A DNA stretch of 64,000 nucleotides from Thioalkalivibrio versutus. Its GTDB lineage: Bacteria; Pseudomonadota; Gammaproteobacteria; Ectothiorhodospirales; Ectothiorhodospiraceae. The notes under the pieces were generated by a model, which made no database searches, had not been told where the DNA came from, and was given only the letters and a program-made list of their open reading frames with translations. The stretch is from positions 1-64,000 of the forward strand of contig NZ_MVAR01000026.1 of the NCBI RefSeq assembly GCF_001999325.1. Reading direction: 5' to 3'. Position numbers and translations under genes: made by a program. Within the stretch, counting starts at the first letter, position 1; each line of letters begins with the position of its first letter. Shown piece by piece: positions 1 through 64,000 of this stretch.

Positions 1-1596
1 CCCGGTCATCTTGACGCCCTGGACCAGTGGCTTTTCGACCTTGCTGCGGCGCTCCTGATGCGGATCGCTCTCGTCCTCGGTGGTCTCCACCAGTTCGTGC
101 GAGCCGCGGTCGCTGATCGCCTCTTCGCGTTCGTCGCCGCGCACGCGGCGGACCTCGAAGCGTGGAGTAAGGTACTGCGGGTTGGGGATGATGCTGATGT
201 CGACCTTGTGACGCTCCTCGATGTCGTTGATCGATTCGCGCTTCTCGTTCAGCAGGAAGGTGCCCACGTCGACCGGGACCTGACCCATCACCAGGCCCGT
301 GCGGTCCTTCATCGCCTCTTCCTCGATCAATCGCAGGATCGACAGGGCGAGGGATTCCACGCTACGGATCTGGCCGTGACCCTGGCAGCGCGGGCAGGTG
401 TTCTGGCTGGATTCCCCCAGCGATGAACGCAGGCGCTGGCGCGACATCTCCAGCAGGCCGAAGCGGCTGATGCGCCCGACCTGGACCCGGGCGCGATCCA
501 TCTCCAGCGCTTCGCGCAGGCGGTTTTCGACCTCCCGCTGGTGCTTGTTGGCGTTCATGTCGATGAAATCGATCACGATCAGGCCGCCCAGGTCGCGGAT
601 GCGCAACTGGCGCGCGACTTCTTCCGCCGCCTCCAGGTTGGTGTGGAAGGCGGTCTCCTCGATGTCGCCACCCTTGGTCGAGCGCGCAGAGTTGACGTCG
701 ATGGAGATCAGGGCTTCGGTGTGGTCGATGACCAGCGCACCGCCGGAGGGCAGGGTGACGTCGCGGTCGAATGCGCTCTCGATCTGGCTCTCGATCTGGT
801 AACGATTGAACAGCGGGACCGGGTCGTCGTAGCGCTTGAGCTTGCGCAGGCTGTTGGGCATGACCAGACGAACGAATTCCTCGGCCTGCTGGTAAACGTC
901 GTTGTCATCGATGATGACCTCGCCGACGTCGTTGCGCATGTGGTCGCGCAGGGCGCGGATGATGACGTTGCTTTCCTGGTGGATCAGCGCCGGGGTCTTG
1001 GCCTTTTCCGCCGCTTCGGTGACCGCCGCCCACAGGGCAGTCATGTAATCCAGATCCCACTGGAGCTCTTCGGTGGTACGCCCGACGCCCGCGGTACGGG
1101 CGATTACGCCCATGCCGTCGGGCATCGTCAGTCCGGAGAGTGCGTCACGCAGGGAGGCGCGGTCTTCGCCCTCGATGCGGCGCGAGACTCCACCGGCCTT
1201 CGGGTTGTTGGGCATCAGGACCAGATAACGGCCGGCCAGGCTGATGTAGGTAGTCAGCGCGGCACCCTTGTTGCCGCGCTCTTCCTTTTCCACCTGGACG
1301 AGGAGTTCCGTGCCTTCCTTCAGGAAGTCGCGGATTGGCTTGTCGCTGTCGGCAGGGGCGCCAACCGCGGAATGAGCGATCTCCTTGAACGGGAGGAAGC
1401 CGTGGCGATCAGCACCAAAGTTGACGAACGCGGCCTCCAGGCTCGGTTCGACGCGGGTGATCTTGGCCTTGTAGATGTTCGCCTTTTTGCGTTCGCGCGA
1501 AGGCAGTTCGATATCCAGGTCGTACAGCCGCTGGCCGTCGACCATGGCGACCCGCAACTCTTCCGGCTGCGTGGCATTGATCAGGATGCGTTTCAT
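1..1596 (-). CDS. rne: Ribonuclease E (N-terminal catalytic part, truncated by window edge)
   Basis: Endoribonuclease that starts mRNA decay and processes rRNA and tRNA, normally the membrane-associated scaffold of the RNA degradosome. The reading frame is open from an ATG at 1594-1596 to base 1, giving 532 codons. It begins [14 protein letters not shown], the family's typical start. The segment [16 protein letters not shown], around residue 350, carries the active-site aspartate region. A CPRCQGHG Zn-link motif lies near residue 400, as expected for the dimer-of-dimers zinc site. The last visible residues enter the charged linker, so the catalytic domain is complete and the C-terminal scaffold lies outside. 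It is divergent from rluC, the same arrangement as in enteric bacteria. Identification is firm; whether the scaffold half is present cannot be seen. Confidence 0.97.
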
Positions 1597-2031
1597 GCAT
1601 TGGACTCGGTAGGGCGTCCTGGCGTCCGGCGGGGAAGATCGGGGTCCGGGGTGCGGCGATCGAGCGGCGGCACGGCAACGCTTGCGCACGCGTGCTCGCA
1701 GCGGCGGCGCGTAGCACAAGCCAACGCGCCAGCCAGGTGTTCACCAGCAACCACGGGATCAGTCGCCTGCGGGAGGCGTAGCCGGGGAGACAGGACTGGG
1801 TTAGAAGAAATAGCGTCACAGTGTCGCTTTGTGGCGATGGCCCTTCGACCGGAGGCTGCGTTCAGCCTGTGGATCGAAGCGGCGGGTGATTCGAGGCGCG
1901 TTGCAGGCGTAGCACAGCAACGTACCGTGGGCCAATGTAGGGCATAACCCCCCGTCCGGGCAAGTTTTTCCGCCCGCAAGGGGGATGGGTGCAGTAGCCC
2001 GGTGAGCGCGGCTCCGGTAGCATCCCGCGCC
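1597..2031. promoter_or_regulatory. Divergent rne/rluC intergenic region, probable long rne leader
   Basis: There are 435 bases without a convincing gene between the divergent rne and rluC starts. In enteric bacteria the rne mRNA has a long structured 5' leader through which RNase E limits its own synthesis, so a leader of similar size here is plausible. I could not identify a strong sigma-70 promoter or the conserved enteric hairpins by eye. On the minus strand a weak TTGCCC-N18-TACATT pair occurs near 1936-1965. Only the absence of a gene and the gene arrangement are seen; the regulatory role is inferred. Confidence 0.4.
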
Positions 2032-3012
2032 ATGAAAGCAACGCGCGAACCCTCCGGCCCACGTACCTTCCAGGTCACCGAGCGTGGTGACGGTCAGCGG
2101 CTCGACAACTTCCTGCTCCGCGAACTGAAGGGCGTGCCCAAGGGCCTGATCTACCGCCTGGTCCGTCAGGGTGCCGTGCGGGTGGATGGGCGCCGGGCCA
2201 AGGCCCACAAGCGCCTGGCGGTCGGCAACGAGGTCCGGGTGCCGGATCTGGATCGACCGGAGGTGGCCAGCAGCGAGATCCCGCCGAAGGTACTGGACCG
2301 GTTGCGTCGGGCGATTATCCACGAGGATGACGATGTGCTGGTGCTGGACAAGCCGTCCGGCCTGGCGGTGCACGGCGGGAGCGGGCTGGCGTTTGGCATT
2401 ATCGAGGCGATGCGCCAGTTACGGCCGGATATCGAGCTGGAACTGGGGCACCGCCTGGATCGCGAGACCAGTGGCTGCCTGCTGCTGGCCAAGCGCCGCT
2501 CGGCGCTGCAAGAGTTCCATGCCGCGTTGCGTGAAGGGCGGGTCGAGAAGCGCTACCTGGCGCTGCTGGTGGGGCAGTTCGCGGGCGGACAGACCATCGA
2601 ATGCGATGCCCCGGTCGCCAGTGGCCGACAGGAAGACGGCCGCCGCCGGATGCGTGCGGGCGAGACCGACAGCGACGGGCCGCGGGCACGGGAAGCCCGG
2701 AGCGTCTTTGTGCCGCTGGAGGCGCACGGTGCCTTCCAGTTGGCGGGGGTGAAGATCGGGACCGGCCGCACGCACCAGATTCGCGTCCACGGTCAGTCGA
2801 TCGGCCATCCGGTGGGGGGCGATCACGACTACGGCTTGCCGGATGCCAATCGCAGCCTGCGGCGCCATGGGCTGAAACGGCTGTTCCTGCACGCACAGGC
2901 ACTGGCATACCAGTCGGCGGACGGCGAGCGACATATCTTCTCCGCCCCGTTGCCGGACGAGCTGACCGCGGTGCTCGCGAGCCTGGATGCCGGAGGCGAG
3001 GACGACGCATGA
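2032..3012 (+). CDS. rluC: 23S rRNA pseudouridine synthase RluC
   Basis: Converts uridines of 23S rRNA (955, 2504 and 2580 in E. coli numbering) to pseudouridine. From the ATG at 2032 the protein is 326 aa, close to the family norm of about 320. An N-terminal S4 RNA-binding domain (GQRLDNFLLRELKGVPKG onward) is followed by the RluA-type synthase domain. That domain contains the catalytic motif HRLDRETSG with its conserved Asp, and RTHQIRVH near the C-terminus. A longer frame from a GTG at 2002 exists, but the added residues look unlike the family. The stop overlaps the next gene by ATGA, so the two are probably cotranscribed. Confidence in family is high; assignment as RluC rather than a paralogue rests on the rne neighbourhood. 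Confidence 0.93.
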   Translation: MKATREPSGPRTFQVTERGDGQRLDNFLLRELKGVPKGLIYRLVRQGAVRVDGRRAKAHKRLAVGNEVRVPDLDRPEVASSEIPPKVLDRLRRAIIHEDDDVLVLDKPSGLAVHGGSGLAFGIIEAMRQLRPDIELELGHRLDRETSGCLLLAKRRSALQEFHAALREGRVEKRYLALLVGQFAGGQTIECDAPVASGRQEDGRRRMRAGETDSDGPRAREARSVFVPLEAHGAFQLAGVKIGTGRTHQIRVHGQSIGHPVGGDHDYGLPDANRSLRRHGLKRLFLHAQALAYQSADGERHIFSAPLPDELTAVLASLDAGGEDDA

Positions 3013-3704
3013 TGACCCCGTTGCTGCCACCGGAGGAGGGCGACCTGCGCCTGGTTGTGTTTGACTGGGATGGAACGCTGATGGACTCGCCTCGCCGGAT
3101 CGTGCACTGCCTGCAGCGTGCGGCGAAGGATACCGGTGCCCCGGTGCGGGACGAGGCGACGCTGCGCAATATTATCGGGCTCGGGGTTCAGGCAGCGGTC
3201 CGCGAGCTCTACCCGGACGCCGATGATGCCTTCGTGCAGCACTTTTCCGACACCTATCGCGAGTGTTATCTGGCGGCTGACGATGCCCCGGAGACCCCGC
3301 TGTTCGCCGGCGTGAGCGACCTGCTCGACTGGCTGGATGCGCGCGAGATCCTGCTGGCCGTGGCGACCAGCAAATCGCGACGGGGACTGGACCAGGCCCT
3401 GGAGGCGACCGGTCTGGGCAGGTACTTCATGGCAACCGCCACGGGCGATGAATACCCGTCGAAGCCGAATCCGTCCATGCTCCAGTCCGTGATGGGGCGC
3501 GCGGGGGTGGAACCGGCCCGCACGCGCATGGTCGGTGATAGCGTTTATGATCTCGAAATGGCGCGGCATGCTGGAGTACCGGCCGTGGCTGTCACCCACG
3601 GGGTGCATTCGCCGGAACGCCTGAGTGACGAATCCCCCCTGGCCTTGCAGCCGGATCTGGAATCGCTGCTTGAGGCGTTCCGGCGGGCTGAAGGTACAAC
3701 TTAG
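3009..3704 (+). CDS. HAD-IA family phosphatase (phosphoglycolate phosphatase-like)
   Basis: A haloacid dehalogenase superfamily hydrolase of 231 aa, probably acting on a small phosphorylated metabolite or nucleotide. Motif I is FDWDGTLMDS, with nucleophile Asp19 and acid/base Asp21. Motif II is VATSKS, the motif III lysine lies in SKPNP, and motif IV is GDSVYDLEMA. A helical cap follows motif I, the type I (Gph/YjfH-like) arrangement. Its ATG overlaps the rluC stop by ATGA; a second ATG directly after is an equally possible start. The pairing with rluC is common in gammaproteobacteria, but the substrate cannot be read from the sequence. Confidence 0.88.
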   Translation: MMTPLLPPEEGDLRLVVFDWDGTLMDSPRRIVHCLQRAAKDTGAPVRDEATLRNIIGLGVQAAVRELYPDADDAFVQHFSDTYRECYLAADDAPETPLFAGVSDLLDWLDAREILLAVATSKSRRGLDQALEATGLGRYFMATATGDEYPSKPNPSMLQSVMGRAGVEPARTRMVGDSVYDLEMARHAGVPAVAVTHGVHSPERLSDESPLALQPDLESLLEAFRRAEGTT

Positions 3705-3717
3705 AAAAGGAATGACG

Positions 3718-4683
3718 ATGGGCTGGGCGAACGAGAACAAACCGGGCTGGGAACGCGAGGCCCTGGAGAATCTGGTCCAGGCACAGGTGATCGAGCAACG
3801 CCGGGCCCGACGCTGGGGCATCTTCTTCAAGCTGTTGTTCTTCTTCTACCTGGTCGCGCTGCTGATCCTGGTGCGCGGCGGCGATCTGGGGCTTTCGGGG
3901 ATGTTCGAGAGCGAACGCGAGCCCACCGAACACGTGGCCGTGGTCGAAGTCGAGGGGCTGATTGCCTCCAGCGCGGCGGCCAATGCCGAGGACATCTCCA
4001 AGGTGCTGAAAGAGGCCTTCGAGGCGGCTGGCACCCAGGCGGTAATGCTGCGTATCAACAGCGGGGGCGGAAGCCCGGTGCAGGCCGCCAACGTGCACGA
4101 CGAGATCCTGCGGCTAAAGGAGAAGCACGCGGATATCCCCGTGTATGCGGTCATTGGGGATGTGGGCGCCTCGGCGGCCTATTACATCGCGGTAGCGGCG
4201 GACGAGATCTATGCCAGCCAGGCCAGCATGGTGGGTTCGATCGGCGTGCGCATGGACAGCTTCGGGCTCGTGGATCTGATCGACAACATCGGTGTGGAAC
4301 GACGGCTGTTTACCGCCGGCGAGAACAAGGGGTTCCTGGACCCGTTCCTGCCCTTGGACGATGACCATGTGAATCACCTCGACGGGGTGCTGCAGGGCGT
4401 GCACGAGCAGTTCGTGGACGTGGTGCGTGCCGGTCGTGGCGATCGCCTGGTCGAACGCGACGATCTGTTCAACGGCCTGATCTGGACGGGCGATCGATCG
4501 GTAGAGCTCGGCCTGATCGATGGCATCGGCACGGACCGCAGCGTGGCGCGCGACGTGATCGGTGTGGAGAAGATGGTGGAGTTCAAGCCGCGGCGCAGTG
4601 CGCTGCAGTTGCTGTTCGAAGACCTCGGCATGGCGGCCTTCCAGCAATGGATGAGCTGGGAGACCACGCCGCAGTGGCGCTGA
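3718..4683 (+). CDS. S49 family serine peptidase, short SppA type (signal peptide peptidase)
   Basis: Inner-membrane peptidase thought to degrade cleaved signal peptides on the periplasmic side. One transmembrane helix (about residues 35-53, LLFFFYLVALLILV) is followed by a single S49 domain. The catalytic serine is Ser152 in DVGASAAYY and the likely general-base lysine is Lys204 in GENKG, with GSIGV between them. At 321 aa it is the half-length, single-domain form, not the duplicated 67-kDa SppA. I chose the ATG at 3718 because the purine-rich GAAAAGGA upstream is correctly spaced for it; an in-frame ATG at 3712 sits too close. It is 13 bases after the HAD gene, so rluC-HAD-S49 looks like one operon. 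Confidence 0.9.
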   Translation: MGWANENKPGWEREALENLVQAQVIEQRRARRWGIFFKLLFFFYLVALLILVRGGDLGLSGMFESEREPTEHVAVVEVEGLIASSAAANAEDISKVLKEAFEAAGTQAVMLRINSGGGSPVQAANVHDEILRLKEKHADIPVYAVIGDVGASAAYYIAVAADEIYASQASMVGSIGVRMDSFGLVDLIDNIGVERRLFTAGENKGFLDPFLPLDDDHVNHLDGVLQGVHEQFVDVVRAGRGDRLVERDDLFNGLIWTGDRSVELGLIDGIGTDRSVARDVIGVEKMVEFKPRRSALQLLFEDLGMAAFQQWMSWETTPQWR

Positions 4684-4713
4684 GGCGCGCTGCCCGGCCT
4701 CCCAGTCTGCGGG

Positions 4714-5391
4714 TCAGCTGCGATCGATGCGGGTGACGCGGGCGATCATGCCGATCACCGGATGGTCCAGGTAGAACAGTTCGTCGCCGGAGTTCATGCG
4801 CTGGCTGCCGCGTACCGTTATCGCGCGCGGCGGCTGGTCCCCCTGCGGATCCTCGACGTGGTAGATCAGGTCGGTCTCCAGGTGCAGGAATCGCCCCACC
4901 CAGATACGCAGTCGGCCCTCCAGCTCGAAGCGTTCGTCCTGTTCCTCCATCAGCGGACGCGGCATCCGGTCGGCCTCGTCGCGCAGAAGATCACGCGTAC
5001 CGATTCGCCGTCCCTGCTGCACGCGCAGCCAGGGGGCGGAGGCGTGGTCGCGTCCAGTCTGATCCCAGGCCAGGCTCGCCAGGATGCGCCCGGCGCCGGA
5101 GTCCTCCACCCGGCGTACCACGCGCTGCAGTTCAAAGCCCCTGCGTGAGTCGCGATAGATCCGCCCGCCCAGTTCGGATTCGCCGAGCATGGCCTCGCGC
5201 GGCGCGGCGAGCTCCATCTGCAGCCGACGGCTCTCGTCCGTGCGATGCTCGAAGATCACCAGTTCGATGCGATACTGGCGTCCGGCCTGTGCCAGGGCCG
5301 GTCCCGTGGCGCCAGCCAGGGGCAGGGCGGCCAGCCCGCCCAGCAGGCGGCGTCGAAGGGGGTTGTGGGGTTCGGATGGGTCGTTGCGCAT
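4714..5391 (-). CDS. CsiV-family secreted protein
   Basis: A 225-aa exported protein of the CsiV type, a family reported to bind peptidoglycan and often encoded beside mfd in gammaproteobacteria. The N-terminus has a basic stretch with RRRLLGG, a hydrophobic core and an AxA-like cleavage region near ALAQA, so it is a signal peptide. The arginines resemble a Tat signal but the consensus is incomplete. The mature part opens with YRIELVIFEHRTDESR, matching the family's 'vEvivFrr' start, and ends with a domain containing HVEDPQGDQPPRAITVRG. Its ATG follows the mfd stop immediately (TGAATG), so translation is probably coupled. Function is inferred from family and context only. Confidence 0.75.
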   Translation of the reverse strand: MRNDPSEPHNPLRRRLLGGLAALPLAGATGPALAQAGRQYRIELVIFEHRTDESRRLQMELAAPREAMLGESELGGRIYRDSRRGFELQRVVRRVEDSGAGRILASLAWDQTGRDHASAPWLRVQQGRRIGTRDLLRDEADRMPRPLMEEQDERFELEGRLRIWVGRFLHLETDLIYHVEDPQGDQPPRAITVRGSQRMNSGDELFYLDHPVIGMIARVTRIDRS

Positions 5392-8300
5392 TCAGGCGGC
5401 CTGTTGTTCGGGGCTGATGGTGTTCAAGAGGCGCAGGACGGCCTGCGCCCGAGCCTCCAGTGTCTCCATCGGCGCAAAGAAGCGGAAGGCCTTCTGGCCA
5501 TCCAGTTTGTACATTTGCGGATCGGATTGCACCAGCTGGATCAGGGCCGCGATGTCCAGATTGGGACTCGGGCCAAAAACCAGGCGTCCGCCAGCAGGGC
5601 CCAGTTCCAGCTTGCGTATCCCGAGCGGGGTCAGCTTCAGCCGCAGACGGGCGGCCTCGAACAGGGCCTTGGCCGGGTCCGGAAGCAGGCCGAAACGGTC
5701 CACCAGTTCGACTTCAAGCTCGCGAAGGGCATCGGAGGTCGGTGCGCTGCTGATGCGCTTGTAGAGGATCAGCCGGGTGTGCACGTCGGGTACGTAGTCG
5801 CCCGGGAGCAGGGCGGGAAGGCCCAGTTCCACCTCGGTCCCGGTAGCCGCGGGCCCTTCGAGTTCCGGCATATTGCCGGAGCGCAGGGCATTCACGGCGC
5901 GGTTGAGCAGGTCGTTGTACATCGAGAATCCGACCTCGTGGATCTGCCCGCTCTGCTCGTCGCCGAGCAGCTCGCCGGCACCCCGAATCTCCAGGTCGTG
6001 GCTGGCCAGGGTGAAGCCCACGCCCAGGTCCTCCAGCGATGCGATGGCCTCCAGCCGTTTCTTGGCATCGGCGGACATGGCCTTCTCAGGCGGGGTGATC
6101 AGGTAGGCGTAGGCGCGGTGGTGTGAACGCCCGACGCGGCCACGCAACTGGTGCATCTGTGCCAGGCCCAGCTTGTCCGCACGGTTCATTATGATGGTGT
6201 TCGCGGTGGGGACGTCGATGCCGGTCTCGATGATGGTGGTGCACACCAGGATGTTGTAGCGCCGGTGATAGAAGTCGAGCATCACCTGTTCCAGTTCGCG
6301 TTCGCGCATCTGCCCGTGGGCAATGCCGACCCGTGCCCCGGGCAACAGCTCCTGCAGGCCCTGGGCAGTGCGTTCGATGGTGTTGACCTCGTTGTGCACG
6401 AAGTACACCTGGCCCCCGCGCCGGATCTCGCGCAGGCAGGCCTCCTGGATGATGGCGTCGTTCCATTCGTTGACGAAGGTCTTGATCGCCAGGCGGTCGC
6501 GCGGTGGTGTGGTGATCACCGACAGATCGCGCAGGCCGGCCAGGGCCATGTTCAGGGTGCGCGGGATCGGCGTGGCGGTCAGCGTGAGCATGTCGACCTC
6601 GGCGCGCATCTTCTTCAGCGCCTCCTTGTGGCGCACGCCAAAGCGCTGTTCCTCGTCGACGATCACCAGGCCGAGGTTGGAGAAGTCCAGGTTGGCCTGC
6701 AGCAGCTTGTGGGTGCCGATCACGATGTCGACCTTGCCGTCTTTCAGGCCCTCCAGTACCGCGGCCTGCTGCTTGGCGCTGCGAAAGCGTGACAGCGACT
6801 CGATGTGGACTGGCCAGTCGGCGAAGCGGTCGGTGAAGTTCTGGTGGTGCTGCTGGGCGAGCAGGGTGGTCGGGACCAGGACCACGACCTGCTTGTTGTT
6901 CTGCACCGCGACGAAAGCGGCGCGCATCGCGACCTCGGTCTTGCCGAAGCCCACGTCGCCACAGATCACGCGATCCATGGGGCGGGTGTCGGCCATGTCC
7001 GCGAGCACGGCGTCGATGGCCTGTTGCTGATCCAGGGTCTCCTCGAACGGGAACCCGGCGGCGAAGGCGTGATACTCGGCGGTGTCGGTAGCGAAGACCG
7101 TGCCCTGTTTCGCCGCGCGCCGGGCATGAATATCGAGCAGTTCGACGGCCACGTCCCGCGCCTTTTCCGCCGCCTTCTTGCGCGCCTTGCCCCATTGCTC
7201 GCTGCCGAGCCGGTGCAGGGGGGCGTGCTCGGCATCCGCGCCGGTATACCGGCTGATGAGGTGCAGCGAGGACACGGGGACATAGAGCTTGGCCTCGTCG
7301 GCGTACTCGAGCGTCAGGAACTCCGAAGGCTGGCCGTTGAAGTCCAGGGTCTGCAGCCCGAGATAACGGCCGACGCCCTGTTCCTCGTGGACCACCGGTG
7401 CACCGATGGTCAGGTCGCTGAGGTTCTGGATGACCGCGTCTGCGTCCCGCGTGGTGCGGTTGCGTCCGCGGGTCTGGCGCGCGCGTTCTCCGAGCAGGGC
7501 GGCCTCGGGGGCGACGGCCACACCCTCGGGCAGCACAAAGCCCTCGCCGAGCGCGGCCACGGTGACGTACAGGCCGGGTTCGGCGGTGAGGAAGGCGTCC
7601 CAGTCGTCCACGGCATGATGGGGTACGGCCTGGTCCCGCAACAGCGTCAGCAGGGCCTCGCGGCGACCGGCGGATTCCGCGGTCAGGAGCACGCGCTGTT
7701 GCCCCTCGACAAAGACCTTCAGGGGCTGGGCTGGATCGTCGCGGCCCTGCTGCATGCCGAGTTCCGGCAGCGCGTCGCAGGCAAATGCGATGTCCGCGCC
7801 GCGTCCCGCGGGGAGCGGGGCGGCCGGGTCGCCCAAGGCAATGCCGGAGTGCTCGCGCAGTGCGCCGGCCAGGCCGTCGACGTCCAGGTAGAGCCGTTCG
7901 GGCGGCAGCAGCGGTCGATCATACTGATGGCTGAGCTGTTCAAAGCGGTCATGGATCTCCTGGGCGAACTCCTCGGCTGCCCCGGCGATGTTGCCGACCT
8001 GCACCATCTGGACCTCGGGGCAGTAGTCGAACACCGTGTCCATGCCCTCGAAGAACAGCGGCAGGTAGGCCTCGATACCCGGCGGGACCAGGCCCTCGCT
8101 GATGTCGCGGTAGATCGGGTGCTTGGCGGGATCGCCTGAGAAATGCGCCCGGTAGCGGGTGCGGAATTCGCTGATGGAGGTATCGTTCAGCGGGAATTCG
8201 TGGCTGGGCAGGATCTCCAGTCGCTCGACCTTTTCGGTGGAGCGCTGCGACTCGGGGTCGAAGCGGCGCAGGGAGTCGATCTCGTCATCCAGGAACTCGA

Positions 8301-8862
8301 TGCGCACGGGTTCGTCCGCGCCCATCGGAAACAGGTCGAGAATCTCCCCGCGGGCGGCGAATTCGCCATGGCTGATGACCTGCTGAACGGCGCTGTACCC
8401 GGCCTCGGTGAGGTTCTCGCGCAGGGTCATGCGGTCCAGGCGCTGGCCGGTTTGCAGCGAAAGGCCCTGGGTGGTCAGCCAGTCGCGCGGCGGCAGGCGC
8501 TGCATCAGGGTCGAGACCGGCATCAACACGATCCCGCGTTCCAGCCCCGGCAGGTGGTACAGCGTGCGCAGGCGTTCGGAGATGATGTCCTCGTGCGGGG
8601 AGAAGACATCGAACGGCAGGGTCTCCCAGTCCGGCAGGCGCAGCAGCGGCAGGTCGTGGTCGCCGGCGAAGAACTCCCACTCTTCCTGCCAGCGGTCGGC
8701 CGCCTCGTTGGATTCCGTGATCACCAGAAGTGGCCGGGCGAACTCGCCGGCGTTCCGCGAAAGTGCGAGCGTCGCCGCCGAGGCATTGAGCCCCGACCAC
8801 ACCTCGAAGCCGGAGCCGGGGAGGCGGCCGGGATGGAGCGGGTTGCGCCGTTGTTCGGACAT
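5392..8862 (-). CDS. mfd: Transcription-repair coupling factor Mfd
   Basis: ATP-driven translocase that removes RNA polymerase stalled at lesions and recruits UvrA. It is 1156 aa, very close to the E. coli length. An N-terminal UvrB-like module is followed by the RNA-polymerase-interacting domain (around LTIGAPVVHEEQGVGRYLGL), then a RecG-like superfamily 2 motor. The motor shows Walker A GDVGFGKTE near residue 635, DEEQ in VIVDEEQRFGVRHKE near 736, TATPIPRTL, and the translocation-domain HQLRGRVGRS motif. A C-terminal TRCF domain ends the protein. uvrB, its functional partner in nucleotide excision repair, lies 32 kb away in this window. A TATAAT lies about 40 bases upstream of the start. 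Very secure. Confidence 0.98.
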   Translation of the reverse strand: MSEQRRNPLHPGRLPGSGFEVWSGLNASAATLALSRNAGEFARPLLVITESNEAADRWQEEWEFFAGDHDLPLLRLPDWETLPFDVFSPHEDIISERLRTLYHLPGLERGIVLMPVSTLMQRLPPRDWLTTQGLSLQTGQRLDRMTLRENLTEAGYSAVQQVISHGEFAARGEILDLFPMGADEPVRIEFLDDEIDSLRRFDPESQRSTEKVERLEILPSHEFPLNDTSISEFRTRYRAHFSGDPAKHPIYRDISEGLVPPGIEAYLPLFFEGMDTVFDYCPEVQMVQVGNIAGAAEEFAQEIHDRFEQLSHQYDRPLLPPERLYLDVDGLAGALREHSGIALGDPAAPLPAGRGADIAFACDALPELGMQQGRDDPAQPLKVFVEGQQRVLLTAESAGRREALLTLLRDQAVPHHAVDDWDAFLTAEPGLYVTVAALGEGFVLPEGVAVAPEAALLGERARQTRGRNRTTRDADAVIQNLSDLTIGAPVVHEEQGVGRYLGLQTLDFNGQPSEFLTLEYADEAKLYVPVSSLHLISRYTGADAEHAPLHRLGSEQWGKARKKAAEKARDVAVELLDIHARRAAKQGTVFATDTAEYHAFAAGFPFEETLDQQQAIDAVLADMADTRPMDRVICGDVGFGKTEVAMRAAFVAVQNNKQVVVLVPTTLLAQQHHQNFTDRFADWPVHIESLSRFRSAKQQAAVLEGLKDGKVDIVIGTHKLLQANLDFSNLGLVIVDEEQRFGVRHKEALKKMRAEVDMLTLTATPIPRTLNMALAGLRDLSVITTPPRDRLAIKTFVNEWNDAIIQEACLREIRRGGQVYFVHNEVNTIERTAQGLQELLPGARVGIAHGQMRERELEQVMLDFYHRRYNILVCTTIIETGIDVPTANTIIMNRADKLGLAQMHQLRGRVGRSHHRAYAYLITPPEKAMSADAKKRLEAIASLEDLGVGFTLASHDLEIRGAGELLGDEQSGQIHEVGFSMYNDLLNRAVNALRSGNMPELEGPAATGTEVELGLPALLPGDYVPDVHTRLILYKRISSAPTSDALRELEVELVDRFGLLPDPAKALFEAARLRLKLTPLGIRKLELGPAGGRLVFGPSPNLDIAALIQLVQSDPQMYKLDGQKAFRFFAPMETLEARAQAVLRLLNTISPEQQAA

Positions 8863-8901
8863 GGGCCTGTTGTTCGGTCGGGAGGGGCGGAAAGGGCCGC
8901 G

Positions 8902-8907
8902 ATTATA
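8902..8907 (-). promoter_or_regulatory. Candidate -10 element for mfd
   Basis: Read on the minus strand, a perfect TATAAT lies 40 bases upstream of the mfd ATG. No good -35 hexamer occurs 16-18 bases further upstream, so it would need an activator or be a weak promoter. Only the -10 match is seen; promoter activity is inferred. Confidence 0.4.
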
Positions 8908-9066
8908 CGGATTCCGCCTGACGGGTGCGCGTGAGCCAGAGGACGCCCTGACGAATCGGTTTGTGCTGTGTGAGGCTGAAGGGCGTTTTTGCGGCGGAGG
9001 GCATGGAGATCACGGAGAAGGCCGGGGATTACCTGGGGCGGATCGCGCTAGTGGGTGTTGATCACC

Positions 9067-9963
9067 TCAGGTGGGATCGATGTAGCGTTGCAGGATCGGG
9101 CCGTAGGCATCGATGCGGCGATCGCGGAGAAAAGGCCACTGGCGGCGTACGGCCTCGGTCCGGCCGCGATCCAGCTCGACGGTGAGGATCTCCGGCTGCG
9201 CTTCGCCGGCGCGGGCCAGGATCTCGCCCTGGGGCCCCGCGACGAAGCTTGTGCCCCAGAAGTTCGCCCCGGGCGCGTGTCCGGAGGGGTCCGGTTCGTG
9301 CCCCGTGCGGTTGCAGGCGATCACCGGCAGGTTGTTGGCAACGGCGTGGCCGCGCTGGACGGTCATCCATGCGTCCTGCTGCCGGGCCTGTTCCTCGGGC
9401 GTGTCCTGCGGGTCCCAGCCAATGGCGGTGGGATAGATCAGTAGCTCGGCGCCGGACAACGCCATGATGCGGGCGGCCTCCGGGTACCACTGGTCCCAGC
9501 AGACCAGGACCCCGAGGCGACCGACCGAAGTGTCGATGGGGACGAAGCCGGTGTCCCCCGGGGTGAAATAGTACTTCTCGTAATAGCCGGGATCGTCCGG
9601 GATGTGCATCTTGCGGTAGGCGCCAACCGGGCGGCCGTCGGTTTCGAAGACCACTGCGGTGTTGTGATAGAGGCCCGGGGCGCGACGCTCGAACAGGGAG
9701 CCGACCAGGACCACGCCGTTGTCCCGTGCCATTGCGCCCAGGCGCTCGCAGCTCGGGCCCGGGATCGCCTCGGCAAGGTCGAAGGTGGCGAGGTCCTCGG
9801 TCTGGCAGAAGTAGGGGCCGGTGTGCAACTCGGCCAATACGACCAGGCGGGCACCGTTCGCGGCGGCCTCGGTGACCGCGGCCGCGGTGGCGTCGAGATT
9901 GGCGTCGACGCTCCCGGCATCGCGGTGCTGGATCAGGGCGACGGATAATGGGTCGTTGGGCAT
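9067..9963 (-). CDS. aguB: N-carbamoylputrescine amidase
   Basis: Nitrilase-superfamily hydrolase that converts N-carbamoylputrescine to putrescine, CO2 and ammonia, the second step of the agmatine deiminase route. The catalytic Glu-Lys-Cys triad is visible: Glu45 in LAELHTGPYF, Lys118 in YRKMHIPDDPGYYEKYYF, and Cys155 in VLVCWDQWYPEAAR. The length of 298 aa fits the family. The PGYYEKYYF segment is characteristic of the carbamoylputrescine branch as opposed to general omega-amidases. It lies 22 bases downstream of aguA on the same strand, which supports a two-step putrescine pathway. Confident. Confidence 0.95.
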   Translation of the reverse strand: MPNDPLSVALIQHRDAGSVDANLDATAAAVTEAAANGARLVVLAELHTGPYFCQTEDLATFDLAEAIPGPSCERLGAMARDNGVVLVGSLFERRAPGLYHNTAVVFETDGRPVGAYRKMHIPDDPGYYEKYYFTPGDTGFVPIDTSVGRLGVLVCWDQWYPEAARIMALSGAELLIYPTAIGWDPQDTPEEQARQQDAWMTVQRGHAVANNLPVIACNRTGHEPDPSGHAPGANFWGTSFVAGPQGEILARAGEAQPEILTVELDRGRTEAVRRQWPFLRDRRIDAYGPILQRYIDPT

Positions 9964-9985
9964 GGCGGGTGCTCGGTGCAGAAGG

Positions 9986-11059
9986 TTATTCCTGCGGGAT
10001 GCCGAGGGCGGCCGCAGGGTATTGCATGGTCAGGCAGTGCAGGCTGCCCCCCTGGCGAATGATCGCCCGGCAGTCGATCTCCACGATCTCGCGTCCCGGA
10101 AAGGCCCCGGCGAGCCGGTCTCGGGCGACGGCATCGGCGGGATCATCGTAGACCGGAAGGAGCACCGCACCGTTCAGAATCAGGAAGTTCGCATAGGTGG
10201 CGGCCAGCCGTCGGCCGTCCTCGACGATGGGGGCCGGCCAAGGGAGCGGGATCAGGCGGTAGGGCTCTCCGGAGGTCTGGCGCAGGGCCCGGAGTTCCTG
10301 TTCCATCGCCTGCAGTTCGGGGTGATGGGGGTCCTGCGGATCGTCGCACTGGACGTAGGCGATCGTATCGCGGGCGCAGAAGCGGGCCAGCGTGTCGATA
10401 TGGGCATCCGTGTCGTCGCCCTCCAGCTGCCCGTGTTCCAGCCAGAGGATCCGTTCGGCACCCAGCCATTTGCCGAGGCGCTGTTCCAGCCCGGTGCGAT
10501 CCAGATCGGGGTTGCGGGTGCTGGAGAGCAGGCAGCGCGTTGTAGTGAGCAGTGTGCCGGCGCCGTCGGATTCGATCGACCCGCCTTCGAGGATCAGCCC
10601 GGTGGGTTCCGGTACACAGCTGCCGAATACGCCCTGGCTGGCCAGGGCCCGAGTGATCGCATCGTCCAGATCGGCGGGGTATTTGCCGCCCCAGCCGTTG
10701 AAGGTAAAGTCCAGCAGGCGTGGCTGATTGCCGTCGAATACCGTGACGGCGCCATGGTCGCGCGCCCAGGTGTCGTTACTCGAGGCCAGGGCAAACCACA
10801 GCCGGTCGGGCCGGATGGCGGTCTCGGTCAGGAAGCCGGAGATCTCCTCGATGTGCTCGGGATCGCGCGCGACGATGATGACCGGCTCGTACTGGCTGAT
10901 GCTCGCGGCAATGGTGGCAAATACCGGGTGCACCTGATCCAGGACGGGTGCCCAGTCCGTGGCGTCATGCGGCCAGGTCAGCTGGATCGCACCCTGGGGC
11001 TCCCACTCGGCGGGGAGGCGGCGTTTGGGCGGCACCGGGGTGGCGTCCCCGGTACTCAT
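9986..11059 (-). CDS. aguA: Agmatine deiminase
   Basis: Hydrolyses agmatine to N-carbamoylputrescine and ammonia; a member of the guanidine-modifying (Porphyromonas-type peptidylarginine deiminase) superfamily. The 357-aa protein shows LPAEWEPQGAIQLTWPH near the N-terminus, FNGWGGKYPADLDD, GGSIESDGAGTLLTT, and the nucleophilic cysteine near residue 342 in QGGSLHCLTMQYPA. All are family hallmarks. The gene is followed by aguB, and its ATG overlaps the stop of a small secreted-protein gene by ATGA, so the three genes form one transcription unit. Arginine decarboxylase, the source of agmatine, is not in the window. Confidence 0.96.
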   Translation of the reverse strand: MSTGDATPVPPKRRLPAEWEPQGAIQLTWPHDATDWAPVLDQVHPVFATIAASISQYEPVIIVARDPEHIEEISGFLTETAIRPDRLWFALASSNDTWARDHGAVTVFDGNQPRLLDFTFNGWGGKYPADLDDAITRALASQGVFGSCVPEPTGLILEGGSIESDGAGTLLTTTRCLLSSTRNPDLDRTGLEQRLGKWLGAERILWLEHGQLEGDDTDAHIDTLARFCARDTIAYVQCDDPQDPHHPELQAMEQELRALRQTSGEPYRLIPLPWPAPIVEDGRRLAATYANFLILNGAVLLPVYDDPADAVARDRLAGAFPGREIVEIDCRAIIRQGGSLHCLTMQYPAAALGIPQE

Positions 11060-11421
11060 GGACGGTCGGAGCGGGATCCGTTGCGCACTGCGCTGTGCAG
11101 GACGTACTCGCCCTCGAAGAACACTGAGAAGTCGGCATAGTCCCAGCGTGTGATCGGCGGATCGCCCACGGTGGCGTGGCGTTGTTCCGGCTCGCCGTGC
11201 TGGCGGATGACCGCTGACTGGCTTTGACCACGGGTTGGGGCCCCTTCACGTTCCTTTACGGTGAACCCCCCTTCGGGGCTGCGCAGGATGTCGGCCGAGG
11301 CGGTGGCCAAGGCCCCGGCGAAAAGCGCCAGTACAAGGGCGCTGGCCGCGGCGCGCACGGTGCTGCCCCGGCGTGCGCCGGACTTCAAGGTGGGGTTCGC
11401 TGCGTTGCATTTCCCTGGCAT
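11056..11421 (-). CDS. Small secreted protein, SmpA/BamE-like appearance, unknown function
   Basis: A 121-aa protein with a signal peptide (basic N-terminus, then VRAAASALVLALFAGALATASA). The mature part of about 75 residues contains GQSQSAVIRQHGEPEQRHA and ITRWDYADFSVFFEGEYV. The 'G.....V...G.P' then 'tRW.Y..f.v.Fe' pattern resembles the two-strand SmpA/OmlA fold seen in small periplasmic proteins. I chose the ATG at 11421 because GGAGAG lies 7 bases upstream; the frame stays open far upstream only because of high GC. Its stop overlaps the aguA start. I do not know its role; the shared transcript with agmatine genes may be incidental. Confidence 0.72.
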   Translation of the reverse strand: MPGKCNAANPTLKSGARRGSTVRAAASALVLALFAGALATASADILRSPEGGFTVKEREGAPTRGQSQSAVIRQHGEPEQRHATVGDPPITRWDYADFSVFFEGEYVLHSAVRNGSRSDRP

Positions 11422-11532
11422 GACCAACTCTCCGTTTGCTGGATGGCTCCATGGTAGCGTCAACCGCGACGCCATGCCTCCCCCGAGGCTTCCCCTATAG
11501 GCGCGACCCGGTATCTCTGGCATGCTTTCGCG

Positions 11533-12783
11533 ATGTTTCGCCCCCTGACCCTTGCCATCGGCCTGCGCTATACGCGTGCCAAGCGGCGTAACCACTTCAT
11601 CTCGTTCATCTCGGTGGTGTCGATCATCGGGCTGGTGCTCGGCGTGATGGCGCTGATCACCGTGTTGTCGGTGATGAACGGGTTCGAGCGCGAATTGCGC
11701 GAGCGCATCCTGGGGATGGCCTCGCATGCGACCATCGGTGAGGCCAACGGAGGGCTGCGTGACTGGGAGCGCCTGCAGCGCGAGGCGCCGGAGATCGATG
11801 ACCGGGTGGTGGCCGCGGCCCCTTATGTTCAGGGCGAGGCGATGCTGAGTGCGCGCGGGAACATCTCCGGGGCGTTGATCCGCGGTGTGGAGCCGGAGGC
11901 GGAAGAACGGGTTGCGCGCATCGGTGAGCACATGATCCGCGGCGAGCTGGGGAGCCTGGAGGGCGGTCGCTATCGCGTCGTGCTCGGGCGCGAACTGGCG
12001 GCGGAACTGCGTGTGCAGGTCGGAGATTCGATCATCCTGATGGCTCCCCAGGCCTCGGTCTCGCCGGCCGGGGTGATGCCGCGCATGCGGCGCTTCGAGG
12101 TGTCCGGCCTGTTCGAGGTCGGCATGTATGAATACGACCGGGGGACTGCCTTCATCCATCTGGAGGATGCCCAGGCGGTGTTCCAGATGGGCGATCAGGT
12201 TACCGGGCTGCGGCTGCGGCTGACCGACATGATGCAGGCCGGGGTGATTGCACGCGACGTCGCGGCGCAGCTGGACGGGCTTTTCCGGGTGTCCGACTGG
12301 ACCCGTCAGCACGCGAATCTGTTCCGCGCCATCCAGATGGAGAAGATGGTGATGTTCATCATCCTCTCGCTGATTGTGGCGGTGGCCGCCTTCAATATCG
12401 TCTCGACCCTGATCATGCTGGTGACCGACAAGCAGGGGGATATCGCGATCCTGCGAACGCTCGGGTTGTCGCCCGCAGGCATCATGGTGATCTTCATGGT
12501 CCAGGGGGTCGTGATCGGGGCGATCGGCATCCTCCTGGGTACCGCGGCCGGGGTCGCGCTGGCGTCCAATATCGATGTCGTCGTGCCCTTTATCGAGCGG
12601 CTGGTGGGCGTCGAATTCCTGTCCGCCGAAGTCTATTACATCAGTGACTTGCCATCTGAACTTAAACTGTCGGATGTTCTCCGGGTCGGCATTCTGGGCT
12701 TCCTGCTGACGGTCGTGGCCACACTGTTCCCGGCCTGGCGCGCGGCCCGTACCCAGCCGGCGGAGGCGCTGCGCTATGACTGA
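11533..12783 (+). CDS. Lipoprotein-releasing ABC transporter permease (LolC/LolE/LolF family)
   Basis: Inner-membrane permease that extracts mature lipoproteins and passes them to LolA. At 416 aa it has the family layout. There is an N-terminal transmembrane helix with the typical [31 protein letters not shown] start region. A large periplasmic domain (about residues 50-260) follows, then three C-terminal helices ending in [18 protein letters not shown]. The gene overlaps lolD by 8 bases. Only one permease gene is present here, whereas E. coli has lolC and lolE flanking lolD. It may therefore be a LolF-type homodimeric permease, or the second gene may be elsewhere. Confidence 0.9.
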
Positions 12784-13498
12784 CCACGAGACCCCGGTCC
12801 TCGAGGCCTTGGGCGTGGAACGCCGTTTCCGCGACGGCAAGCTGGATGTGGCCGTGCTGACCGGGGTCGATTTCGCCCTGCAGCCGGGGGACCAGACCGC
12901 GATTATCGGCGCCTCGGGTAGTGGCAAGAGCACGCTGCTGCACCTGCTCGGTGGTCTGGACCGCCCGACGGCCGGCGAGGTGCGCTTGCTGGGCACGGAC
13001 TGGACCCGCATGAGCGAGGCGCGGCGCGGGCATCTGCGCAACCAGCATCTGGGGTTCGTTTATCAGTTCCACCACCTGTTGCCGGAACTGACGGCCGCCG
13101 AGAATGTGGCCCTGCCACTGCTGATCCGGCGGATGTCCAACCGCAAGGCGCGGGAGGAGGCCCGCCACTGGCTGCAGCAGGTGGATCTGGGCCACCGCCT
13201 GGAGCACAAGCCTTCGGAGCTCTCCGGTGGCGAGCGTCAGCGGGTCGCGATCGCCCGTGCGTTGGTCACCCGACCCTCGGCCATCCTGGCGGATGAGCCG
13301 ACCGGGAACCTGGACCAGGAGCGGGCAGCGCAGGTGTTCGAGCTGCTGCGCGCGATGAATCGCTCCACCGGCACCGCGCTGGCCCTGGTTACCCACGACA
13401 TCACCCTGGCGCGCGAGCTGGACCGCTCGGTCCAGCTGGTCAAGGGACACCTCGAGCCGGAGGTCTTCGACGGCCAATTGGCGGCGGTCCACGAATAG
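12776..13498 (+). CDS. lolD: Lipoprotein-releasing ABC transporter ATPase LolD
   Basis: Cytoplasmic ATPase of the Lol exporter, energising lipoprotein release to LolA. The 240-aa protein has Walker [10 protein letters not shown], the Q-loop region [19 protein letters not shown], signature [15 protein letters not shown], Walker [13 protein letters not shown] and the switch histidine in LVTHD. FHHLLPEFTA-type sequence after the Q-loop is a LolD hallmark. It overlaps the upstream permease gene by 8 bases, indicating coupled translation of the complex. Confidence 0.95.
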
Positions 13499-13559
13499 GC
13501 CCCCGTGCAGCGCGCATCCGCGCGCCTGGCAGCATCGGACCCTGAACGGGCTCGGTTGA

Positions 13560-14156
13560 TCAGTCCAACGGCGGTTGCTTCTTGTTCGATTTTTCCTCTT
13601 CGCTGCGTTCCGCGGCTTCGCGTTCCGCCAGTTCCTTGCGCAACCGCCGCAGATAACGGCGGCTGCGCACGCGCTGGACCACGTTCAGCCGCCACAGGAA
13701 GCGGACGAGCAAATAACCCGACAGGCTCGCGACCGAGCCCAGCAGGACGCTCCCCAGGAGCAGGGGCTGCCAGATGGTCAGTAACTCCGTGCTGAACCAC
13801 TCCCAGCTCCAGTCCAGGCGGATATCGCGACGGGGTTCGTCCAGAAGCTTGCGCCCGATCGTGTAGGCCGTATACAACATGGGCGGCATGGTGATCGGGT
13901 TGGAGATCCAGACCAGGATCACCGAAATCGGCAGATTGACGCGGACGATAATGGCCACGGCCGCCGCGATCAGCATCTGCATGGGCAGTGGCAGGAAGGT
14001 CACGAAGAGCCCCACGGCAAACGCACCAGCCACGGAGCGGCGGTTCAGATGCCACAGATCCGGCGACCCCAGACGCGGCCCCAGCGGGGCGAGCGCCTTG
14101 TGCCCACGCATGCGCTCCATGCCTGGAAACATCTTCTTGATGATGTGTCTTGCCAT
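13560..14156 (-). CDS. DUF2062 inner-membrane protein
   Basis: A 198-aa membrane protein starting MARHIIKKMFPGMERMRGH. It has hydrophobic segments around GAFAVGLFVTFLPLPMQMLIAAAVAIIVR, a conserved WISNPITMPPMLYTAYTIGRKLL block typical of DUF2062, and a third segment near PLLLGSVLLGSVASLSGYLLV. The C-terminus is highly charged, rich in Arg, Glu and Lys, and cytoplasmic in appearance. The frame stays open to 14273, but the ATG at 14156 begins the recognisable domain. DUF2062 genes commonly sit between lol genes and comEC in gammaproteobacteria, as here, but no biochemical role is established. Confidence 0.85.
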   Translation of the reverse strand: MARHIIKKMFPGMERMRGHKALAPLGPRLGSPDLWHLNRRSVAGAFAVGLFVTFLPLPMQMLIAAAVAIIVRVNLPISVILVWISNPITMPPMLYTAYTIGRKLLDEPRRDIRLDWSWEWFSTELLTIWQPLLLGSVLLGSVASLSGYLLVRFLWRLNVVQRVRSRRYLRRLRKELAEREAAERSEEEKSNKKQPPLD

Positions 14157-14302
14157 GTTCCGGGTTGCCGATGGTGCGCCTGGCGCGGGCTCGCGACCGC
14201 GCATGTGGGTTCCATTCTCGCTGATTTGGGCCGGCGAATGCCCGTGTCGCCCGGCACGTGGGTCTTGGGCCACGCGGTTGGCCGGGCGTTCAGGGCCTCA
14301 AC

Positions 14303-16675
14303 GTGACCGCTTTCACCCTCGGACTTCTGGTCACGGCGTGGTGGCTACACCGGGTACCGGAGCCGCTTCCGATGGCCCCGGGTCTGGTGCTCGCGCTGCT
14401 CGTGGTCACCGCAGGCGCTAGCGCCGGCCTGCGACGATACGGCTACCGGGCCACTGTGCCATGGGCGATGGCGCTGGGTGTGGTGGTCGCCTGGGGGAGC
14501 GTCTCCATGACCGCGAACCTCTGGCTCGAGGAGGCCTTGGCGCCTTCGCTTGCGGGAGAAGAGGTCACCGTTCTTGCCACGGTCACCAGTTTGCCGGAAC
14601 ACGCCGGGCATCGCAGCCGGTTCCGGGTCACGGTGGAGGCGGTCATCGCGGGGCCGGAAGAATTCGCTGCCCGTGAACTCCTGGTGACGGCGTATCCGGC
14701 GCGGCCTGAGGTCGAGGCAGGCACACGCGGCCAGATGATCCTGCGCCTGCGCCCGGCCGAAGGGCCCGCGAATCCTGGCGGATTCGATCGCGCGGGGTGG
14801 TTTTACCGCGAGGGCCTGCATGGCTCCGCGACGTTGCTTGATCTGGAGTCGATCGGGAACGGAGTGTCGGCCGCACCGGCACGGCCCTGGCGGGCCGACT
14901 TGCACCGCGTCCGCGGCTGGCTGCGCGGGCGGCTGGAAGTCGCGGCCCCGGAGTTGCGCCATCCGGGGCTGGTGCAGGCCCTGGTCATTGGCGACCGTCA
15001 GGGGATGACCGCGCCGGAATGGCAGGCCTTTCTGCGCACCGGAACCAACCACCTGATGGCGATCTCCGGCTTGCATGTAGGGCTGGTTGCCGGTTTTGTC
15101 GGGTTGCTGTCGGGGTTGGTCTGGAGCGGTTTGTTGCCGCTGCAACGGGGTCTGCGGAAGGCGGCCTTCATGGCGCTGGCCGGTCTGGCGGGGGCTGCGG
15201 TGTATGCCGCGTTGGCCGGCTTCAGCATCCCGACCCAACGGGCGTTGATCATGCTCGCGGCCTTCATGGCGGCCCTGTTGTGGCGCCGCGAGGCGTTCGC
15301 CTGGCGAGGTCTGATGCTGGCCGCGATCGCGGTCGTGCTGTGGCAGCCGACGAGTGTACTGGCCCCCGGTTTCTGGTTTTCGTTTGGCGCGGTCGCGGTC
15401 ATTCTTCTGTTGTTGCAGGGGCGCTCGGGGCGTCCGGGCTGGCGCGAGGCGGGGAGTATCCAGGTGATGCTGGCACTGGCGATGCTCCCGCTCAGTCTCG
15501 CCTGGTTCCAGTTGGGTTCGTGGGTCGCGCCGGTGGCCAACCTGGTGGCAGTGCCCGTGATCAGCCTGCTGGTGCTGCCGGTGTTGCTGGTCGGGGCAGG
15601 GCTGGCCGCCTTGTGGGACCCCTTGGGGCAGCCGTTCCTGCACGCGGGCGACGGCGTACTGGCTCTGCTCGTCGGGTTGCTGGATCTCCTGTCCGGATTG
15701 CCCGTGCTGGTGGACGAGCGGCGGGTCCCGCTGGCTGCGAGCCTGCTGGGCGGGCTCGCGGTGCTCGTGGCCTTGCAGCCGCGGCTGCGTCTGGGTGCCC
15801 TGTGGGTCGTGCTCGCAGGCATGCCGCTGGCCTTGCCCATGCGACCGGATATCGAGCCGGGTGCCGTGCACGTGCTCCTGATGGATGTCGGGAACGGGCA
15901 GTCGGCCTTGCTGCAGACGCGTAACCACAACCTGTTGTTCGATGCGGGTCCCGGGCGTGCGGGTGGCTACAGCGCGGGTGAGCAGATTGTGGTCCCGACC
16001 CTTCGGGCCGAGGGGGTGCGCCGGCTGGATCGCATGATCCTCAGCCACGAACACGCCGCGCACGCCGGAGGCAGCGCCGGGGTCGGGGATTCCATACCCG
16101 TGGTCGAGACCCTGCGACGGGTGCCGGCAGAGGCCGATGAGCGGGCGTGCGAGGTCGGAGAGCGCTGGGAATGGGACGCGGTGCGATTCGAAGTGCTGCA
16201 CCCGCCGCCCGGATGGGATGGCAGCGCCTCGGCCTCCTGCGTGCTGGCGGTGGAGACGGCCGGTGGCGTCCGTCTGCTGCTGACGGGCGGGCTCGGAGGA
16301 CTGGGCGAGGCAGTGCTGATGCGTGATGTGCCGGACGGGCGTGCCAGTGATCTTCTGGTGCTGCCGCGCGGGGCTGGCACGGGCAGCTTGAGCCGGGGCT
16401 GGCTGGTGGATGCGCCGCCGCGCATCGCCTGGGCGAGTACCGATGGGCGCGGGCGCGGTCTGGAGGCCGCTGTCCGCGAACGTCTGAAGGCGGCCTGTGT
16501 GCCACTGCAGGAGACCGGGCTGCATGGCGCCTTGCGCCTGGAAGCGAACTCGGAGCTGGAGGTGGGGCCCGGTCATCGGGCCCGCCACCGGAGGCTCTGG
16601 CAGCCTGCGCCCTTGCCACCCTTGCGCGGGCAGGAGGGTTGCACCCCCACGCCGACGGACGAGACACGCTGGTAG
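14303..16675 (+). CDS. comEC: DNA internalisation / competence protein ComEC/Rec2
   Basis: Polytopic inner-membrane channel that admits single-stranded DNA during natural transformation. From the GTG at 14303 it is 790 aa: an N-terminal helix pair and OB-like soluble region, then the Competence domain with the hallmark LMAISGLHVGLVAG and many helices. A C-terminal metallo-beta-lactamase-like domain opens with VLLMDVGNGQSALLQT. I prefer this start because AGGG lies 6 bases upstream and the first helix follows directly; a GTG at 14258 adds 15 residues. The expected metal motif reads SHEHAAHAGG, with alanine where an aspartate is normally found, so nuclease activity is doubtful. A ComEA-like gene lies at 32.6 kb. 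Confidence 0.92.
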   Translation: MTAFTLGLLVTAWWLHRVPEPLPMAPGLVLALLVVTAGASAGLRRYGYRATVPWAMALGVVVAWGSVSMTANLWLEEALAPSLAGEEVTVLATVTSLPEHAGHRSRFRVTVEAVIAGPEEFAARELLVTAYPARPEVEAGTRGQMILRLRPAEGPANPGGFDRAGWFYREGLHGSATLLDLESIGNGVSAAPARPWRADLHRVRGWLRGRLEVAAPELRHPGLVQALVIGDRQGMTAPEWQAFLRTGTNHLMAISGLHVGLVAGFVGLLSGLVWSGLLPLQRGLRKAAFMALAGLAGAAVYAALAGFSIPTQRALIMLAAFMAALLWRREAFAWRGLMLAAIAVVLWQPTSVLAPGFWFSFGAVAVILLLLQGRSGRPGWREAGSIQVMLALAMLPLSLAWFQLGSWVAPVANLVAVPVISLLVLPVLLVGAGLAALWDPLGQPFLHAGDGVLALLVGLLDLLSGLPVLVDERRVPLAASLLGGLAVLVALQPRLRLGALWVVLAGMPLALPMRPDIEPGAVHVLLMDVGNGQSALLQTRNHNLLFDAGPGRAGGYSAGEQIVVPTLRAEGVRRLDRMILSHEHAAHAGGSAGVGDSIPVVETLRRVPAEADERACEVGERWEWDAVRFEVLHPPPGWDGSASASCVLAVETAGGVRLLLTGGLGGLGEAVLMRDVPDGRASDLLVLPRGAGTGSLSRGWLVDAPPRIAWASTDGRGRGLEAAVRERLKAACVPLQETGLHGALRLEANSELEVGPGHRARHRRLWQPAPLPPLRGQEGCTPTPTDETRW

Positions 16676-16684
16676 AATGACTGG

Positions 16685-17761
16685 ATGAATCGCGAACATT
16701 CCGACACCATCCGTCCCATCCGCTTCCGCGAGGGCGCGCTCCAGTTGCTGGACCAGCGCCGCCTCCCGCAGGAGAGCGTCTGGCAAACCTATCAGGACGC
16801 GCCCGCCGTCGCCGTGGCGATCCGCGACATGGTCGTGCGCGGGGCGCCGGCGATCGGCATCACTGCGGCATTCGGTGTGGTGCTGGCTTGCCAGCGCGTG
16901 GCAGGTCAGCACGACTGGCGTGCGTGTGTAGCCGCCGATATCGAGACCCTGCGCGGTTCGCGCCCGACAGCGGTGAATCTGTTCTGGGCGCTGGATCGCA
17001 TGCAGGCGGTCGTGGCCGCCAGCCAGTCAGTAGATGCGGCCGTGAGCGAGACCCGGGCGGTAGCCGAGCGGATGCTGGAGGCGGACATTGCCGGCAATCG
17101 GCAATTGGGCGCCCTGGGTGCGCAATTGATCGAGCCGGGTCGCGGCGTGCTGACCCACTGCAATACGGGTTCGCTGGCAACCGGGGGCTATGGCACCGCG
17201 CTCGGTGTGATCCGGGCCGCCTGGGATGCCGGGCGTATCAAGGAGGTGTTTGCCGACGAGACCCGCCCCTGGCTGCAAGGCAGCCGACTGACCGCCTGGG
17301 AACTGGTGCACGACGGCATTCCGGTGCAGGTGCTGTGCGAGGGTGCGGCGGCCAGCCTGTTGCGCTCCGGCCGGGTGGGCTGGGTGATCGTCGGGGCGGA
17401 CCGAATTGCCGCCAACGGCGATACCGCCAACAAGATCGGCACCTATGGCCTGGCGTTGCTGGCGCGGGCCCACGGGGTGCGTTTCATGGTTGCGGCGCCC
17501 GTGGCGACCATCGACTTCGAGATGGCAGACGGATCGGGCATCCCCATCGAGCAGCGCGGCGAGGACGAGGTGCTGGCGCTGGCCGGCCAGCGCGTGGCCG
17601 CCGACGGTGCGCGGGGATACAACCCGGCCTTCGACGTGACCCCGGCGGACCTGATCGATGCCATCGTCACCGAACGTGGTGTGGTCGAGACCCCGACGCG
17701 GGAGCGCCTGGCCACACTGCGCGAGCCCGCTGCCGCGGAATCCACCACGACCGGGGCCTGA
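16685..17761 (+). CDS. mtnA: S-methyl-5-thioribose-1-phosphate isomerase
   Basis: Converts 5-methylthioribose-1-phosphate to 5-methylthioribulose-1-phosphate in methionine salvage. The 358-aa protein carries both catalytic residues of the family, at nearly the same numbers as the B. subtilis enzyme: Cys159 in LTHCNTGSLATGGYGTALG and Asp239 in GADRIAANGDTANKIGTYG. VRGAPAIGITAAFG near the N-terminus is also diagnostic. This separates it from eIF2B-type and ribose-1,5-bisphosphate isomerase relatives. It lies upstream of gyrA, the same order as in Pseudomonas. The substrate could be produced by the thioinosine phosphorylase encoded at 45.5 kb. Confidence 0.96.
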   Translation: MNREHSDTIRPIRFREGALQLLDQRRLPQESVWQTYQDAPAVAVAIRDMVVRGAPAIGITAAFGVVLACQRVAGQHDWRACVAADIETLRGSRPTAVNLFWALDRMQAVVAASQSVDAAVSETRAVAERMLEADIAGNRQLGALGAQLIEPGRGVLTHCNTGSLATGGYGTALGVIRAAWDAGRIKEVFADETRPWLQGSRLTAWELVHDGIPVQVLCEGAAASLLRSGRVGWVIVGADRIAANGDTANKIGTYGLALLARAHGVRFMVAAPVATIDFEMADGSGIPIEQRGEDEVLALAGQRVAADGARGYNPAFDVTPADLIDAIVTERGVVETPTRERLATLREPAAAESTTTGA

Positions 17762-17903
17762 CACCCGGGAAAATGGGGCCGGCACCGGCCGCCCTCGGGC
17801 CTGAGAGCCTCGGAGAACCGTTTTGAGGGGAGAAAAGGGCGCCCCCAGTGGTTACCCCTGTGGTATCATCGCGAGCTTGTTCAGACGGACGGCGTAACCC
17901 TCG

Positions 17904-20537
17904 ATGGCTGAATTTGCCAAGGAAGTTTTTCCGGTCAATCTCGAAGACGAGATGCAGCAGTCTTACCTCGATTATGCGATGAGCGTAATCGTGGGCCGGG
18001 CCCTCCCCGATGTCCGTGACGGCCTCAAGCCGGTCCATCGCCGCGTGCTCTACGCGATGCGCGAGCTGGGCAACGACTACAACAAGCCGTACAAGAAGTC
18101 GGCGCGTGTGGTCGGTGACGTGATCGGTAAATACCACCCGCATGGCGACTCCGCTGTCTACGACGCCATCGTGCGCATGGCGCAGCCGTTCTCGATGCGC
18201 TACATGCTCGCAGACGGGCAGGGTAACTTCGGTTCCATCGACGGCGACTCGCCGGCGGCCATGCGCTACACCGAGGTGCGCATGGCGCGCATCGCGGCCG
18301 AGCTGCTGGCCGATATCGAAAAGGAAACGGTCGACTTTACCGACAACTACGACGGCTCCGAGAGCGAGCCGGCCGTGTTGCCGAGCAAGTTTCCCAACCT
18401 GCTGGTCAATGGTTCCGCCGGGATCGCGGTGGGGATGGCGACCAATATCCCGCCGCACAACCTGCGCGAGGTCGTCAACGCCTGCGTGGCGCTGATCGAT
18501 GACCCCGACATCTCCATTGATGGCCTGATGGAACACGTGCCGGCGCCGGATTTCCCCACCGCCGGCATCATCAACGGCATCGATGGCGTGCGCGAGGCCT
18601 ATCGGACCGGTCGCGGCCGGGTCCTGATCCGGGCGCGCTCGCACGTGGAGCCGCTGGAAGGCGGCCAGCGCGAGGCGATTGTCGTCACCGAGCTGCCCTA
18701 CCAGGTGAACAAGGCGCGTCTGACCGAGAAGATCGCCGAGCTGGTGAAGGAAAAGCGCATGGAGGGCATCTCCGAGCTGCGCGACGAGTCGGACAAGGAC
18801 GGCATGCGCCTGGTCATCGAGCTCAAGCGCGGCGAGATGGCCGAGGTGGTCCTGAACCACCTCTACATGCACACCCAGATGCAGAATGTCTTCGGCATCA
18901 ATATGGTCGCGCTGGTAGATGGCCAGCCGAAGGTGCTGGATCTGCGCCAGGTGCTACGGGCCTTCCTGCGTCATCGCCGCGAGGTGGTGACCCGGCGCAC
19001 GATCTTTGATCTGCGCAAGGCGCGCGAGCGCGCCCACATCCTGGAAGGCCTGGCGATTGCGCTGGCCAATATCGATCCGGTGATCGAACTGATCCGTGCC
19101 GCGCCGAACCCGGCCGAGGCCAAGGCCGGGCTGCTGGCGCGCGCCTGGCCGCTGGGCGTGGTCAGCGACATGCTCGATCGCGCCGGGGCCAGTGCCTCGC
19201 GTCCCGAGGACATGGCGCCGGAATATGGCGTGAGCGAGGATGGTTATCGGCTGTCGGAGGCCCAGGCCCAGGCGATCCTGGATCTGCGTCTGCACCGCCT
19301 CACCGGGCTGGAACAGGACAAGATCCTCGACGAATATCGCGACCTTCTGGAGCTGATCGAAGACCTCCTGGATATCCTCGGCTCGGGCGACCGCCTGCAA
19401 CAGGAAATCCGCAACGAACTGCTGGGGGTGGCCGAGCAGTTCGGCGACGAACGCCGTAGCGAGATCCGCGAGCGCCAGGCCAACCTGACGCTGGAGGATC
19501 TGATTGGCGAGGAAGACGTGGTCGTCACGCTTTCGCACGCCGGCTACGTGAAGTACCAGCCCGTGGCCGACTACCGTGCCCAGCGCCGGGGCGGTCGCGG
19601 CAAGGCGGCGACCAGCTTCAAGGAAGAGGATTTCATCGACCGGCTGGTGGTGGCCAATACGCACGACACGATCCTGTGCTTCTCCAGCCGCGGCCGGGTG
19701 TACTGGCTGAAGGTCTACGAGTTGCCGCAGGGGTCGCGGGCCGCGCGCGGCAAGCCGATCGTCAATCTGCTTCCGCTGGAAGCGGATGAACGCATCAGCA
19801 CGATCCTTCCAGTGCGCGAGTACGACCCGGATCACTATGTATTCATGGTGACCGCGCAGGGAACGGTGAAGAAGACCCCGCTGACGGATTTCTCGCGTCG
19901 TCGTACCTCCGGCATCATCGCGGTGGATCTGCGCGAGGGGGATCATCTGGTCGATGTCTCCCTGACCGACGGCACACTCGACGTGATGCTGGTGACCACG
20001 GCCGGCAAGGCCGTGCGTTTCCACGAGAGCGACGTGCGCGCCATGGGGCGGACGGCCTGCGGCGTGCGCGGCGTGCGCATGGAGGATGACCAGCGGGTGA
20101 TCGCGCTGCTGAATGTCGACGAGGGATCGGCGCTGCTGGCGACCGAACACGGTTACGGCAAGCGCACCCGTTTCGACGAATTCCCGGTGCATCGCCGTGG
20201 TGGCCAGGGCGTGATCGCGATCCAGACCGAGGGCCGCAATGGCCTGCTGGTCGGGGCAGCACGGGTGCTGGACGACGACGAGGTCATGCTGATCACCAAT
20301 GGCGGGACGCTGGTGCGGACACCGATCGACCAGATTCCATTGATCGGTCGCAACACGCAGGGCGTGCGTCTGATCCGTCTCGATGAAGACGAAAACCTGG
20401 TCGAGCTCGCCCGGGTCGCCCAGTTGCAAGGCGAGGACGGCGTCGAAGACGATGAAGAGCCCGGTCAATCGGAAATCGGGACGGACCCGGACCCGGAGAC
20501 GGGTCCCGAATCCAGTGACGATGGAGAACAGGCATGA
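17904..20537 (+). CDS. gyrA: DNA gyrase subunit A
   Basis: Breakage-reunion subunit of the ATP-dependent enzyme that introduces negative supercoils. It is 877 aa with catalytic Tyr122 in [12 protein letters not shown]. The quinolone-resistance-determining region has the susceptible-type residues Ser83 and Asp87 ([12 protein letters not shown]). The C-terminal beta-pinwheel domain contains the GyrA-box QRRGGRG, which distinguishes gyrase from topoisomerase IV ParC. The tail is strongly acidic. The stop overlaps the serC ATG (ATGA). No clear Shine-Dalgarno precedes the start. A TATCAT at 17864-17869 is a possible -10 but lacks a recognisable -35. Confidence 0.98.
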
Positions 20538-21613
20538 CGCGAGTGATGAACTTCAGCGCGGGGCCGGCGGCCCTGCCTCAGGCGGTGCTCGAACGGGCGC
20601 GTGACGAGCTGCTGGACTTCCGCGGGTCCGGGATGTCCGTGATGGAGATGAGCCACCGCGGCAAGCCCTTCATGGCCGTGGCCGAGAAGGCCGAGCAGGA
20701 CCTGCGCAGGCTGATGGACATCCCCGACAACTACTCGGTGTTGTTCCTGCAGGGCGGGGCGACCGGGCAGTTTGCCGCCATCCCGATGAACCTGGCGAAT
20801 GGCCGGGGTATGGACTACATCGATACCGGGGCCTGGTCCGGCAAGGCCATCAAGGAGGCTCAGAAATACGGGCCGGTGAATATCGTGGCCAGCTCGCAAG
20901 CGAGCGGGTACGACTCGATCCCGGATCGCGCCTCGTGGAAACTGGACCCGAACGCCGCCTACGTGCACTACACCCCGAACGAGACCATCGGCGGGGTCGA
21001 GTTTCCGGAAATTCCGGATGTGGGCGACGTACCGCTGGTGGCGGACATGTCCTCCACCATCCTGTCGCGTCCGATCGACGTCTCGAAGTTCGGCGTGATC
21101 TATGCCGGGGCGCAGAAGAACATCGGTCCGGCCGGCCTGACCGTGGTGATCGTGCGCAATGACCTGCTGGAGCGCGACAAGGGCAACGTGCCGGCGGTGC
21201 TGGACTGGGCGCTGCAGGCCAAGAACGATTCGATGTACAACACCCCGCCGACCTTTGGCTGGTACCTGGCCGGGCTGGTGTTCGAATGGTTGCTGGAGCA
21301 GGGCGGCCTGGAGAGCATGGGCAAGACCAACCAGCGCAAGGCCGCCAAGCTGTACCAGTACATCGACAACTCCGCCTTCTATCGCAACCCGGTCGAGCCC
21401 ACGGCCCGGTCGTGGATGAATGTGCCGTTTATCCTGGCGGACGATTCCCTCGACGGGACGTTCCTCAACGAGGCGGATGCGGCCGGCCTGTCCTCGTTGA
21501 AGGGACATCGCTCGGTGGGCGGGATGCGTGCAAGTATCTATAACGCCGTGCCGGAAAGCTCCGTGGATGCCCTGATCGATTTCATGGCGGACTTCGAGAA
21601 CCGCCACGCCTGA
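20534..21613 (+). CDS. serC: Phosphoserine aminotransferase
   Basis: PLP enzyme converting 3-phosphohydroxypyruvate and glutamate to phosphoserine; it also serves pyridoxine synthesis. The 359-aa class V aminotransferase begins with the family signature [11 protein letters not shown] and has the PLP-binding lysine in [32 protein letters not shown] and [12 protein letters not shown] near the C-terminus are also diagnostic. The first ATG overlaps the gyrA stop; an in-frame ATG four codons later would start exactly at MNFSAGPA. It is followed after 50 bases by serA, giving two of the three serine-pathway steps side by side. Confidence 0.97.
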
Positions 21614-21663
21614 TCCTGTTGAATCGTGGTCGCCGGGCGTAACTACCGGGCCAGGAGGTCGTG

Positions 21664-22827
21664 ATGTACCGAATTCAGACCTACAACAACATCGCCGTGC
21701 GTGGGCTGGACCGCTTCCCGCGCGACCACTATGAGGTCGCGTCGGACATCAACCAGCCAGACGCCTTGATGCTGCGGTCGTTCGACCTGCATTCGGTGGA
21801 GATCCCGGATTCCGTCCTGGCCGTCGGGCGCGCCGGCAGCGGGGTGAACAACATCCCGGTGGAGGCGCTGTCCGAGCGCGGGGTGGCGGTGTTCAATGCC
21901 CCGGGCGCCAATGCCAACGCCGTGAAGGAATTGGTGATTGCCGGTCTGCTGTTGGCCGCGCGCAATCTGTTGCCGGCGGCAGGCTACGTGCAGGGGCTGG
22001 ACCCCACCAAGGAGGACTTCATGTCCTCGGTGGAGCACGGCAAGAAGAAGTTCACCGGCTTCGAACTGCCCGGCCGGCGCCTGGCCGTGCTCGGCCTGGG
22101 TGCGATCGGTGTGGGTGTGGCCAATGCCGCGCGGGCGCTCGGCATGGAGGTGGTGGGCTTCGACCCCAAGGTGACGGTCGAGAACGCATGGCGTCTGGAC
22201 TCCGGCATCGAGCGCGCGCGCTCGGTGGAAGCCGCGATGGAGGGGGCCGATGCGGTCACCGTGCATGTGCCACTGACCGAGAACACCGCCAATCTGGTCA
22301 ACGCGAAGAACCTGAGCGGGATGAATCCCGGGGCGATGGTGCTGAACCTGGCGCGCGAGGGCATCGTGGACGACGCCGCTGTGCGCGAGGGACTGGACGC
22401 CGAACGCCTGCACGCCTACATCACCGATTTCCCGGTGCAGGGCATGATGGGGCACCCGCGGGTAATCACCCTGCCGCATCTGGGGGCCTCGACGACCGAA
22501 TCCGAGGAGAATTGCGCAGTGATGATCGCGGATCAGCTGCGTGACTACCTGGAAAACGGCAACGTGGTCAATTCAGTGAATCTGCCGACCCTGGTGCTGG
22601 ATCGCAAGGGGGATACCCGGATCGCCGTCGTCAACCGCAACCTGCCGGACCGGGTCGGGCGCATCTCGCATACCCTGGGTGAGTCCAACATCAACATCCT
22701 GCACTTGATGAACGACTCCCGCGGCGACATTGCGTACACCCTGCTGGATGTGGATGGCCAGCCGGACCAGGCGACCCTGGATGCACTGCATGAGATCGAC
22801 GGCGTGCTGCGGGCGCGGGTGCTGTAG
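21664..22827 (+). CDS. serA: D-3-phosphoglycerate dehydrogenase
   Basis: Oxidises 3-phosphoglycerate to 3-phosphohydroxypyruvate, the committed step of serine synthesis. The 387-aa protein has the D-2-hydroxyacid dehydrogenase fold. The Rossmann motif VLGLGAIGVGVANAARALG is present, catalytic Arg sits in NLAREGIVDD, Glu lies further on, and His is in LPHLGASTTESEENC. A C-terminal ACT domain (RIAVVNRNLPDRVGRIS) probably mediates serine feedback. A strong AGGAGG at 21652-21657 is best spaced for the ATG at 21664, so I prefer it to the GTG three bases earlier. It is the short form without the intervening domain of long PGDHs. pheA follows after 3 bases. Confidence 0.95.
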   Translation: MYRIQTYNNIAVRGLDRFPRDHYEVASDINQPDALMLRSFDLHSVEIPDSVLAVGRAGSGVNNIPVEALSERGVAVFNAPGANANAVKELVIAGLLLAARNLLPAAGYVQGLDPTKEDFMSSVEHGKKKFTGFELPGRRLAVLGLGAIGVGVANAARALGMEVVGFDPKVTVENAWRLDSGIERARSVEAAMEGADAVTVHVPLTENTANLVNAKNLSGMNPGAMVLNLAREGIVDDAAVREGLDAERLHAYITDFPVQGMMGHPRVITLPHLGASTTESEENCAVMIADQLRDYLENGNVVNSVNLPTLVLDRKGDTRIAVVNRNLPDRVGRISHTLGESNINILHLMNDSRGDIAYTLLDVDGQPDQATLDALHEIDGVLRARVL

Positions 22828-22830
22828 ATC

Positions 22831-23946
22831 GTGGCCGGGGACCCGCATTCGTCGCAGCCCGCCGACGGCCAGGAAGATCTGGCTGCCCTGCGGGCGCGCA
22901 TCGACGCGCTGGATGCCGAGCTGCTCGAGCGGCTGAGCGAGCGTGCCCGCTGTGCCGAGGCCGTGGCCCGGGTGAAGCGCAGCCAGGAGAGCAATCCGGT
23001 GTTCTATCGTCCGGAGCGCGAAGCCGAGATCCTGCGCCGGGTGCGTGAGCAGAACCCCGGCCCGCTATCCGGCGAAGCGATTACCCGGCTGTTCCGCGAA
23101 ATCATGTCCGAATGCCTGGCGCTGGAGCATCCGCTCCATGTGGCCTATCTGGGACCGGTGGGCACCTTTACGCATCTGGCGGCGCGCAAGCATTTCGGCC
23201 ATGCGGTCGAGACCCAGCCGCTGGCCTCTATCGATGCCGTGTTCGACGCCGTAGAGACCGGTCGCGCGCAGTTCGGCGTGGTGCCCATCGAGAACAGCTC
23301 CGAGGGGGTGGTAACCCACACGGTCGACTGTTTCATGGATTCTTCGCTGCAGATCTGCGGTGAGGTCGTGACTCCGATTCATCACCATCTGCTGACGCAC
23401 GCCGAGGATCTCGGTCAGGTCCGGCGCGTGCTGGCCCACGCCCAGGCGCTGGCGCAATGCCGCCAGTGGCTGGACGCGGAGCTGCCGAACGCCGAGCGCG
23501 AGGCGGTCTCCAGCAACGCCCGCGCAGCCGAGATTGCGGCGCAGGACCCGACCGTGGCGGCACTCGCCAGCCAGGCCGCGGCCGACCATTACCAGATCCC
23601 GGTGCGGGCGCCGCACGTGGAGGATCGCGCCGACAACACCACACGTTTCCTGATTATCGGTTCCGGCACCACGGAACCCAGTGGCGCGGATCGCACCTCG
23701 GTGATGCTGACGACCGCCAATCGCCCGGGATCGCTGTATTCGCTGCTCAAGCCGATTGCCGAGTCGGGTATCAGCCTGACCCGTATCGAATCGCGTCCGT
23801 CGCGCTGCACGCCGTGGAACTACGTGTTCTTTCTCGACCTGGTCGGCCACCAGCAGGATCCGCTGATCCGCGAATGTCTGGAGCAGCTGCGCGCAAGCGC
23901 CGATACCGTCAAGGTGCTGGGGAGCTATCCCCAGGCCGCCACCTGA
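22831..23946 (+). CDS. pheA: Bifunctional chorismate mutase / prephenate dehydratase (P-protein)
   Basis: Converts chorismate to prephenate and then phenylpyruvate for phenylalanine synthesis. The 371-aa protein has three parts. An AroQ-type chorismate mutase (residues about 10-95) contains LRARIDALDAELLERLSERA and RPEREAEIL. The prephenate dehydratase domain follows, with YLGPVGTFTHLAA and the catalytic DNTTRFLI. A C-terminal ACT domain carries the phenylalanine-binding ESRPSR. Feedback inhibition by phenylalanine is therefore expected. The start is a GTG 3 bases after the serA stop, leaving no room for an attenuation leader; regulation must act at the operon start or on the enzyme. Confidence 0.97.
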   Translation: MAGDPHSSQPADGQEDLAALRARIDALDAELLERLSERARCAEAVARVKRSQESNPVFYRPEREAEILRRVREQNPGPLSGEAITRLFREIMSECLALEHPLHVAYLGPVGTFTHLAARKHFGHAVETQPLASIDAVFDAVETGRAQFGVVPIENSSEGVVTHTVDCFMDSSLQICGEVVTPIHHHLLTHAEDLGQVRRVLAHAQALAQCRQWLDAELPNAEREAVSSNARAAEIAAQDPTVAALASQAAADHYQIPVRAPHVEDRADNTTRFLIIGSGTTEPSGADRTSVMLTTANRPGSLYSLLKPIAESGISLTRIESRPSRCTPWNYVFFLDLVGHQQDPLIRECLEQLRASADTVKVLGSYPQAAT

Positions 23947-23963
23947 ATCCCCGAGGTTTCCGC

Positions 23964-25121
23964 ATGGCATCCAATCCTTCCGTATCCGCTACGGCCGGCC
24001 CGGCGTTTGATCCGGTGACTCTGGCGGTTGCTGGCGTCCAGGGGCTTAGCCCCTACCAGCCGGGCAAGCCCGTGGCCACGCTGGAACGCGAACTGGGGAT
24101 TACCCAGGCAGTCAAGCTGGCCTCCAACGAGAATCCGTTGGGCCCGTCGCCCCTTGCGGTGGAAGCCGGGCGCGCGGCGTTGGCCGATGCGCATGTCTAT
24201 CCCGACGGCAATGGCTTCGAGCTGAAGGCACGTCTGGCCGAACGCCATGGCGTGACCCCGGAGCAGATCACCCTCGGCAATGGCTCCAACGAGGTGCTGG
24301 AGTTGGTTGCACGGACCTGGCTGGCGCCGGGGCGTGCTGCCGTGTTTTCTGCCCACGCGTTTGCGGTCTATCCGCTGGTGACCCAGGCGGTGGATGCTGT
24401 GGCACGAGTGGCCCCGGCGCTGCCCGCCGACCATCCGAAACAGCCCTTCGGGCACGATCTTGACGCGATGCAGGCGCGGGTGGATGGCGATGTGCGGGTC
24501 GTGTTCGTGGCCAACCCGAACAACCCGACCGGCACCTGGTTGGATGCTGCGGCGCTCGAAGCCTTCGTGGCCGCGATGCCGGTCACGACCGTGGTCGTTA
24601 TCGACGAGGCCTATTTCGAATATGTCGAAGAGGCCGAGTATCCGGACACCACGCAATGGCTGGATCGCTATCCGAACCTGATCGTCACCCGGACTTTCTC
24701 CAAGATCCAGGGCCTGGCCGGACTGCGCCTCGGCTATGCGGTTAGCTCGCCGGCCATCGCGGACCTGCTGAATCGAGTGCGCCAGCCGTTCAATGTGAAT
24801 GCGATTGCCCAGGCGGCCGGCCTGGCCGCGCTGGACGACCACGAGCATGTGGAAAAGTCGGTGGCCATCAATCGGGAGGGGGTTCGCCAGGTGAGCGCCG
24901 CCCTGCGCGAGCTGGGCTTGCGTGTGATTCCGTCGGTGGGCAATTTCGTGACCTTCGATACCGGCCGCGACCCGGGCCCGGTATATGACGCCATGCTGCG
25001 CGACGGCGTGATTACGCGCCCGGTAGAGAATTACGGTCTCCCCGGGCATCTGCGCGTCACGGTCTCGACCCGTGCGGACAATGACCGCTTTCTCGCGGCC
25101 CTGAAAAAGGCCCTGGCGTGA
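23964..25121 (+). CDS. hisC: Histidinol-phosphate / aromatic aminotransferase
   Basis: PLP-dependent class I/II aminotransferase, 385 aa, beginning with an alanine- and serine-rich stretch before GVQGLSPYQPGKPV, a HisC hallmark. SNENPLGPSP, FVANPNNPTGTW, VVIDEAYFEYV and the PLP lysine in TRTFSKIQGLAGLRLGYAV follow. HisC-type enzymes accept histidinol phosphate and, in several bacteria, phenylpyruvate or prephenate-derived keto acids. Its position between pheA and tyrA, away from other his genes, suggests that here it mainly makes phenylalanine and tyrosine (the hisC2 arrangement). GAGG lies 8 bases upstream of the ATG. The stop overlaps the tyrA GTG. Confidence 0.93.
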   Translation: MASNPSVSATAGPAFDPVTLAVAGVQGLSPYQPGKPVATLERELGITQAVKLASNENPLGPSPLAVEAGRAALADAHVYPDGNGFELKARLAERHGVTPEQITLGNGSNEVLELVARTWLAPGRAAVFSAHAFAVYPLVTQAVDAVARVAPALPADHPKQPFGHDLDAMQARVDGDVRVVFVANPNNPTGTWLDAAALEAFVAAMPVTTVVVIDEAYFEYVEEAEYPDTTQWLDRYPNLIVTRTFSKIQGLAGLRLGYAVSSPAIADLLNRVRQPFNVNAIAQAAGLAALDDHEHVEKSVAINREGVRQVSAALRELGLRVIPSVGNFVTFDTGRDPGPVYDAMLRDGVITRPVENYGLPGHLRVTVSTRADNDRFLAALKKALA

Positions 25122-25999
25122 TCGAACGGCTGGTCATCTTCGGCGTTGGGTTGATCGGCGGTTCGCTGGCCCTGGCCCTGCGCGAGGCGGGGGCCGTGCG
25201 CGAGATCGTGGGTTGTTCGCGCAATGCAGACAACCTGCGCGAGGCGCAGCGCCTGGGCGTGATCGATCGCTGGACCACCGATGTCGCCGAGGCCGCCGAG
25301 GGCGCGGACTTGGGCGTGCTCGCCGTCCCGTTGGGGGCGATGGAGCCACTGGCGCGCGACCTGGCTGCGGCGTGGCCCGAAGACAGCCCGCTGACCGATG
25401 TGGGCAGCAGCAAGCAGGCCGTAATCGATGCGGTGGGTACCGGCTTCGGCAAGGTCCCGCGCGCGTTTGTCCCCGGCCATCCGATTGCGGGGACCGAGAA
25501 GAGCGGGGTGGGGGCGGCCTTTGCCACCCTGTTCCGTGAGCGCCTGGTAATCCTGACACCGGTCGATGCCACGAATGCGCTGGCGACCGACCGAGTGGCC
25601 GCGATGTGGCAGGCCGCCGGGGCGCGGGTCGAGTACATGACTCCGGCGCACCACGACCGGGTGCTGGCCGCGACCAGTCATTTGCCCCATGTGCTGGCCT
25701 TCACACTGGTGTCGTCGCTTGCGAACATGAGCGAGCGCGACGAGATCTTTCATTACGCCGCCGGGGGCTTTCGCGATTTCACGCGCATCGCCTCCAGCGA
25801 TCCGGTGGTCTGGCGGGATATCTGCCTCGCCAATCGCACCGCCATCCTCGAGGTGATCGGCCAGTACCAGGCCGATCTGGAGGGTTTGCGCAGCGCCATC
25901 GAGCACGGCGATGCCGCGACCATCGAACAGAGCTTTGAACACGCCAAGGAAACCCGCGATCGCCTTTGCGACCCCGCGGACGCACAACTGGATACCTGA
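25118..25999 (+). CDS. tyrA: Prephenate dehydrogenase
   Basis: NAD(P)-dependent oxidative decarboxylation of prephenate (or arogenate) toward tyrosine. The 293-aa protein opens with the Rossmann loop VIFGVGLIGGSLALALREAG. It has the family motif GHPIAGTEKSGVGAA and the helical dimerisation domain with ATSHLPHVLAFTLV and FRDFTRIASSDPVVW. It starts with GTG, overlapping the hisC stop by four bases. In Pseudomonas tyrA and aroA are fused; here aroA is a separate gene starting 6 bases later. Substrate preference between prephenate and arogenate is not decidable by eye. Confidence 0.95.
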   Translation: MIERLVIFGVGLIGGSLALALREAGAVREIVGCSRNADNLREAQRLGVIDRWTTDVAEAAEGADLGVLAVPLGAMEPLARDLAAAWPEDSPLTDVGSSKQAVIDAVGTGFGKVPRAFVPGHPIAGTEKSGVGAAFATLFRERLVILTPVDATNALATDRVAAMWQAAGARVEYMTPAHHDRVLAATSHLPHVLAFTLVSSLANMSERDEIFHYAAGGFRDFTRIASSDPVVWRDICLANRTAILEVIGQYQADLEGLRSAIEHGDAATIEQSFEHAKETRDRLCDPADAQLDT

Positions 26000-26005
26000 A
26001 AATCG

Positions 26006-27310
26006 ATGAATACCTTTACCGTACAGCCCGGAGGGCAGCTTTCGGGCCGCGCCCGCGTGCCGGGCGACAAGTCGATCTCCCACCGGGCGATCATGCTGGG
26101 TGCGCTGGCCGAGGGCGAGACGCGTGTGACCGGATTCCTCGAGGGGGCCGATTGTATTGCGACACTGGAGGCGTTTCGTGCGATGGGCGTGGCGATCGAG
26201 CGGACTGGGCCAGGCGATGTACGCATTCAGGGTGCTGGCGTGCACGGGCTCAAGGCCCCGGCGGCGGCGCTGGACATGGGCAACTCGGGGACGGCGATGC
26301 GGCTGCTGTGCGGCGTACTGGCCGGTCAGGCGTTCGACAGCGAGCTGATCGGTGATCGCTCCCTGAGCGGGCGGCCGATGCGCCGAGTCACCGACCCGCT
26401 CGCGCACATGGGTGCGCACATCGATACCAGCGCGACCGGAACGCCACCGTTGCGGGTACACGGCGGGGCCCCGTTGCGGGGTACGGACCATGTATTGAAA
26501 GTCGCCAGTGCCCAGGTGAAGTCGGCCCTGTTGTTGGCAGGTCTTTGGGCGGACGGCAGGACCTGCGTGACCGAGCCGGCGCCCACCCGCGATCACACCG
26601 AGCGGATGCTGGCCGGATTCGGCTACCACGTGGAGCGCGACGGCCCCCGTACCTGTGTCGAGGGCGGCGGGCGCCTGGTCGGAAGCCCGGTGGATGTGCC
26701 CGCGGACATCTCGTCGGCGGCGTTTTTTCTGGTCGGTGCCTCGATTGCCACCGGCTCGCGCATGCGCCTGGAACATGTGGGGATCAACCCGACGCGCACC
26801 GGCGTGATCGACATCCTGCGTCTGATGGGCGCCGAGATCCGCGTCCTCGATCAGCGCGAGGCCGGCGGCGAGCCCGTGGCCGATCTCGAGGTCGAGGCAG
26901 CCACTCTGAAGGGGATCCAGATCCCCGAGCATCTGGTGCCACTGGCAATCGATGAATTCCCGGCAATCTTCGTCGCCGCGGCCTGCGCCGAGGGCGAGAC
27001 GGTCCTGACCGGCGCGGAGGAGCTGCGGGTCAAGGAAAGTGATCGTATCCAGGTGATGGCCGATGGTCTGGCCGCGCTGGGCGTGGACTGCGCGGTGCAG
27101 TCGGATGGCATTCGCATCCAGGGCGCTGACGGTTTCACTGGGGGCGAGGTCGACAGCCATGGCGATCACCGCATCGCCATGTCGTTCGCGATGGCCGGGC
27201 TGCGTGCCCGAGCGCCGATCCGTATCCGCGATTGTGCAAACGTGGGGACCTCTTTCCCCGGCTTCGTGACGTTGGCGCGTGAGGCCGGTCTGCAACTGGA
27301 GGCGGCATGA
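26006..27310 (+). CDS. aroA: 3-phosphoshikimate 1-carboxyvinyltransferase (EPSP synthase)
   Basis: Joins shikimate-3-phosphate and phosphoenolpyruvate in the shikimate pathway. The 434-aa protein starts with RVPGDKSISHRAIMLGALA, which holds the substrate-binding Lys and Ser. DMGNSGTAMRLL is the PEP-binding loop, with glycine at the position where alanine confers glyphosate tolerance in some enzymes. RVKESDRI and DHRIAMSFAMAG lie in the C-terminal half. Sequence style is the Bacillus/Pseudomonas type, not the enteric one. The stop overlaps cmk by ATGA. Together with tyrA and pheA this forms the aromatic block. Confidence 0.97.
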   Translation: MNTFTVQPGGQLSGRARVPGDKSISHRAIMLGALAEGETRVTGFLEGADCIATLEAFRAMGVAIERTGPGDVRIQGAGVHGLKAPAAALDMGNSGTAMRLLCGVLAGQAFDSELIGDRSLSGRPMRRVTDPLAHMGAHIDTSATGTPPLRVHGGAPLRGTDHVLKVASAQVKSALLLAGLWADGRTCVTEPAPTRDHTERMLAGFGYHVERDGPRTCVEGGGRLVGSPVDVPADISSAAFFLVGASIATGSRMRLEHVGINPTRTGVIDILRLMGAEIRVLDQREAGGEPVADLEVEAATLKGIQIPEHLVPLAIDEFPAIFVAAACAEGETVLTGAEELRVKESDRIQVMADGLAALGVDCAVQSDGIRIQGADGFTGGEVDSHGDHRIAMSFAMAGLRARAPIRIRDCANVGTSFPGFVTLAREAGLQLEAA

Positions 27311-28014
27311 GCACGGCCATTCCGGTACTGACTATTGATGGCCCCGGCGGTGCAGGGAAGGGCACGGTCTGCATGCGCGTGGCGGCGGCGATGGGCTGGC
27401 ACCTTCTGGATAGCGGTGCCCTCTATCGGCTGTTGGGGCTGGCTGCGCGGCAGCACGGCGTGGAACTGACCGACGAGGAGGCACTGGCACGCCTGGCCGC
27501 GGGTCTGGATGTGGACTTCGAGGTCAATCGGGATGCCACGGCCGTGACCACGCTGCTGGAAGGCGCACCCGTGGACCAACTGCTGCGCACGGAGCAGACG
27601 GGCAGTGACGCCTCGCAGGTGGCTGCGATTCCGGCGGTGCGCGAGGCGCTGCTGGAGCGTCAGCGTGGTTTTGCCAAGGCCCCGGGGCTGGTCGCCGACG
27701 GGCGCGACATGGGCACGGTCGTGTTCCCCGAAGCGGACCTGAAGATCTTCCTGACGGCCTCGGCCGAGGAGCGGGCCAGGCGGCGATACATGCAGTTGAA
27801 GGAACAAGGACTTAGTGCTAATCTCTCCGCCCTTCAGGACGAGATGGAGGCCCGCGACCGGCGTGATCGCGAACGCAGCGTGGCCCCCCTCAAGCCCGCC
27901 GAAGATGCCTGGGAAGTGGATACCACGGACTTGGACATCGTCGGTGTGGTGGAGATGATCCTGGAACGCCTCCGGGACGTACTCCCGGAACAAAGCCCCC
28001 GCCCCGCGGAATAA
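27307..28014 (+). CDS. cmk: Cytidylate kinase
   Basis: Phosphorylates CMP and dCMP to the diphosphates. The 235-aa P-loop kinase has IDGPGGAGKGTVCMRVA with Walker A, LLDSGALYRLLGLAA for CMP binding, VADGRDMGTVVFPEADLKIFLTAS, and the lid RARRRYMQL. It is slightly longer than the usual 225-230 aa. It overlaps aroA by four bases and precedes rpsA by 85 bases, the standard cmk-rpsA order. The rpsA leader structures start 37 bases beyond its stop. Confidence 0.96.
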   Translation: MSTAIPVLTIDGPGGAGKGTVCMRVAAAMGWHLLDSGALYRLLGLAARQHGVELTDEEALARLAAGLDVDFEVNRDATAVTTLLEGAPVDQLLRTEQTGSDASQVAAIPAVREALLERQRGFAKAPGLVADGRDMGTVVFPEADLKIFLTASAEERARRRYMQLKEQGLSANLSALQDEMEARDRRDRERSVAPLKPAEDAWEVDTTDLDIVGVVEMILERLRDVLPEQSPRPAE

Positions 28015-28050
28015 GCCGTCGGAAGCGGGATCATAAACGTCTAGAACTGG

Positions 28051-28097
28051 TTGCAGGAAGTATCTGCAAGCATTTGTTAAACCACAGGTTCACAAAT
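28051..28097 (+). promoter_or_regulatory. Two-hairpin rpsA translation-initiation leader
   Basis: Two perfect inverted repeats lie directly upstream of the rpsA ATG at 28100. The first is TTGCAG at 28051-28056 with CTGCAA at 28064-28069, loop GAAGTAT. The second is ATTTGT at 28072-28077 with ACAAAT at 28092-28097, enclosing AACC/GGTT around an ACA loop. No Shine-Dalgarno separates the second hairpin from the start codon. E. coli rpsA also lacks a good Shine-Dalgarno and uses a chain of hairpins for S1-dependent initiation and S1 autorepression. The structures are seen; the control role is inferred from that precedent. Confidence 0.6.
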
Positions 28098-28099
28098 CC

Positions 28100-29770
28100 A
28101 TGAGTGAAAGTTTCGCGCAACTGCTCGAAGAGAGCATGGCCTACACCCAGATGCAGCCGGGTGCCATCCTCAGTGCCACCGTCATTGAGGTCACCCCGGA
28201 AGTCGTCGTGGTGAACGCCGGCCTGAAGTCCGAGGGGGTCATTCCCACCGAGCAGTTCATGAACGAAGAGGGTGAGCTCGAGGTCAAGGTCGGCGATGTC
28301 GTCGAAGTGGCCCTCGAAACCCCGGAAGACGGTTTCGGCGAGACGCGCATGTCGCGCGAGAAGGCCAAGCGAGCCAAGGCCTGGGACCGTCTCGAAGGTG
28401 CGATGGAAGAAGAGCAGTACGTCACCGGCAAGATCTCCGGCAAGGTCAAGGGTGGCTACACCGTCGAGCTGGGCGATATCCGGGCGTTCCTGCCGGGTTC
28501 ACTCGTGGATGTCCGTCCGGTGCGCGATACCGCGTATCTGGAAGGCAAGGAGCTGGAATTCAAGCTCATCAAGCTGGATCGCCGTCGCAACAACGTGGTG
28601 GTGTCGCGTCGCGCCGTGGTCGAGCAGGAATACAGCGCCGAGCGCGAAGAGCTGCTGAAGAACCTGCAGGAAGGCGCGCAGGTCAAGGGCATCGTCAAGA
28701 ACCTGACCGACTATGGTGCGTTCCTGGATCTGGGCGGCATCGACGGCCTGCTGCACATCACCGATATGGCCTGGAAGCGCGTCAAGCATCCGTCCGACGT
28801 GGTCGAGATCGGCCAGGAAGTCGAGGTCAAGGTCCTGAAGTTCGACCGCGAGCGCATGCGTGTGTCGCTGGGCCTGAAGCAGCTGGGCGAGGATCCGTGG
28901 GAAAACATCACCCGTCGTTACCCGACCGGCACCCGGATCTTCGGCAAGGTCACCAACATCACTGATTACGGCTGCTTCGTGGAGATCGAAGACGGCGTGG
29001 AAGGTCTGGTGCACGTGTCCGAGATGGACTGGACCAACAAGAACGTCAACCCGGGCAAGATGGTTGCCATCGGTGACGAGGTCGAGGTAATGATCCTGGA
29101 CCTGGACGAAGAGCGCCGCCGCATCTCCTTGGGCATGAAGCAGTGCCAGTCCAACCCGTGGGATGACTTCGCCGCCAACCACAACCGGGGCGAGAAGGTC
29201 AGTGGCCAGATCAAGTCGATCACCGATTTCGGTGTGTTTGTTGGCCTGGAAGGCGGCATCGACGGCCTGATCCACCTCTCCGACCTGTCCTGGCACGAGG
29301 CCGGCGAAGAGGCGATCCGCAACTTCAAGAAGGGTGACGAGGTCGAGGCCGTGGTCCTGTCCGTGGATCCCGAGCGCGAGCGCATCTCCCTGGGTCTGAA
29401 GCAGCTGGACCGCGATCCGTTCGCCAACTTCGTGGCCGAGCACAGCAAGGGCAGCATCGTGTCCGGTACCGTGAAGGAAGTGGACGCCAAGGCCGCGGTG
29501 ATCGAACTGGCCGACGGCATCGACGGCATCCTGCGTGCCGCCGACATCTCCCAGGATCGTGTGGAGGATGCCAGCACCGTGCTGAAGGTCGGCGAAACCG
29601 TCGAAGCCCGATTCATGGGCGTTGACAAGAAGACCCGCGCCATCAGCCTGTCGATCAAGGCCAAGGATCGTGCCGAGGAAGCCGAGATGGTCTCCGATTA
29701 CGGCAGCAATGCCGGTACCGGTACTACCCTGGGCGATCTGCTCAAGGAGCAGATGGACAAGAACGACTAA
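28100..29770 (+). CDS. rpsA: 30S ribosomal protein S1
   Basis: RNA-binding ribosomal protein that helps melt and dock structured mRNAs. The 556-aa product matches the 557-aa E. coli protein and contains six S1 repeats. The later four are obvious from recurring [60 protein letters not shown] and the degenerate last [18 protein letters not shown]. The N-terminus [11 protein letters not shown] is the ribosome-S2 anchoring segment. It begins 85 bases after cmk and ends shortly before a strong hairpin terminator. No Shine-Dalgarno precedes the ATG, as expected for rpsA. Confidence 0.99.
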
Positions 29771-29784
29771 GTCCGTTCTGCAGC

Positions 29785-29819
29785 GGCCCACGGTGCCGGA
29801 AGGTGCCGTGGGCCATTTT
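29785..29819 (+). terminator. Intrinsic terminator after rpsA
   Basis: GGCCCACGGTGCC, a GGAA loop, then GGTGCCGTGGGCC form a 13-bp stem (two G-T pairs near the loop) at 29785-29814, followed by ATTTTG. It lies 15 bases after the rpsA stop, so it likely ends the cmk-rpsA transcript before ihfB. Confidence 0.85.
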
Positions 29820-29863
29820 GTTCCGGGAAACCGGGTTTCCTTCCTGTCTGTGACGAGTGCCAG

Positions 29864-30160
29864 ATGACCAAATCGGAATTGATCGAGAACCTCGCCCGGA
29901 AATCGCCACATTTGCCTGCCAGGGATGTCGAGATGTCGGTCAAGGCATTACTCGAACGGATGAGTCATGCGCTGGCCAATGGGCAGCGGGTAGAGATTCG
30001 GGGCTTCGGCAGTTTTTCCCTCCATTTCCGGCCCCCAAGGCTGGGACGCAACCCCAAGACCGGTGAAGGTGTTGCCTTGCCCGGTAAGCATGTCCCCCAT
30101 TTCAAGCCCGGCAAGGAATTGCGCGAACGGGTAAACGGCTCCATCGACGGAAACGACTAG
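29864..30160 (+). CDS. ihfB: Integration host factor subunit beta
   Basis: DNA-bending HU/IHF family protein that pairs with IhfA. The 98-aa product begins [18 protein letters not shown], has [25 protein letters not shown], containing the beta-arm with the intercalating proline region, and ends with [12 protein letters not shown]. These are IhfB-type and not HU-type sequences. The position between rpsA and lapA is conserved across gammaproteobacteria. Confidence 0.97.
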
Positions 30161-30169
30161 GGACCGTCC

Positions 30170-30487
30170 GTGGACGACCGACGTCGACAGCAGATTCGCA
30201 ATGCCGTGGCCTTTGCCGCGCTTATCGTGATTTCGTCCGCTGTTGGCATTCTTGTTGTATTGAACGAAGACCTGGTGACCCTTGCGTTACCCGGTGTGCA
30301 GATCGAGGCGCCGCTCGTGGTGTTCCTCGGGATTGCGGCCCTGTTCGGGGTCGTTTTGGCTTCGCTCGTACTCTGGCTGCGGCTGCGCCGGTTGCGTCAA
30401 AAGATTGCAGACCTGCGCGAACAGAACCATGCCCTCAAGGTCGAGGTCGAGCAGTTGCGTACCGCACCCATGCGGGATTTCTACTAG
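30170..30487 (+). CDS. lapA: LapA, lipopolysaccharide assembly protein A (DUF1049)
   Basis: A 105-aa inner-membrane protein with two transmembrane segments (about residues 12-32 and 45-68), the first followed by LNEDLVTLALPGVQIEAPLVV. A cytoplasmic coiled-coil tail (RLRRLRQKIADLREQNHALKVEVEQL) ends the protein. This is the DUF1049/LapA architecture. It partners LapB in controlling LpxC turnover and lipopolysaccharide supply. The start is a GTG 10 bases after ihfB; lapB follows after 69 bases. Confidence 0.9.
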   Translation: MDDRRRQQIRNAVAFAALIVISSAVGILVVLNEDLVTLALPGVQIEAPLVVFLGIAALFGVVLASLVLWLRLRRLRQKIADLREQNHALKVEVEQLRTAPMRDFY

Positions 30488-30556
30488 TCACGTGGCGCGC
30501 ATGCGGCCACTGACGCCCCGCACGTTCCTTTTCTCATCCGGGAACCATTCTCGCTC

Positions 30557-31789
30557 ATGATCGACGACTGGTTCTGGTTGCTGCTACCTATTGCGGCTGC
30601 GAGTGGCTGGTGGCTCGCGCGTTACGGCGTGCCGGAAGACCGTGAGGAACGGGAGCCGTCACTGGATCGCTACCTGGAAGGTGTGCGCCACCTCCTCGAC
30701 GACCGCACGGATGATGCCCTTCAGGCCTTCATCGAAATGGTGGAAGTCGATCACGAAACCTTCGAGACCCATGTAATCCTGGGCCGGCTCTTCCGGCGTC
30801 GGGGCGAGGTCGATCGCGCCATCCGTATCCATCAGAACCTGGTCGCGCGGCCCACGCTGCCCGCGGCGCAGCGGGCGCAGGCCCTGTGCGAACTGGGCGA
30901 GGATTTTCTCCTGGCCGGCGTATTGGATCGGGCGGAGGCGGTGTTTCGTGAATTGGCGGATTCGCCGCATCAGGCGGTCGCCGCACTGGAAGGCCTGCGT
31001 CAGGTCTACGAGACCCAGCGGGAATGGGAGCGTGCGATCGAGGTGGGCGACCGGCTGAAGGAACATGGGGTCGCGCACGAGCATCAGAGGATCGCGCATT
31101 ATCATTGCGAACTGGCCCAGATCGCGCTGGACAAGGGTGACTGGGAAAGCGCCAGAGCGCGCGCGGAGCAGGCCGAGGGCCTGGTGCCGGGGCTTTCGCG
31201 GGCACTGCTGATCCAGTCGGAGATCGCGGCACGCAAGGGCGAGATCCGCGAGGCGATCGGATTCGGACGCGATGCGGTGGCGCGTACCCCGCAGCTGGCG
31301 CCCTTGCTGGTACCGCGTATCGAGCGGTTGCATCAGGAGCTGCCTGGGGAGAATCGTCTAGGTCAGCTGGAGGAGCTCCTCGACGATCTTGCGCGCAACC
31401 GTGGGATCACGATGGCGCGCATCGCCCTGATGCGTCTTTATCGACGCACTGGCCGACTGGATGCCGCGCTGATGGAGCTGGGTTCGATCCTGGCACAGCG
31501 CCCGGTGCCGACCTCGGGATTGCTGGAGGCGGTGCGCTGGATGAAGATTCTCCCGGCGGTCCAGCAATACAGCACGGAGTTTGCAGCATTCGAGAAGGCC
31601 CTGGCGGACCAGCTCGGGAGCCAGCATCTGTACCAGTGCGTGAACTGTGGCTATCAAGGGCGTGCGCATGTGTGGCAGTGCCCAAGCTGTCGTCGCTGGG
31701 ATACGCTGCGCGGTCTCGACTTCGACATTGACCAGACGACGGAGGCCGCCGAGGAGGCGCTAATCCGCGAAGGGAGTCCCCGTTCATGA
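30557..31789 (+). CDS. lapB: LapB, lipopolysaccharide assembly protein B
   Basis: Membrane-anchored TPR protein that links lipopolysaccharide synthesis enzymes and presents LpxC to FtsH in E. coli. The 410-aa product has an N-terminal anchor ([17 protein letters not shown]), a series of TPR repeats over most of its length, and a C-terminal rubredoxin-like metal site [18 protein letters not shown] near residues 358-376. Start and order match E. coli lapAB-pyrF. Its stop overlaps the pyrF ATG by ATGA. Confidence 0.95.
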
Positions 31790-32505
31790 ATCCGATTCCG
31801 GAACCTGCAACGCGCCTGATTGTGGCGCTCGATTTTTCCGAAGCCGAAGCCGCACTGGCGTTCGCCCGAAAGCTTGATCCAGCCCAGTGCGCGCTGAAGG
31901 TCGGGTTTGAGCTGTTCGTGGTCGCCGGGCCCGAACTGTTGCACCGTCTGCACGGCCTGGGTTTTCGCGTCTTTCTGGATCTGAAGTTCCACGACATCCC
32001 GAATACGGTGGCGGCGGCTTGTCGGGCCGCGGCGCGGACCGGTGTCTGGTTGATTAACGTGCATGCCAGCGGCGGTGTGGAGATGATGCGCGCCGCGCAC
32101 GCGGCGGTGCGCGAGACGAATGACACGACGGCACTTCTGGCCGTAACGGTGCTGACCTCCAGTGACGCCGGTACCTTGCGTGAGATCGGCGTGAATCGCG
32201 AACCGGCCGAGCAGGTGCGTCTGCTGGGCGAACTGGCGGTGCGCAAGGCGGGCTTGGAAGGGCTGGTCTGTTCGGCGCAGGAGGCCGCCATGCTGCGCCG
32301 CCTGCTCGGCGAGGATCCGTTGCTGGTAACGCCCGGAATTCGGCTGGAGGACGCGGGCGGGGACGATCAGAAGCGGGTGATGACCCCCGAGCGGGCGATC
32401 TCGGCCGGGGCCAGCGCCATCGTGGTCGGCCGGCCGATCACGCGTGCCGCGGACCCGAGCATGGCCATGGAGGCCTTCATCACACGATTGGGGAAGAGGG
32501 AATGA
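31786..32505 (+). CDS. pyrF: Orotidine 5'-phosphate decarboxylase
   Basis: Last step of UMP synthesis. The 239-aa TIM-barrel enzyme has LIVALDF at strand 1, [11 protein letters not shown], the catalytic [20 protein letters not shown] with the Asp-Lys-Asp set, [13 protein letters not shown], and [21 protein letters not shown] near the phosphate loop. It overlaps lapB by four bases and closes the ihfB-lapAB-pyrF series; a separate ribosome site starts the ComEA-like gene 100 bases downstream. Confidence 0.97.
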
Positions 32506-32604
32506 CGGCGTGGATTGGAGGGGTTTTCGCAGGGCATCAATCCCGCTAGGATGCCGTTGGTGCATGGATGCACCGATCGTTCAATGAAGATAAGGAGCGT
32601 TTTC

Positions 32605-32889
32605 ATGAAGAAGCTTTTTCAATGCGCGAAGTGCTGGGCCCTGGCGGGCCTTTGCGTCCTGCCGTTGGTGATGGTTACGGCCTCGGGAGGCCAGCCGCTC
32701 AACGTGAATGGCGCATCCGCCGAAGAGCTGGCCGCGCTGCTGGACAACGTCGGTCCGGTGAAGGCCCAGGCGATCGTGGAGCACCGCGAGGTACACGGTG
32801 AGTTCGCTTCGGTGCAGGCACTGACCGAGGTCTCCGGAATTGGTGAACGCACCGTGGAGATGAATCTCGACCGCATCGTCGTCGAGTAA
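32605..32889 (+). CDS. ComEA-like helix-hairpin-helix exported protein
   Basis: A 94-aa protein with a signal peptide (MKKLFQ..., hydrophobic to about residue 27) and a helix-hairpin-helix DNA-binding domain: LNVNGASAEELAALLDNVGP then KAQAIVEHRE and GIGERTVEMNLDRI. This is the ComEA domain alone, the small periplasmic form that pulls DNA across the outer membrane in Gram-negative transformation. The start is set by AAGGAG at 32592-32597, 7 bases before the ATG. Cysteines 7 and 10 lie within the signal region. comEC is also in this window. Confidence 0.88.
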   Translation: MKKLFQCAKCWALAGLCVLPLVMVTASGGQPLNVNGASAEELAALLDNVGPVKAQAIVEHREVHGEFASVQALTEVSGIGERTVEMNLDRIVVE

Positions 32890-33002
32890 CGTTGTAGCGT
32901 AGTGGGTGGCAGCGCGTGCTGCCACCCGGTTCCAGCCCCTGGTCAATGGGTCCGTGAGGACGCGTGGGCCAGGGGTTCGTTATTGAGCGCCCAGGAGATG
33001 GA

Positions 33003-33881
33003 ATGAGCCAGAATCACCCACCGATCCGTACCGCCGTGTTCCCGGTTGCCGGCATGGGTACGCGCTTTCTGCCGGCCACCAAGGCGAATCCGAAGGAGAT
33101 GCTGCCGATCGTGGACAAGCCGCTGATCCAGTACGCAGCGGAGGAAGCGGTGGAAGCGGGGATCGAGACCCTGGTGTTCGTGACCGGGCGCAACAAGCGC
33201 TCCATTCCGGACCACTTCGACAAGGCTTACGAGCTGGAACATGAGCTGGAGGAGCGCGGCAAGACAGAGCTCCTGGAGCAGGTGCGCAATATCGTTCCGC
33301 CGAACGTGACCTGCGTCTATGTGCGCCAGTCCGATGCGCTGGGTCTCGGCCACGCGGTGGCCTGCGCCCATCCGATTGTGCGTAACGAACCCTTTGCCGT
33401 GATCCTGGCGGACGACCTGATCGAGTCAAGTAATGGCGGGGCAACGCGGCAGATGGTCGAGCAATACGCCGAGCACGGGTGCAGCGTGCTCGGGGTGGAA
33501 GAAGTGCCGGGTGACCGCACACATCAGTACGGGATCATCGATCCAGTGAAGACCGGCCCGCGCAGCTGGGATGTGAAGGGGATCGTCGAGAAGCCCGATC
33601 CGGACCAGGCCCCGTCGAACGTGGCGGTGGTGGGGCGTTACATCCTGACCCCGAGAATATTCGAGATGCTGGCCACACAAAAGCCAGGGGCCGGCGGCGA
33701 GATCCAGCTGACCGATGCCATCGCGCGGTTGCTGGAGCTGGAGCGGGTAACGGCCTTCAACTTCGAGGGGCGCCGCTTCGATTGCGGTTCCAAGCTGGGC
33801 TATCTGGAGGCGACCGTGGAGCTCGCTCTGAACCACCCGGAGCTGAAAGACGACTTCGCCGAGTATCTTCGCAACCGCTAG
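33003..33881 (+). CDS. galU: UTP-glucose-1-phosphate uridylyltransferase
   Basis: Makes UDP-glucose for envelope and exopolysaccharide synthesis. The 292-aa protein starts TAVFPVAGMGTRFLPATKANPKEMLPIVDKPLIQY, the nucleotide-binding signature. It continues with FVTGRNKRSIPDHFD, QSDALGLGHAV and GIVEKPDPDQAPSNVAVVGRYIL. I chose the ATG at 33003 because AGGAG lies 5 bases upstream, and the protein then begins just before the conserved core; a GTG at 32964 is in frame but has no support. Confidence 0.96.
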   Translation: MSQNHPPIRTAVFPVAGMGTRFLPATKANPKEMLPIVDKPLIQYAAEEAVEAGIETLVFVTGRNKRSIPDHFDKAYELEHELEERGKTELLEQVRNIVPPNVTCVYVRQSDALGLGHAVACAHPIVRNEPFAVILADDLIESSNGGATRQMVEQYAEHGCSVLGVEEVPGDRTHQYGIIDPVKTGPRSWDVKGIVEKPDPDQAPSNVAVVGRYILTPRIFEMLATQKPGAGGEIQLTDAIARLLELERVTAFNFEGRRFDCGSKLGYLEATVELALNHPELKDDFAEYLRNR

Positions 33882-33908
33882 GGAGACGCCGAGCCTCTGC
33901 GGGTCCTG

Positions 33909-34595
33909 TCACCACCAGAAACGGCGCTGACGCGGCCGGATCGGCAGGCGCCCGCGCCAGTACTGGATCAGCAGGAAGCCGAAGGCCATCCCGCCCAGAT
34001 GAGCGAAATGGGCGATGCCGGCGAGCGTGCCGGAGATCCCCAGGTACAGCTCCAGCGCACCGTAGCCGATCACGAAATACTTGGCCTTGATCGGGATGGG
34101 CAGGAAGATCAGGAACAGGCGCTGGTTGGGGAACATCATCCCGAACGCGAGCAGAACCCCGAATACCCCGCCCGAGGCCCCGATGGTCGGGTAGATCATG
34201 TCACCGTTGCCGTGGGCAGTGATGACCAGCTGCACCAGCCCGGCGCCGATCACGCACACCAGAAAGTAGGTCCCGAAGGTGCGTGAACCCCACGCGTTCT
34301 CGATCTGCACGCCCAGCATCCATACGGCGAACAGGTTTACGAACAAATGGACTGGACCGCCGTGCAGAAAGCCGTAACTGACCAGCTGCCAGAGCTGGAA
34401 GTCGGGCACCCGCATCCAGCTGCCGTCCTGATGGACGGTGGCCGGCGTGCCGATGGGCCAGAGCCCGAAATGGGTGATCAACCAGTCACCCAGCCACGGC
34501 ATGGTGAGGAACAGGCCCACGTTGGCGATCAGCAGGAAGCCGATCACCGGCGGCATCATGCTGAAGTCGGGGTGGCGGGGGTCCGGGTGCGTCAT
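33909..34595 (-). CDS. Rhomboid-family intramembrane serine protease
   Basis: A 228-aa membrane protein with about six helices. The catalytic serine motif GASGGVFGVLLAFG and a partner histidine in HFAHLGGMAFGFLL are both present. The segment QLVSYGFLHGGPVHLFVNLFAVWMLG fits the rhomboid helix 2 region with His and Asn contributing to the oxyanion hole. It is therefore probably an active protease. Long hydrophilic loops carrying TVHQDGSWMRVPDF after helix 1 match the bacterial 'rhomboid family, YqgP/GlpG-unlike' group. The substrate is unknown. Convergent with galU, 22 bases downstream of ilvD. Confidence 0.88.
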   Translation of the reverse strand: MTHPDPRHPDFSMMPPVIGFLLIANVGLFLTMPWLGDWLITHFGLWPIGTPATVHQDGSWMRVPDFQLWQLVSYGFLHGGPVHLFVNLFAVWMLGVQIENAWGSRTFGTYFLVCVIGAGLVQLVITAHGNGDMIYPTIGASGGVFGVLLAFGMMFPNQRLFLIFLPIPIKAKYFVIGYGALELYLGISGTLAGIAHFAHLGGMAFGFLLIQYWRGRLPIRPRQRRFWW

Positions 34596-34617
34596 CGGAC
34601 TCTTTTGCTCCCCGCCG

Positions 34618-36303
34618 TCAGGTGAAATCGTCGGTTACGGCACCGCGACTGGCCGAGCCCACGATACGCGAGTATTTCGCCAGGACCCCGCGGTCAAAGC
34701 GGGGCACCGGCGGCTCCCAGGCCGCGCGGCGGTGTTCCAGCTCGGCTTCGTCGACCTGCAGCGTGAGCCGGTTTTCTCCGGCATCGATCTCGATCGTATC
34801 CCCGTCCCGGACCAGCGCAATCGTGCCGCCGGTCGCGGCCTCGGGGGCAACATGTCCAACCACCATTCCGTACGTCCCGCCGGAGAAGCGCCCGTCGGTG
34901 ATCAGACCAACGGAATCGCCCAGGCCCGCACCGATGATCGCGGCGGTCGGCGCGAGCATCTCGCGCATGCCGGGACCCCCACGCGGCCCCTCGTAGCGGA
35001 TGACGAGGATATCGCCGGCCTGGATCTGGCCGTCGAGGATGGCATCCAAGCAGGCCTCCTCGGAGTCGAAGCAGCGCGCGGGGCCGGCGATGGCGGTCCG
35101 CTTGAGTCCGGTGATCTTGGCCACCGCGCCCTCGGTCGCGAGATTGCCCTTGAGGATGGCCAGGTGCCCGTGTGGGTACAGGGGCCGCTCTAGCGGGCGG
35201 ATGATTTCCTGATCCGGGGAGGGCGTATCGGGGATCTCCGCCAGGGTCTCGGCCAGGGTGGCCCCGGTAATCGTCAGGCACTCACCGTGCATGAGCCCGG
35301 CATTCAGGAGCATCTTCATCACCTGGGGCGTGCCGCCCACCGCATGGAACTGGGTGGTCACGTAGCGTCCGGAAGGCTTCAGGTCGCACAGCACGGGGAC
35401 CTTGCGGCGGATGCGCTCGACGTCGTCGATGTCCAGGGGGACCTCGGCGGCATGCGCAATCGCCAGCAGGTGGAGTACTGCGTTGGTGGAGCCCCCGATG
35501 GCCATCACCACGGCGAGGGCGTTCTCGAAGGCCTCGCGGGTCAGGATGTCGCGCGGGCGCCGGTTCGCGTGGATGGCCGCTACCAGGACCTCGGCCGACC
35601 GGGCGGCCGAATCGCCCTTTTCCGGGTCCTCGGCGGCCTGGGTGGACGAACCGGGGAGGCTCATGCCCATGGCCTCGAAGGCACTCGACATGGTATTGGC
35701 GGTGAACATGCCGCCGCAGGAGCCGGCGCCGGGGCAGGCGTTGCGTTCCACGCCCTGAAGGTCCTCGTCGGACAGATTGCCGGCACCATGCTGGCCCACG
35801 GCCTCGAAGGCGCTGACGATAGTCAGGTCCTGACCCTTGTAGTGCCCGGGCTTGATGGTTCCGCCGTAGACGAAGATGCCCGGCACGTTGAGACGGGCCA
35901 GGGCAATCATCGCCCCGGGCATGTTCTTGTCGCAGCCGCCGGTGGCGAGAATGCCGTCCAGGCTCTGGCCGTTGACTACGGTCTCGATGGCGTCGGCGAT
36001 GACCTCGCGCGAGACCAGCGAGTACTTCATCCCCGGCGTCCCCATGGAGATGCCGTCGGAGATGGTGATGGTACCGAAGGTCTGTGGCATGCCCCCGGCT
36101 TGGCGCACCGCCTGTTCGGCGCGGGCGGCGAGGGCACCAATGCCCATGTTGCAGGGCGTGATCGTGCTGTGCGCGTTGGCAATGCCCACGATCGGGCGCT
36201 GAAAGTCGTCGTCGCCGAAGCCGACTGCGCGCAGCATGGCGCGGTTGGGCGTGCGGCGGGGCCCTTCGGTGACGACGCGGCTGCGGCGGTTGTCCTGTGC
36301 CAT
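34618..36303 (-). CDS. ilvD: Dihydroxy-acid dehydratase
   Basis: Iron-sulfur enzyme of branched-chain amino acid synthesis. The three cluster cysteines are visible in [24 protein letters not shown] and [18 protein letters not shown]. The 561-aa length and these motifs match the shorter class usually associated with an oxygen-stable [2Fe-2S] cluster; the 616-aa enteric IlvD carries a labile [4Fe-4S]. Other ilv genes are absent from the window. The rhomboid gene follows on the same strand; hspQ precedes it by 21 bases. Confidence 0.96.
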
Positions 36304-36324
36304 GGTCTTCCCTGCAGTTGTGGG

Positions 36325-36645
36325 TTAGTGGGCGCCGGGCTCGCCGTGGCGCGAGTAGCGGCCGTTCATGAAACGATCGAAGAACTGCCCGAGGGCGGGG
36401 TGTTCGATCTGTTCGCCGCGAGTATCCGGCTCCAGGTGGCGTTCGGCCACGTAGGTGCTGTGCGAATAGCCGTCCACCAGCACGTGATACCACGGCTGGT
36501 CTTTGGGTGGGCGGCTCTTGGCCACGGTTTCGTACCATTCGTCCGACCCGGCGTACACCGGATCCACATCGACGATCACACCCCGGTAATCGAACTTGGT
36601 ATGGTGAATGAGCTCACCAACGGTAAAGCGTGTGCGTGTGGTCAT
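36325..36645 (-). CDS. hspQ: Heat shock protein HspQ
   Basis: A 106-aa hemimethylated-DNA-binding/YccV domain protein. In enteric bacteria it acts as a Lon specificity factor. FTVGELIHHTKFDYRGVIVDVDPVYAG, QPWYHVLVDG and TYVAERHLEPD are the diagnostic segments. It is the first gene of an apparent hspQ-ilvD-rhomboid minus-strand group and is divergent from a NUDIX gene. A possible heat-shock-type promoter is noted separately as a low-confidence finding. Confidence 0.93.
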   Translation of the reverse strand: MTTRTRFTVGELIHHTKFDYRGVIVDVDPVYAGSDEWYETVAKSRPPKDQPWYHVLVDGYSHSTYVAERHLEPDTRGEQIEHPALGQFFDRFMNGRYSRHGEPGAH

Positions 36646-36787
36646 GTTCGCCTCTGTACTGCCTCGGTGCGCAAGCCTCTATTGTGGACCGCGGCCACCG
36701 GCGCGTGTTCGAGCTCGGCTCTCGGGTGCACCGCATGGCACTGTACGACTTTGTATTTAAAGCTATAACGCCCCTAACGGTACCGCC

Positions 36788-37342
36788 ATGAGTCGCAAGC
36801 AAAACAGGCTGGACGCCAGCTTCCACCACCATATCCCCGAAGGCGATGATCGCGAACGGCGTGTCTGCGACCATTGTGGCTTCGTTGACTACGAAAACCC
36901 GCGAATCATCGTCGGCAGCGTGGCCATCTGGGAAGACCGCGTATTGCTTTGCCGAAGGGCCATTCAGCCGCGTCGTGGTTTCTGGACCCTGCCGGCGGGG
37001 TTCATGGAAAAGGGGGAAAGCCCGGCCGAGGGGGCCCGCCGCGAGGCCTGGGAGGAGGCACGGGCCGATCTGGAAATCGAACAGTTGTTGGGCGTCTATA
37101 GCGTCCCGCACATCGGGCATGTGCAGATGATCTATCGGGCGCGTTTGCTGAGCGATGCGATTGCCCCGGGCCCTGAATCGGAAGAGGTCGGCCTGTTCCG
37201 ATTCGATGAACTGCCGGAGGAGCGCGCCTTCCCGTCGGTGACCTGGGCCCTGCAGCACTATCTGGAAACCCGAGACCGGGTCGATTTCGCCCCGCGCTCG
37301 GCCCCGCTGGCCAATGGGGAAGGTGTCACCCCCGGCCTTTGA
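36788..37342 (+). CDS. NUDIX hydrolase with N-terminal zinc-ribbon-like segment
   Basis: A 184-aa pyrophosphohydrolase. The NUDIX box (GFMEKGE at its start, REAWEEA in the helix) has all catalytic glutamates, with alanine in place of the usual last glycine. N-terminal VCDHCGFVDYENPRIIVGSVA resembles the half zinc-ribbon plus strand seen in NudC-like and ADP-ribose pyrophosphatase-like proteins, but only one cysteine pair is present. The substrate is probably a nucleoside diphosphate derivative such as ADP-ribose or FAD. A TATAAC at 36764-36769 is a candidate -10, giving a very short leader. Confidence 0.85.
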   Translation: MSRKQNRLDASFHHHIPEGDDRERRVCDHCGFVDYENPRIIVGSVAIWEDRVLLCRRAIQPRRGFWTLPAGFMEKGESPAEGARREAWEEARADLEIEQLLGVYSVPHIGHVQMIYRARLLSDAIAPGPESEEVGLFRFDELPEERAFPSVTWALQHYLETRDRVDFAPRSAPLANGEGVTPGL

Positions 37343-37364
37343 CCGTGGCGCTGTCTGCGCGCGC

Positions 37365-38036
37365 CTAATCCCGGTCGCGCTGCGGCCCGTAGTGGCGAAA
37401 CTTTTCCAGGACGCGATCCATCTCCGCGTCATCCAGCAATTGCGGCCCTCCGATCTGCAGGCTCAGCACATATTGCCGTGCCAGGAGTTCAACCTCCTCG
37501 GTCAGCCACAAGGCGCGCTCCAGGTCCGTCCCGGTGGCAATCATCCCGTGATTCGCGAGCAGGCAGGCCGTGCGGTCCCGCAGGGCCGCCACCGCGAGCC
37601 GCGAGAGGGTCTCCGTTCCAAACGTGGCGTACGGGGCGCAGCGGATGGAGTTCCCGCCGGCGGCGGCGATCATGTAGTGCAGCGCGGGGATGTCGCGTCC
37701 CTGGATCGCCACGACACTGGCATGGACGGAATGGACATGGACGACCGCTCCCAGCTCTGGTCGCGCCTGCAGGATGGCGCGGTGGAAGTGCCATTCGCTG
37801 GAGGGCTTGCGACCCGGCACCCATTGTCCGTCTGCATCGATATAGACCAGGTCGTCCGGCTGTAACGCCTCGTACGCGATGCCCGAGGGCGTAATCAGCA
37901 TGCCGTCGCCGCAGCGCACGCTGATATTGCCCGAGGTGCCCTGGTTGAGCCTGCGACGATTGGTCTCCATGCCGGTGTGTATGACGGCTTCGCGAAGGGC
38001 CGTCTGGTCGGCGGGGTAGTCGGGGTTTGCGATCAT
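37365..38036 (-). CDS. Class II aldolase (L-fuculose-phosphate aldolase family)
   Basis: A 223-aa zinc-dependent aldolase/adducin-domain protein. The zinc ligands are HVHSVHASVVA (two His) and ANHGMIATG (third His), with the catalytic Glu in SSEWHFHRAI and phosphate-binding NQGTSGNISVR near the N-terminus. Family members cleave fuculose-, ribulose- or 5-methylthioribulose-1-phosphate. I start it at the ATG at 38036 (MIANPDYPADQTAL); the longer frame adds unrelated residues. No sugar-catabolism genes are nearby. Because mtnA and thioinosine phosphorylase are in this window, methylthioribulose-1-phosphate is a possible substrate. Confidence 0.88.
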   Translation of the reverse strand: MIANPDYPADQTALREAVIHTGMETNRRRLNQGTSGNISVRCGDGMLITPSGIAYEALQPDDLVYIDADGQWVPGRKPSSEWHFHRAILQARPELGAVVHVHSVHASVVAIQGRDIPALHYMIAAAGGNSIRCAPYATFGTETLSRLAVAALRDRTACLLANHGMIATGTDLERALWLTEEVELLARQYVLSLQIGGPQLLDDAEMDRVLEKFRHYGPQRDRD

Positions 38037-38247
38037 CTTTTTTCGCGCTGAGTGGGGGTAACTCGATTGTACCGGCTTTGTCCGGGAACCCCGCGCAAGG
38101 ATTGTGGTCAATCGGAAAAAGCCCGCATCCGCCATGGGTGATCATTTTCGTTCATGGAAATTGGGCCGTTCGGCCGTCTATAGTCACCGTGAATATCCGG
38201 TTCGCCCGATATCGGCGAATTCTTGTTTGTTACAGGGAGGAAGCACC

Positions 38248-38715
38248 ATGAAAAACGTCGCACGCCTGATTACCGCCACCTCCGTGGCCGCCGCACTCAC
38301 CCTCGGGCTGGGTGCCGGCAGTACTGTTCACGCTTTCGATGAACACGAGGCCACCATCGATTACCGCCAAGGCGTGATGCGCGCCATTGGTGGCAACGTG
38401 GGCGCCATTGCCGCCGTGGTCGTGGACGGCGCCGAGTTTGGCGACAACCTCAAGATGCATACCAGTCAGCTGGTGGCGCTCAGTCAGGACATCCCGAGCC
38501 TCTTCCCCGAGGGAAGCGACTTCCCGGACACCGATGCCAAGGAAGAGATCTGGGGCGACTGGGAGCGCTTCGAGGAGCTCTCCAATGACACCGTCGAGGC
38601 CGCCGAGGCCTTGCACGCAGCGGTGGAAGCCGGTGACGAAGACGAGTACGCCATCCGTTTCCGCAACCTCGGACAGTCCTGCCAGGCCTGCCACGACGAC
38701 TTCCGCCGCGAGTAA
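38248..38715 (+). CDS. Cytochrome c'
   Basis: Periplasmic high-spin c-type cytochrome, a four-helix bundle with C-terminal haem, known to bind nitric oxide. The 155-aa precursor has a signal peptide ending near AHA at residues 27-29 (ALTLGLGAGSTVHA) and a single haem motif CQACH at residues 145-149, followed by DDFRRE. This is the class II cytochrome c placement. R-Q-G-V-M-R-A-I near residue 40 fits the family's helix A. A strong GGGAGG at 38235-38240 sets the start. The gene lies 6 bases upstream of a diheme cytochrome, so the two are surely cotranscribed. Confidence 0.93.
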   Translation: MKNVARLITATSVAAALTLGLGAGSTVHAFDEHEATIDYRQGVMRAIGGNVGAIAAVVVDGAEFGDNLKMHTSQLVALSQDIPSLFPEGSDFPDTDAKEEIWGDWERFEELSNDTVEAAEALHAAVEAGDEDEYAIRFRNLGQSCQACHDDFRRE

Positions 38716-38721
38716 TCCGCA

Positions 38722-39636
38722 GTGGTAGCAGGTAACAAGGGGCTGACAGCCTGCCTGTCAGCCCTTTTTCTGGTTGGATCGGCGGCCACGGTGCAGGCAG
38801 GGGTGCAGATTGGCGAGCACGACCCGTCCGCGGGCACCGACGAGCAGATCGCCTACGGTGAGTACGTCTTGCGAGCCGGTGGCTGCGTGACCTGCCACAC
38901 GGCAGAAGACGGGGAATTCCTGGCCGGCGGGCGTGCGATCGAGAGCCCGTTTGGCGTGTTCTATGGTCCGAACATCACCCCGAATGCGGAGGACGGTATC
39001 GGGGGCTGGTCGGAGGAGGACTTCAAGCGCGCCCTGCTGGAGGGCCGCAGCCCGGACGGACGGCACTACTATCCGGCCTTTCCATATACGTCGTACACCC
39101 AGATGCAGCCGCGAGACGTGGAAGCCCTGTGGGCCTTTCTGCAATCCGAGGTGGAGCCCGTCGCTCGGGAAAACACCCCGCATGACCTGGTCTGGTATGC
39201 CCGGTTCCGGTCATCCCTGATGGGCTGGAAGTGGCTGCATTTCGAACCGGGCACCTTCGAGGCGGACCCCGAGCAGTCGGACGAATGGAACCGTGGGGCC
39301 TACCTCGCCAACGCCCTTGGACACTGCATGGAGTGCCATACTCCGCGCACGCGGACCGGTGGTCTGGACCTCAAGCGCATTGGGGCCGGCGCCCGACTGC
39401 CCGACGGGGACGTTGCCTCCAATATCACCCCGGATCGCGAAACCGGCATCGGACGCTGGGGGGAGCGGCATATCGCGCGCTATCTGGAGATGGGCCTGAC
39501 CCGCGACGGCGATTTTGCCGGCGGCGGCATGGCCGACGTGATCGACCACGGTACTGCCCACCTGACCGATGCCGATCGCCGCGCCATCGCGATTTATATT
39601 GGTTCTCTGGAGCCCATCGAACACGATCCCGAGTAA
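38722..39636 (+). CDS. Diheme c-type cytochrome, exported
   Basis: A 304-aa protein with an N-terminal signal sequence (ACLSALFLVGSAATVQA) and two class I cytochrome c domains. Haem 1 is CVTCH at residues 55-59 and haem 2 is CMECH at 202-206. Each is followed by NITP-containing segments typical of the cytochrome subunits of periplasmic dehydrogenases and thiosulfate-oxidation-associated diheme cytochromes. The GTG start lies 6 bases after the cytochrome c' stop. No dehydrogenase is adjacent, so its electron partner is unknown; it may exchange electrons with cytochrome c' or with a terminal oxidase. A strong terminator follows. Confidence 0.88.
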   Translation: MVAGNKGLTACLSALFLVGSAATVQAGVQIGEHDPSAGTDEQIAYGEYVLRAGGCVTCHTAEDGEFLAGGRAIESPFGVFYGPNITPNAEDGIGGWSEEDFKRALLEGRSPDGRHYYPAFPYTSYTQMQPRDVEALWAFLQSEVEPVARENTPHDLVWYARFRSSLMGWKWLHFEPGTFEADPEQSDEWNRGAYLANALGHCMECHTPRTRTGGLDLKRIGAGARLPDGDVASNITPDRETGIGRWGERHIARYLEMGLTRDGDFAGGGMADVIDHGTAHLTDADRRAIAIYIGSLEPIEHDPE

Positions 39637-39661
39637 TCGGCACCCGCTGTACGCACCACGA

Positions 39662-39694
39662 AAAAGGGCCAGGTCGCAATGACCTGGCCCTTTT
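39662..39694. terminator. Bidirectional intrinsic terminator between cytochrome genes and tRNA-Asn
   Basis: AAAAGGGCCAGGTC (39662-39675), loop GCAAT, and GACCTGGCCCTTTT (39681-39694) form a perfect 14-bp stem. It has T residues at one end and A residues at the other, so it works on both strands. It would end the cytochrome transcript on the plus strand and the tRNA-Asn transcript on the minus strand. Confidence 0.92.
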
Positions 39695-39702
39695 CCTGTA
39701 TC

Positions 39703-39778
39703 TGGCTCCCCGGGACGGGCTCGAACCGCCGACCTAGTGATTAACAGTCACCCGCTCTACCAACTGAGCTACCGGGGA
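39703..39778 (-). tRNA. tRNA-Asn (anticodon GTT)
   Basis: On the minus strand a complete 76-nt cloverleaf is visible. Acceptor TCCCCGG pairs with CCGGGGA; the D arm is GCTC-AGTTGGTA-GAGC; the anticodon loop is CTGTTAA with GTT; the T arm contains GGTTCGAACCC. The discriminator is G and CCA is encoded. No intron or mismatch is apparent. It precedes the shared bidirectional hairpin, which is its likely terminator. Confidence 0.97.
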
Positions 39779-39861
39779 ATTGGGCGCAAATGCTAATGGG
39801 GCGGGGCGGGGGCGTCAAGGAAAATCTGGCCGCCCTTCGCGTTTTACCGCCGTTCGCGGCC

Positions 39862-41052
39862 TCAGCTGTGGTTGGCCACGAACTGGCGCAGGCGTTCCAG
39901 GGCCTTGTCGAGCTGAGCGACGCTGGTGGCGAACGAGACGCGAACATGGCCCGGGGCCCCGAAGGCGCTGCCCGGCACCAGGGCCACCCCCACCTCGTCC
40001 AGTAGCTGCTTGGTCAGGGCCACATCGGTATCGATGTCCGCGGCCTGCATCAATCCGGTGACGCGCGGGAAGCAGTAGAACGTACCGTCTGGCATCAGGC
40101 ACTCGATGCCGTCGATGGCATTGAGGCCGTCGACCACACGACGTGCCCGCTCGGCAAAGGCGGAGCACATGGCGACCACGCAGTCCTGATCGCCATCGAG
40201 TGCGGCCTCGGCCCCGGCCTGGGCAATGGAAGTCGGGTTGGAGGTGCTTTGCGACTGGATCTTCTTCATCGCCGCGATCAGGTTCTTCGGTCCACCGGCG
40301 TAGCCGATACGCCAGCCGGTCATCGCGTAGGCCTTGGAAACGCCGTTCAGGACCACGGTACGGTCCAGCAGGTCCGGGGCCACGTTGACGATGTTCACGA
40401 ACGGCGTGGAGCCGAACAGGATGTGCTCGTACATGTCGTCGGTGGCGATGACGACGCGCGGATGGCGCCGCAGGACCTCGGCCAGTTCCGTCAGTTGCTC
40501 GGCCGAATAGGCGGCACCCGTGGGGTTGGACGGGCTGTTCAGGAACACCAGGCGGGTGTTCGGGGTGATCGCCGCTTCCAGCTGTGCGCCGGTGATGCGG
40601 AAGCCGGCTTCCTGCTCTGCGCTGACGACCACTGGCCGGGCACCGGCGAGCAGGGCGATATCCGGGTAGGAGACCCAGTAGGGGGCTGGGATCACCACTT
40701 CGTCGCCCGGGTTCAGCAGGGCCTGGCAGAGGTTGAAGATGCTCTGCTTGCCGCCGGAGGAGACCAGGATCTGGTCGGGGGTGAACGTCAGGCCGTTGTC
40801 GCGATCGAATTTCCGAATGATGGCGGCCTTGAGACTGACCGTTCCGTCCACCGGAGTGTACTTGGTTTCTCCGCGGGCAAGCGCGTCGACCGCGGCCTGC
40901 TTGATATGCTCGGGGGTATCGAAATCCGGTTCTCCGGCCCCCAGCCCGACAATATCCCGACCCTCGGCTCGCAGCTGGGCGGCCAGGGCGCTGACGGCGA
41001 GAGTGGGGGAGGGCTGGATGCGCTGGACGCGGTCGGAGAGCTCGATTTCCAA
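39862..41052 (-). CDS. Pyridoxal-phosphate-dependent aspartate aminotransferase (class Ib)
   Basis: A 396-aa aminotransferase interconverting aspartate and oxaloacetate, possibly also acting on prephenate like some relatives. It begins LSDRVQRIQPSPTLAVSALAAQLRAEGRDIVGLGAGEPDFDTP, a clear 1-beta/gamma AAT start. FLNSPSNPTG, DDMYEHILF, the PLP lysine in NGVSKAYAMTGWRIGYAGG and VRVSFATS at the end are present. It is divergent from uvrB and next to tRNA-Asn. The tRNA is coincidental in function, though both concern aspartate-family amino acids. Confidence 0.93.
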   Translation of the reverse strand: MEIELSDRVQRIQPSPTLAVSALAAQLRAEGRDIVGLGAGEPDFDTPEHIKQAAVDALARGETKYTPVDGTVSLKAAIIRKFDRDNGLTFTPDQILVSSGGKQSIFNLCQALLNPGDEVVIPAPYWVSYPDIALLAGARPVVVSAEQEAGFRITGAQLEAAITPNTRLVFLNSPSNPTGAAYSAEQLTELAEVLRRHPRVVIATDDMYEHILFGSTPFVNIVNVAPDLLDRTVVLNGVSKAYAMTGWRIGYAGGPKNLIAAMKKIQSQSTSNPTSIAQAGAEAALDGDQDCVVAMCSAFAERARRVVDGLNAIDGIECLMPDGTFYCFPRVTGLMQAADIDTDVALTKQLLDEVGVALVPGSAFGAPGHVRVSFATSVAQLDKALERLRQFVANHS

Positions 41053-41136
41053 GGTGGGGCCTCTGTGTGATCGGGGCGAAGGGCCGCGCGGGCGGTCGGG
41101 TGCGAAATGATACTGAAATCAGGCGCGGAGGATAAG

Positions 41137-43167
41137 GTGCAGCCAGGCGAAGGCGAACAATTCCAGGTGGTGTCCGAATACCAGCCGGCTGGCGACCAGC
41201 CCGCGGCGATCGCGGCATTGACCGAAGGCCTCGAGGCGGGCCTGGCACATCAGGTCCTGCTCGGGGTCACCGGGTCGGGCAAGACGTTCACCATCGCCAA
41301 TGTGATCGAGAATATCCAGCGCCCCACCATTATCCTGGCACCAAACAAGACCCTGGCCGCCCAATTGTACGGGGAATTCAAGGAGTTTTTCCCGAACAAC
41401 ACGGTGGAGTATTTCGTTTCCTACTACGATTACTACCAGCCGGAGGCCTACGTCCCATCCTCGGATACCTATATCGAGAAGGACGCGTCGATCAACGACC
41501 ACATCGAGCAGATGCGCCTGTCGGCCACGCGTGCGTTGCTGGAGCGCCGCGATGCGATCATCGTGGCCTCGGTCTCCGCGATTTACGGCCTGGGTGATCC
41601 GCGCAAGTATCTCTCCATGGTGCTGCATCTGGAGCGCGGCGAGCGTATTGACCAGCGCGACTTGCTGCGGCGCCTGGCGGAGTTGCAGTACACCCGCAAC
41701 GATGCGGAGCTGCGCCGTGCGACCTACCGCGTCCGCGGCGAAGTCATCGACATCCACCCGGCGGAATCGGACATCGAGGCCGTGCGCATCGAGCTGTTCG
41801 ACGACGAGGTGGAACGCCTGTCGTATTTCGACCCCCTGACCGGCGAGCAGCTGCGCACCGTCCCGCGTCTGACGATCTACCCGAAGACCCACTACGTGAC
41901 GCCGCGCGAAACCCTGTTGGGGGCGGTGGACCACATCCGCGACGAATTGAAGGAGCGCCTGGACTTTCTGCGCAAGGAAGACCGGCTGGTCGAAGCACAG
42001 CGGCTGGAGCAACGCACGCTGTTCGATCTGGAGATGATCCTCGAGATCGGCTACTGCAACGGCATCGAGAACTACTCGCGCTACCTCTCCGGCCGCGCCC
42101 CGGGCGAGCCGCCACCGACCTTTTTCGACTACCTGCCCAAGGATGCGCTGTTGGTGATCGACGAGTCGCACGTGTCGGTCCCGCAGGTGGGCGGGATGTA
42201 CAAGGGCGACCGTTCGCGCAAGGAGACGCTGGTGGAATACGGCTTTCGCCTGCCATCGGCGCTGGACAACCGGCCGCTGCGTTTCGAGGAGTTCGAGGCC
42301 TTGCAGCCGCAGACGATCTACGTCTCCGCCACCCCGGGGCCCTATGAGCGTGAGCATGCCGACGCGATCGTGGACCAGGTGGTGCGCCCGACCGGGTTGC
42401 TGGACCCGATCCTGGAGATCCGCCCGGCCGGTACCCAGGTGGACGACGCACTCTCCGAGATTCGCGATCGTGTCGAATGCAATGAGCGCGTCCTGATCAC
42501 CACGCTGACCAAACGCATGGCCGAAGATCTGACGGATTACCTGTCCGAGCACGGGGTACGCGTGCGCTACCTGCACTCGGATATCGATACCGTCGAGCGC
42601 ATGGAGATCATCCGCGACCTGCGCCTGGGCGAGTTCGATGTGCTGGTGGGGATCAACCTGCTGCGCGAAGGCCTGGACATGCCGGAGGTCTCGCTGGTGG
42701 CGATCCTGGATGCCGACAAGGAGGGCTTCCTGCGCTCCGATCGTTCGCTGATCCAGACCATCGGCCGCGCCGCGCGCAACGTCAACGGCAAGGCGATCCT
42801 GTACGCCGACAAGGTGACCGGATCCATGCGGCGCGCGATCGACGAGACCGAGCGCCGCCGGGCCAAGCAGATCGAGCACAATGAGGCCCACGGGATCACG
42901 CCCAAGGGCATTCGCAAGAACGTTGCGGACATCCTGGAGGCGCGCAACGCGATGCCCGGCGCCGGTGGCCGACGAGGCCGGAAGGTGGCGGAGGAGGGCG
43001 CCGATTACGTGGGCGCGCCGGAGAATGCGACCAAGGAGATCGAGCGCCTGGAACAAGAGATGTTTGCCAAGGCCCGCGACCTCGAGTTCGAGGAGGCCGC
43101 CCGCATTCGCAACCGCATCGAAAAGCTCAAGGCACTCGCCTTTCTCCCCGAAGCCTCGCTATCCTGA
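41137..43167 (+). CDS. uvrB: UvrABC system protein B
   Basis: Damage-verifying helicase of nucleotide excision repair. From the GTG at 41137 the protein is 676 aa, matching the 673-aa E. coli protein. GGAGGA at 41127-41132 is correctly spaced for this GTG; the ATG at 41107 would put it inside the gene. Walker A is [10 protein letters not shown], the DNA-clamping beta-hairpin is in [19 protein letters not shown] is motif II, and a C-terminal UvrC/UvrA-binding helical domain ([23 protein letters not shown]) ends the protein. mfd is also in the window; no SOS box is obvious. Confidence 0.97.
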
Positions 43168-43209
43168 AAAGATGGCTCCCGCGGGAGCGCCGAATCGAGC
43201 CCCTGAGTA

Positions 43210-44253
43210 ATGTCCAAGAACGACCCCTTGCCCCTGGGTCCGGTGATGCTCGATGTCGCCGGTACCGAACTGACTCCCGAAGACCGTGAACGCCTGCGTC
43301 ATCCCGCCACCGGCGGCGTGATCCTGTTCGCCCGCAACGTCGGCGCTCCGGAGCAGGTGAGCGCGCTGGTCGCCGCCATTCGCGCCGAGCGCCCCGGCAT
43401 CCTGATTGCGGTGGACCAGGAGGGCGGGCGGGTGCAACGGCTGCGCGATGGCTTCACCGCCATCCCGCCGATGCGTCAGCTGGGCCATGTCCACGATTAC
43501 GACCGCAACAAGGCCTGCGAGCTCGCGCATGCGACCGGCGAACTTCTCGGGCGCGAGCTACGCTCGGTGGACATCGACTTCAGCTTTACCCCCGTGCTGG
43601 ATCGCGACCTCGACATCAGCGAGATCATCGGTGATCGTGCCTTCCATTATGACCCGGACGTGATCGCGCGCCTGGCCGGCGAGTTGATCCGGGGCCTGTC
43701 CGCGGCCGGCATGGCGGCCGTGGGCAAGCATTTCCCGGGTCACGGGGCTGTTGCCGCGGATTCGCACGTGGCCTTGCCGGTCGACGACCGTCCACTCTCC
43801 GAGATCGAGAATCAGGATCTGGAGGCATTTCGCCCGGTGCTTGGGGACCTCGAGGCCATCATGCCGGCCCACGTCGTATACCCACAGGTGGATGAACATC
43901 CCGCGGGCTTCTCGCGCGTCTGGCTGCAGGACATCCTGCGCCGCGAACTGCGCTACCGCGGGGCGATCCTCAGCGACGACCTCGCCATGGCTGGAGCGGA
44001 GGGCATTGGCGGGCCCGCCGAGCGCGCTGCGGCCGCACGTGCGGCCGGCTGCGACATGGTGCTGATTTGCAACCAGCCGGAACAAGCCGACATCATCCTT
44101 GCCGCCCAGGCGGATCAGCCGCTGCCACCTGAATCGCGGCGCCGACTGGAACGCTTGCGCGCGCGCCCAGTGGAGCTTGATCCACAGCGTCTCGTCGCAT
44201 TGCGCGCGCAGTTGACGCACTGGATTCAAGCTAGCCAGATCGCCACGGCATAA
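43210..44253 (+). CDS. nagZ: Beta-N-acetylhexosaminidase NagZ
   Basis: Cytoplasmic family 3 glycosidase that removes GlcNAc from anhydromuropeptides during peptidoglycan recycling; its products can induce AmpC in species that have it. The 347-aa length and VDQEGGRVQRL, VGKHFPGHGAVAADSH (catalytic His in the flexible loop) and the nucleophile Asp in AILSDDLAMAGAEG are typical. The gene precedes a DsrE-like gene with its own promoter. A thioinosine phosphorylase gene close by is reminiscent of the Pseudomonas nagZ neighbourhood. Confidence 0.96.
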   Translation: MSKNDPLPLGPVMLDVAGTELTPEDRERLRHPATGGVILFARNVGAPEQVSALVAAIRAERPGILIAVDQEGGRVQRLRDGFTAIPPMRQLGHVHDYDRNKACELAHATGELLGRELRSVDIDFSFTPVLDRDLDISEIIGDRAFHYDPDVIARLAGELIRGLSAAGMAAVGKHFPGHGAVAADSHVALPVDDRPLSEIENQDLEAFRPVLGDLEAIMPAHVVYPQVDEHPAGFSRVWLQDILRRELRYRGAILSDDLAMAGAEGIGGPAERAAAARAAGCDMVLICNQPEQADIILAAQADQPLPPESRRRLERLRARPVELDPQRLVALRAQLTHWIQASQIATA

Positions 44254-44271
44254 CCCCATGGAAAGGGCGCA

Positions 44272-44301
44272 TTGGCACCCGCGTGCCGAGCCGCCTATAA
44301 T
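44272..44301 (+). promoter_or_regulatory. Strong sigma-70 promoter of the DsrE-like gene
   Basis: TTGGCA at 44272-44277 and a perfect TATAAT at 44296-44301, separated by 18 bases, lie 66 bases upstream of the DsrE-like ATG, which has GGAG spaced 7 bases before it. This is the best sigma-70 match I saw in the window. Confidence 0.8.
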
Positions 44302-44367
44302 GCGCCACCGGTTTGCAGTTGAGCAGCTAGTAATATTCACACTCACCACTGAAGTTGGAGATCCAAA

Positions 44368-44736
44368 ATGGCCGATAAGCTCATGATCGTCATGGTCAAC
44401 ACCGACCCGAGCAACGCTTCCGAACTGGGTGCCCCGTTCTTCCAGGCCACCGTGGCTGCCGCCATGGAATACGACGTTGAAATCGTGATGACCGGCCGTG
44501 CTGGCGAGCTCGCCAAGAAGGGCGTTGCCGAGAACCTGTTCGTGCAGGAAGGCTCCAGCAAGAGCGTCTACGACTTCATGAAGGACGCCCACGAAGCCGG
44601 CGTCGTAATGAAGGTCTGCACCCCGACGCTGGATCTGTGGGGCAACGACCTGATTCCGGAGATCGAAGAAACCGTGGGCGGCGCCTACGTCATCTCCGAA
44701 GCGATGGACGACGACACGGTCACCTTTACCTACTAA
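44368..44736 (+). CDS. DsrE/peroxiredoxin-like small protein
   Basis: A 122-aa cytoplasmic protein with a DsrE-like fold. It starts KLMIVMVNTDPSNASELGAPF, has AAAMEYDVEIVMTGRAGELAK, and the single cysteine Cys84 in MKVCTPTLDLWG occupies the position of the sulfur-transferring cysteine in DsrE proteins. In sulfur oxidisers such proteins carry sulfane sulfur with TusA and rhodanese, but none of those genes is adjacent. The strong promoter, clear ribosome site and hairpin downstream make this a separately and strongly expressed gene. The function is inferred from fold only. Confidence 0.75.
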   Translation: MADKLMIVMVNTDPSNASELGAPFFQATVAAAMEYDVEIVMTGRAGELAKKGVAENLFVQEGSSKSVYDFMKDAHEAGVVMKVCTPTLDLWGNDLIPEIEETVGGAYVISEAMDDDTVTFTY

Positions 44737-44758
44737 GGTTATCGACGTTCGTTTTCAG

Positions 44759-44790
44759 CCGGCCGGCCCTTGTGCCGGCCGGTTGCGTTT
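44759..44790 (+). terminator. Probable terminator after the DsrE-like gene
   Basis: CCGGCCGGC at 44759-44767 pairs perfectly with GCCGGCCGG at 44774-44782 around a 6-nt loop, followed by TTGCGTTT. The T-tract is interrupted, so termination may be incomplete and read into hpt. Confidence 0.6.
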
Positions 44791-44876
44791 CAGGGCTCCG
44801 AAAAGGCGAGGCCAACCTTGCCGAATCTTCGGCGCTCGGACATGATTTCCCCGCATCGACACCCTCAGGACATGCC

Positions 44877-45428
44877 ATGAGCCCGGAACAGGCCCGAGCC
44901 ACGCTGCGCGACGCCGACTGCCTCTTCAGCCGCGATGCCGTCGAGACGGCGATCGACCGCCTGGCGGAACGCACGGCCGCCTCGCTGAAGGACCGCAATC
45001 CGTTGGTCATGGGCGTAATGAACGGGGGTGTGGTGCTGATGGGCGGGTTGCTGACCCGCTGGTCGTTTCCCATGCAGGTCGATTACCTGCACGCCACGCG
45101 CTATCGCGGTGGCACGCGCGGCGGCGATCAGCTGCACTGGTTGGCACGTCCGCAGGCGTCGCTCAAGGACCGTACCGTCGTCGTCGTTGATGACATCCTC
45201 GACGGCGGGATCACCCTGGAGGGAATCAAGACGTTCTGCGAGGAGCAGGGTGCGGCGCAGGTGATCTCCATCGTCCTGGTGGACAAGCACAACCCGGAGC
45301 GGGACCCGGCGATCACCGTCGACTACGCCGCCCTGGAGGCCCCCAACCGCTACCTGTTCGGGTACGGTATGGATTATCAGGACTATCTGCGCAATGCGCC
45401 CGGCATCTTCGCCGTGGCCGACCAATAA
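44877..45428 (+). CDS. hpt: Hypoxanthine-guanine phosphoribosyltransferase
   Basis: Salvages hypoxanthine or guanine with PRPP. The 183-aa protein has the PRPP motif VVVVDDILDGGITLEG, MGVMNGGVVLMGGLLTRW near the N-terminus and YLFGYGMDYQDYLRNAPGIFA at the C-terminus, typical of HPRTs. AGGA lies 6 bases before the ATG at 44877. The next gene, 22 bases on, encodes a phosphorylase whose product is hypoxanthine, so the pair probably forms a salvage unit. Confidence 0.9.
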   Translation: MSPEQARATLRDADCLFSRDAVETAIDRLAERTAASLKDRNPLVMGVMNGGVVLMGGLLTRWSFPMQVDYLHATRYRGGTRGGDQLHWLARPQASLKDRTVVVVDDILDGGITLEGIKTFCEEQGAAQVISIVLVDKHNPERDPAITVDYAALEAPNRYLFGYGMDYQDYLRNAPGIFAVADQ

Positions 45429-45450
45429 ACCACTGACGTCCGAGGCGCTC

Positions 45451-46203
45451 ATGTCCACACCCCGTATCGCCGTCATCGGCGGCACCGGCCTGACCCAGCT
45501 GAAAGATCTGGAGATCACCCGGCGCCAGGTAATGCACACGCCGTATGGCGAACCCTCGGGGCCGCTGGTGTTCGGCCGCCTGAACGACACCGAGATCGTG
45601 TTTCTGCCACGGCACGGGGCCCGGCATACCATCCCGCCGCACGAGGTGAACTACCGCGCCAATATCTGGGCGCTTAAAAATGCCGGGATCGACAACGTGG
45701 TGGCCGTGGCTGCAGTCGGCGGGATTGGCGAAGAGATGAAGCCGGGTATGGTCGCGATCCCCGATCAGATCATCGATTACACCTGGTCACGGGCGAATAC
45801 CTTCTTCGAGGGGAAAGACCTGGAAGAGGTCACCCACATCGACATGACCTGGCCCTATAGCGACAGCGTCCGCCAGACGCTGATCCGCGCGATTGACGAC
45901 CTGAGTATCGAGGCCGTGGAGCACGGGACCTACGGGGCCACGCAGGGACCGCGCCTGGAGACGGCCGCGGAGATTGATCGCCTGGAACGCGACGGCTGCG
46001 ATCTGGTGGGCATGACCGGCATGCCCGAGGCGGCACTGGCGCGTGAACTGGGGCTGAACTACGCCTGTTGTGCCGTAATCGCCAACTGGGCGGCCGGACG
46101 CGCCGAAGGCGAGATCACCATGAACGACATCGCCGCGAATCTTGATGTCGGCATGGCCCGGGTGAAACAGATCCTGACGCGCGTGATCAGCAGTCTTTCC
46201 TGA
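45451..46203 (+). CDS. S-methyl-5'-thioinosine phosphorylase (MTAP/PNP family)
   Basis: Cleaves methylthioinosine with phosphate to hypoxanthine and methylthioribose-1-phosphate. The 250-aa protein has VIGGTGLTQLKDLE, FLPRHGARHTIPPHEVNYRANIWALK, YGATQGPRLETAAEIDRL and VGMTGMPEAALARELGLNYAC. These fit the Pseudomonas-type thioinosine phosphorylase better than the adenosine enzyme, but the call rests on remembered sequence resemblance. GAGG lies 5 bases before the ATG. Coupling to hpt and to mtnA at 16.7 kb supports it. A methylthioadenosine deaminase would be needed and is not in the window. Confidence 0.85.
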   Translation: MSTPRIAVIGGTGLTQLKDLEITRRQVMHTPYGEPSGPLVFGRLNDTEIVFLPRHGARHTIPPHEVNYRANIWALKNAGIDNVVAVAAVGGIGEEMKPGMVAIPDQIIDYTWSRANTFFEGKDLEEVTHIDMTWPYSDSVRQTLIRAIDDLSIEAVEHGTYGATQGPRLETAAEIDRLERDGCDLVGMTGMPEAALARELGLNYACCAVIANWAAGRAEGEITMNDIAANLDVGMARVKQILTRVISSLS

Positions 46204-46321
46204 CTCCAAGGCGTTAACAATCCGGAGTCCGGCCGGGGAGAGAACCCGCGCCGGGCTACCGCACGTGCATGGTCCAGGGACTCGCTAAGGCGACCAACAC
46301 GGTCACTTATCCACGATTTAA

Positions 46322-46337
46322 CATAATATGTATTATG
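46322..46337. repeat. AT-rich perfect inverted repeat, possible operator
   Basis: CATAATA-TG-TATTATG, a perfect 7-bp inverted repeat with a 2-base spacer, stands out as a short AT-rich patch. It lies in the 253-base gap (46204-46456) between the convergent thioinosine phosphorylase and bioA genes. I see no gene in the gap. Its central position between converging genes argues against an operator for either. Confidence 0.4.
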
Positions 46338-46456
46338 CGACATTGAAGATGGGCGTGTCTCGAGCGGAATGACCGGGATGTTCCCGCCGAAGTCATGAAC
46401 GCGGCCTGGCCTGCGCCAGGCCCAATCCCGTTCCCGTTTAGGCCTGATCCCGCACG

Positions 46457-47824
46457 TCAGGCGCGCACGGCCTTTTCGATCCCCTCGGTCATCACCTCGA
46501 CGAGGAAGTCGATCTGTTCCTCGGTGATCACGTACGGCGGCATCAGATAGCTCACGTTCCCCAGTGGTCGCAACAGCGCACCGCGTGTCAGGCCGTGGCG
46601 ATAGATGTGCAGTCCGCGACGTTCCTGCCACGGATACGGGGTGCGCCGGGACTTGTCCTGCACCAGTTCCACCGCTGCAATCATGCCGTGCTGACGCACG
46701 TCGGCGACATGCGGATGTTCCCGCAAGGATTCAAGTCGTTTCTCGATATGGGCGGCAAGTTCCCGGTTTCTCTCAAGAACGGGATCGGAATCGAAGATGT
46801 CCAGTGTGGCAAGTGCGGCCCTGCACGCGAGCGGATTCCCGGTATAGGAATGCGAATGCAGGAACATGTTGAGTTTTTCGTAATCGTCGTAAAACGCCTG
46901 GTAAATGGTATCTGTGGTCAACACGGCTGCCATGGGCAGATAGCCGGCGGTCAGGCCCTTGGACAGGCACATGAAATCGGGCGTGATTGGCCCCTGTTCG
47001 CAGGCGAACAGCGTGCCCGTGCGCCCGAAGCCGACTGCGATCTCGTCGGCGATCAGGTGGACGCCGTGACGGTCGCAGGCTTCGCGCAGTAGCCGCAGGT
47101 ATTCAGGGTCGTACATGCGCATGTGGCCGGCGCACTGGACCAGGGGCTCCACGATGACCGCGGCGGCCTCATCGGCATGTTTCGCCAGCGCCTGTTCCAT
47201 GTGGTCGAACTGGCGACGCGCCACATCGGCGCAGGTTTCGCCGTCTTCGCGGTCGAAACAATCCGGTGCCGGCACGGTGATGACGTCCAGCATCAGCGGT
47301 TCGTAGGTTGCGCTGTACAGCGGTACATCGCTCACGGACAAGGCGCCCAGGGTCTCGCCGTGGTAGCTGTTGGACAGGCGAATGAAGCGGGTCTTCTGCG
47401 GGCGATCGACGTTGCGCCAGTAGTGAAAGCTCATCTTCAGCGCGACCTCGACCCCGGCGCTGCCGTTGTCCGCCAGGAACACCCGGTCCAGGCCTTCGGG
47501 GGTGATGTCGATCAGGCGTTCGCACAACTCGACCACCGGCTCGTGGGTGCAGCCGGCGAGGATCACATGCTCCAGCCGGTCCAGCTGGTCCTTGACCGCA
47601 TCACCGATGCGCGGGTTGGCGTGACCGAACAGGTTCACCCACCACGAACTGATGGCATCCAGATAGCGATTGCCGTCGAAATCGTACAGCCAGACACCCT
47701 CCCCCCGCTGGATCGGAAGCAGCGGGAGGGTCCCCTCCTCGCCGTAGTCCTTCATCTGGGTGCAGGGATGCCAGAGGGCGCGCAGGTCGCGGTTCTTGAG
47801 GGTGTTGTTATCCATAGGGCGCAT
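46457..47824 (-). CDS. bioA: Adenosylmethionine-8-amino-7-oxononanoate aminotransferase
   Basis: Uses S-adenosylmethionine as amino donor to make 7,8-diaminopelargonate in biotin synthesis. The protein has LWHPCTQMKDY near its start, DFDGNRYLDAISSWWVNLFGHANPRI, FLADNGSAGVEVALKMSFHYW and the PLP lysine in MCLSKGLTAGYLPMAA. These identify it against other class III aminotransferases. The start is uncertain among the ATGs at 47824 and 47815 and a TTG at 47857 that would overlap the upstream stop. It is downstream of the KamA-family gene on the same strand; other bio genes are not in the window. Confidence 0.94.
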   Translation of the reverse strand: MRPMDNNTLKNRDLRALWHPCTQMKDYGEEGTLPLLPIQRGEGVWLYDFDGNRYLDAISSWWVNLFGHANPRIGDAVKDQLDRLEHVILAGCTHEPVVELCERLIDITPEGLDRVFLADNGSAGVEVALKMSFHYWRNVDRPQKTRFIRLSNSYHGETLGALSVSDVPLYSATYEPLMLDVITVPAPDCFDREDGETCADVARRQFDHMEQALAKHADEAAAVIVEPLVQCAGHMRMYDPEYLRLLREACDRHGVHLIADEIAVGFGRTGTLFACEQGPITPDFMCLSKGLTAGYLPMAAVLTTDTIYQAFYDDYEKLNMFLHSHSYTGNPLACRAALATLDIFDSDPVLERNRELAAHIEKRLESLREHPHVADVRQHGMIAAVELVQDKSRRTPYPWQERRGLHIYRHGLTRGALLRPLGNVSYLMPPYVITEEQIDFLVEVMTEGIEKAVRA

Positions 47825-47853
47825 TGTGCCAAACCCGTTCAACAAAGGCGGGC

Positions 47854-49224
47854 TCAATGAGCGGATTCCGCCCTCATCGTGGCCAGCTCGTTCTCGAAGA
47901 AGAAGCGATCTTCGCCGAAGGCGGGTTTGAGCTGATCGAGCCAGGTGGCCTGGTCATCGTAGCGCGCAAAAAACGGCCGCTGGACCCAGTCGGGGTTGCG
48001 TGCCTGGATGAAGCGCAGGACGAAGACCTTTTCACCTTGGATCTCGGCAACGCCCTGGATCTCCACCTTGCCGGGCTCGGCGCTCATTGAGGGGCCGCGG
48101 GCGGTGCGCCCGAGCCCCGAGACCTGTTTCATGGCTTCGCGGTAGATTTCCCAGGCGCGCGCCAGCGGGACCTCGAAGTACCGCCGTGCCCCGGTGTCGC
48201 GTTCGACAAACATGTAGTACGGGATGATCCCGAGGCGTACCTGTTCGCGCCACAGCTCGGCCCAGGCCTCGGCGTCGTCATTGATGTGCCGGAGCAAGGG
48301 CCCCTGGGCGCGAATTTCGGCGCCGGTGTCGCGCACACGGCGGATGGCCTCGTGGGCAATCGGGGTGCGCAGTTCATTCGGATGGTTGTAGTGCGCCATC
48401 AGGGCCACGTGCTTGCCCGCCTCGACCAGCCGTTCCAGTAGACGCAGCAGTTCGTCCGCATCCGAGTCGGTCACGAATCGGTAAGGCCAGAATGTCAGGG
48501 CCTTGGTGCCGATCCGTACGGTCTGTATGTGGGCCAGCTCCGGCTCCAGCAAGGCCTCAAGATAGGCCTTCAGGTGCTTGGTTTTCATTACCATCGGGTC
48601 GCCACCCGTCATCAGAAGGTCGCTGATCTCCGGATGGCCGCGCAGGTAGTCGTGCAGCAACGCGGCATCGGTGCTGGCGATGCGCAGCTCCTTGTCACCG
48701 ACGAACTGGGCCCAGCGGAAGCAGAAGGTGCAATAACTGTGGCAGGTCTGGCCCTGGCCGGGGAAGAACAGCACGGTTTCACGGTACTTGTGCTGGAGGC
48801 CGTTGATGACCTCGCCCGCTTCCTCGCTCGGGCGGTTGAGCTCCATCTGCCCGGCTGGATGCGGGTTGAGCTCCTCGCGCAGCTCGCGCGCGAGGGCCTG
48901 GATCTCGGCCCGCCCTGCCCCTTGGCGATGCAGAACCGCCATACGTTCGAAGGCCTCGGGGGCCAGCATGTCCCGTTGCGGAAAGGTCAGCTGGAAGATT
49001 GGGTCGTCGGGAACCCGGCTCCAGTCGATCAGCTCCTCGATCACGTAGTCATTGACCCGGAACGGAAGAACGCTGGCAACGACCTGCATCTCGAAGCGTA
49101 TGGCCTCGGGCAGGCTGGCCAAGGCCGGGATGCGTTCGATCGAGCGTTCATTAAAGACGCGGAACTCGCGCGGCTCGACCGCACCAAGCTGGGGATCACG
49201 ATAGAACTGGACAACGGAATTCAT
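47854..49224 (-). CDS. KamA-family radical SAM aminomutase, substrate unassigned
   Basis: A 456-aa radical S-adenosylmethionine, PLP-dependent aminomutase-type protein. The [4Fe-4S] motif is CHSYCTFC (C161, C165, C168) and a GGDP motif follows in LLMTGGDPMV. A lysine-2,3-aminomutase-like C-terminus carries the PLP lysine, probably Lys386, in SAEPGK. The residues that bind the lysine side chain in known lysine aminomutases are not conserved: the glycine-rich DAPGGGGK is shortened to SAEPGK and the Asp of YQCD is replaced in FVERD. AGGAG lies 7 bases upstream of the ATG at 49224, ruling out the TTG further up. Length is typical of KamA and much longer than EpmB. Confidence 0.85.
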   Translation of the reverse strand: MNSVVQFYRDPQLGAVEPREFRVFNERSIERIPALASLPEAIRFEMQVVASVLPFRVNDYVIEELIDWSRVPDDPIFQLTFPQRDMLAPEAFERMAVLHRQGAGRAEIQALARELREELNPHPAGQMELNRPSEEAGEVINGLQHKYRETVLFFPGQGQTCHSYCTFCFRWAQFVGDKELRIASTDAALLHDYLRGHPEISDLLMTGGDPMVMKTKHLKAYLEALLEPELAHIQTVRIGTKALTFWPYRFVTDSDADELLRLLERLVEAGKHVALMAHYNHPNELRTPIAHEAIRRVRDTGAEIRAQGPLLRHINDDAEAWAELWREQVRLGIIPYYMFVERDTGARRYFEVPLARAWEIYREAMKQVSGLGRTARGPSMSAEPGKVEIQGVAEIQGEKVFVLRFIQARNPDWVQRPFFARYDDQATWLDQLKPAFGEDRFFFENELATMRAESAH

Positions 49225-49584
49225 CCGCGACTCCTGTGCCGACAAACTGAAATTGGAGTGCCTCGCCGCAGCGATGGGCGAGGATGCGCGTGTATCCCGG
49301 GACGTTCGGGGCGCTCAAGCTCTAGGAATACGGGATGACCATTCGCACGCGAACGGCGTCCGGAAGAGCTGCGAGTAAGATGCTGACCCGTGCCGCTGTC
49401 GATGGGCGGGGTAGCGGGACCTTCAGAAGCCGTTAAATTAACAACTTGAGCGCATTTTCACAACCAGTTCCCGGGCGCGGCTGATGCGCCGGGTGCGCAG
49501 GCGGGCTCCTTCGGCTGCGTCTCTCCGGGTGTTCTAAGCCTCGCCTGACTGGGTTACCCTTTGGCTCCCGCCAAGGAGGATCGC
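49225..49584. promoter_or_regulatory. Divergent intergenic region with candidate promoter
   Basis: There are 360 bases without a gene between the KamA-family gene (minus) and a class V aminotransferase (plus). Its middle holds an AT-rich patch with the perfect palindrome GTTAAATTAAC at 49432-49442. On the minus strand TTGTGA (49458-49463) and TAATTT (49435-49440) are 17 bases apart, a plausible weak promoter overlapping the palindrome. That would leave a leader of about 200 bases for the KamA gene. The rest is GC-rich with no recognisable element. A strong AAGGAGGA (49573-49580) precedes the plus-strand gene. Confidence 0.45.
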
Positions 49585-50718
49585 ATGCACCCGGAGTTTC
49601 CACAGGAAGGGATCATCCACCTCAATCATGCCGCCGTGGGCCCCTGGCCCCGGCGCACCGAGGACGCGGTCTGCCGCTTCGCCCGGGAGAACGTGGCCCA
49701 TGGCTCGCGTGACTACCTGCAGTGGCTGCAGCAAATCGACGCGACGCGGGAACTCGCACGGGCGTTGATCGGGGCGCCGTCCGCAGAGGACATTGCCTTC
49801 GTGAAGAACACGTCCGAGGCGCTGTCGATGGTGGCCTTCGGCCTGGACTGGCAGCCGGGCGACAATGTGGTGTTCCCGGCGCACGAGTTCCCGTCCAATC
49901 GTGTCGTCTGGCTGGCCGCCGCAGAGCGTTTCGGCATCGAGGCGCGCGAGGTCGCCATTGGCGAGGAACCGGAGCGCGACCTGCTGGCCGCATGTGATGC
50001 GCGGACCCGCCTGGTGGCCACCAGTGCTGTGCGCTACGACTCCGGGCTGCGGGTCGACATCCAGGCGCTGGGTGCGGAACTGCGCTCGCGGCGCATCCTG
50101 TTCTGTGTTGATGCGATCCAGCACCTGGGCGCCCTGCCCTTCGATGCCCCGGGTTGCCATGCCGACTTCGTGATGGCCGATGCCCACAAGTGGATGCTGG
50201 CGCCCGAGGGAATCGGGGTGTTCTACGTAAACCCGGAGATCCGCGAACGGCTGACGCTGCAGGAATATGGCTGGAACATGCTGGCGCATGCCGGCGATTT
50301 CTCGAACCCGGGGATCGAGCCCGCCACGAGTGCACGGCGTTTCGAACCGGGCAGTCCGAACATGCTCGGGATTCACGCCCTGCACGCCAGTCTCTCCCTT
50401 CTGCTGGAGGTCGGGCTGGACAGCATCGACCACGAGATCCGCGAGCACTGGCTACATTTGGAAGAAGGCCTGCGTGCGCACGGCTGCCAAATCCTGACAC
50501 CGCGCGGCCGGCGTGCCGGCATCCTGACGTTCCGACCGCCGGTGGATGACCTGGAAGCGCTATACGCGAGGCTTCAGGGGCGCGGCATCCTGTGTGCCAT
50601 GCGAGGCGGCGGGATCCGCTTTGCGCCCCACTTCTACCTGACGCGGGCGCAGATCGACCAGGCGCTGGAGTATCTGGGCGAGGCCATCCGAGAAGCCGGC
50701 GCGGCTACGGTACGCTGA
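49585..50718 (+). CDS. Class V aminotransferase / cysteine desulfurase-like PLP enzyme
   Basis: A 377-aa fold-type I PLP enzyme. It has LNHAAVGPWPRRTEDAV near the start, FVKNTSEALSMVAFGL, VDAIQHLGALPFD, the PLP lysine in MADAHKWMLAPEGIGVFYV, and FRPPVDDLEALYARL toward the end. It resembles SufS/CsdA and isopenicillin epimerase-like proteins. I see no obvious reactive-cysteine loop like the RXGXHCA of desulfurases; the equivalent segment is RGGGIRFAPHFY, the desulfurase-unlike form. Aminotransferase or epimerase activity is therefore more likely. AAGGAGGA sets the ATG at 49585. It is divergent from the KamA-family gene; a shared pathway is possible but unproven. Confidence 0.82.
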   Translation: MHPEFPQEGIIHLNHAAVGPWPRRTEDAVCRFARENVAHGSRDYLQWLQQIDATRELARALIGAPSAEDIAFVKNTSEALSMVAFGLDWQPGDNVVFPAHEFPSNRVVWLAAAERFGIEAREVAIGEEPERDLLAACDARTRLVATSAVRYDSGLRVDIQALGAELRSRRILFCVDAIQHLGALPFDAPGCHADFVMADAHKWMLAPEGIGVFYVNPEIRERLTLQEYGWNMLAHAGDFSNPGIEPATSARRFEPGSPNMLGIHALHASLSLLLEVGLDSIDHEIREHWLHLEEGLRAHGCQILTPRGRRAGILTFRPPVDDLEALYARLQGRGILCAMRGGGIRFAPHFYLTRAQIDQALEYLGEAIREAGAATVR

Positions 50719-50752
50719 GAGGTACGGCGGAGAACGGCCGGTGGTAACGCGC

Positions 50753-50797
50753 GTGGGAGCGCGCCCCAAGGGCGCGAGGCGTCGTCCGCAAGGACGT
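50753..50797. repeat. REP-like extragenic palindrome
   Basis: GTGGGAG at 50753-50759 is followed by CGCGCCC-CAA-GGGCGCG at 50760-50776 and then a second small hairpin CGTCC-GCAA-GGACG at 50783-50796. A G(T)GGGAGC head joined to a GC-rich imperfect palindrome is the usual appearance of gammaproteobacterial REP sequences. Only one copy is clear in this window. Lying between two convergent genes, it may also act as a terminator or mRNA-stabilising element. Confidence 0.55.
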
Positions 50798-50802
50798 CTC
50801 TT

Positions 50803-51141
50803 CTAGAAGGTATGGGTCTTCCGGTCGGAGTTCAGCATGCCGCCCAGGTGTTCCTCAATGCGGCGGTGGGTCACACCCTTGTCCGACTTGTTGAACTGCA
50901 CGCCGATGCCCCGCAGCCGGTTGCCCTGGGCGCGCGGTGGCGTAATCCAGACCACCGTGCAAGGGGTCGGAAGGCGATCCGAATCCTCCAGGAGTGACAG
51001 CAGCAGGAAGACCTGGTCTCCGAGCTTGTAGGCCTTGTCGGTCGGGATGAATAGACCGCCATTGGTCACGAACGGCATGTATGCCGCATACAGCGCGGGT
51101 TTTTCCTTGATTGCCAAGGTGAGCATGCCCTGCCCGGCCAT
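50803..51141 (-). CDS. pilZ: PilZ-domain type IV pilus protein
   Basis: A 112-aa cytoplasmic PilZ-family protein. The start MAGQGMLTLAIKEKPALYAAYMPFVTNGGLFIPT is that of the stand-alone PilZ required for type IV pilus assembly, a divergent type lacking the c-di-GMP-binding RxxxR and DxSxxG motifs. QVFLLLSLLEDSDRLPTPCTVVWITP and GIGVQFN follow. GGAGGG lies 4 bases before the ATG at 51141; the frame is open further up but without support. The position after holB is conserved in many gammaproteobacteria. Confidence 0.92.
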   Translation of the reverse strand: MAGQGMLTLAIKEKPALYAAYMPFVTNGGLFIPTDKAYKLGDQVFLLLSLLEDSDRLPTPCTVVWITPPRAQGNRLRGIGVQFNKSDKGVTHRRIEEHLGGMLNSDRKTHTF

Positions 51142-51238
51142 AGACCCTCCGTGTGACCTGAAATCGTACTGGGTCTGGCAGTATCGCCCATCGCACCGAT
51201 ACCGCGCCACCCCGACTGTACTCGTGGCGTGTGACGCC

Positions 51239-52228
51239 TTACTGCTCGAGGAAGCTCAATGCGATGTCTTCCATGCGCAGCTGCGGGTTGAGCTGGCGCG
51301 AGGCCTGGCGTTGCCAGCCGAGCGCTTGATTCGAAAGTTCGGCCAGCCGCCGCGGTCCCATGCGGCGCGCGAAGTCCTCGAGTCGATCGCGCGGGAACTG
51401 CCGGCCAAACGCGTCCGGCTCGCCGTTCACGAGCAGGCGCTGGGCCGCAACCAGCAGGGCCTGGATTCGTGGGATCAGGGATTCCGGCAGGCTGCGTTGC
51501 ATGGCACTGGCCATCGGTGTCACCCCGGGGCGCCGCAGTAGCAGGGTCAGGGCCTCGCGGTCCTGTTCCCAGCGCGCCATACGGTCGGGGTCGGTCAGGA
51601 TCTCGCGGGCGGCCAGCGGACGCCCGAGACTGGCGGCATAGGCCTCGTCCACTGCCGCAGGGTCATCGGCGGCCCCGCGCAGCCAGTCCGTTGCTTCGGC
51701 AGGCCCCGGCGTGGCGATCTCGACCATCTGGCAGCGGCTGCGGATGGTCGCTGGCAGGCGCGCCGGCTGCGCTGCCTCGAGAATCAGCATGGCCCTGGGC
51801 GGGGGTTCCTCCAGGGTCTTCAGCAGCGCATTCGCCGCATTCGTGTTCAGGGCATCGGCCGGGCGGATGATCACGCTGCGCAGCCCGCCCGAACCGGATA
51901 GCGAGAGAAACTCGATCGCCTCGCGGGCCGCCGCGATCAGGATTTCCTTGCCCGCCTCCTCCGGCTCCAGCGTCATCACCTCGGGGTGTACACCACCAAG
52001 GAAGCTGCGACAGCCGTTGCATTCGCCGCACGGCGGCTCGGTGCCCGTCGCGCGCTGGCACAGTAGGGCCTGGACCAGCGCCCGCGTCAGCAGTGCCTTG
52101 CCAACGCCCGGAGCGCCATGAACCAGCAGACCGCTGGGCAGGCGCCCTTCGCGCCCGCGCCGCGCCAGCGCCTCCCACGGCTTTTGCAGCCAGGGCGGCA
52201 GGGTATCGTCGGTGACTGGCGCAGCCAT
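51239..52228 (-). CDS. holB: DNA polymerase III subunit delta'
   Basis: Clamp-loader component. The 329-aa AAA+ protein has GLLVHGAPGVGKALLTRALVQALLC (modified P-loop), zinc-binding CGECNGCRSF, RPADALNTNAANALLKTLEEPPP and SRCQM, the sensor 1/arginine-finger region. It ends with SFLEQ after a C-terminal collar domain. The gene starts 8 bases after the tmk stop, the normal tmk-holB order. Confidence 0.95.
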   Translation of the reverse strand: MAAPVTDDTLPPWLQKPWEALARRGREGRLPSGLLVHGAPGVGKALLTRALVQALLCQRATGTEPPCGECNGCRSFLGGVHPEVMTLEPEEAGKEILIAAAREAIEFLSLSGSGGLRSVIIRPADALNTNAANALLKTLEEPPPRAMLILEAAQPARLPATIRSRCQMVEIATPGPAEATDWLRGAADDPAAVDEAYAASLGRPLAAREILTDPDRMARWEQDREALTLLLRRPGVTPMASAMQRSLPESLIPRIQALLVAAQRLLVNGEPDAFGRQFPRDRLEDFARRMGPRRLAELSNQALGWQRQASRQLNPQLRMEDIALSFLEQ

Positions 52229-52235
52229 GGCCCCC

Positions 52236-52889
52236 TTAACCCTCCAGCGCGTGCAACGGCAGGCGCTCGCGCACGCCCGCGAGGATGCGCTCGGCTACCG
52301 TGTCCGGGTCCGCGGATGCATCCACGACCAGATAGCGTCCCGGCGCTCGCTTGGCGCGTTCCCGATACGCCTGGCGTGCGCGCTCGAAGAAGTCCAGCGC
52401 CTCGCGTTCGATGCGGTCTCGCCGGCCGCGCTGGACGGCTCGATCGAGCCCGGTCTGTGGGTCGATGTCCAGCAGGATTACCAGATCCGGGCGGAGATCG
52501 CCCTGCAGCCAGTCCTCCAGCTGCGCGACCCGCTGGGAGCCGAGTCCCCGCCCAGCCCCCTGGTAGGCAAACGAGGCATCGGTAAAGCGGTCGCTAAGCA
52601 CCCAATCGCCGGCCTGCAGAGCCGGCCGAATCACCTCGTGCAGGTGCTGGGCCCGCGCGGCGAACATCAGCAGCAGCTCGGACTCGGCACACATGCCCGG
52701 CAGATCGGGGTCCAGCAGCAGGCCGCGCAGGCGTTCGCCGAGGGCGGTCCCGCCCGGCTCCCGGGTGTTGCGCACCGGGTGTCCGGCAGCGCGCAGCGCG
52801 GTGTCCAGACGCTCGATCTGGGTGGTCTTGCCCGAGCCCTCGATGCCTTCGAGGACCAGGAAGTGGCCGGGATGGGGCGAGCGTTCCAT
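52236..52889 (-). CDS. tmk: Thymidylate kinase
   Basis: Phosphorylates dTMP to dTDP. The 217-aa P-loop kinase has FLVLEGIEGSGKTTQIERL (Walker A), TREPGGTALGERLRGLLL and SDRFTDASFAYQGAGRGL with the catalytic DR, and REALDFFERARQAY. It lies between mltG and holB on the minus strand, as in E. coli yceG-tmk-holB. Confidence 0.97.
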   Translation of the reverse strand: MERSPHPGHFLVLEGIEGSGKTTQIERLDTALRAAGHPVRNTREPGGTALGERLRGLLLDPDLPGMCAESELLLMFAARAQHLHEVIRPALQAGDWVLSDRFTDASFAYQGAGRGLGSQRVAQLEDWLQGDLRPDLVILLDIDPQTGLDRAVQRGRRDRIEREALDFFERARQAYRERAKRAPGRYLVVDASADPDTVAERILAGVRERLPLHALEG

Positions 52890-52906
52890 GTGCAGGGCGT
52901 CTCCAG

Positions 52907-53941
52907 TTACCGGTTGCGTATGCCGTAGCGGCTGCCATCCCCGCCCAGCTGGTAGCGGATCACGGCCTCGCGATGTTCACGATAGGTCTCGGAGAAATGA
53001 TGACTGCCGTCGCCGCGCGAGACGAAGAACAGGTCATTGGTTGCGGCCGGACGTGCCGCCGCCTGCAAGGCCGCGCGCCCCGGCAGGGCGATGGGCGTTG
53101 GCGGGAGCCCGGCACGGGTATAGGTGTTGTAGGGATGATCGCGGTCCAGTTCGGCGCGCGTCAGGCGTTGTACGCCGGGTTCCTGCGCGTACAGCAGGGT
53201 GGGATCGGTCTGCAGGCGCATGCCGCGCTTGAGCCGATTCACGAACACCCCGGCCACCCGGTCACGCTCGTCCCCGCGCCCGGTCTCGCGTTCGATGATG
53301 GAGGCAAGGATCAGCAGCTCATAGGGGGAATTCACCGGGTGGTCCTCGATTCGGTCCTCCCAGGCGCGGTCCAGGTGCAGGCGCATCGCCTGGTGGGCGC
53401 GTTGCAGCACCGTCAGGGCCTCGGTTCCGGAGCCGAAGAAATAGGTGTCCGGAAGAAACCATCCCTCCGGGTGTGCCAGGTCCTCGAGCCCCAGTGCCTC
53501 CAGCAGGTTGTCGACCCCGACCGATTCGGCGGGCCCGATGAGTTCCGGGTGCTCGCGCAGCGCGGCCAGCGCCTGGCGGATGGTCCAGCCCTCCGGGAAC
53601 GTGAGGCGATGCTGTACCACCTCGCCGCGAGCCATCGCATGGATCAGTTCGCGCGGGGTCATGCCCGGCGTCACGGCGTATTCTCCTGCCTGGAGACGCG
53701 GTGCAATGCCCTGACGCCGTCCATAGGCCTCGAGCACCCAGGCAGAATCCACCCAGCCGCGTTCGGCAAAGGTCCTGCTCACCGAACGCAACCCCTGCCC
53801 CGGTTCCAACTGAAAGCGTTCCGAGGCGTCCAGCGCCATCGGCGTATCCAGCTGCGCCTGGTAGTGTTCGCTAAGCCACCAGGCGGCGCCCAGGGCCAGA
53901 ACGACCAGGAGCGCCAGGACAGCGAGGCTAATCCGCTTCAT
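52907..53941 (-). CDS. mltG: Endolytic murein transglycosylase MltG
   Basis: Inner-membrane lytic transglycosylase that cuts nascent glycan strands. The 344-aa protein has a single N-terminal helix (ISLAVLALLVVLALGAAWWL) and the YceG domain with GEYAVTPGMTPRELI. The catalytic glutamate lies in LASIIERETG, and RLQTDPTLLYA and YNTYTRAGLPPTPIALPG follow. I use the ATG at 53941 (MKRISLAVL). It overlaps the end of pabC by 14 bases, and the longer frame adds an implausible pre-sequence. Confidence 0.94.
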   Translation of the reverse strand: MKRISLAVLALLVVLALGAAWWLSEHYQAQLDTPMALDASERFQLEPGQGLRSVSRTFAERGWVDSAWVLEAYGRRQGIAPRLQAGEYAVTPGMTPRELIHAMARGEVVQHRLTFPEGWTIRQALAALREHPELIGPAESVGVDNLLEALGLEDLAHPEGWFLPDTYFFGSGTEALTVLQRAHQAMRLHLDRAWEDRIEDHPVNSPYELLILASIIERETGRGDERDRVAGVFVNRLKRGMRLQTDPTLLYAQEPGVQRLTRAELDRDHPYNTYTRAGLPPTPIALPGRAALQAAARPAATNDLFFVSRGDGSHHFSETYREHREAVIRYQLGGDGSRYGIRNR

Positions 53942-54740
53942 GCAATGCAATTCCCATTGAATACAGCGGATCATCCTGCCACGCAGGCCCCCGCTTGTCC
54001 CCTTCGGACAGCACGGCCGGGGTCATCCCGATACGCGCGTTGCTGACATAGAGCGCATCGGCGCGCCCGATACGCGCGCGCTCCGGATACGCCTCGATCA
54101 CCTCGAACCCGAACCGTTCGGCATGCTCGAGGACCCAGGCGCGTCGCGTACCGGCGATCCCGGACTGATCCACCGGCGGGGTGAGCAAGGTACACCCTTC
54201 GCGCAGCCAGAGATTCCCCTGCGTGGCGCTGACCACGCGCCCCAGCGCATCGTGGAGGATTGCCTCGTCCCAGCCCGGTTGCCAGCTGCGCCGGGCCATC
54301 ACGTGCTCCAGGCGACTGGTGTGCTTGAGACCCGCGAGCGCCGGGTTTACGCCGATCGGCACTGCGGCCCAACCCAGGCTCAGGGGTTCGCGTTCAGTGG
54401 GGGCGGTGTCGTCCAGCGCCGGACCGGCACTGACGATCCGAGTCAGTGCCGGTGCCGCGGGCGGCGCGTAGCCCCTTGGCCCCTCACCCCGGGTCACCGT
54501 CAGGCGCACCATGCAGGCTGGCAGGGTCGCCACTCGGGCAATCTCGTCCAGCACCTCGGTCTCGCCGAGTTGCGGAAACCCGAGGTGCTCCAGCCCGCGC
54601 GTCAGGCGGGCCCAGTGGTAGGGCCATAGCTGTGGTCGGCCCTGTCGCACCCGTAGCGTCTCGAACAGGCCGTCGCCCAGGAGTAGCCCGCGATCCAATG
54701 GCGATACCCGCCCCTCGCGCTCGCCGTTCACCAGGATCAT
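53928..54740 (-). CDS. pabC: Aminodeoxychorismate lyase
   Basis: PLP-dependent lyase that makes 4-aminobenzoate for folate. The 270-aa fold-type IV protein starts MILVNGEREGRVSPLDRGLLLGDGLFETLRV. It carries the PLP lysine in AGLKHTSRLEHVMAR, GWDEAILHDALGRVVSATQGNLWL and GIAGTRRAWVLE. It overlaps pabB (ATGA) and mltG, between which it is tightly packed. Branched-chain or D-amino acid aminotransferases share the fold, but the context with pabB is decisive. Confidence 0.94.
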   Translation of the reverse strand: MILVNGEREGRVSPLDRGLLLGDGLFETLRVRQGRPQLWPYHWARLTRGLEHLGFPQLGETEVLDEIARVATLPACMVRLTVTRGEGPRGYAPPAAPALTRIVSAGPALDDTAPTEREPLSLGWAAVPIGVNPALAGLKHTSRLEHVMARRSWQPGWDEAILHDALGRVVSATQGNLWLREGCTLLTPPVDQSGIAGTRRAWVLEHAERFGFEVIEAYPERARIGRADALYVSNARIGMTPAVLSEGDKRGPAWQDDPLYSMGIALHEAD

Positions 54741-56086
54741 GGGCTCTTCTCCCCCGCCCCCTGCAGCGCCTCCAGCAGGCCGCGTGCCTTGTGCCGGGTC
54801 TCCTCCAGCTCGCGCTCGGGATCGGAGTCCGCGACGATGCCGGCTCCCGCCCGAAAACGCAGTTCGTTCCCCCGAACGACGAGGGTCCGGATCAGGATAT
54901 TGGTATCCATGCGGCCGTGGCGGCTGACGTACCCGCAGCCGCCGGTGTAGGCCCCACGCGGGGCCTGTTGTTCCAGTTCCTGGATGATCTGCATGCTGCG
55001 GATCTTCGGGCAGCCGGTGATGGTGCCGCCCGGAAAGACCGCGCGCAGGATGTCGGCCGTGGTGGTGCCCGGGCGCAGGCGCCCGACAATGCTGGAGACG
55101 ATGTGATGCACCCGGCGATAGCTCTCGATGGTCATCAGCTCCGCCACGCGCACGCTACCGATCTCGGCCACGCGCCCGACATCATTGCGTTCCAGATCCA
55201 CGAGCATGACATGCTCGGCGCGTTCCTTGATGTTGAACGTCAACTCACTGAAAAGACGCCGGTCTTCTTCCGCATCCGGATCGCGGCGACGCGTCCCCGC
55301 AATCGGCCGGGTCTCGACCATGGCGTTTTCCACCGACACCAGCCGTTCAGGCGAGGAACTGATCACGTGAGCGCCGGGGAGTTGCAGCCATGCGGCAAAC
55401 GGCGCGGCATTGGCCTCGCGCAAGCGGGTGTACAGCCCCGCCGGATCCAGCGGCTGCGTGGCGGTGGCACGCCATTCGCGGGACAGATTGACCTGAAAGG
55501 TGTCGCCGGCCCGGATGTACTCGAGACCCTTCATCACTGCGTCGCGATAGCGCTGGGCGTCCTCCTCCTGAAGGGCCAGGGCGGGCAGCGGCTCGGATGC
55601 GGGACTCGGCTGGCCCCGGACTGTCGCGCAGTCCGACTCCACCCGCTCCAAACGCGCGTAATCGCCTGCCTCGTCGACGAACCAGGTCGTCCCCTCGTGG
55701 TGATCGTGGACCAGTGCCGCCGGAAAATAGGTCACCAGTGCATCCGGAAGCCAGGGGTCGGATCGGCAGTCACCCAGGGCCGGCTCCATGCGCCAGGCCA
55801 GTTCGTAGCCGGCGTACAGGAACCATCCCCCGAGGAACGGGAGATGGGCATATGCGGCGTCTTCGGGGTCGAGTGGTGGTGTGCTCGAGAGATCCTGGTC
55901 CAGCACGCCAAGCACGTCTTCCCCGGCCGCACTGGACAACGTGCGGCCGGGGAAGGCGAACAGGATGGAAAAACGAGCGGGAGCCTGCCCGATCAGGGCC
56001 GACTCCAGCAGGTGGGGATAGCGCTCTGGGAATCGCCGCGCCAGGGCCGCGAAGTCGACCCCGGCGGCCAGTTCATGGACCGCCAT
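54737..56086 (-). CDS. pabB: Aminodeoxychorismate synthase component I (PabB); TrpE-like features
   Basis: Chorismate-utilising enzyme, 449 aa, supplying aminodeoxychorismate to PabC. The C-terminal catalytic domain has GDTFQVNLSREW, RPIAGTRRRDPD, EHVMLVDLERNDVGRV, FPGGTITGCPKIRSMQII and YTGGCGYVSRHGRMDTNI. Two features resemble anthranilate synthase: PIAGT where E. coli PabB has PIKGT, and HLLES near the N-terminus, the tryptophan-sensing motif of TrpE. Overlap with pabC (ATGA) nevertheless favours PabB. The glutaminase partner PabA/TrpG is not in this window. The gene sits between fabF and pabC, where many gammaproteobacteria have pabC directly after fabF. Confidence 0.85.
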   Translation of the reverse strand: MAVHELAAGVDFAALARRFPERYPHLLESALIGQAPARFSILFAFPGRTLSSAAGEDVLGVLDQDLSSTPPLDPEDAAYAHLPFLGGWFLYAGYELAWRMEPALGDCRSDPWLPDALVTYFPAALVHDHHEGTTWFVDEAGDYARLERVESDCATVRGQPSPASEPLPALALQEEDAQRYRDAVMKGLEYIRAGDTFQVNLSREWRATATQPLDPAGLYTRLREANAAPFAAWLQLPGAHVISSSPERLVSVENAMVETRPIAGTRRRDPDAEEDRRLFSELTFNIKERAEHVMLVDLERNDVGRVAEIGSVRVAELMTIESYRRVHHIVSSIVGRLRPGTTTADILRAVFPGGTITGCPKIRSMQIIQELEQQAPRGAYTGGCGYVSRHGRMDTNILIRTLVVRGNELRFRAGAGIVADSDPERELEETRHKARGLLEALQGAGEKSP

Positions 56087-56101
56087 GGCGGCGCCGCAAC
56101 G

Positions 56102-57340
56102 TCAAATGCTGCGGAACACCAGGGTGCCGTTGGTGCCCCCGAAACCGAAGGAGTTCGACAGGCCGACCTTGGTCTTCATCTCGCGTGCCTCGTTGGCCAC
56201 GTAGTTCAGGTCGCACCCTTCGCTCGGGTTATCCAGGTTGATGGTCGGCGGTGACACCTGATCGCGCAGCGCCAGGGCGGTAAACACACCCTCGATCCCG
56301 CCGGCGGCACCCAGCAGGTGGCCGGTCATCGACTTGGTGGAGTTGACCATGAGCTTGTAGGCATGATCGCCGAAGGCCTTCTTCAGGCCCTGGGTCTCCG
56401 CCAGGTCACCCGCGGGGGTCGAGGTTCCGTGAGCATTGATGTACCCAACCTCTTCCGGATTCACACCGGCATCTTTCAAGGCACGATGCATGCACTTGGC
56501 GGCACCGGAACCATCCTGGACCGGCTGCGTCATGTGGTGCGCATCCGCATTCCAGGCGAAGCCGGCCACTTCGCAGTAGATGTGGGCCCCGCGGGCCTTC
56601 GCGTGCTCGTACTCCTCGAGCATCATCACACCGGCGCCATCGCTCAGCACAAAGCCATCGCGATCCTTGTCCCAGGGACGCGAGGCGCGCTCGGGATCAT
56701 CATTGCGAGTGGACAGCGCGCGGGCGGCAGCAAAGCCGCCAATGCCCAGTGGCGTGGTGGCCATCTCGGCCCCGCCGGCGACCATGGCATCGGCGTCGCC
56801 ATAAGCGATCATGCGAGCGGCGTCGCCGATATTGTGGGTGCCAGTGGCGCACGCCGAGACGATGGAGATATTCGGGCCCTGCAGGTTGCGCATGATGGAC
56901 AGATTCCCCGCCACCATGTTGATGATCGCACTGGGCACGAAGAATGGGGAGATCTTGCGCGCCCCGCCCTTCAGATACGCGCCGTAGGAACGTTCGATAT
57001 AGGGCAGCCCGCCGATGCCGGAGCCAATGGCCACCCCGATCCGCTCGGCGTTCTCCTCGGTGACTTCCAGCCCGGAGTCATCCAGGGCCTGAAGCCCCGC
57101 CGCGATCCCGTAAAGGACGAAGGTATCCATCTTCTTCTGGTCTTTCGGCGGGACGTAGTCATTGGCCTCGAAGTCCCGGACCGCGCCGGAAATCTTCACC
57201 GGCATGTCCGAGGCATCGAAGACATCGATGGGGGAAATGCCGCTCTTGCCGGCCTTGATGTTGCTCCAGGCCTTGTCGATAGTGGATCCGACCGGGGAGA
57301 CGATCCCCAGTCCGGTAATCACGACACGTCGCTTAGCCAA
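56102..57340 (-). CDS. fabF: 3-oxoacyl-[ACP] synthase II
   Basis: Elongating ketoacyl-ACP synthase of type II fatty acid synthesis. The 412-aa thiolase-fold protein begins [22 protein letters not shown]. It has the active-site Cys164 in [15 protein letters not shown], the first catalytic His in [14 protein letters not shown] and the second in [15 protein letters not shown], and ends [12 protein letters not shown]. Preceded by acpP after 111 bases and followed by pabB after 15. Confidence 0.97.
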
Positions 57341-57388
57341 TGTGTTCTCCTCGAAAGACTGAAATTACGCGCTCAGCGCAACGACGAA

Positions 57389-57414
57389 GGGCCGCCCTGC
57401 GCGCAGGAAGGCCC
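57389..57414 (-). other. Hairpin in the acpP-fabF gap
   Basis: GGGCC (57389-57393) pairs with GGCCC (57410-57414), enclosing the perfect palindrome CCTGCGCGCAGG (57396-57407). It is stable but has no T-run on the minus strand. It could stabilise the acpP mRNA or partly limit read-through into fabF, matching the higher demand for ACP. Structure is seen, function inferred. Confidence 0.4.
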
Positions 57415-57451
57415 GTTCGCGTCGTCCTGATCGGCGCCCGGAGGCGTCGAA

Positions 57452-57691
57452 TCAGTCCTTCATGTGCTCGTTGATGTAATCGATCGCCTGCTGCACGGTG
57501 GTGATCTTTTCCGCCTGCTCGTCGGGGATTTCGGTTTCGAATTCCTCCTCGAGCGCCATGACGAGTTCCACCGTGTCCAGCGAATCCGCACCCAGGTCGT
57601 CGACGAAGCCGGCCGCGTTGGTCACGTCCTCTTCCTTGACACCCAGCTGCTCGACAACGATTTTCTTGACGCGTTCTTCAATGCTACTCAT
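57452..57691 (-). CDS. acpP: Acyl carrier protein
   Basis: Carrier of growing acyl chains. The 79-aa acidic protein has the phosphopantetheine serine Ser37 in [20 protein letters not shown], and [19 protein letters not shown] in helix 3. Length and sequence are standard. It lies between fabG and fabF as in most gammaproteobacteria, with 128 bases upstream that can hold a promoter. Confidence 0.98.
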
Positions 57692-57819
57692 GGTTCAGAA
57701 ATCCCCTTCAGTGTGAGGCGGCTTCGTTGAAAGGTCCGCCATTCTAGAGAAAAGCCCCGCCGCGATCTAGCGATCCGCGCAGCGGGCCGTGCGGGCGGCC
57801 TGCAGCCGACCCGTCGTGA

Positions 57820-58557
57820 TCAGTGCATGAACATCCCGCCGTTCACATGCAGGGTCTCGCCGGTGATGTATCCGGCCTCCTCGGAGGCCAGGAAACCGAC
57901 GGCCGCGGCGATCTCTTCCGGCGCCCCCAGGCGCCCCAGCGGAATCTGTCCGAGCAGGGCCTGTTTGGTGTCATCGCCCAGTTCCCGGGTCATGTCGGTA
58001 TCGATGAAACCCGGTGCGACCGTGTTCACGGTGATACTGCGGCTGCCGACCTCGCGCGCCAGGGAGCGGGCAAATCCCGCAAGGCCGGCTTTTGCGGCGG
58101 CGTAGTTGGTCTGGCCGGCGTTTCCGGTGGAGCCCACGACCGAACCCACCAGGATGATGCGGCCGCGGCGCAGTTTCATCATGCCTTTCAGCAGGCGCTG
58201 TGTCAGGCGCACGGCAGCGGACAGGTTGGTGTCGAGGACCGCGTCCCATTCCGCGTCCTTCATGCGCATGAACAGGTTGTCGCGGGTAATGCCGGCATTG
58301 TTGACCAGCACCTCGATCGGACCCTCCTGTTCCTGGATCGCCTGCAGGCCGGTCGCGACGGAGTCCGCGTCGGTAACGTCCATCGCAATGCCGCGCCCGC
58401 CCCATTGCTTCAGGGTTTCGGTGATCCGCTCGGCGCCGGACGCACTGGTCGCGGTACCCACCACCTGCAGGCCCTGCTCCGCCAGACGGCGGGCAATGGC
58501 CGCGCCAATTCCGCGGCTTGCACCGGTTACAAGGGCTACACGTTTGCTGTCGGACAT
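57820..58557 (-). CDS. fabG: 3-oxoacyl-[ACP] reductase
   Basis: NADPH-dependent reduction of the beta-keto group in fatty acid synthesis. The 245-aa short-chain dehydrogenase has VALVTGASRGIGAAIA, LVNNAGITRDNLFMRM, the triad Ser139, Tyr152 and Lys156 in GQTNYAAAKAG, and VAPGFIDTDMT. Ends ETLHVNGGMFMH, the classical FabG C-terminus. Flanked by fabD and acpP. Confidence 0.97.
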   Translation of the reverse strand: MSDSKRVALVTGASRGIGAAIARRLAEQGLQVVGTATSASGAERITETLKQWGGRGIAMDVTDADSVATGLQAIQEQEGPIEVLVNNAGITRDNLFMRMKDAEWDAVLDTNLSAAVRLTQRLLKGMMKLRRGRIILVGSVVGSTGNAGQTNYAAAKAGLAGFARSLAREVGSRSITVNTVAPGFIDTDMTRELGDDTKQALLGQIPLGRLGAPEEIAAAVGFLASEEAGYITGETLHVNGGMFMH

Positions 58558-58607
58558 GGTTGTGCCTTTACTTCAAATGAGAGGAAGCCGCCGTCGCGAT
58601 CGGTCGA

Positions 58608-59552
58608 TCAGCCTGCGGCCAGACGTTCGAGCGTGACCTTCAGGGTATCGCGGTCGGCGACATCGAACAGCTCCAGTTCGCGGTCGATGCGTTTGGCAAG
58701 ACCGGTCAGGACGCGTCCCGGCCCGCATTCAACCTGAACCGCCACGCCCTGCCCGCGCAAGCCGCGAATGGTCTCGACCCAGCGCACCGGGCGATACAGC
58801 TGCGCGGCCAGATTTTCCTTGATGGCCGCGGCGGCATCGGTCGGCGCGGCAGTCACATTCTGCCAGACCGGGATTGTGGGGGACTGAAAGCTGGTGCCGT
58901 CCAGGGCCGCCTGCAGGCGTTCCGCGGCCGGGCGCATTAGTGCGCAATGCGACGGGACCGAGACCGGCAGCTTCAGAGCGCGCTTCGCACCAGCATCCTT
59001 GGCGGCGCTTACGGCCCGATCCACCGCAGTGGCATTGCCCGCAATCACGACCTGCCCCGGCGCGTTCAGATTGACCGCCTCCAGGATCTCGCCTCCGGCA
59101 TGCTCGAGGCAAAGCGCGTGTACCGCGGCATCGTCGAGCCCAAGGATGGCCGCCATCGCGCCTTCACCTTCCGGCACCGCAGCCTGCATGGCCCGGGCGC
59201 GCTCGGCGACCAGGCGTACTGCATCCGGGAAGCGCAGGACGCCGGCGGCGACCAGGGCGCTGTACTCGCCCAGGCTGTGGCCCGCGACGGCCTGCGGGCG
59301 GGCGTCCGTTTGTTCGGTCAGGAGGCGCCAAGTGGCGACCCCGGCAGCCAGCATCACCGGTTGTGTCCACTCGGTCTGGTTGAGTTGTTCCACCGGACCA
59401 TGCTGGCAAAGGCTCCAGAGATCCGCGTCGAGGCAATCCGACGCTTCCTGAAAGGTGTCGCGGACAATGGCGTGGTCATCGCCCAGATCGGCCAGCATGC
59501 CGGCGGACTGGGACCCTTGCCCCGGAAATACGGCGGCCCAAGAAGTTGTCAT
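58608..59552 (-). CDS. fabD: Malonyl-CoA-ACP transacylase
   Basis: Loads malonyl groups on ACP. The 314-aa protein starts with AAVFPGQGSQSAGML, has the nucleophile Ser93 in AVAGHSLGEYSALVAAG and the catalytic His in LPVSVPSHCALMRPA. It is the first gene of this fab block: plsX and fabH, its usual upstream neighbours, are absent and infA lies divergently instead. No clear Shine-Dalgarno is visible; a CGCGC/GCGCG hairpin at 59566-59581 lies 13 bases upstream of the ATG. Confidence 0.96.
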   Translation of the reverse strand: MTTSWAAVFPGQGSQSAGMLADLGDDHAIVRDTFQEASDCLDADLWSLCQHGPVEQLNQTEWTQPVMLAAGVATWRLLTEQTDARPQAVAGHSLGEYSALVAAGVLRFPDAVRLVAERARAMQAAVPEGEGAMAAILGLDDAAVHALCLEHAGGEILEAVNLNAPGQVVIAGNATAVDRAVSAAKDAGAKRALKLPVSVPSHCALMRPAAERLQAALDGTSFQSPTIPVWQNVTAAPTDAAAAIKENLAAQLYRPVRWVETIRGLRGQGVAVQVECGPGRVLTGLAKRIDRELELFDVADRDTLKVTLERLAAG

Positions 59553-59690
59553 TCGTTACAGATCTCGCGCGTGAAAGCGCGCGTAGTGTAGGCGGTCACG
59601 TACACCCCGGCAAACCCCGCCCCATCCGCAGGGACCGGTTCTGGTCCGTCGCCGGGGGGTGCAATGTCCCCCCGAAAGCCGCCACGTGAC

Positions 59691-59718
59691 TTGTGTTCCG
59701 CCGGTGCATCCGGATAAT
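59691..59718 (+). promoter_or_regulatory. Candidate infA promoter
   Basis: TTGTGT at 59691-59696 and GATAAT at 59713-59718 are 16 bases apart and 33 bases upstream of the infA ATG. Both hexamers deviate from consensus but the position is right. Confidence 0.5.
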
Positions 59719-59750
59719 GTCGCACCTTGATTCAATACGAGAGGGACCGT

Positions 59751-59969
59751 ATGGCGAAGGAAGACGAAATCGAGCTGGAGGGCACTGTAGTCGAAACGCT
59801 CCCCAACACCACCTTCCGGGTGGAGCTCGAAAACGGGCACACGATCACGGCGCACATCTCCGGAAAAATGCGCAAGCATTACATCCGGATCCTGCGCGGT
59901 GACAAGGTGATCGTGCAGATGACGCCCTATGACCTGACCAAGGGTCGTATCGTCTACCGCAACAAGTAA
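59751..59969 (+). CDS. infA: Translation initiation factor IF-1
   Basis: S1/OB-fold factor that occupies the ribosomal A site during initiation. From the ATG at 59751 it is exactly 72 aa, the E. coli length, and runs [20 protein letters not shown] through [20 protein letters not shown] to [20 protein letters not shown] precedes the start. The frame open upstream to 59727 would add eight residues not found in the family. Next to clpA-clpS as in E. coli, followed by a very strong terminator. Confidence 0.98.
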
Positions 59970-59980
59970 ATTCCCTCTCC

Positions 59981-60018
59981 AACGAAGAAGCCCCGGCCGG
60001 ACCGGGGCTTCTTCGTTT
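59981..60018. terminator. Bidirectional intrinsic terminator between infA and clpA
   Basis: AACGAAGAAGCCCCGG (59981-59996), loop CCGGA, and CCGGGGCTTCTTCGTT (60002-60017) make a perfect 16-bp stem 11 bases after the infA stop and 46 bases beyond the clpA stop. The T/A distribution at both feet suits termination of the two converging transcripts. Confidence 0.9.
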
Positions 60019-60063
60019 GCGGGCCCTCCCGGGGGCCCGGTAACGCCGGATCGGCGAGCCGCG

Positions 60064-62334
60064 TCAGGACGGCACCGCGGTTTCCTGGATGTCCAGCTCC
60101 AGACCAGCCTCGCCCAATCGGACCACCACTTCGCCACCGTGGGCCAGTCGCCCGAACAGCAGCTCGTCGGCCAGCGGCTTTTTGATGTACTCCTGCAACG
60201 TACGCGCCATCGGGCGCGCGCCCATCTTGACATCGTAGCCGTGCTCGGCCAGCCAGGCACGCGCCTCCGGCTCGACCGTCATATGCACCTTCTTCTCGTC
60301 GAGCTGGGCTTGCAGCTGGATCAGGAACTTGTCGACCACGCTGAGGATGGTGGCCTCGTCCAGCGGCCCGAACTGAATGGTGGCATCCAGGCGGTTGCGG
60401 AACTCCGGCGTGAACGTGCGCTTGATCGCTTCCATCGCATCGCTGGAATGATCCTGCTTGGTAAAGCCCACCGATGGACGGCTGGCCTGCTCGGCCCCCG
60501 CGTTGGTGGTCATCACCAGGATCACGTTGCGGAAGTCGACCTCGCGCCCATTGGCATCGGTCAGCGTGCCGTGATCCATCACCTGCAGCAGCACATTGAA
60601 CACGTCCGGGTGGGCCTTCTCGATCTCGTCCAGCAGCAGCACCGAATGCGGATGCTTGAGGATGGCATCGGTCAGCAACCCTCCCTGTTCGTAGCCCACA
60701 TAGCCCGGCGGCGCCCCGATCAGGCGCGATACGGTATGCCGCTCCATATACTCGGACATGTCGAAGCGGGCCAGATGGATGCCCATCTGCTGCGCCAGTT
60801 GGCGCGTGACCTCCGTCTTGCCGACACCGGTCGGCCCGGCAAACAGGAACGAGCCGATCGGCTTGTCCATGTCGCCCAGCCCGGAGCGGGCCATCTTGAT
60901 CGCGGTGGATAACGTCCCGATGGCCTCGTCCTGTCCAAAGACGGTCATCTTCAGGTTGCGATCGAGGTGGCGCAGGGTCTCCTTGTCGGAACTGGAGACG
61001 GACTTCGGCGGGATGCGCGCGATCTTGGCCACGATCGTCTCGATGTCCTGTACGCCGATGGTCTTTTTGCGCTGGCTGACCGGCTGCAACTGCCGGCTGG
61101 CCCCGGCCTCGTCGATCAGGTCGATGGCCTTGTCCGGCAGGAAACGGTCGGTGATGTAGCGATCGGCCAGTTCCGCTGCCGCGCGCAGGGCCGGCTTGGT
61201 GAAGCGCACGTTGTGGTGCGTCTCGAAGCGGGACTTCAGGCCGCGCAGGATCTGCTCGGTCTCGTCCACCGTCGGCTCCGGCACCTCGATCTTCTGGAAG
61301 CGCCGCGCCAGGGCCCGGTCCTTCTCGAAGATGCCGCGATATTCCTGATAGGTGGTGGATCCGATGCACTTCAGTTCGCCCGAGGCGAGCATCGGCTTGA
61401 TCAGGTTGGAGGCGTCCATCACCCCGCCGGAGGCCGCGCCGGCCCCGATGATGGTATGGATTTCGTCGATGAACAGCACCGCGCCCGGCTCTTTCTTGAG
61501 CTGGGCGAGCACGCCTTTCAGACGCTTCTCGAAGTCACCGCGGTACTTTGTGCCGGCGACCAGCGCGCCCAGATCCAGCGAATAGACGGTGGCAGACGCG
61601 ATCGCGTCCGGTACCTGTTCATCGACGATGCGGCGCGCCAGACCCTCGGCGATCGCGGTCTTGCCCACGCCGGCCTCGCCCACCAGCAATGGGTTGTTCT
61701 TGCGGCGGCGGCAGAGGATCTGGATGGTGCGTTCGATTTCGTGATCGCGCCCGATCAGCGGGTCGATCTCGTCCTTGCGCGCCTTGTCGTTCAGGTTGGC
61801 GGCGTAGAGCTGCAGCGCGTTGGTCTTTTCTTCGCGCTCACCCTCCACCGGCTCAGCCTGGGACTCGCCCGGGTTGGGCTGGGCCCCGAGTTCGTCTTCG
61901 CCGACCTTGGAGATGCCGTGGGAGATGAAATTCACGACGTCCAGACGCGAGATGTTCTGCTGACCCAGCACGTACAGGGCCTGGCTGTCCTGCTCTCCAA
62001 ACAGGGCCACCAGCACGTTGGCGCCGGAGACCTCCTTGCGCCCGCTGGATTGCACATGGAATACCGCCCGCTGCAGCACTCGCTGGAAGCCCAGGGTTGG
62101 CTGGGTCTCGCGCGAATCGCTCGGCGGGATGCGCGGCGTGTTTTCGTCAATATAGGCCGCAAGCTCGTCGCGGATGCGATCGAGATCGCCCCCGCAGGCC
62201 CGCAGCACCGTGGCAGCGCTGGGGTTTTGCGCCAGCGCCATCAGCAGATGCTCAACCGTCACGAACTCGTGACGCTTTTCGCGGGCCTCCTTGAAGACCA
62301 TGTTCAGGCTGAATTCGAGTTCCTTGTCGAGCAT
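60064..62334 (-). CDS. clpA: ATP-dependent Clp protease ATP-binding subunit ClpA
   Basis: Unfoldase that feeds substrates to ClpP. The 756-aa protein (E. coli 758) has an N-domain starting [34 protein letters not shown] module 1 has Walker [16 protein letters not shown] and [18 protein letters not shown] module 2 has [30 protein letters not shown] and, in the pore loop region, GYVGYEQGG. Start chosen at the ATG at 62334, with GGAGGT at the end of clpS upstream. The clpS gene precedes it by 5 bases. Confidence 0.98.
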
Positions 62335-62339
62335 GGGAG

Positions 62340-62666
62340 TCAGACCTCCTCCATCGAGCAAAGCAGTGGGTGCTGATGACTGCGGGCATAGTCGTTCACC
62401 TGCGCCACCTTGGTCTCGGCCACATCCCGGGTAAAGATGCCGCATACGCCTTTGCCACGCGTATGCACGTGCAACATGACCCGGGTGGCCTTCTCGCGAT
62501 CCATGCTGAAGAAGGTCTCCAGTACTTCGATCACGAACTCCATCGGCGTGAAATCGTCGTTGAGCAACACCACCTTGTACTGTCGCGGTGGCTTGAGCTC
62601 CGGCCTCGATTCTTCGACCGTTACCGAGTCGTCTCGATCGGGGGATTGGGGCTTGTCATTACTCAT
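62340..62666 (-). CDS. clpS: ATP-dependent Clp protease adaptor ClpS
   Basis: N-end-rule adaptor that binds the ClpA N-domain. The 108-aa protein has [24 protein letters not shown], with the NDDFTPM substrate-binding signature, and [27 protein letters not shown]. An unstructured acidic N-terminal extension ([18 protein letters not shown]) precedes the domain. clpS-clpA is the usual order, 5 bases apart. Confidence 0.97.
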
Positions 62667-62771
62667 CGGTCGAAATTACGCCTTCAGCGGTTACTCGTTT
62701 GTTAGTCGTCATCCTCGATTGGTTCCGGGTTCAGGCCAAGTGCCCTTACGGACACTCCGACCACCCGACCC

Positions 62772-64000
62772 TCACATGTGCTTGATCATCGCCTCGCCGA
62801 AGGCCGAGCAGTCGATCGGCTCGACGCCATCCATCTGCCGCGCAAAGTCGTAGGTGACCTCGCCGGCACTGATCGCTCCACCCATGCCCTTGACCACCAG
62901 GTCTGCCGCTTCCGACCAGCCCAGGTGCCGCAGCATCATCTCGGCAGACAGGATCAGCGACCCCGGGTTCACCTTGTCCTGACCGGCATACTTGGGCGCC
63001 GTGCCGTGCGTGGCCTCGAACATCGCCGTGCTGTCGGACAGGTTCGCCCCCGGCGCGATGCCGATACCACCCACCTGGGCCGCGAGGGCGTCGGAGATGT
63101 AGTCGCCGTTCAGGTTCAGGGTCGCGATCACCGAGTAGTCCTCCGGGCGCAGCAGGATCTGCTGCAGGAAGGCGTCGGCGATCACATCCTTGATCACGAT
63201 GTCACGCCCGGTCTTCGGGTTCTTGAAGGTCTGCCACGGACCGCCGTCCAGATCCTTCGCGCCGAATTCCTCGCGTGCCAGCTCGTAGCCCCAGGCCTTG
63301 AAGGAACCTTCGGTGAATTTCATGATGTTGCCCTTGTGCACCAGAGTCACCGACGGGCGATCGTTATCGATCGCGTATTCGATGGCCTTGCGCACCAGGC
63401 GCTTGGTGCCTTCGCTGGAGACCGGCTTCACACCGATCCCGGCGGTCTCCGGGAAGCGGATCTGGGTGACACCCATCTCGTCCTGCAGGAAGTCGATGAC
63501 CTTCTTGACCTCCGGGGTCCCCGACTCGAACTCGATCCCGGCGTAGATGTCCTCGGAGTTCTCGCGAAAGATCACCATGTCGGTCTTCTCCGGCTCCTTC
63601 AGCGGGCTCGGGGTGCCGTCGTAATAGCGCACCGGGCGCAGACAGACATACAGATCCAGCTTCTGACGCAGGGCCACATTCAGGGAGCGGAAGCCGCCAC
63701 CGACCGGGGTGGTCAGCGGACCCTTGATCGACACGCGATAGTCCTTCACCGCCTCCAGGGTCTCGTCAGGCAGCCCGGAGTCGTCATCGTAGACCTGCGT
63801 CGCCTTCTCGCCGGCGTAAACCTCCATCCACTCGATGGCCTTCTTGCCGCCGTAGGCCTTTTCCACCGCCGCATCGGTCACCCGGCGCATCACCGGGGTG
63901 ATGTCCACACCGATCCCGTCACCTTCGATGTAGGGGATCACCGGATGATCCGGCACCTGCAGCTTCCCCTGGTCGTCGACGGTGATGCGTTCGCCCTTCT
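62772..64000 (-). CDS. icd: Isocitrate dehydrogenase, NADP-type (5' end beyond the window)
   Basis: TCA cycle enzyme converting isocitrate to 2-oxoglutarate. The frame is open to base 64000: the residues just outside the first apparent GTG ([19 protein letters not shown]) match the E. coli N-terminus, so that GTG at 63956 is internal. [40 protein letters not shown] (with the regulatory serine) and [17 protein letters not shown] are seen. The Lys-Tyr pair in HGTAPKY is that of NADP-specific enzymes. Ends in IKHM. Only the first few codons should be missing. Confidence 0.96.

Follow-up and report, generated by a model that had tools for sequence, protein, structure and literature searches.

The kamA-like gene carried by the window, i.e., the whole 64,000-nucleotide stretch of Thioalkalivibrio versutus DNA analyzed in this work, encodes a probable glutamate 2,3-aminomutase. 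We consider it rather probable that this predicted radical SAM, PLP-dependent 2,3-aminomutase catalyzes a C2-to-C3 shift of the L-glutamate amino group, which would yield beta-glutamate (3-aminoglutarate), and with the same confidence we regard glutamate as the best single substrate candidate. The protein represents a family of predicted KamA-type 2,3-aminomutases with an Arg/Ser side-chain pocket. The features of the locus are collected in Table 1.

Table 1. Features of the kamA locus (positions in the window; LAM, lysine 2,3-aminomutase)
Feature	Position	Strand	Basis
kamA-like ORF, radical SAM/PLP enzyme, 456 aa, ATG start	47854..49224	-	translation, profile and structure matches
AGGAG, Shine-Dalgarno-like, six bases 5′ of the kamA ATG	49231..49235	-	read from sequence
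CHSYCTFC (C161, C165, C168), [4Fe-4S] motif	48721..48744	-	sequence/alignment
R170, counterpart of LAM Arg134 (alpha-carboxylate)	48715..48717	-	HMMER alignment; conservation
R342, at position of LAM Asp293	48199..48201	-	HMMER alignment; conservation
S379, at position of LAM Asp330	48088..48090	-	alignment, equal segment length
K386, PLP lysine (LAM Lys337)	48067..48069	-	alignment; conservation
bioA (DAPA aminotransferase), 41 bp 3′ of kamA if it starts at ATG 47812	46457..47812	-	NF005443
Class V aminotransferase-fold protein, divergent from kamA	49561..50718	+	PF00266, 149.7 bits

The window protein is of the KamA type in the broad sense, as it combines the LAM fold with a CxxxCxxC motif, a PLP lysine and a carboxylate-binding Arg. 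Its sole sequence match in the PDB at an E value of 0.01 was the LAM structure 2A5H (E 4.1e-23; HMMER). Superposition of a predicted structure on LAM had been proposed in an earlier reading of the sequence only. The AlphaFold2 model (pLDDT 85.4, pTM 0.87; 36 sequences) adopts the LAM fold, 2A5H being the best match with a Z score of 30.4 over 337 aligned residues (rmsd 3.8), and the next-best chain reached 13.4; identity to LAM in structural alignments was 22-23%. The protein missed the curated cut-offs of all six NCBIfam KamA-type families scored, namely the broad model TIGR00238 (145.6 bits, cut-off 199.2), AblA_like_2 (121.4 bits, cut-off 396.25), the LAM model TIGR03820 (116 bits, cut-off 525.4), the EpmB model TIGR03821 (110.7 bits, cut-off 369.3), an arginine-type aminomutase model (97.3 bits, cut-off 600) and the model of classical glutamate 2,3-aminomutases (GAM), TIGR04368 (91 bits, cut-off 650). 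The 2.83-Mb host genome encodes a second KamA protein (L002), which a profile scan identified as EpmB (444.6 bits, cut-off 369.3). An Rfam scan of the 64,000-nt window at the gathering score returned one tRNA and nothing else.

Family relatives are encoded in at least 582 of at least 592 genome contig stretches matched by pattern, and the nearest named relative among the matches listed is Thioalkalivibrio sp. ALJ24 (83% identity in the matched segment). Among 299 sampled Pseudomonadota, 11 match at an E value of 1e-80, including the genome of the window itself. A plasmid search with the window protein yielded 131 records, 21 of which cover most of the query. The 19 best (51-58% identity) belong to Burkholderia, Mycetohabitans, Nonomuraea, Amycolatopsis, Nocardia, Rhodococcus and Streptomyces, and 13 of them carry the annotation lysine 2,3-aminomutase, a label that is probably wrong. 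One plasmid copy, in Nocardia NBC_00511 (L152, 10001-11271), is broken, its two tblastn pieces being annotated as hypothetical proteins. To our knowledge, enzymatic activity is known for no family member, and we recognized no published characterization of a proteobacterial one in the open-licence literature, searched mostly through titles and the beginnings of abstracts.

The catalytic signatures named in the sequence-only reading are present: C161, C165 and C168 form the radical SAM motif CHSYCTFC, and K386, in SAEPGK, aligns with Lys337 of LAM, which we take to be the PLP lysine. R170 matches Arg134, presumably the residue of LAM that binds the alpha-carboxylate. That reading had also proposed that both aspartates holding the side chain of lysine in LAM are lost, the first in favor of Arg and the second through shortening of its motif. 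The Arg was borne out, since PYYIYQCD of LAM (2A5H) pairs with PYYMFVER of the window protein in a gap-free HMMER alignment that puts Asp293 opposite Arg342. The shortening was not: the segments G321-K337 of LAM and G370-K386 of the window protein both comprise 17 residues, and a MAFFT alignment of the window protein with LAM-like proteins is gap-free across the second motif. As this motif is of equal length, Asp330 corresponds to S379. Both aspartates are thus indeed replaced, one by Arg342 and the other by Ser379.

We analyzed the conservation of these positions in the best 80 of the at least 592 stretches, plus the window. Arg occupies position 342 in all 81 rows, which include many close relatives. 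The same holds for the 36 rows that remain after thinning at 82% identity and for the 11 members carried on plasmids (L142-L145 and L147-L153, of which two belong to one species and one is the broken copy). Position 379 is Ser in 79 and Val in 2 of the 81 rows; among the 11 plasmid-borne members it is Ser in 4 and Val in 7. LAM-like controls have Asp at both positions in all 19 loci (L122-L140), a label that rests on best score, as the three loci scanned reach 417-442 bits and lie under the LAM cut-off. EpmB-type controls have Asp and Glu at the two positions in five of five loci (L002, L039-L041 and L158). The exchange of the pocket residues in the window family is therefore no chance effect, because the LAM-like and EpmB-type loci keep the acidic pair. 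Two more arginines, R373 and R376, do not vary within the thinned set; their counterparts in LAM are Val and Phe.

The residues that flank R342 in the family, E341 and D343, are invariant as well, and together with the annotation of most of the best plasmid records this would fit a lysine 2,3-aminomutase in which one or the other binds the epsilon-ammonium group. We hold this to be very unlikely, as no gap interrupts the alignment between PYY and the next Pro, so that E341 and D343 match Cys292 and Leu294 of LAM. Moreover, lysine would be repelled by an Arg at the side-chain site, and the protein scores far under the LAM cut-off. In the sequences and literature searched, we met no proven lysine aminomutases that form a clade with the motifs of the window family.

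From the motifs, the alignment, the fold match and the conservation, we infer the substrate, the reaction and the role of R342 as follows. The [4Fe-4S] cluster on C161, C165 and C168 would cleave SAM, and K386 would hold PLP, which would form an external aldimine with glutamate. R170 would hold the alpha-carboxylate as Arg134 does in LAM, and R342 would bind the side-chain carboxylate from the position of Asp293, its greater length offsetting the shorter side chain of the substrate. S379, replaced by Val in many actinobacterial members, would need no charge. In glutamate 2,3-aminomutases, the lysine-binding aspartates are described as replaced throughout by lysine and asparagine (PMC3965090).

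The phylogeny of KamA proteins, another check proposed in the earlier reading, separated the window family from LAM and EpmB. In a first tree of 61 rows its branch measured 5.07 with a support of 100/100, and in a tree of 41 rows, built without the long-branch rows L146, L154 and L141, it formed its own clade, again supported at 100/100, on a branch of 4.1 changes per column; both trees use part of the rows fetched. The family is thus a clade set apart, at a large distance from both LAM and EpmB. Of the loci obtained, L175 and L176, which encode candidate GAMs, come nearest to classical GAM; they reach 632 and 608 bits to TIGR04368 (cut-off 650) and have Lys and Thr at the two Asp positions. 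They belong to a clade of 14 rows that also holds LAM-like proteins (99/98, and 94/98 at an inner fork), and an AU test rejected their grouping with the window family (p 0.031), in the presence of long branches of which the program warns. As these GAM-like proteins nest among LAM-like ones, apart from the window family, the basic residue at the Asp293 position probably arose at least twice.

Two of the excluded rows are distant KamA-type proteins of 32-34% identity, encoded on a Rhizobium etli plasmid (L146, 7755-8897) and in Paenibacillus (L154, 7989-9137). Both carry Arg at the Asp293 position (FQGRP and FINRP, respectively), with MSH..GK, and the former lies near a gene annotated as ectoine synthase and many transposases. 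The third, the KamA-type protein L141 (1507-2577), differs from the other classes described here in having Glu in place of Asp293 and a shorter second motif, VAT--NIGK.

We also examined the gene neighborhood. The bioA product scores 824 bits to NF005443 (cut-off 729) when scanned from a TTG at 47857. The class V gene was found in all 21 congeners searched, beside kamA or bioA, with or without kamA; its product falls far below the NCBIfam cut-offs listed. kamA is present in 18 of 29 congeneric genomes (two matches being partial) and absent from 11. In the nine kamA-less congeners checked, the fragmented G003 and G023 being left out, the gene is cleanly missing and the class V gene and bioA adjoin at about 0.1-0.25 kb. 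Conversely, kamA adjoins the class V gene in the 12 checked of the 18 kamA-bearing congeners. As the kamA-bioA order also occurs in Thioalkalivibrio ALJ24, in Ectothiorhodospira and in L033, the pattern suggests loss rather than gain. That kamA comes and goes singly fits an enzyme acting on a central metabolite without a dedicated partner.

The proximity of kamA and bioA, about 40 bp apart on one strand and in an order shared with those relatives, might point to a radical SAM step tied to biotin synthesis or to SAM-derived amino donors. This is extremely improbable and we rejected a functional link, because bioA persists without kamA in the nine congeners checked and proVW genes intervene between the two in two others (G009 and G011); moreover, the adjacency is absent from the other genera viewed. 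bioA is probably a neighbor unrelated in function.

No operon common to the whole family was found, as no cluster of neighbors occurs in more than 8 of 47 groups assigned by hand (kamA and overlapping ORFs excluded). Neighbors are housekeeping-like in most viewed loci outside the groups described below.

A 3-aminobutyrate macrolactam-type cassette, as judged from its genes, encloses the relative encoded on a plasmid of Streptomyces sp. NBC_00334 (L150; 51% identity to the window protein). The gene order comprises a type I PKS, a Pro-iminopeptidase-type hydrolase, KamA, a class I PLP enzyme, an AMP-ligase on the opposite strand and a second type I PKS, followed further along by a malonyltransferase-type enzyme, a free ACP and another AMP-ligase. 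Such parts are described for macrolactams with beta-amino acid starters (PMC11284099). The best PDB match of the first AMP-ligase is 5JJQ (6.5e-185), ahead of 7DQ5 and 5JJP, and the two have the segment FDFSLLDIGLA in common; 5JJQ is IdnL1, an enzyme for (3S)-3-aminobutyrate (PMC11253843). For incednine, PMC11284099 traces the 3-aminobutyrate unit to glutamate via beta-glutamate and describes beta-glutamate as the substrate of the decarboxylase IdnL3; disrupting the radical SAM gene idnL4 confirmed that this gene takes part in the pathway, though IdnL4 was not observed to be active in vitro. By analogy, the class I PLP enzyme beside the NBC_00334 KamA could be the counterpart of IdnL3. In Amycolatopsis AA4, KamA is adjoined by a PLP enzyme 50% identical to that one. 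The NBC_00334 cluster may encode a further enzyme that is missing from the gene tables of the plasmids, which are incomplete.

Class I PLP enzymes 31-35% identical to that of NBC_00334 are also encoded near kamA in Binatia- and Halieaceae-type loci (L099, L100, L106, L107, L108 and L110). We set this context aside as evidence, the AMP-ligase near the PLP enzyme in L107 being of the exosortase-A-system type (TIGR03098). The cluster on a plasmid of Rhodococcus DK176 (L144) includes a carrier protein, an AMP-ligase, an ATP-grasp protein, a cupin, a SidA/IucD-type monooxygenase and a class I tRNA-ligase-like protein, a set that we take to be typical of hydrazine-type biosynthesis. On a Streptomyces cellulosae plasmid (L145), the family member adjoins a type III PKS, enoyl-CoA hydratase-type enzymes and an aminotransferase, presumably similar to dihydroxyphenylglycine pathways.

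In Streptomyces, Mycetohabitans and Rhodococcus, family members adjoin genes of NRPS, PKS or comparable biosynthetic systems, and carriers among the best-listed matches include Thauera, Aromatoleum and Nitrosomonas, genera not known as halophiles. Both observations would suit an enzyme of the same reaction whose beta-glutamate is a building block of a peptide, a siderophore or another product and serves no osmotic purpose. We think this unlikely, as kamA of the window and its congeners sits between genes that are kept without it and is lost singly, and the flanking genes scanned there included no biosynthetic cluster.

Genes for a glutamate-type transporter form a second context. In 11 of 12 loci labeled Halomonas or Billgrantia, a gene for a TAXI-TRAP binding protein lies 3′ of kamA on the same strand. 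Its start is 48-287 bp downstream in 10 loci, where a fused TRAP permease gene and a universal-stress-protein-like gene follow, and in L121 the contig ends within it. No TAXI match was found in the last 1.1 kb of the twelfth locus, L052. The best match of the Halomonas binding protein is 8S4J (1.1e-117), which we take to be the glutamate-specific VcGluP from a single mention in PMC11574862. In that source, Y45, S75, Q93, E125, Y200 and M201 of VcGluP are reported as tested, with Y45 and Q93 mattering most. Counted along the alignment, the first five are kept in the Halomonas protein and M201 is replaced by Val. Across 151 genomes sampled in the family of Halomonas LBP4, 29 have kamA and 124 the TAXI gene. 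The TAXI gene lies 3′ of kamA on the same strand in 18 of the 29 carriers, within about 0.4 kb in 17 and at 0.9 kb in one; six carriers have instead an MscS-like gene directly 5′ on the same strand, and five have neither within 1.5 kb on each side. These five, the excess of TAXI genes over kamA in the sample and the Val at M201 count against the glutamate reading.

These contexts bear on the identity of the substrate. The enzyme might instead be a 2,3-aminomutase that acts on some other acidic or polar amino acid, such as 2-aminoadipate or a modified glutamate, as an Arg at the Asp293 position fits acidic side chains in general. In addition, both Ser and Val occur at the second position, which suggests that recognition is looser, and the Rhodococcus cluster has a lysine-hydroxylase-type gene with no obvious link to glutamate. 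We nevertheless find another substrate rather improbable, since glutamate is indicated by the macrolactam context as well as by that of TAXI-TRAP. The acidic substrate, e.g., glutamate, that had been proposed from the sequence is well supported, and the residue exchange of GAM, the macrolactam cluster and the TAXI-TRAP and MscS-like neighbors agree with it.

The MscS-like genes in the LBP4 family are 63-100% identical to one beside kamA in Marinospirillum L116, the 100% case probably being the L116 genome itself. A different MscS-like gene starts 12 bp 3′ of kamA in L034. The MscS-like genes match MscS models below their cut-offs. In the congeners G009 and G011, a betaine/choline-type ABC transporter (proV-proW) is encoded directly 3′ of kamA. 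For G009, proV reaches 446 bits (cut-off 326.6), with a permease and a binding protein of the same type below their cut-offs; for G011, proV and proW were found by similarity. ABC ATPases of Halomonas that match proV were not counted, the one scanned, from L120, fitting phosphonate, polyamine and molybdate models better. These counts are not independent events, since a small number of lineages (one TAXI group, two MscS groups and one proVW pair) account for the osmotic links.

The proposal, also made from the sequence, that beta-glutamate serves as an osmolyte has a more mixed standing: the MscS-like and proVW neighbors speak for it, and it is weakened by a host genus known for another solute and by carriers not known as halophiles. 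Thioalkalivibrio is known for glycine betaine (PMC8092127). beta-Glutamate is reported in few bacteria, e.g., Nocardiopsis halophila, and the same source mentions early NMR work that argued against a glutamate aminomutase as the origin of beta-glutamate in methanogens (PMC1224877). An osmolyte role is plausible: quite possibly, beta-glutamate serves halophilic hosts as an anionic compatible solute and actinobacterial clusters as a precursor, e.g., of 3-aminobutyrate. More tentatively, the family may be a second, independent lineage of glutamate 2,3-aminomutases, with Arg/Ser in place of Lys/Asn, that provides halophilic and haloalkaliphilic Gammaproteobacteria with a compatible solute and was recruited to actinobacterial antibiotic clusters for 3-aminobutyrate.

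If the glutamate assignment is correct, a widespread family often labeled lysine 2,3-aminomutase makes beta-glutamate instead, and a candidate gene can be named for the beta-glutamate of bacteria. Glutamate specificity would then have evolved twice on the LAM scaffold, and the family would be a likely source of 3-aminobutyrate starters, for which the chemistry of IdnL4 is unproven. With one gene, one product, and strains with and without kamA in one genus, a simple test is possible.

The window protein can be compared with four known systems. Like EpmB (TIGR03821), which the same genome also encodes, it is a KamA-type enzyme, but EpmB-type loci retain Asp and Glu, form a separate clade and have a model whose cut-off the window protein does not reach. 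With LAM (2A5H, TIGR03820) it has in common the fold, the CxxxCxxC motif, the PLP lysine and the carboxylate Arg; it differs in that the two lysine-binding Asp of LAM are Arg and Ser, and in its score below the LAM cut-off. IdnL4, the proposed glutamate 2,3-aminomutase of incednine biosynthesis, is related through the family member of NBC_00334, which takes the corresponding place in a macrolactam cluster of the IdnL1 type, so that IdnL4 may by analogy belong to the window family; this comparison is one of cluster position, and the window gene stands alone, outside any cluster. Finally, classical GAM (TIGR04368) shares with the window protein a basic residue in place of the first Asp, a non-acidic one in place of the second and the proposed reaction, but the pair is Lys/Asn in the former and Arg/Ser in the latter, and the low score of the window protein to the GAM model counts against the glutamate reading.
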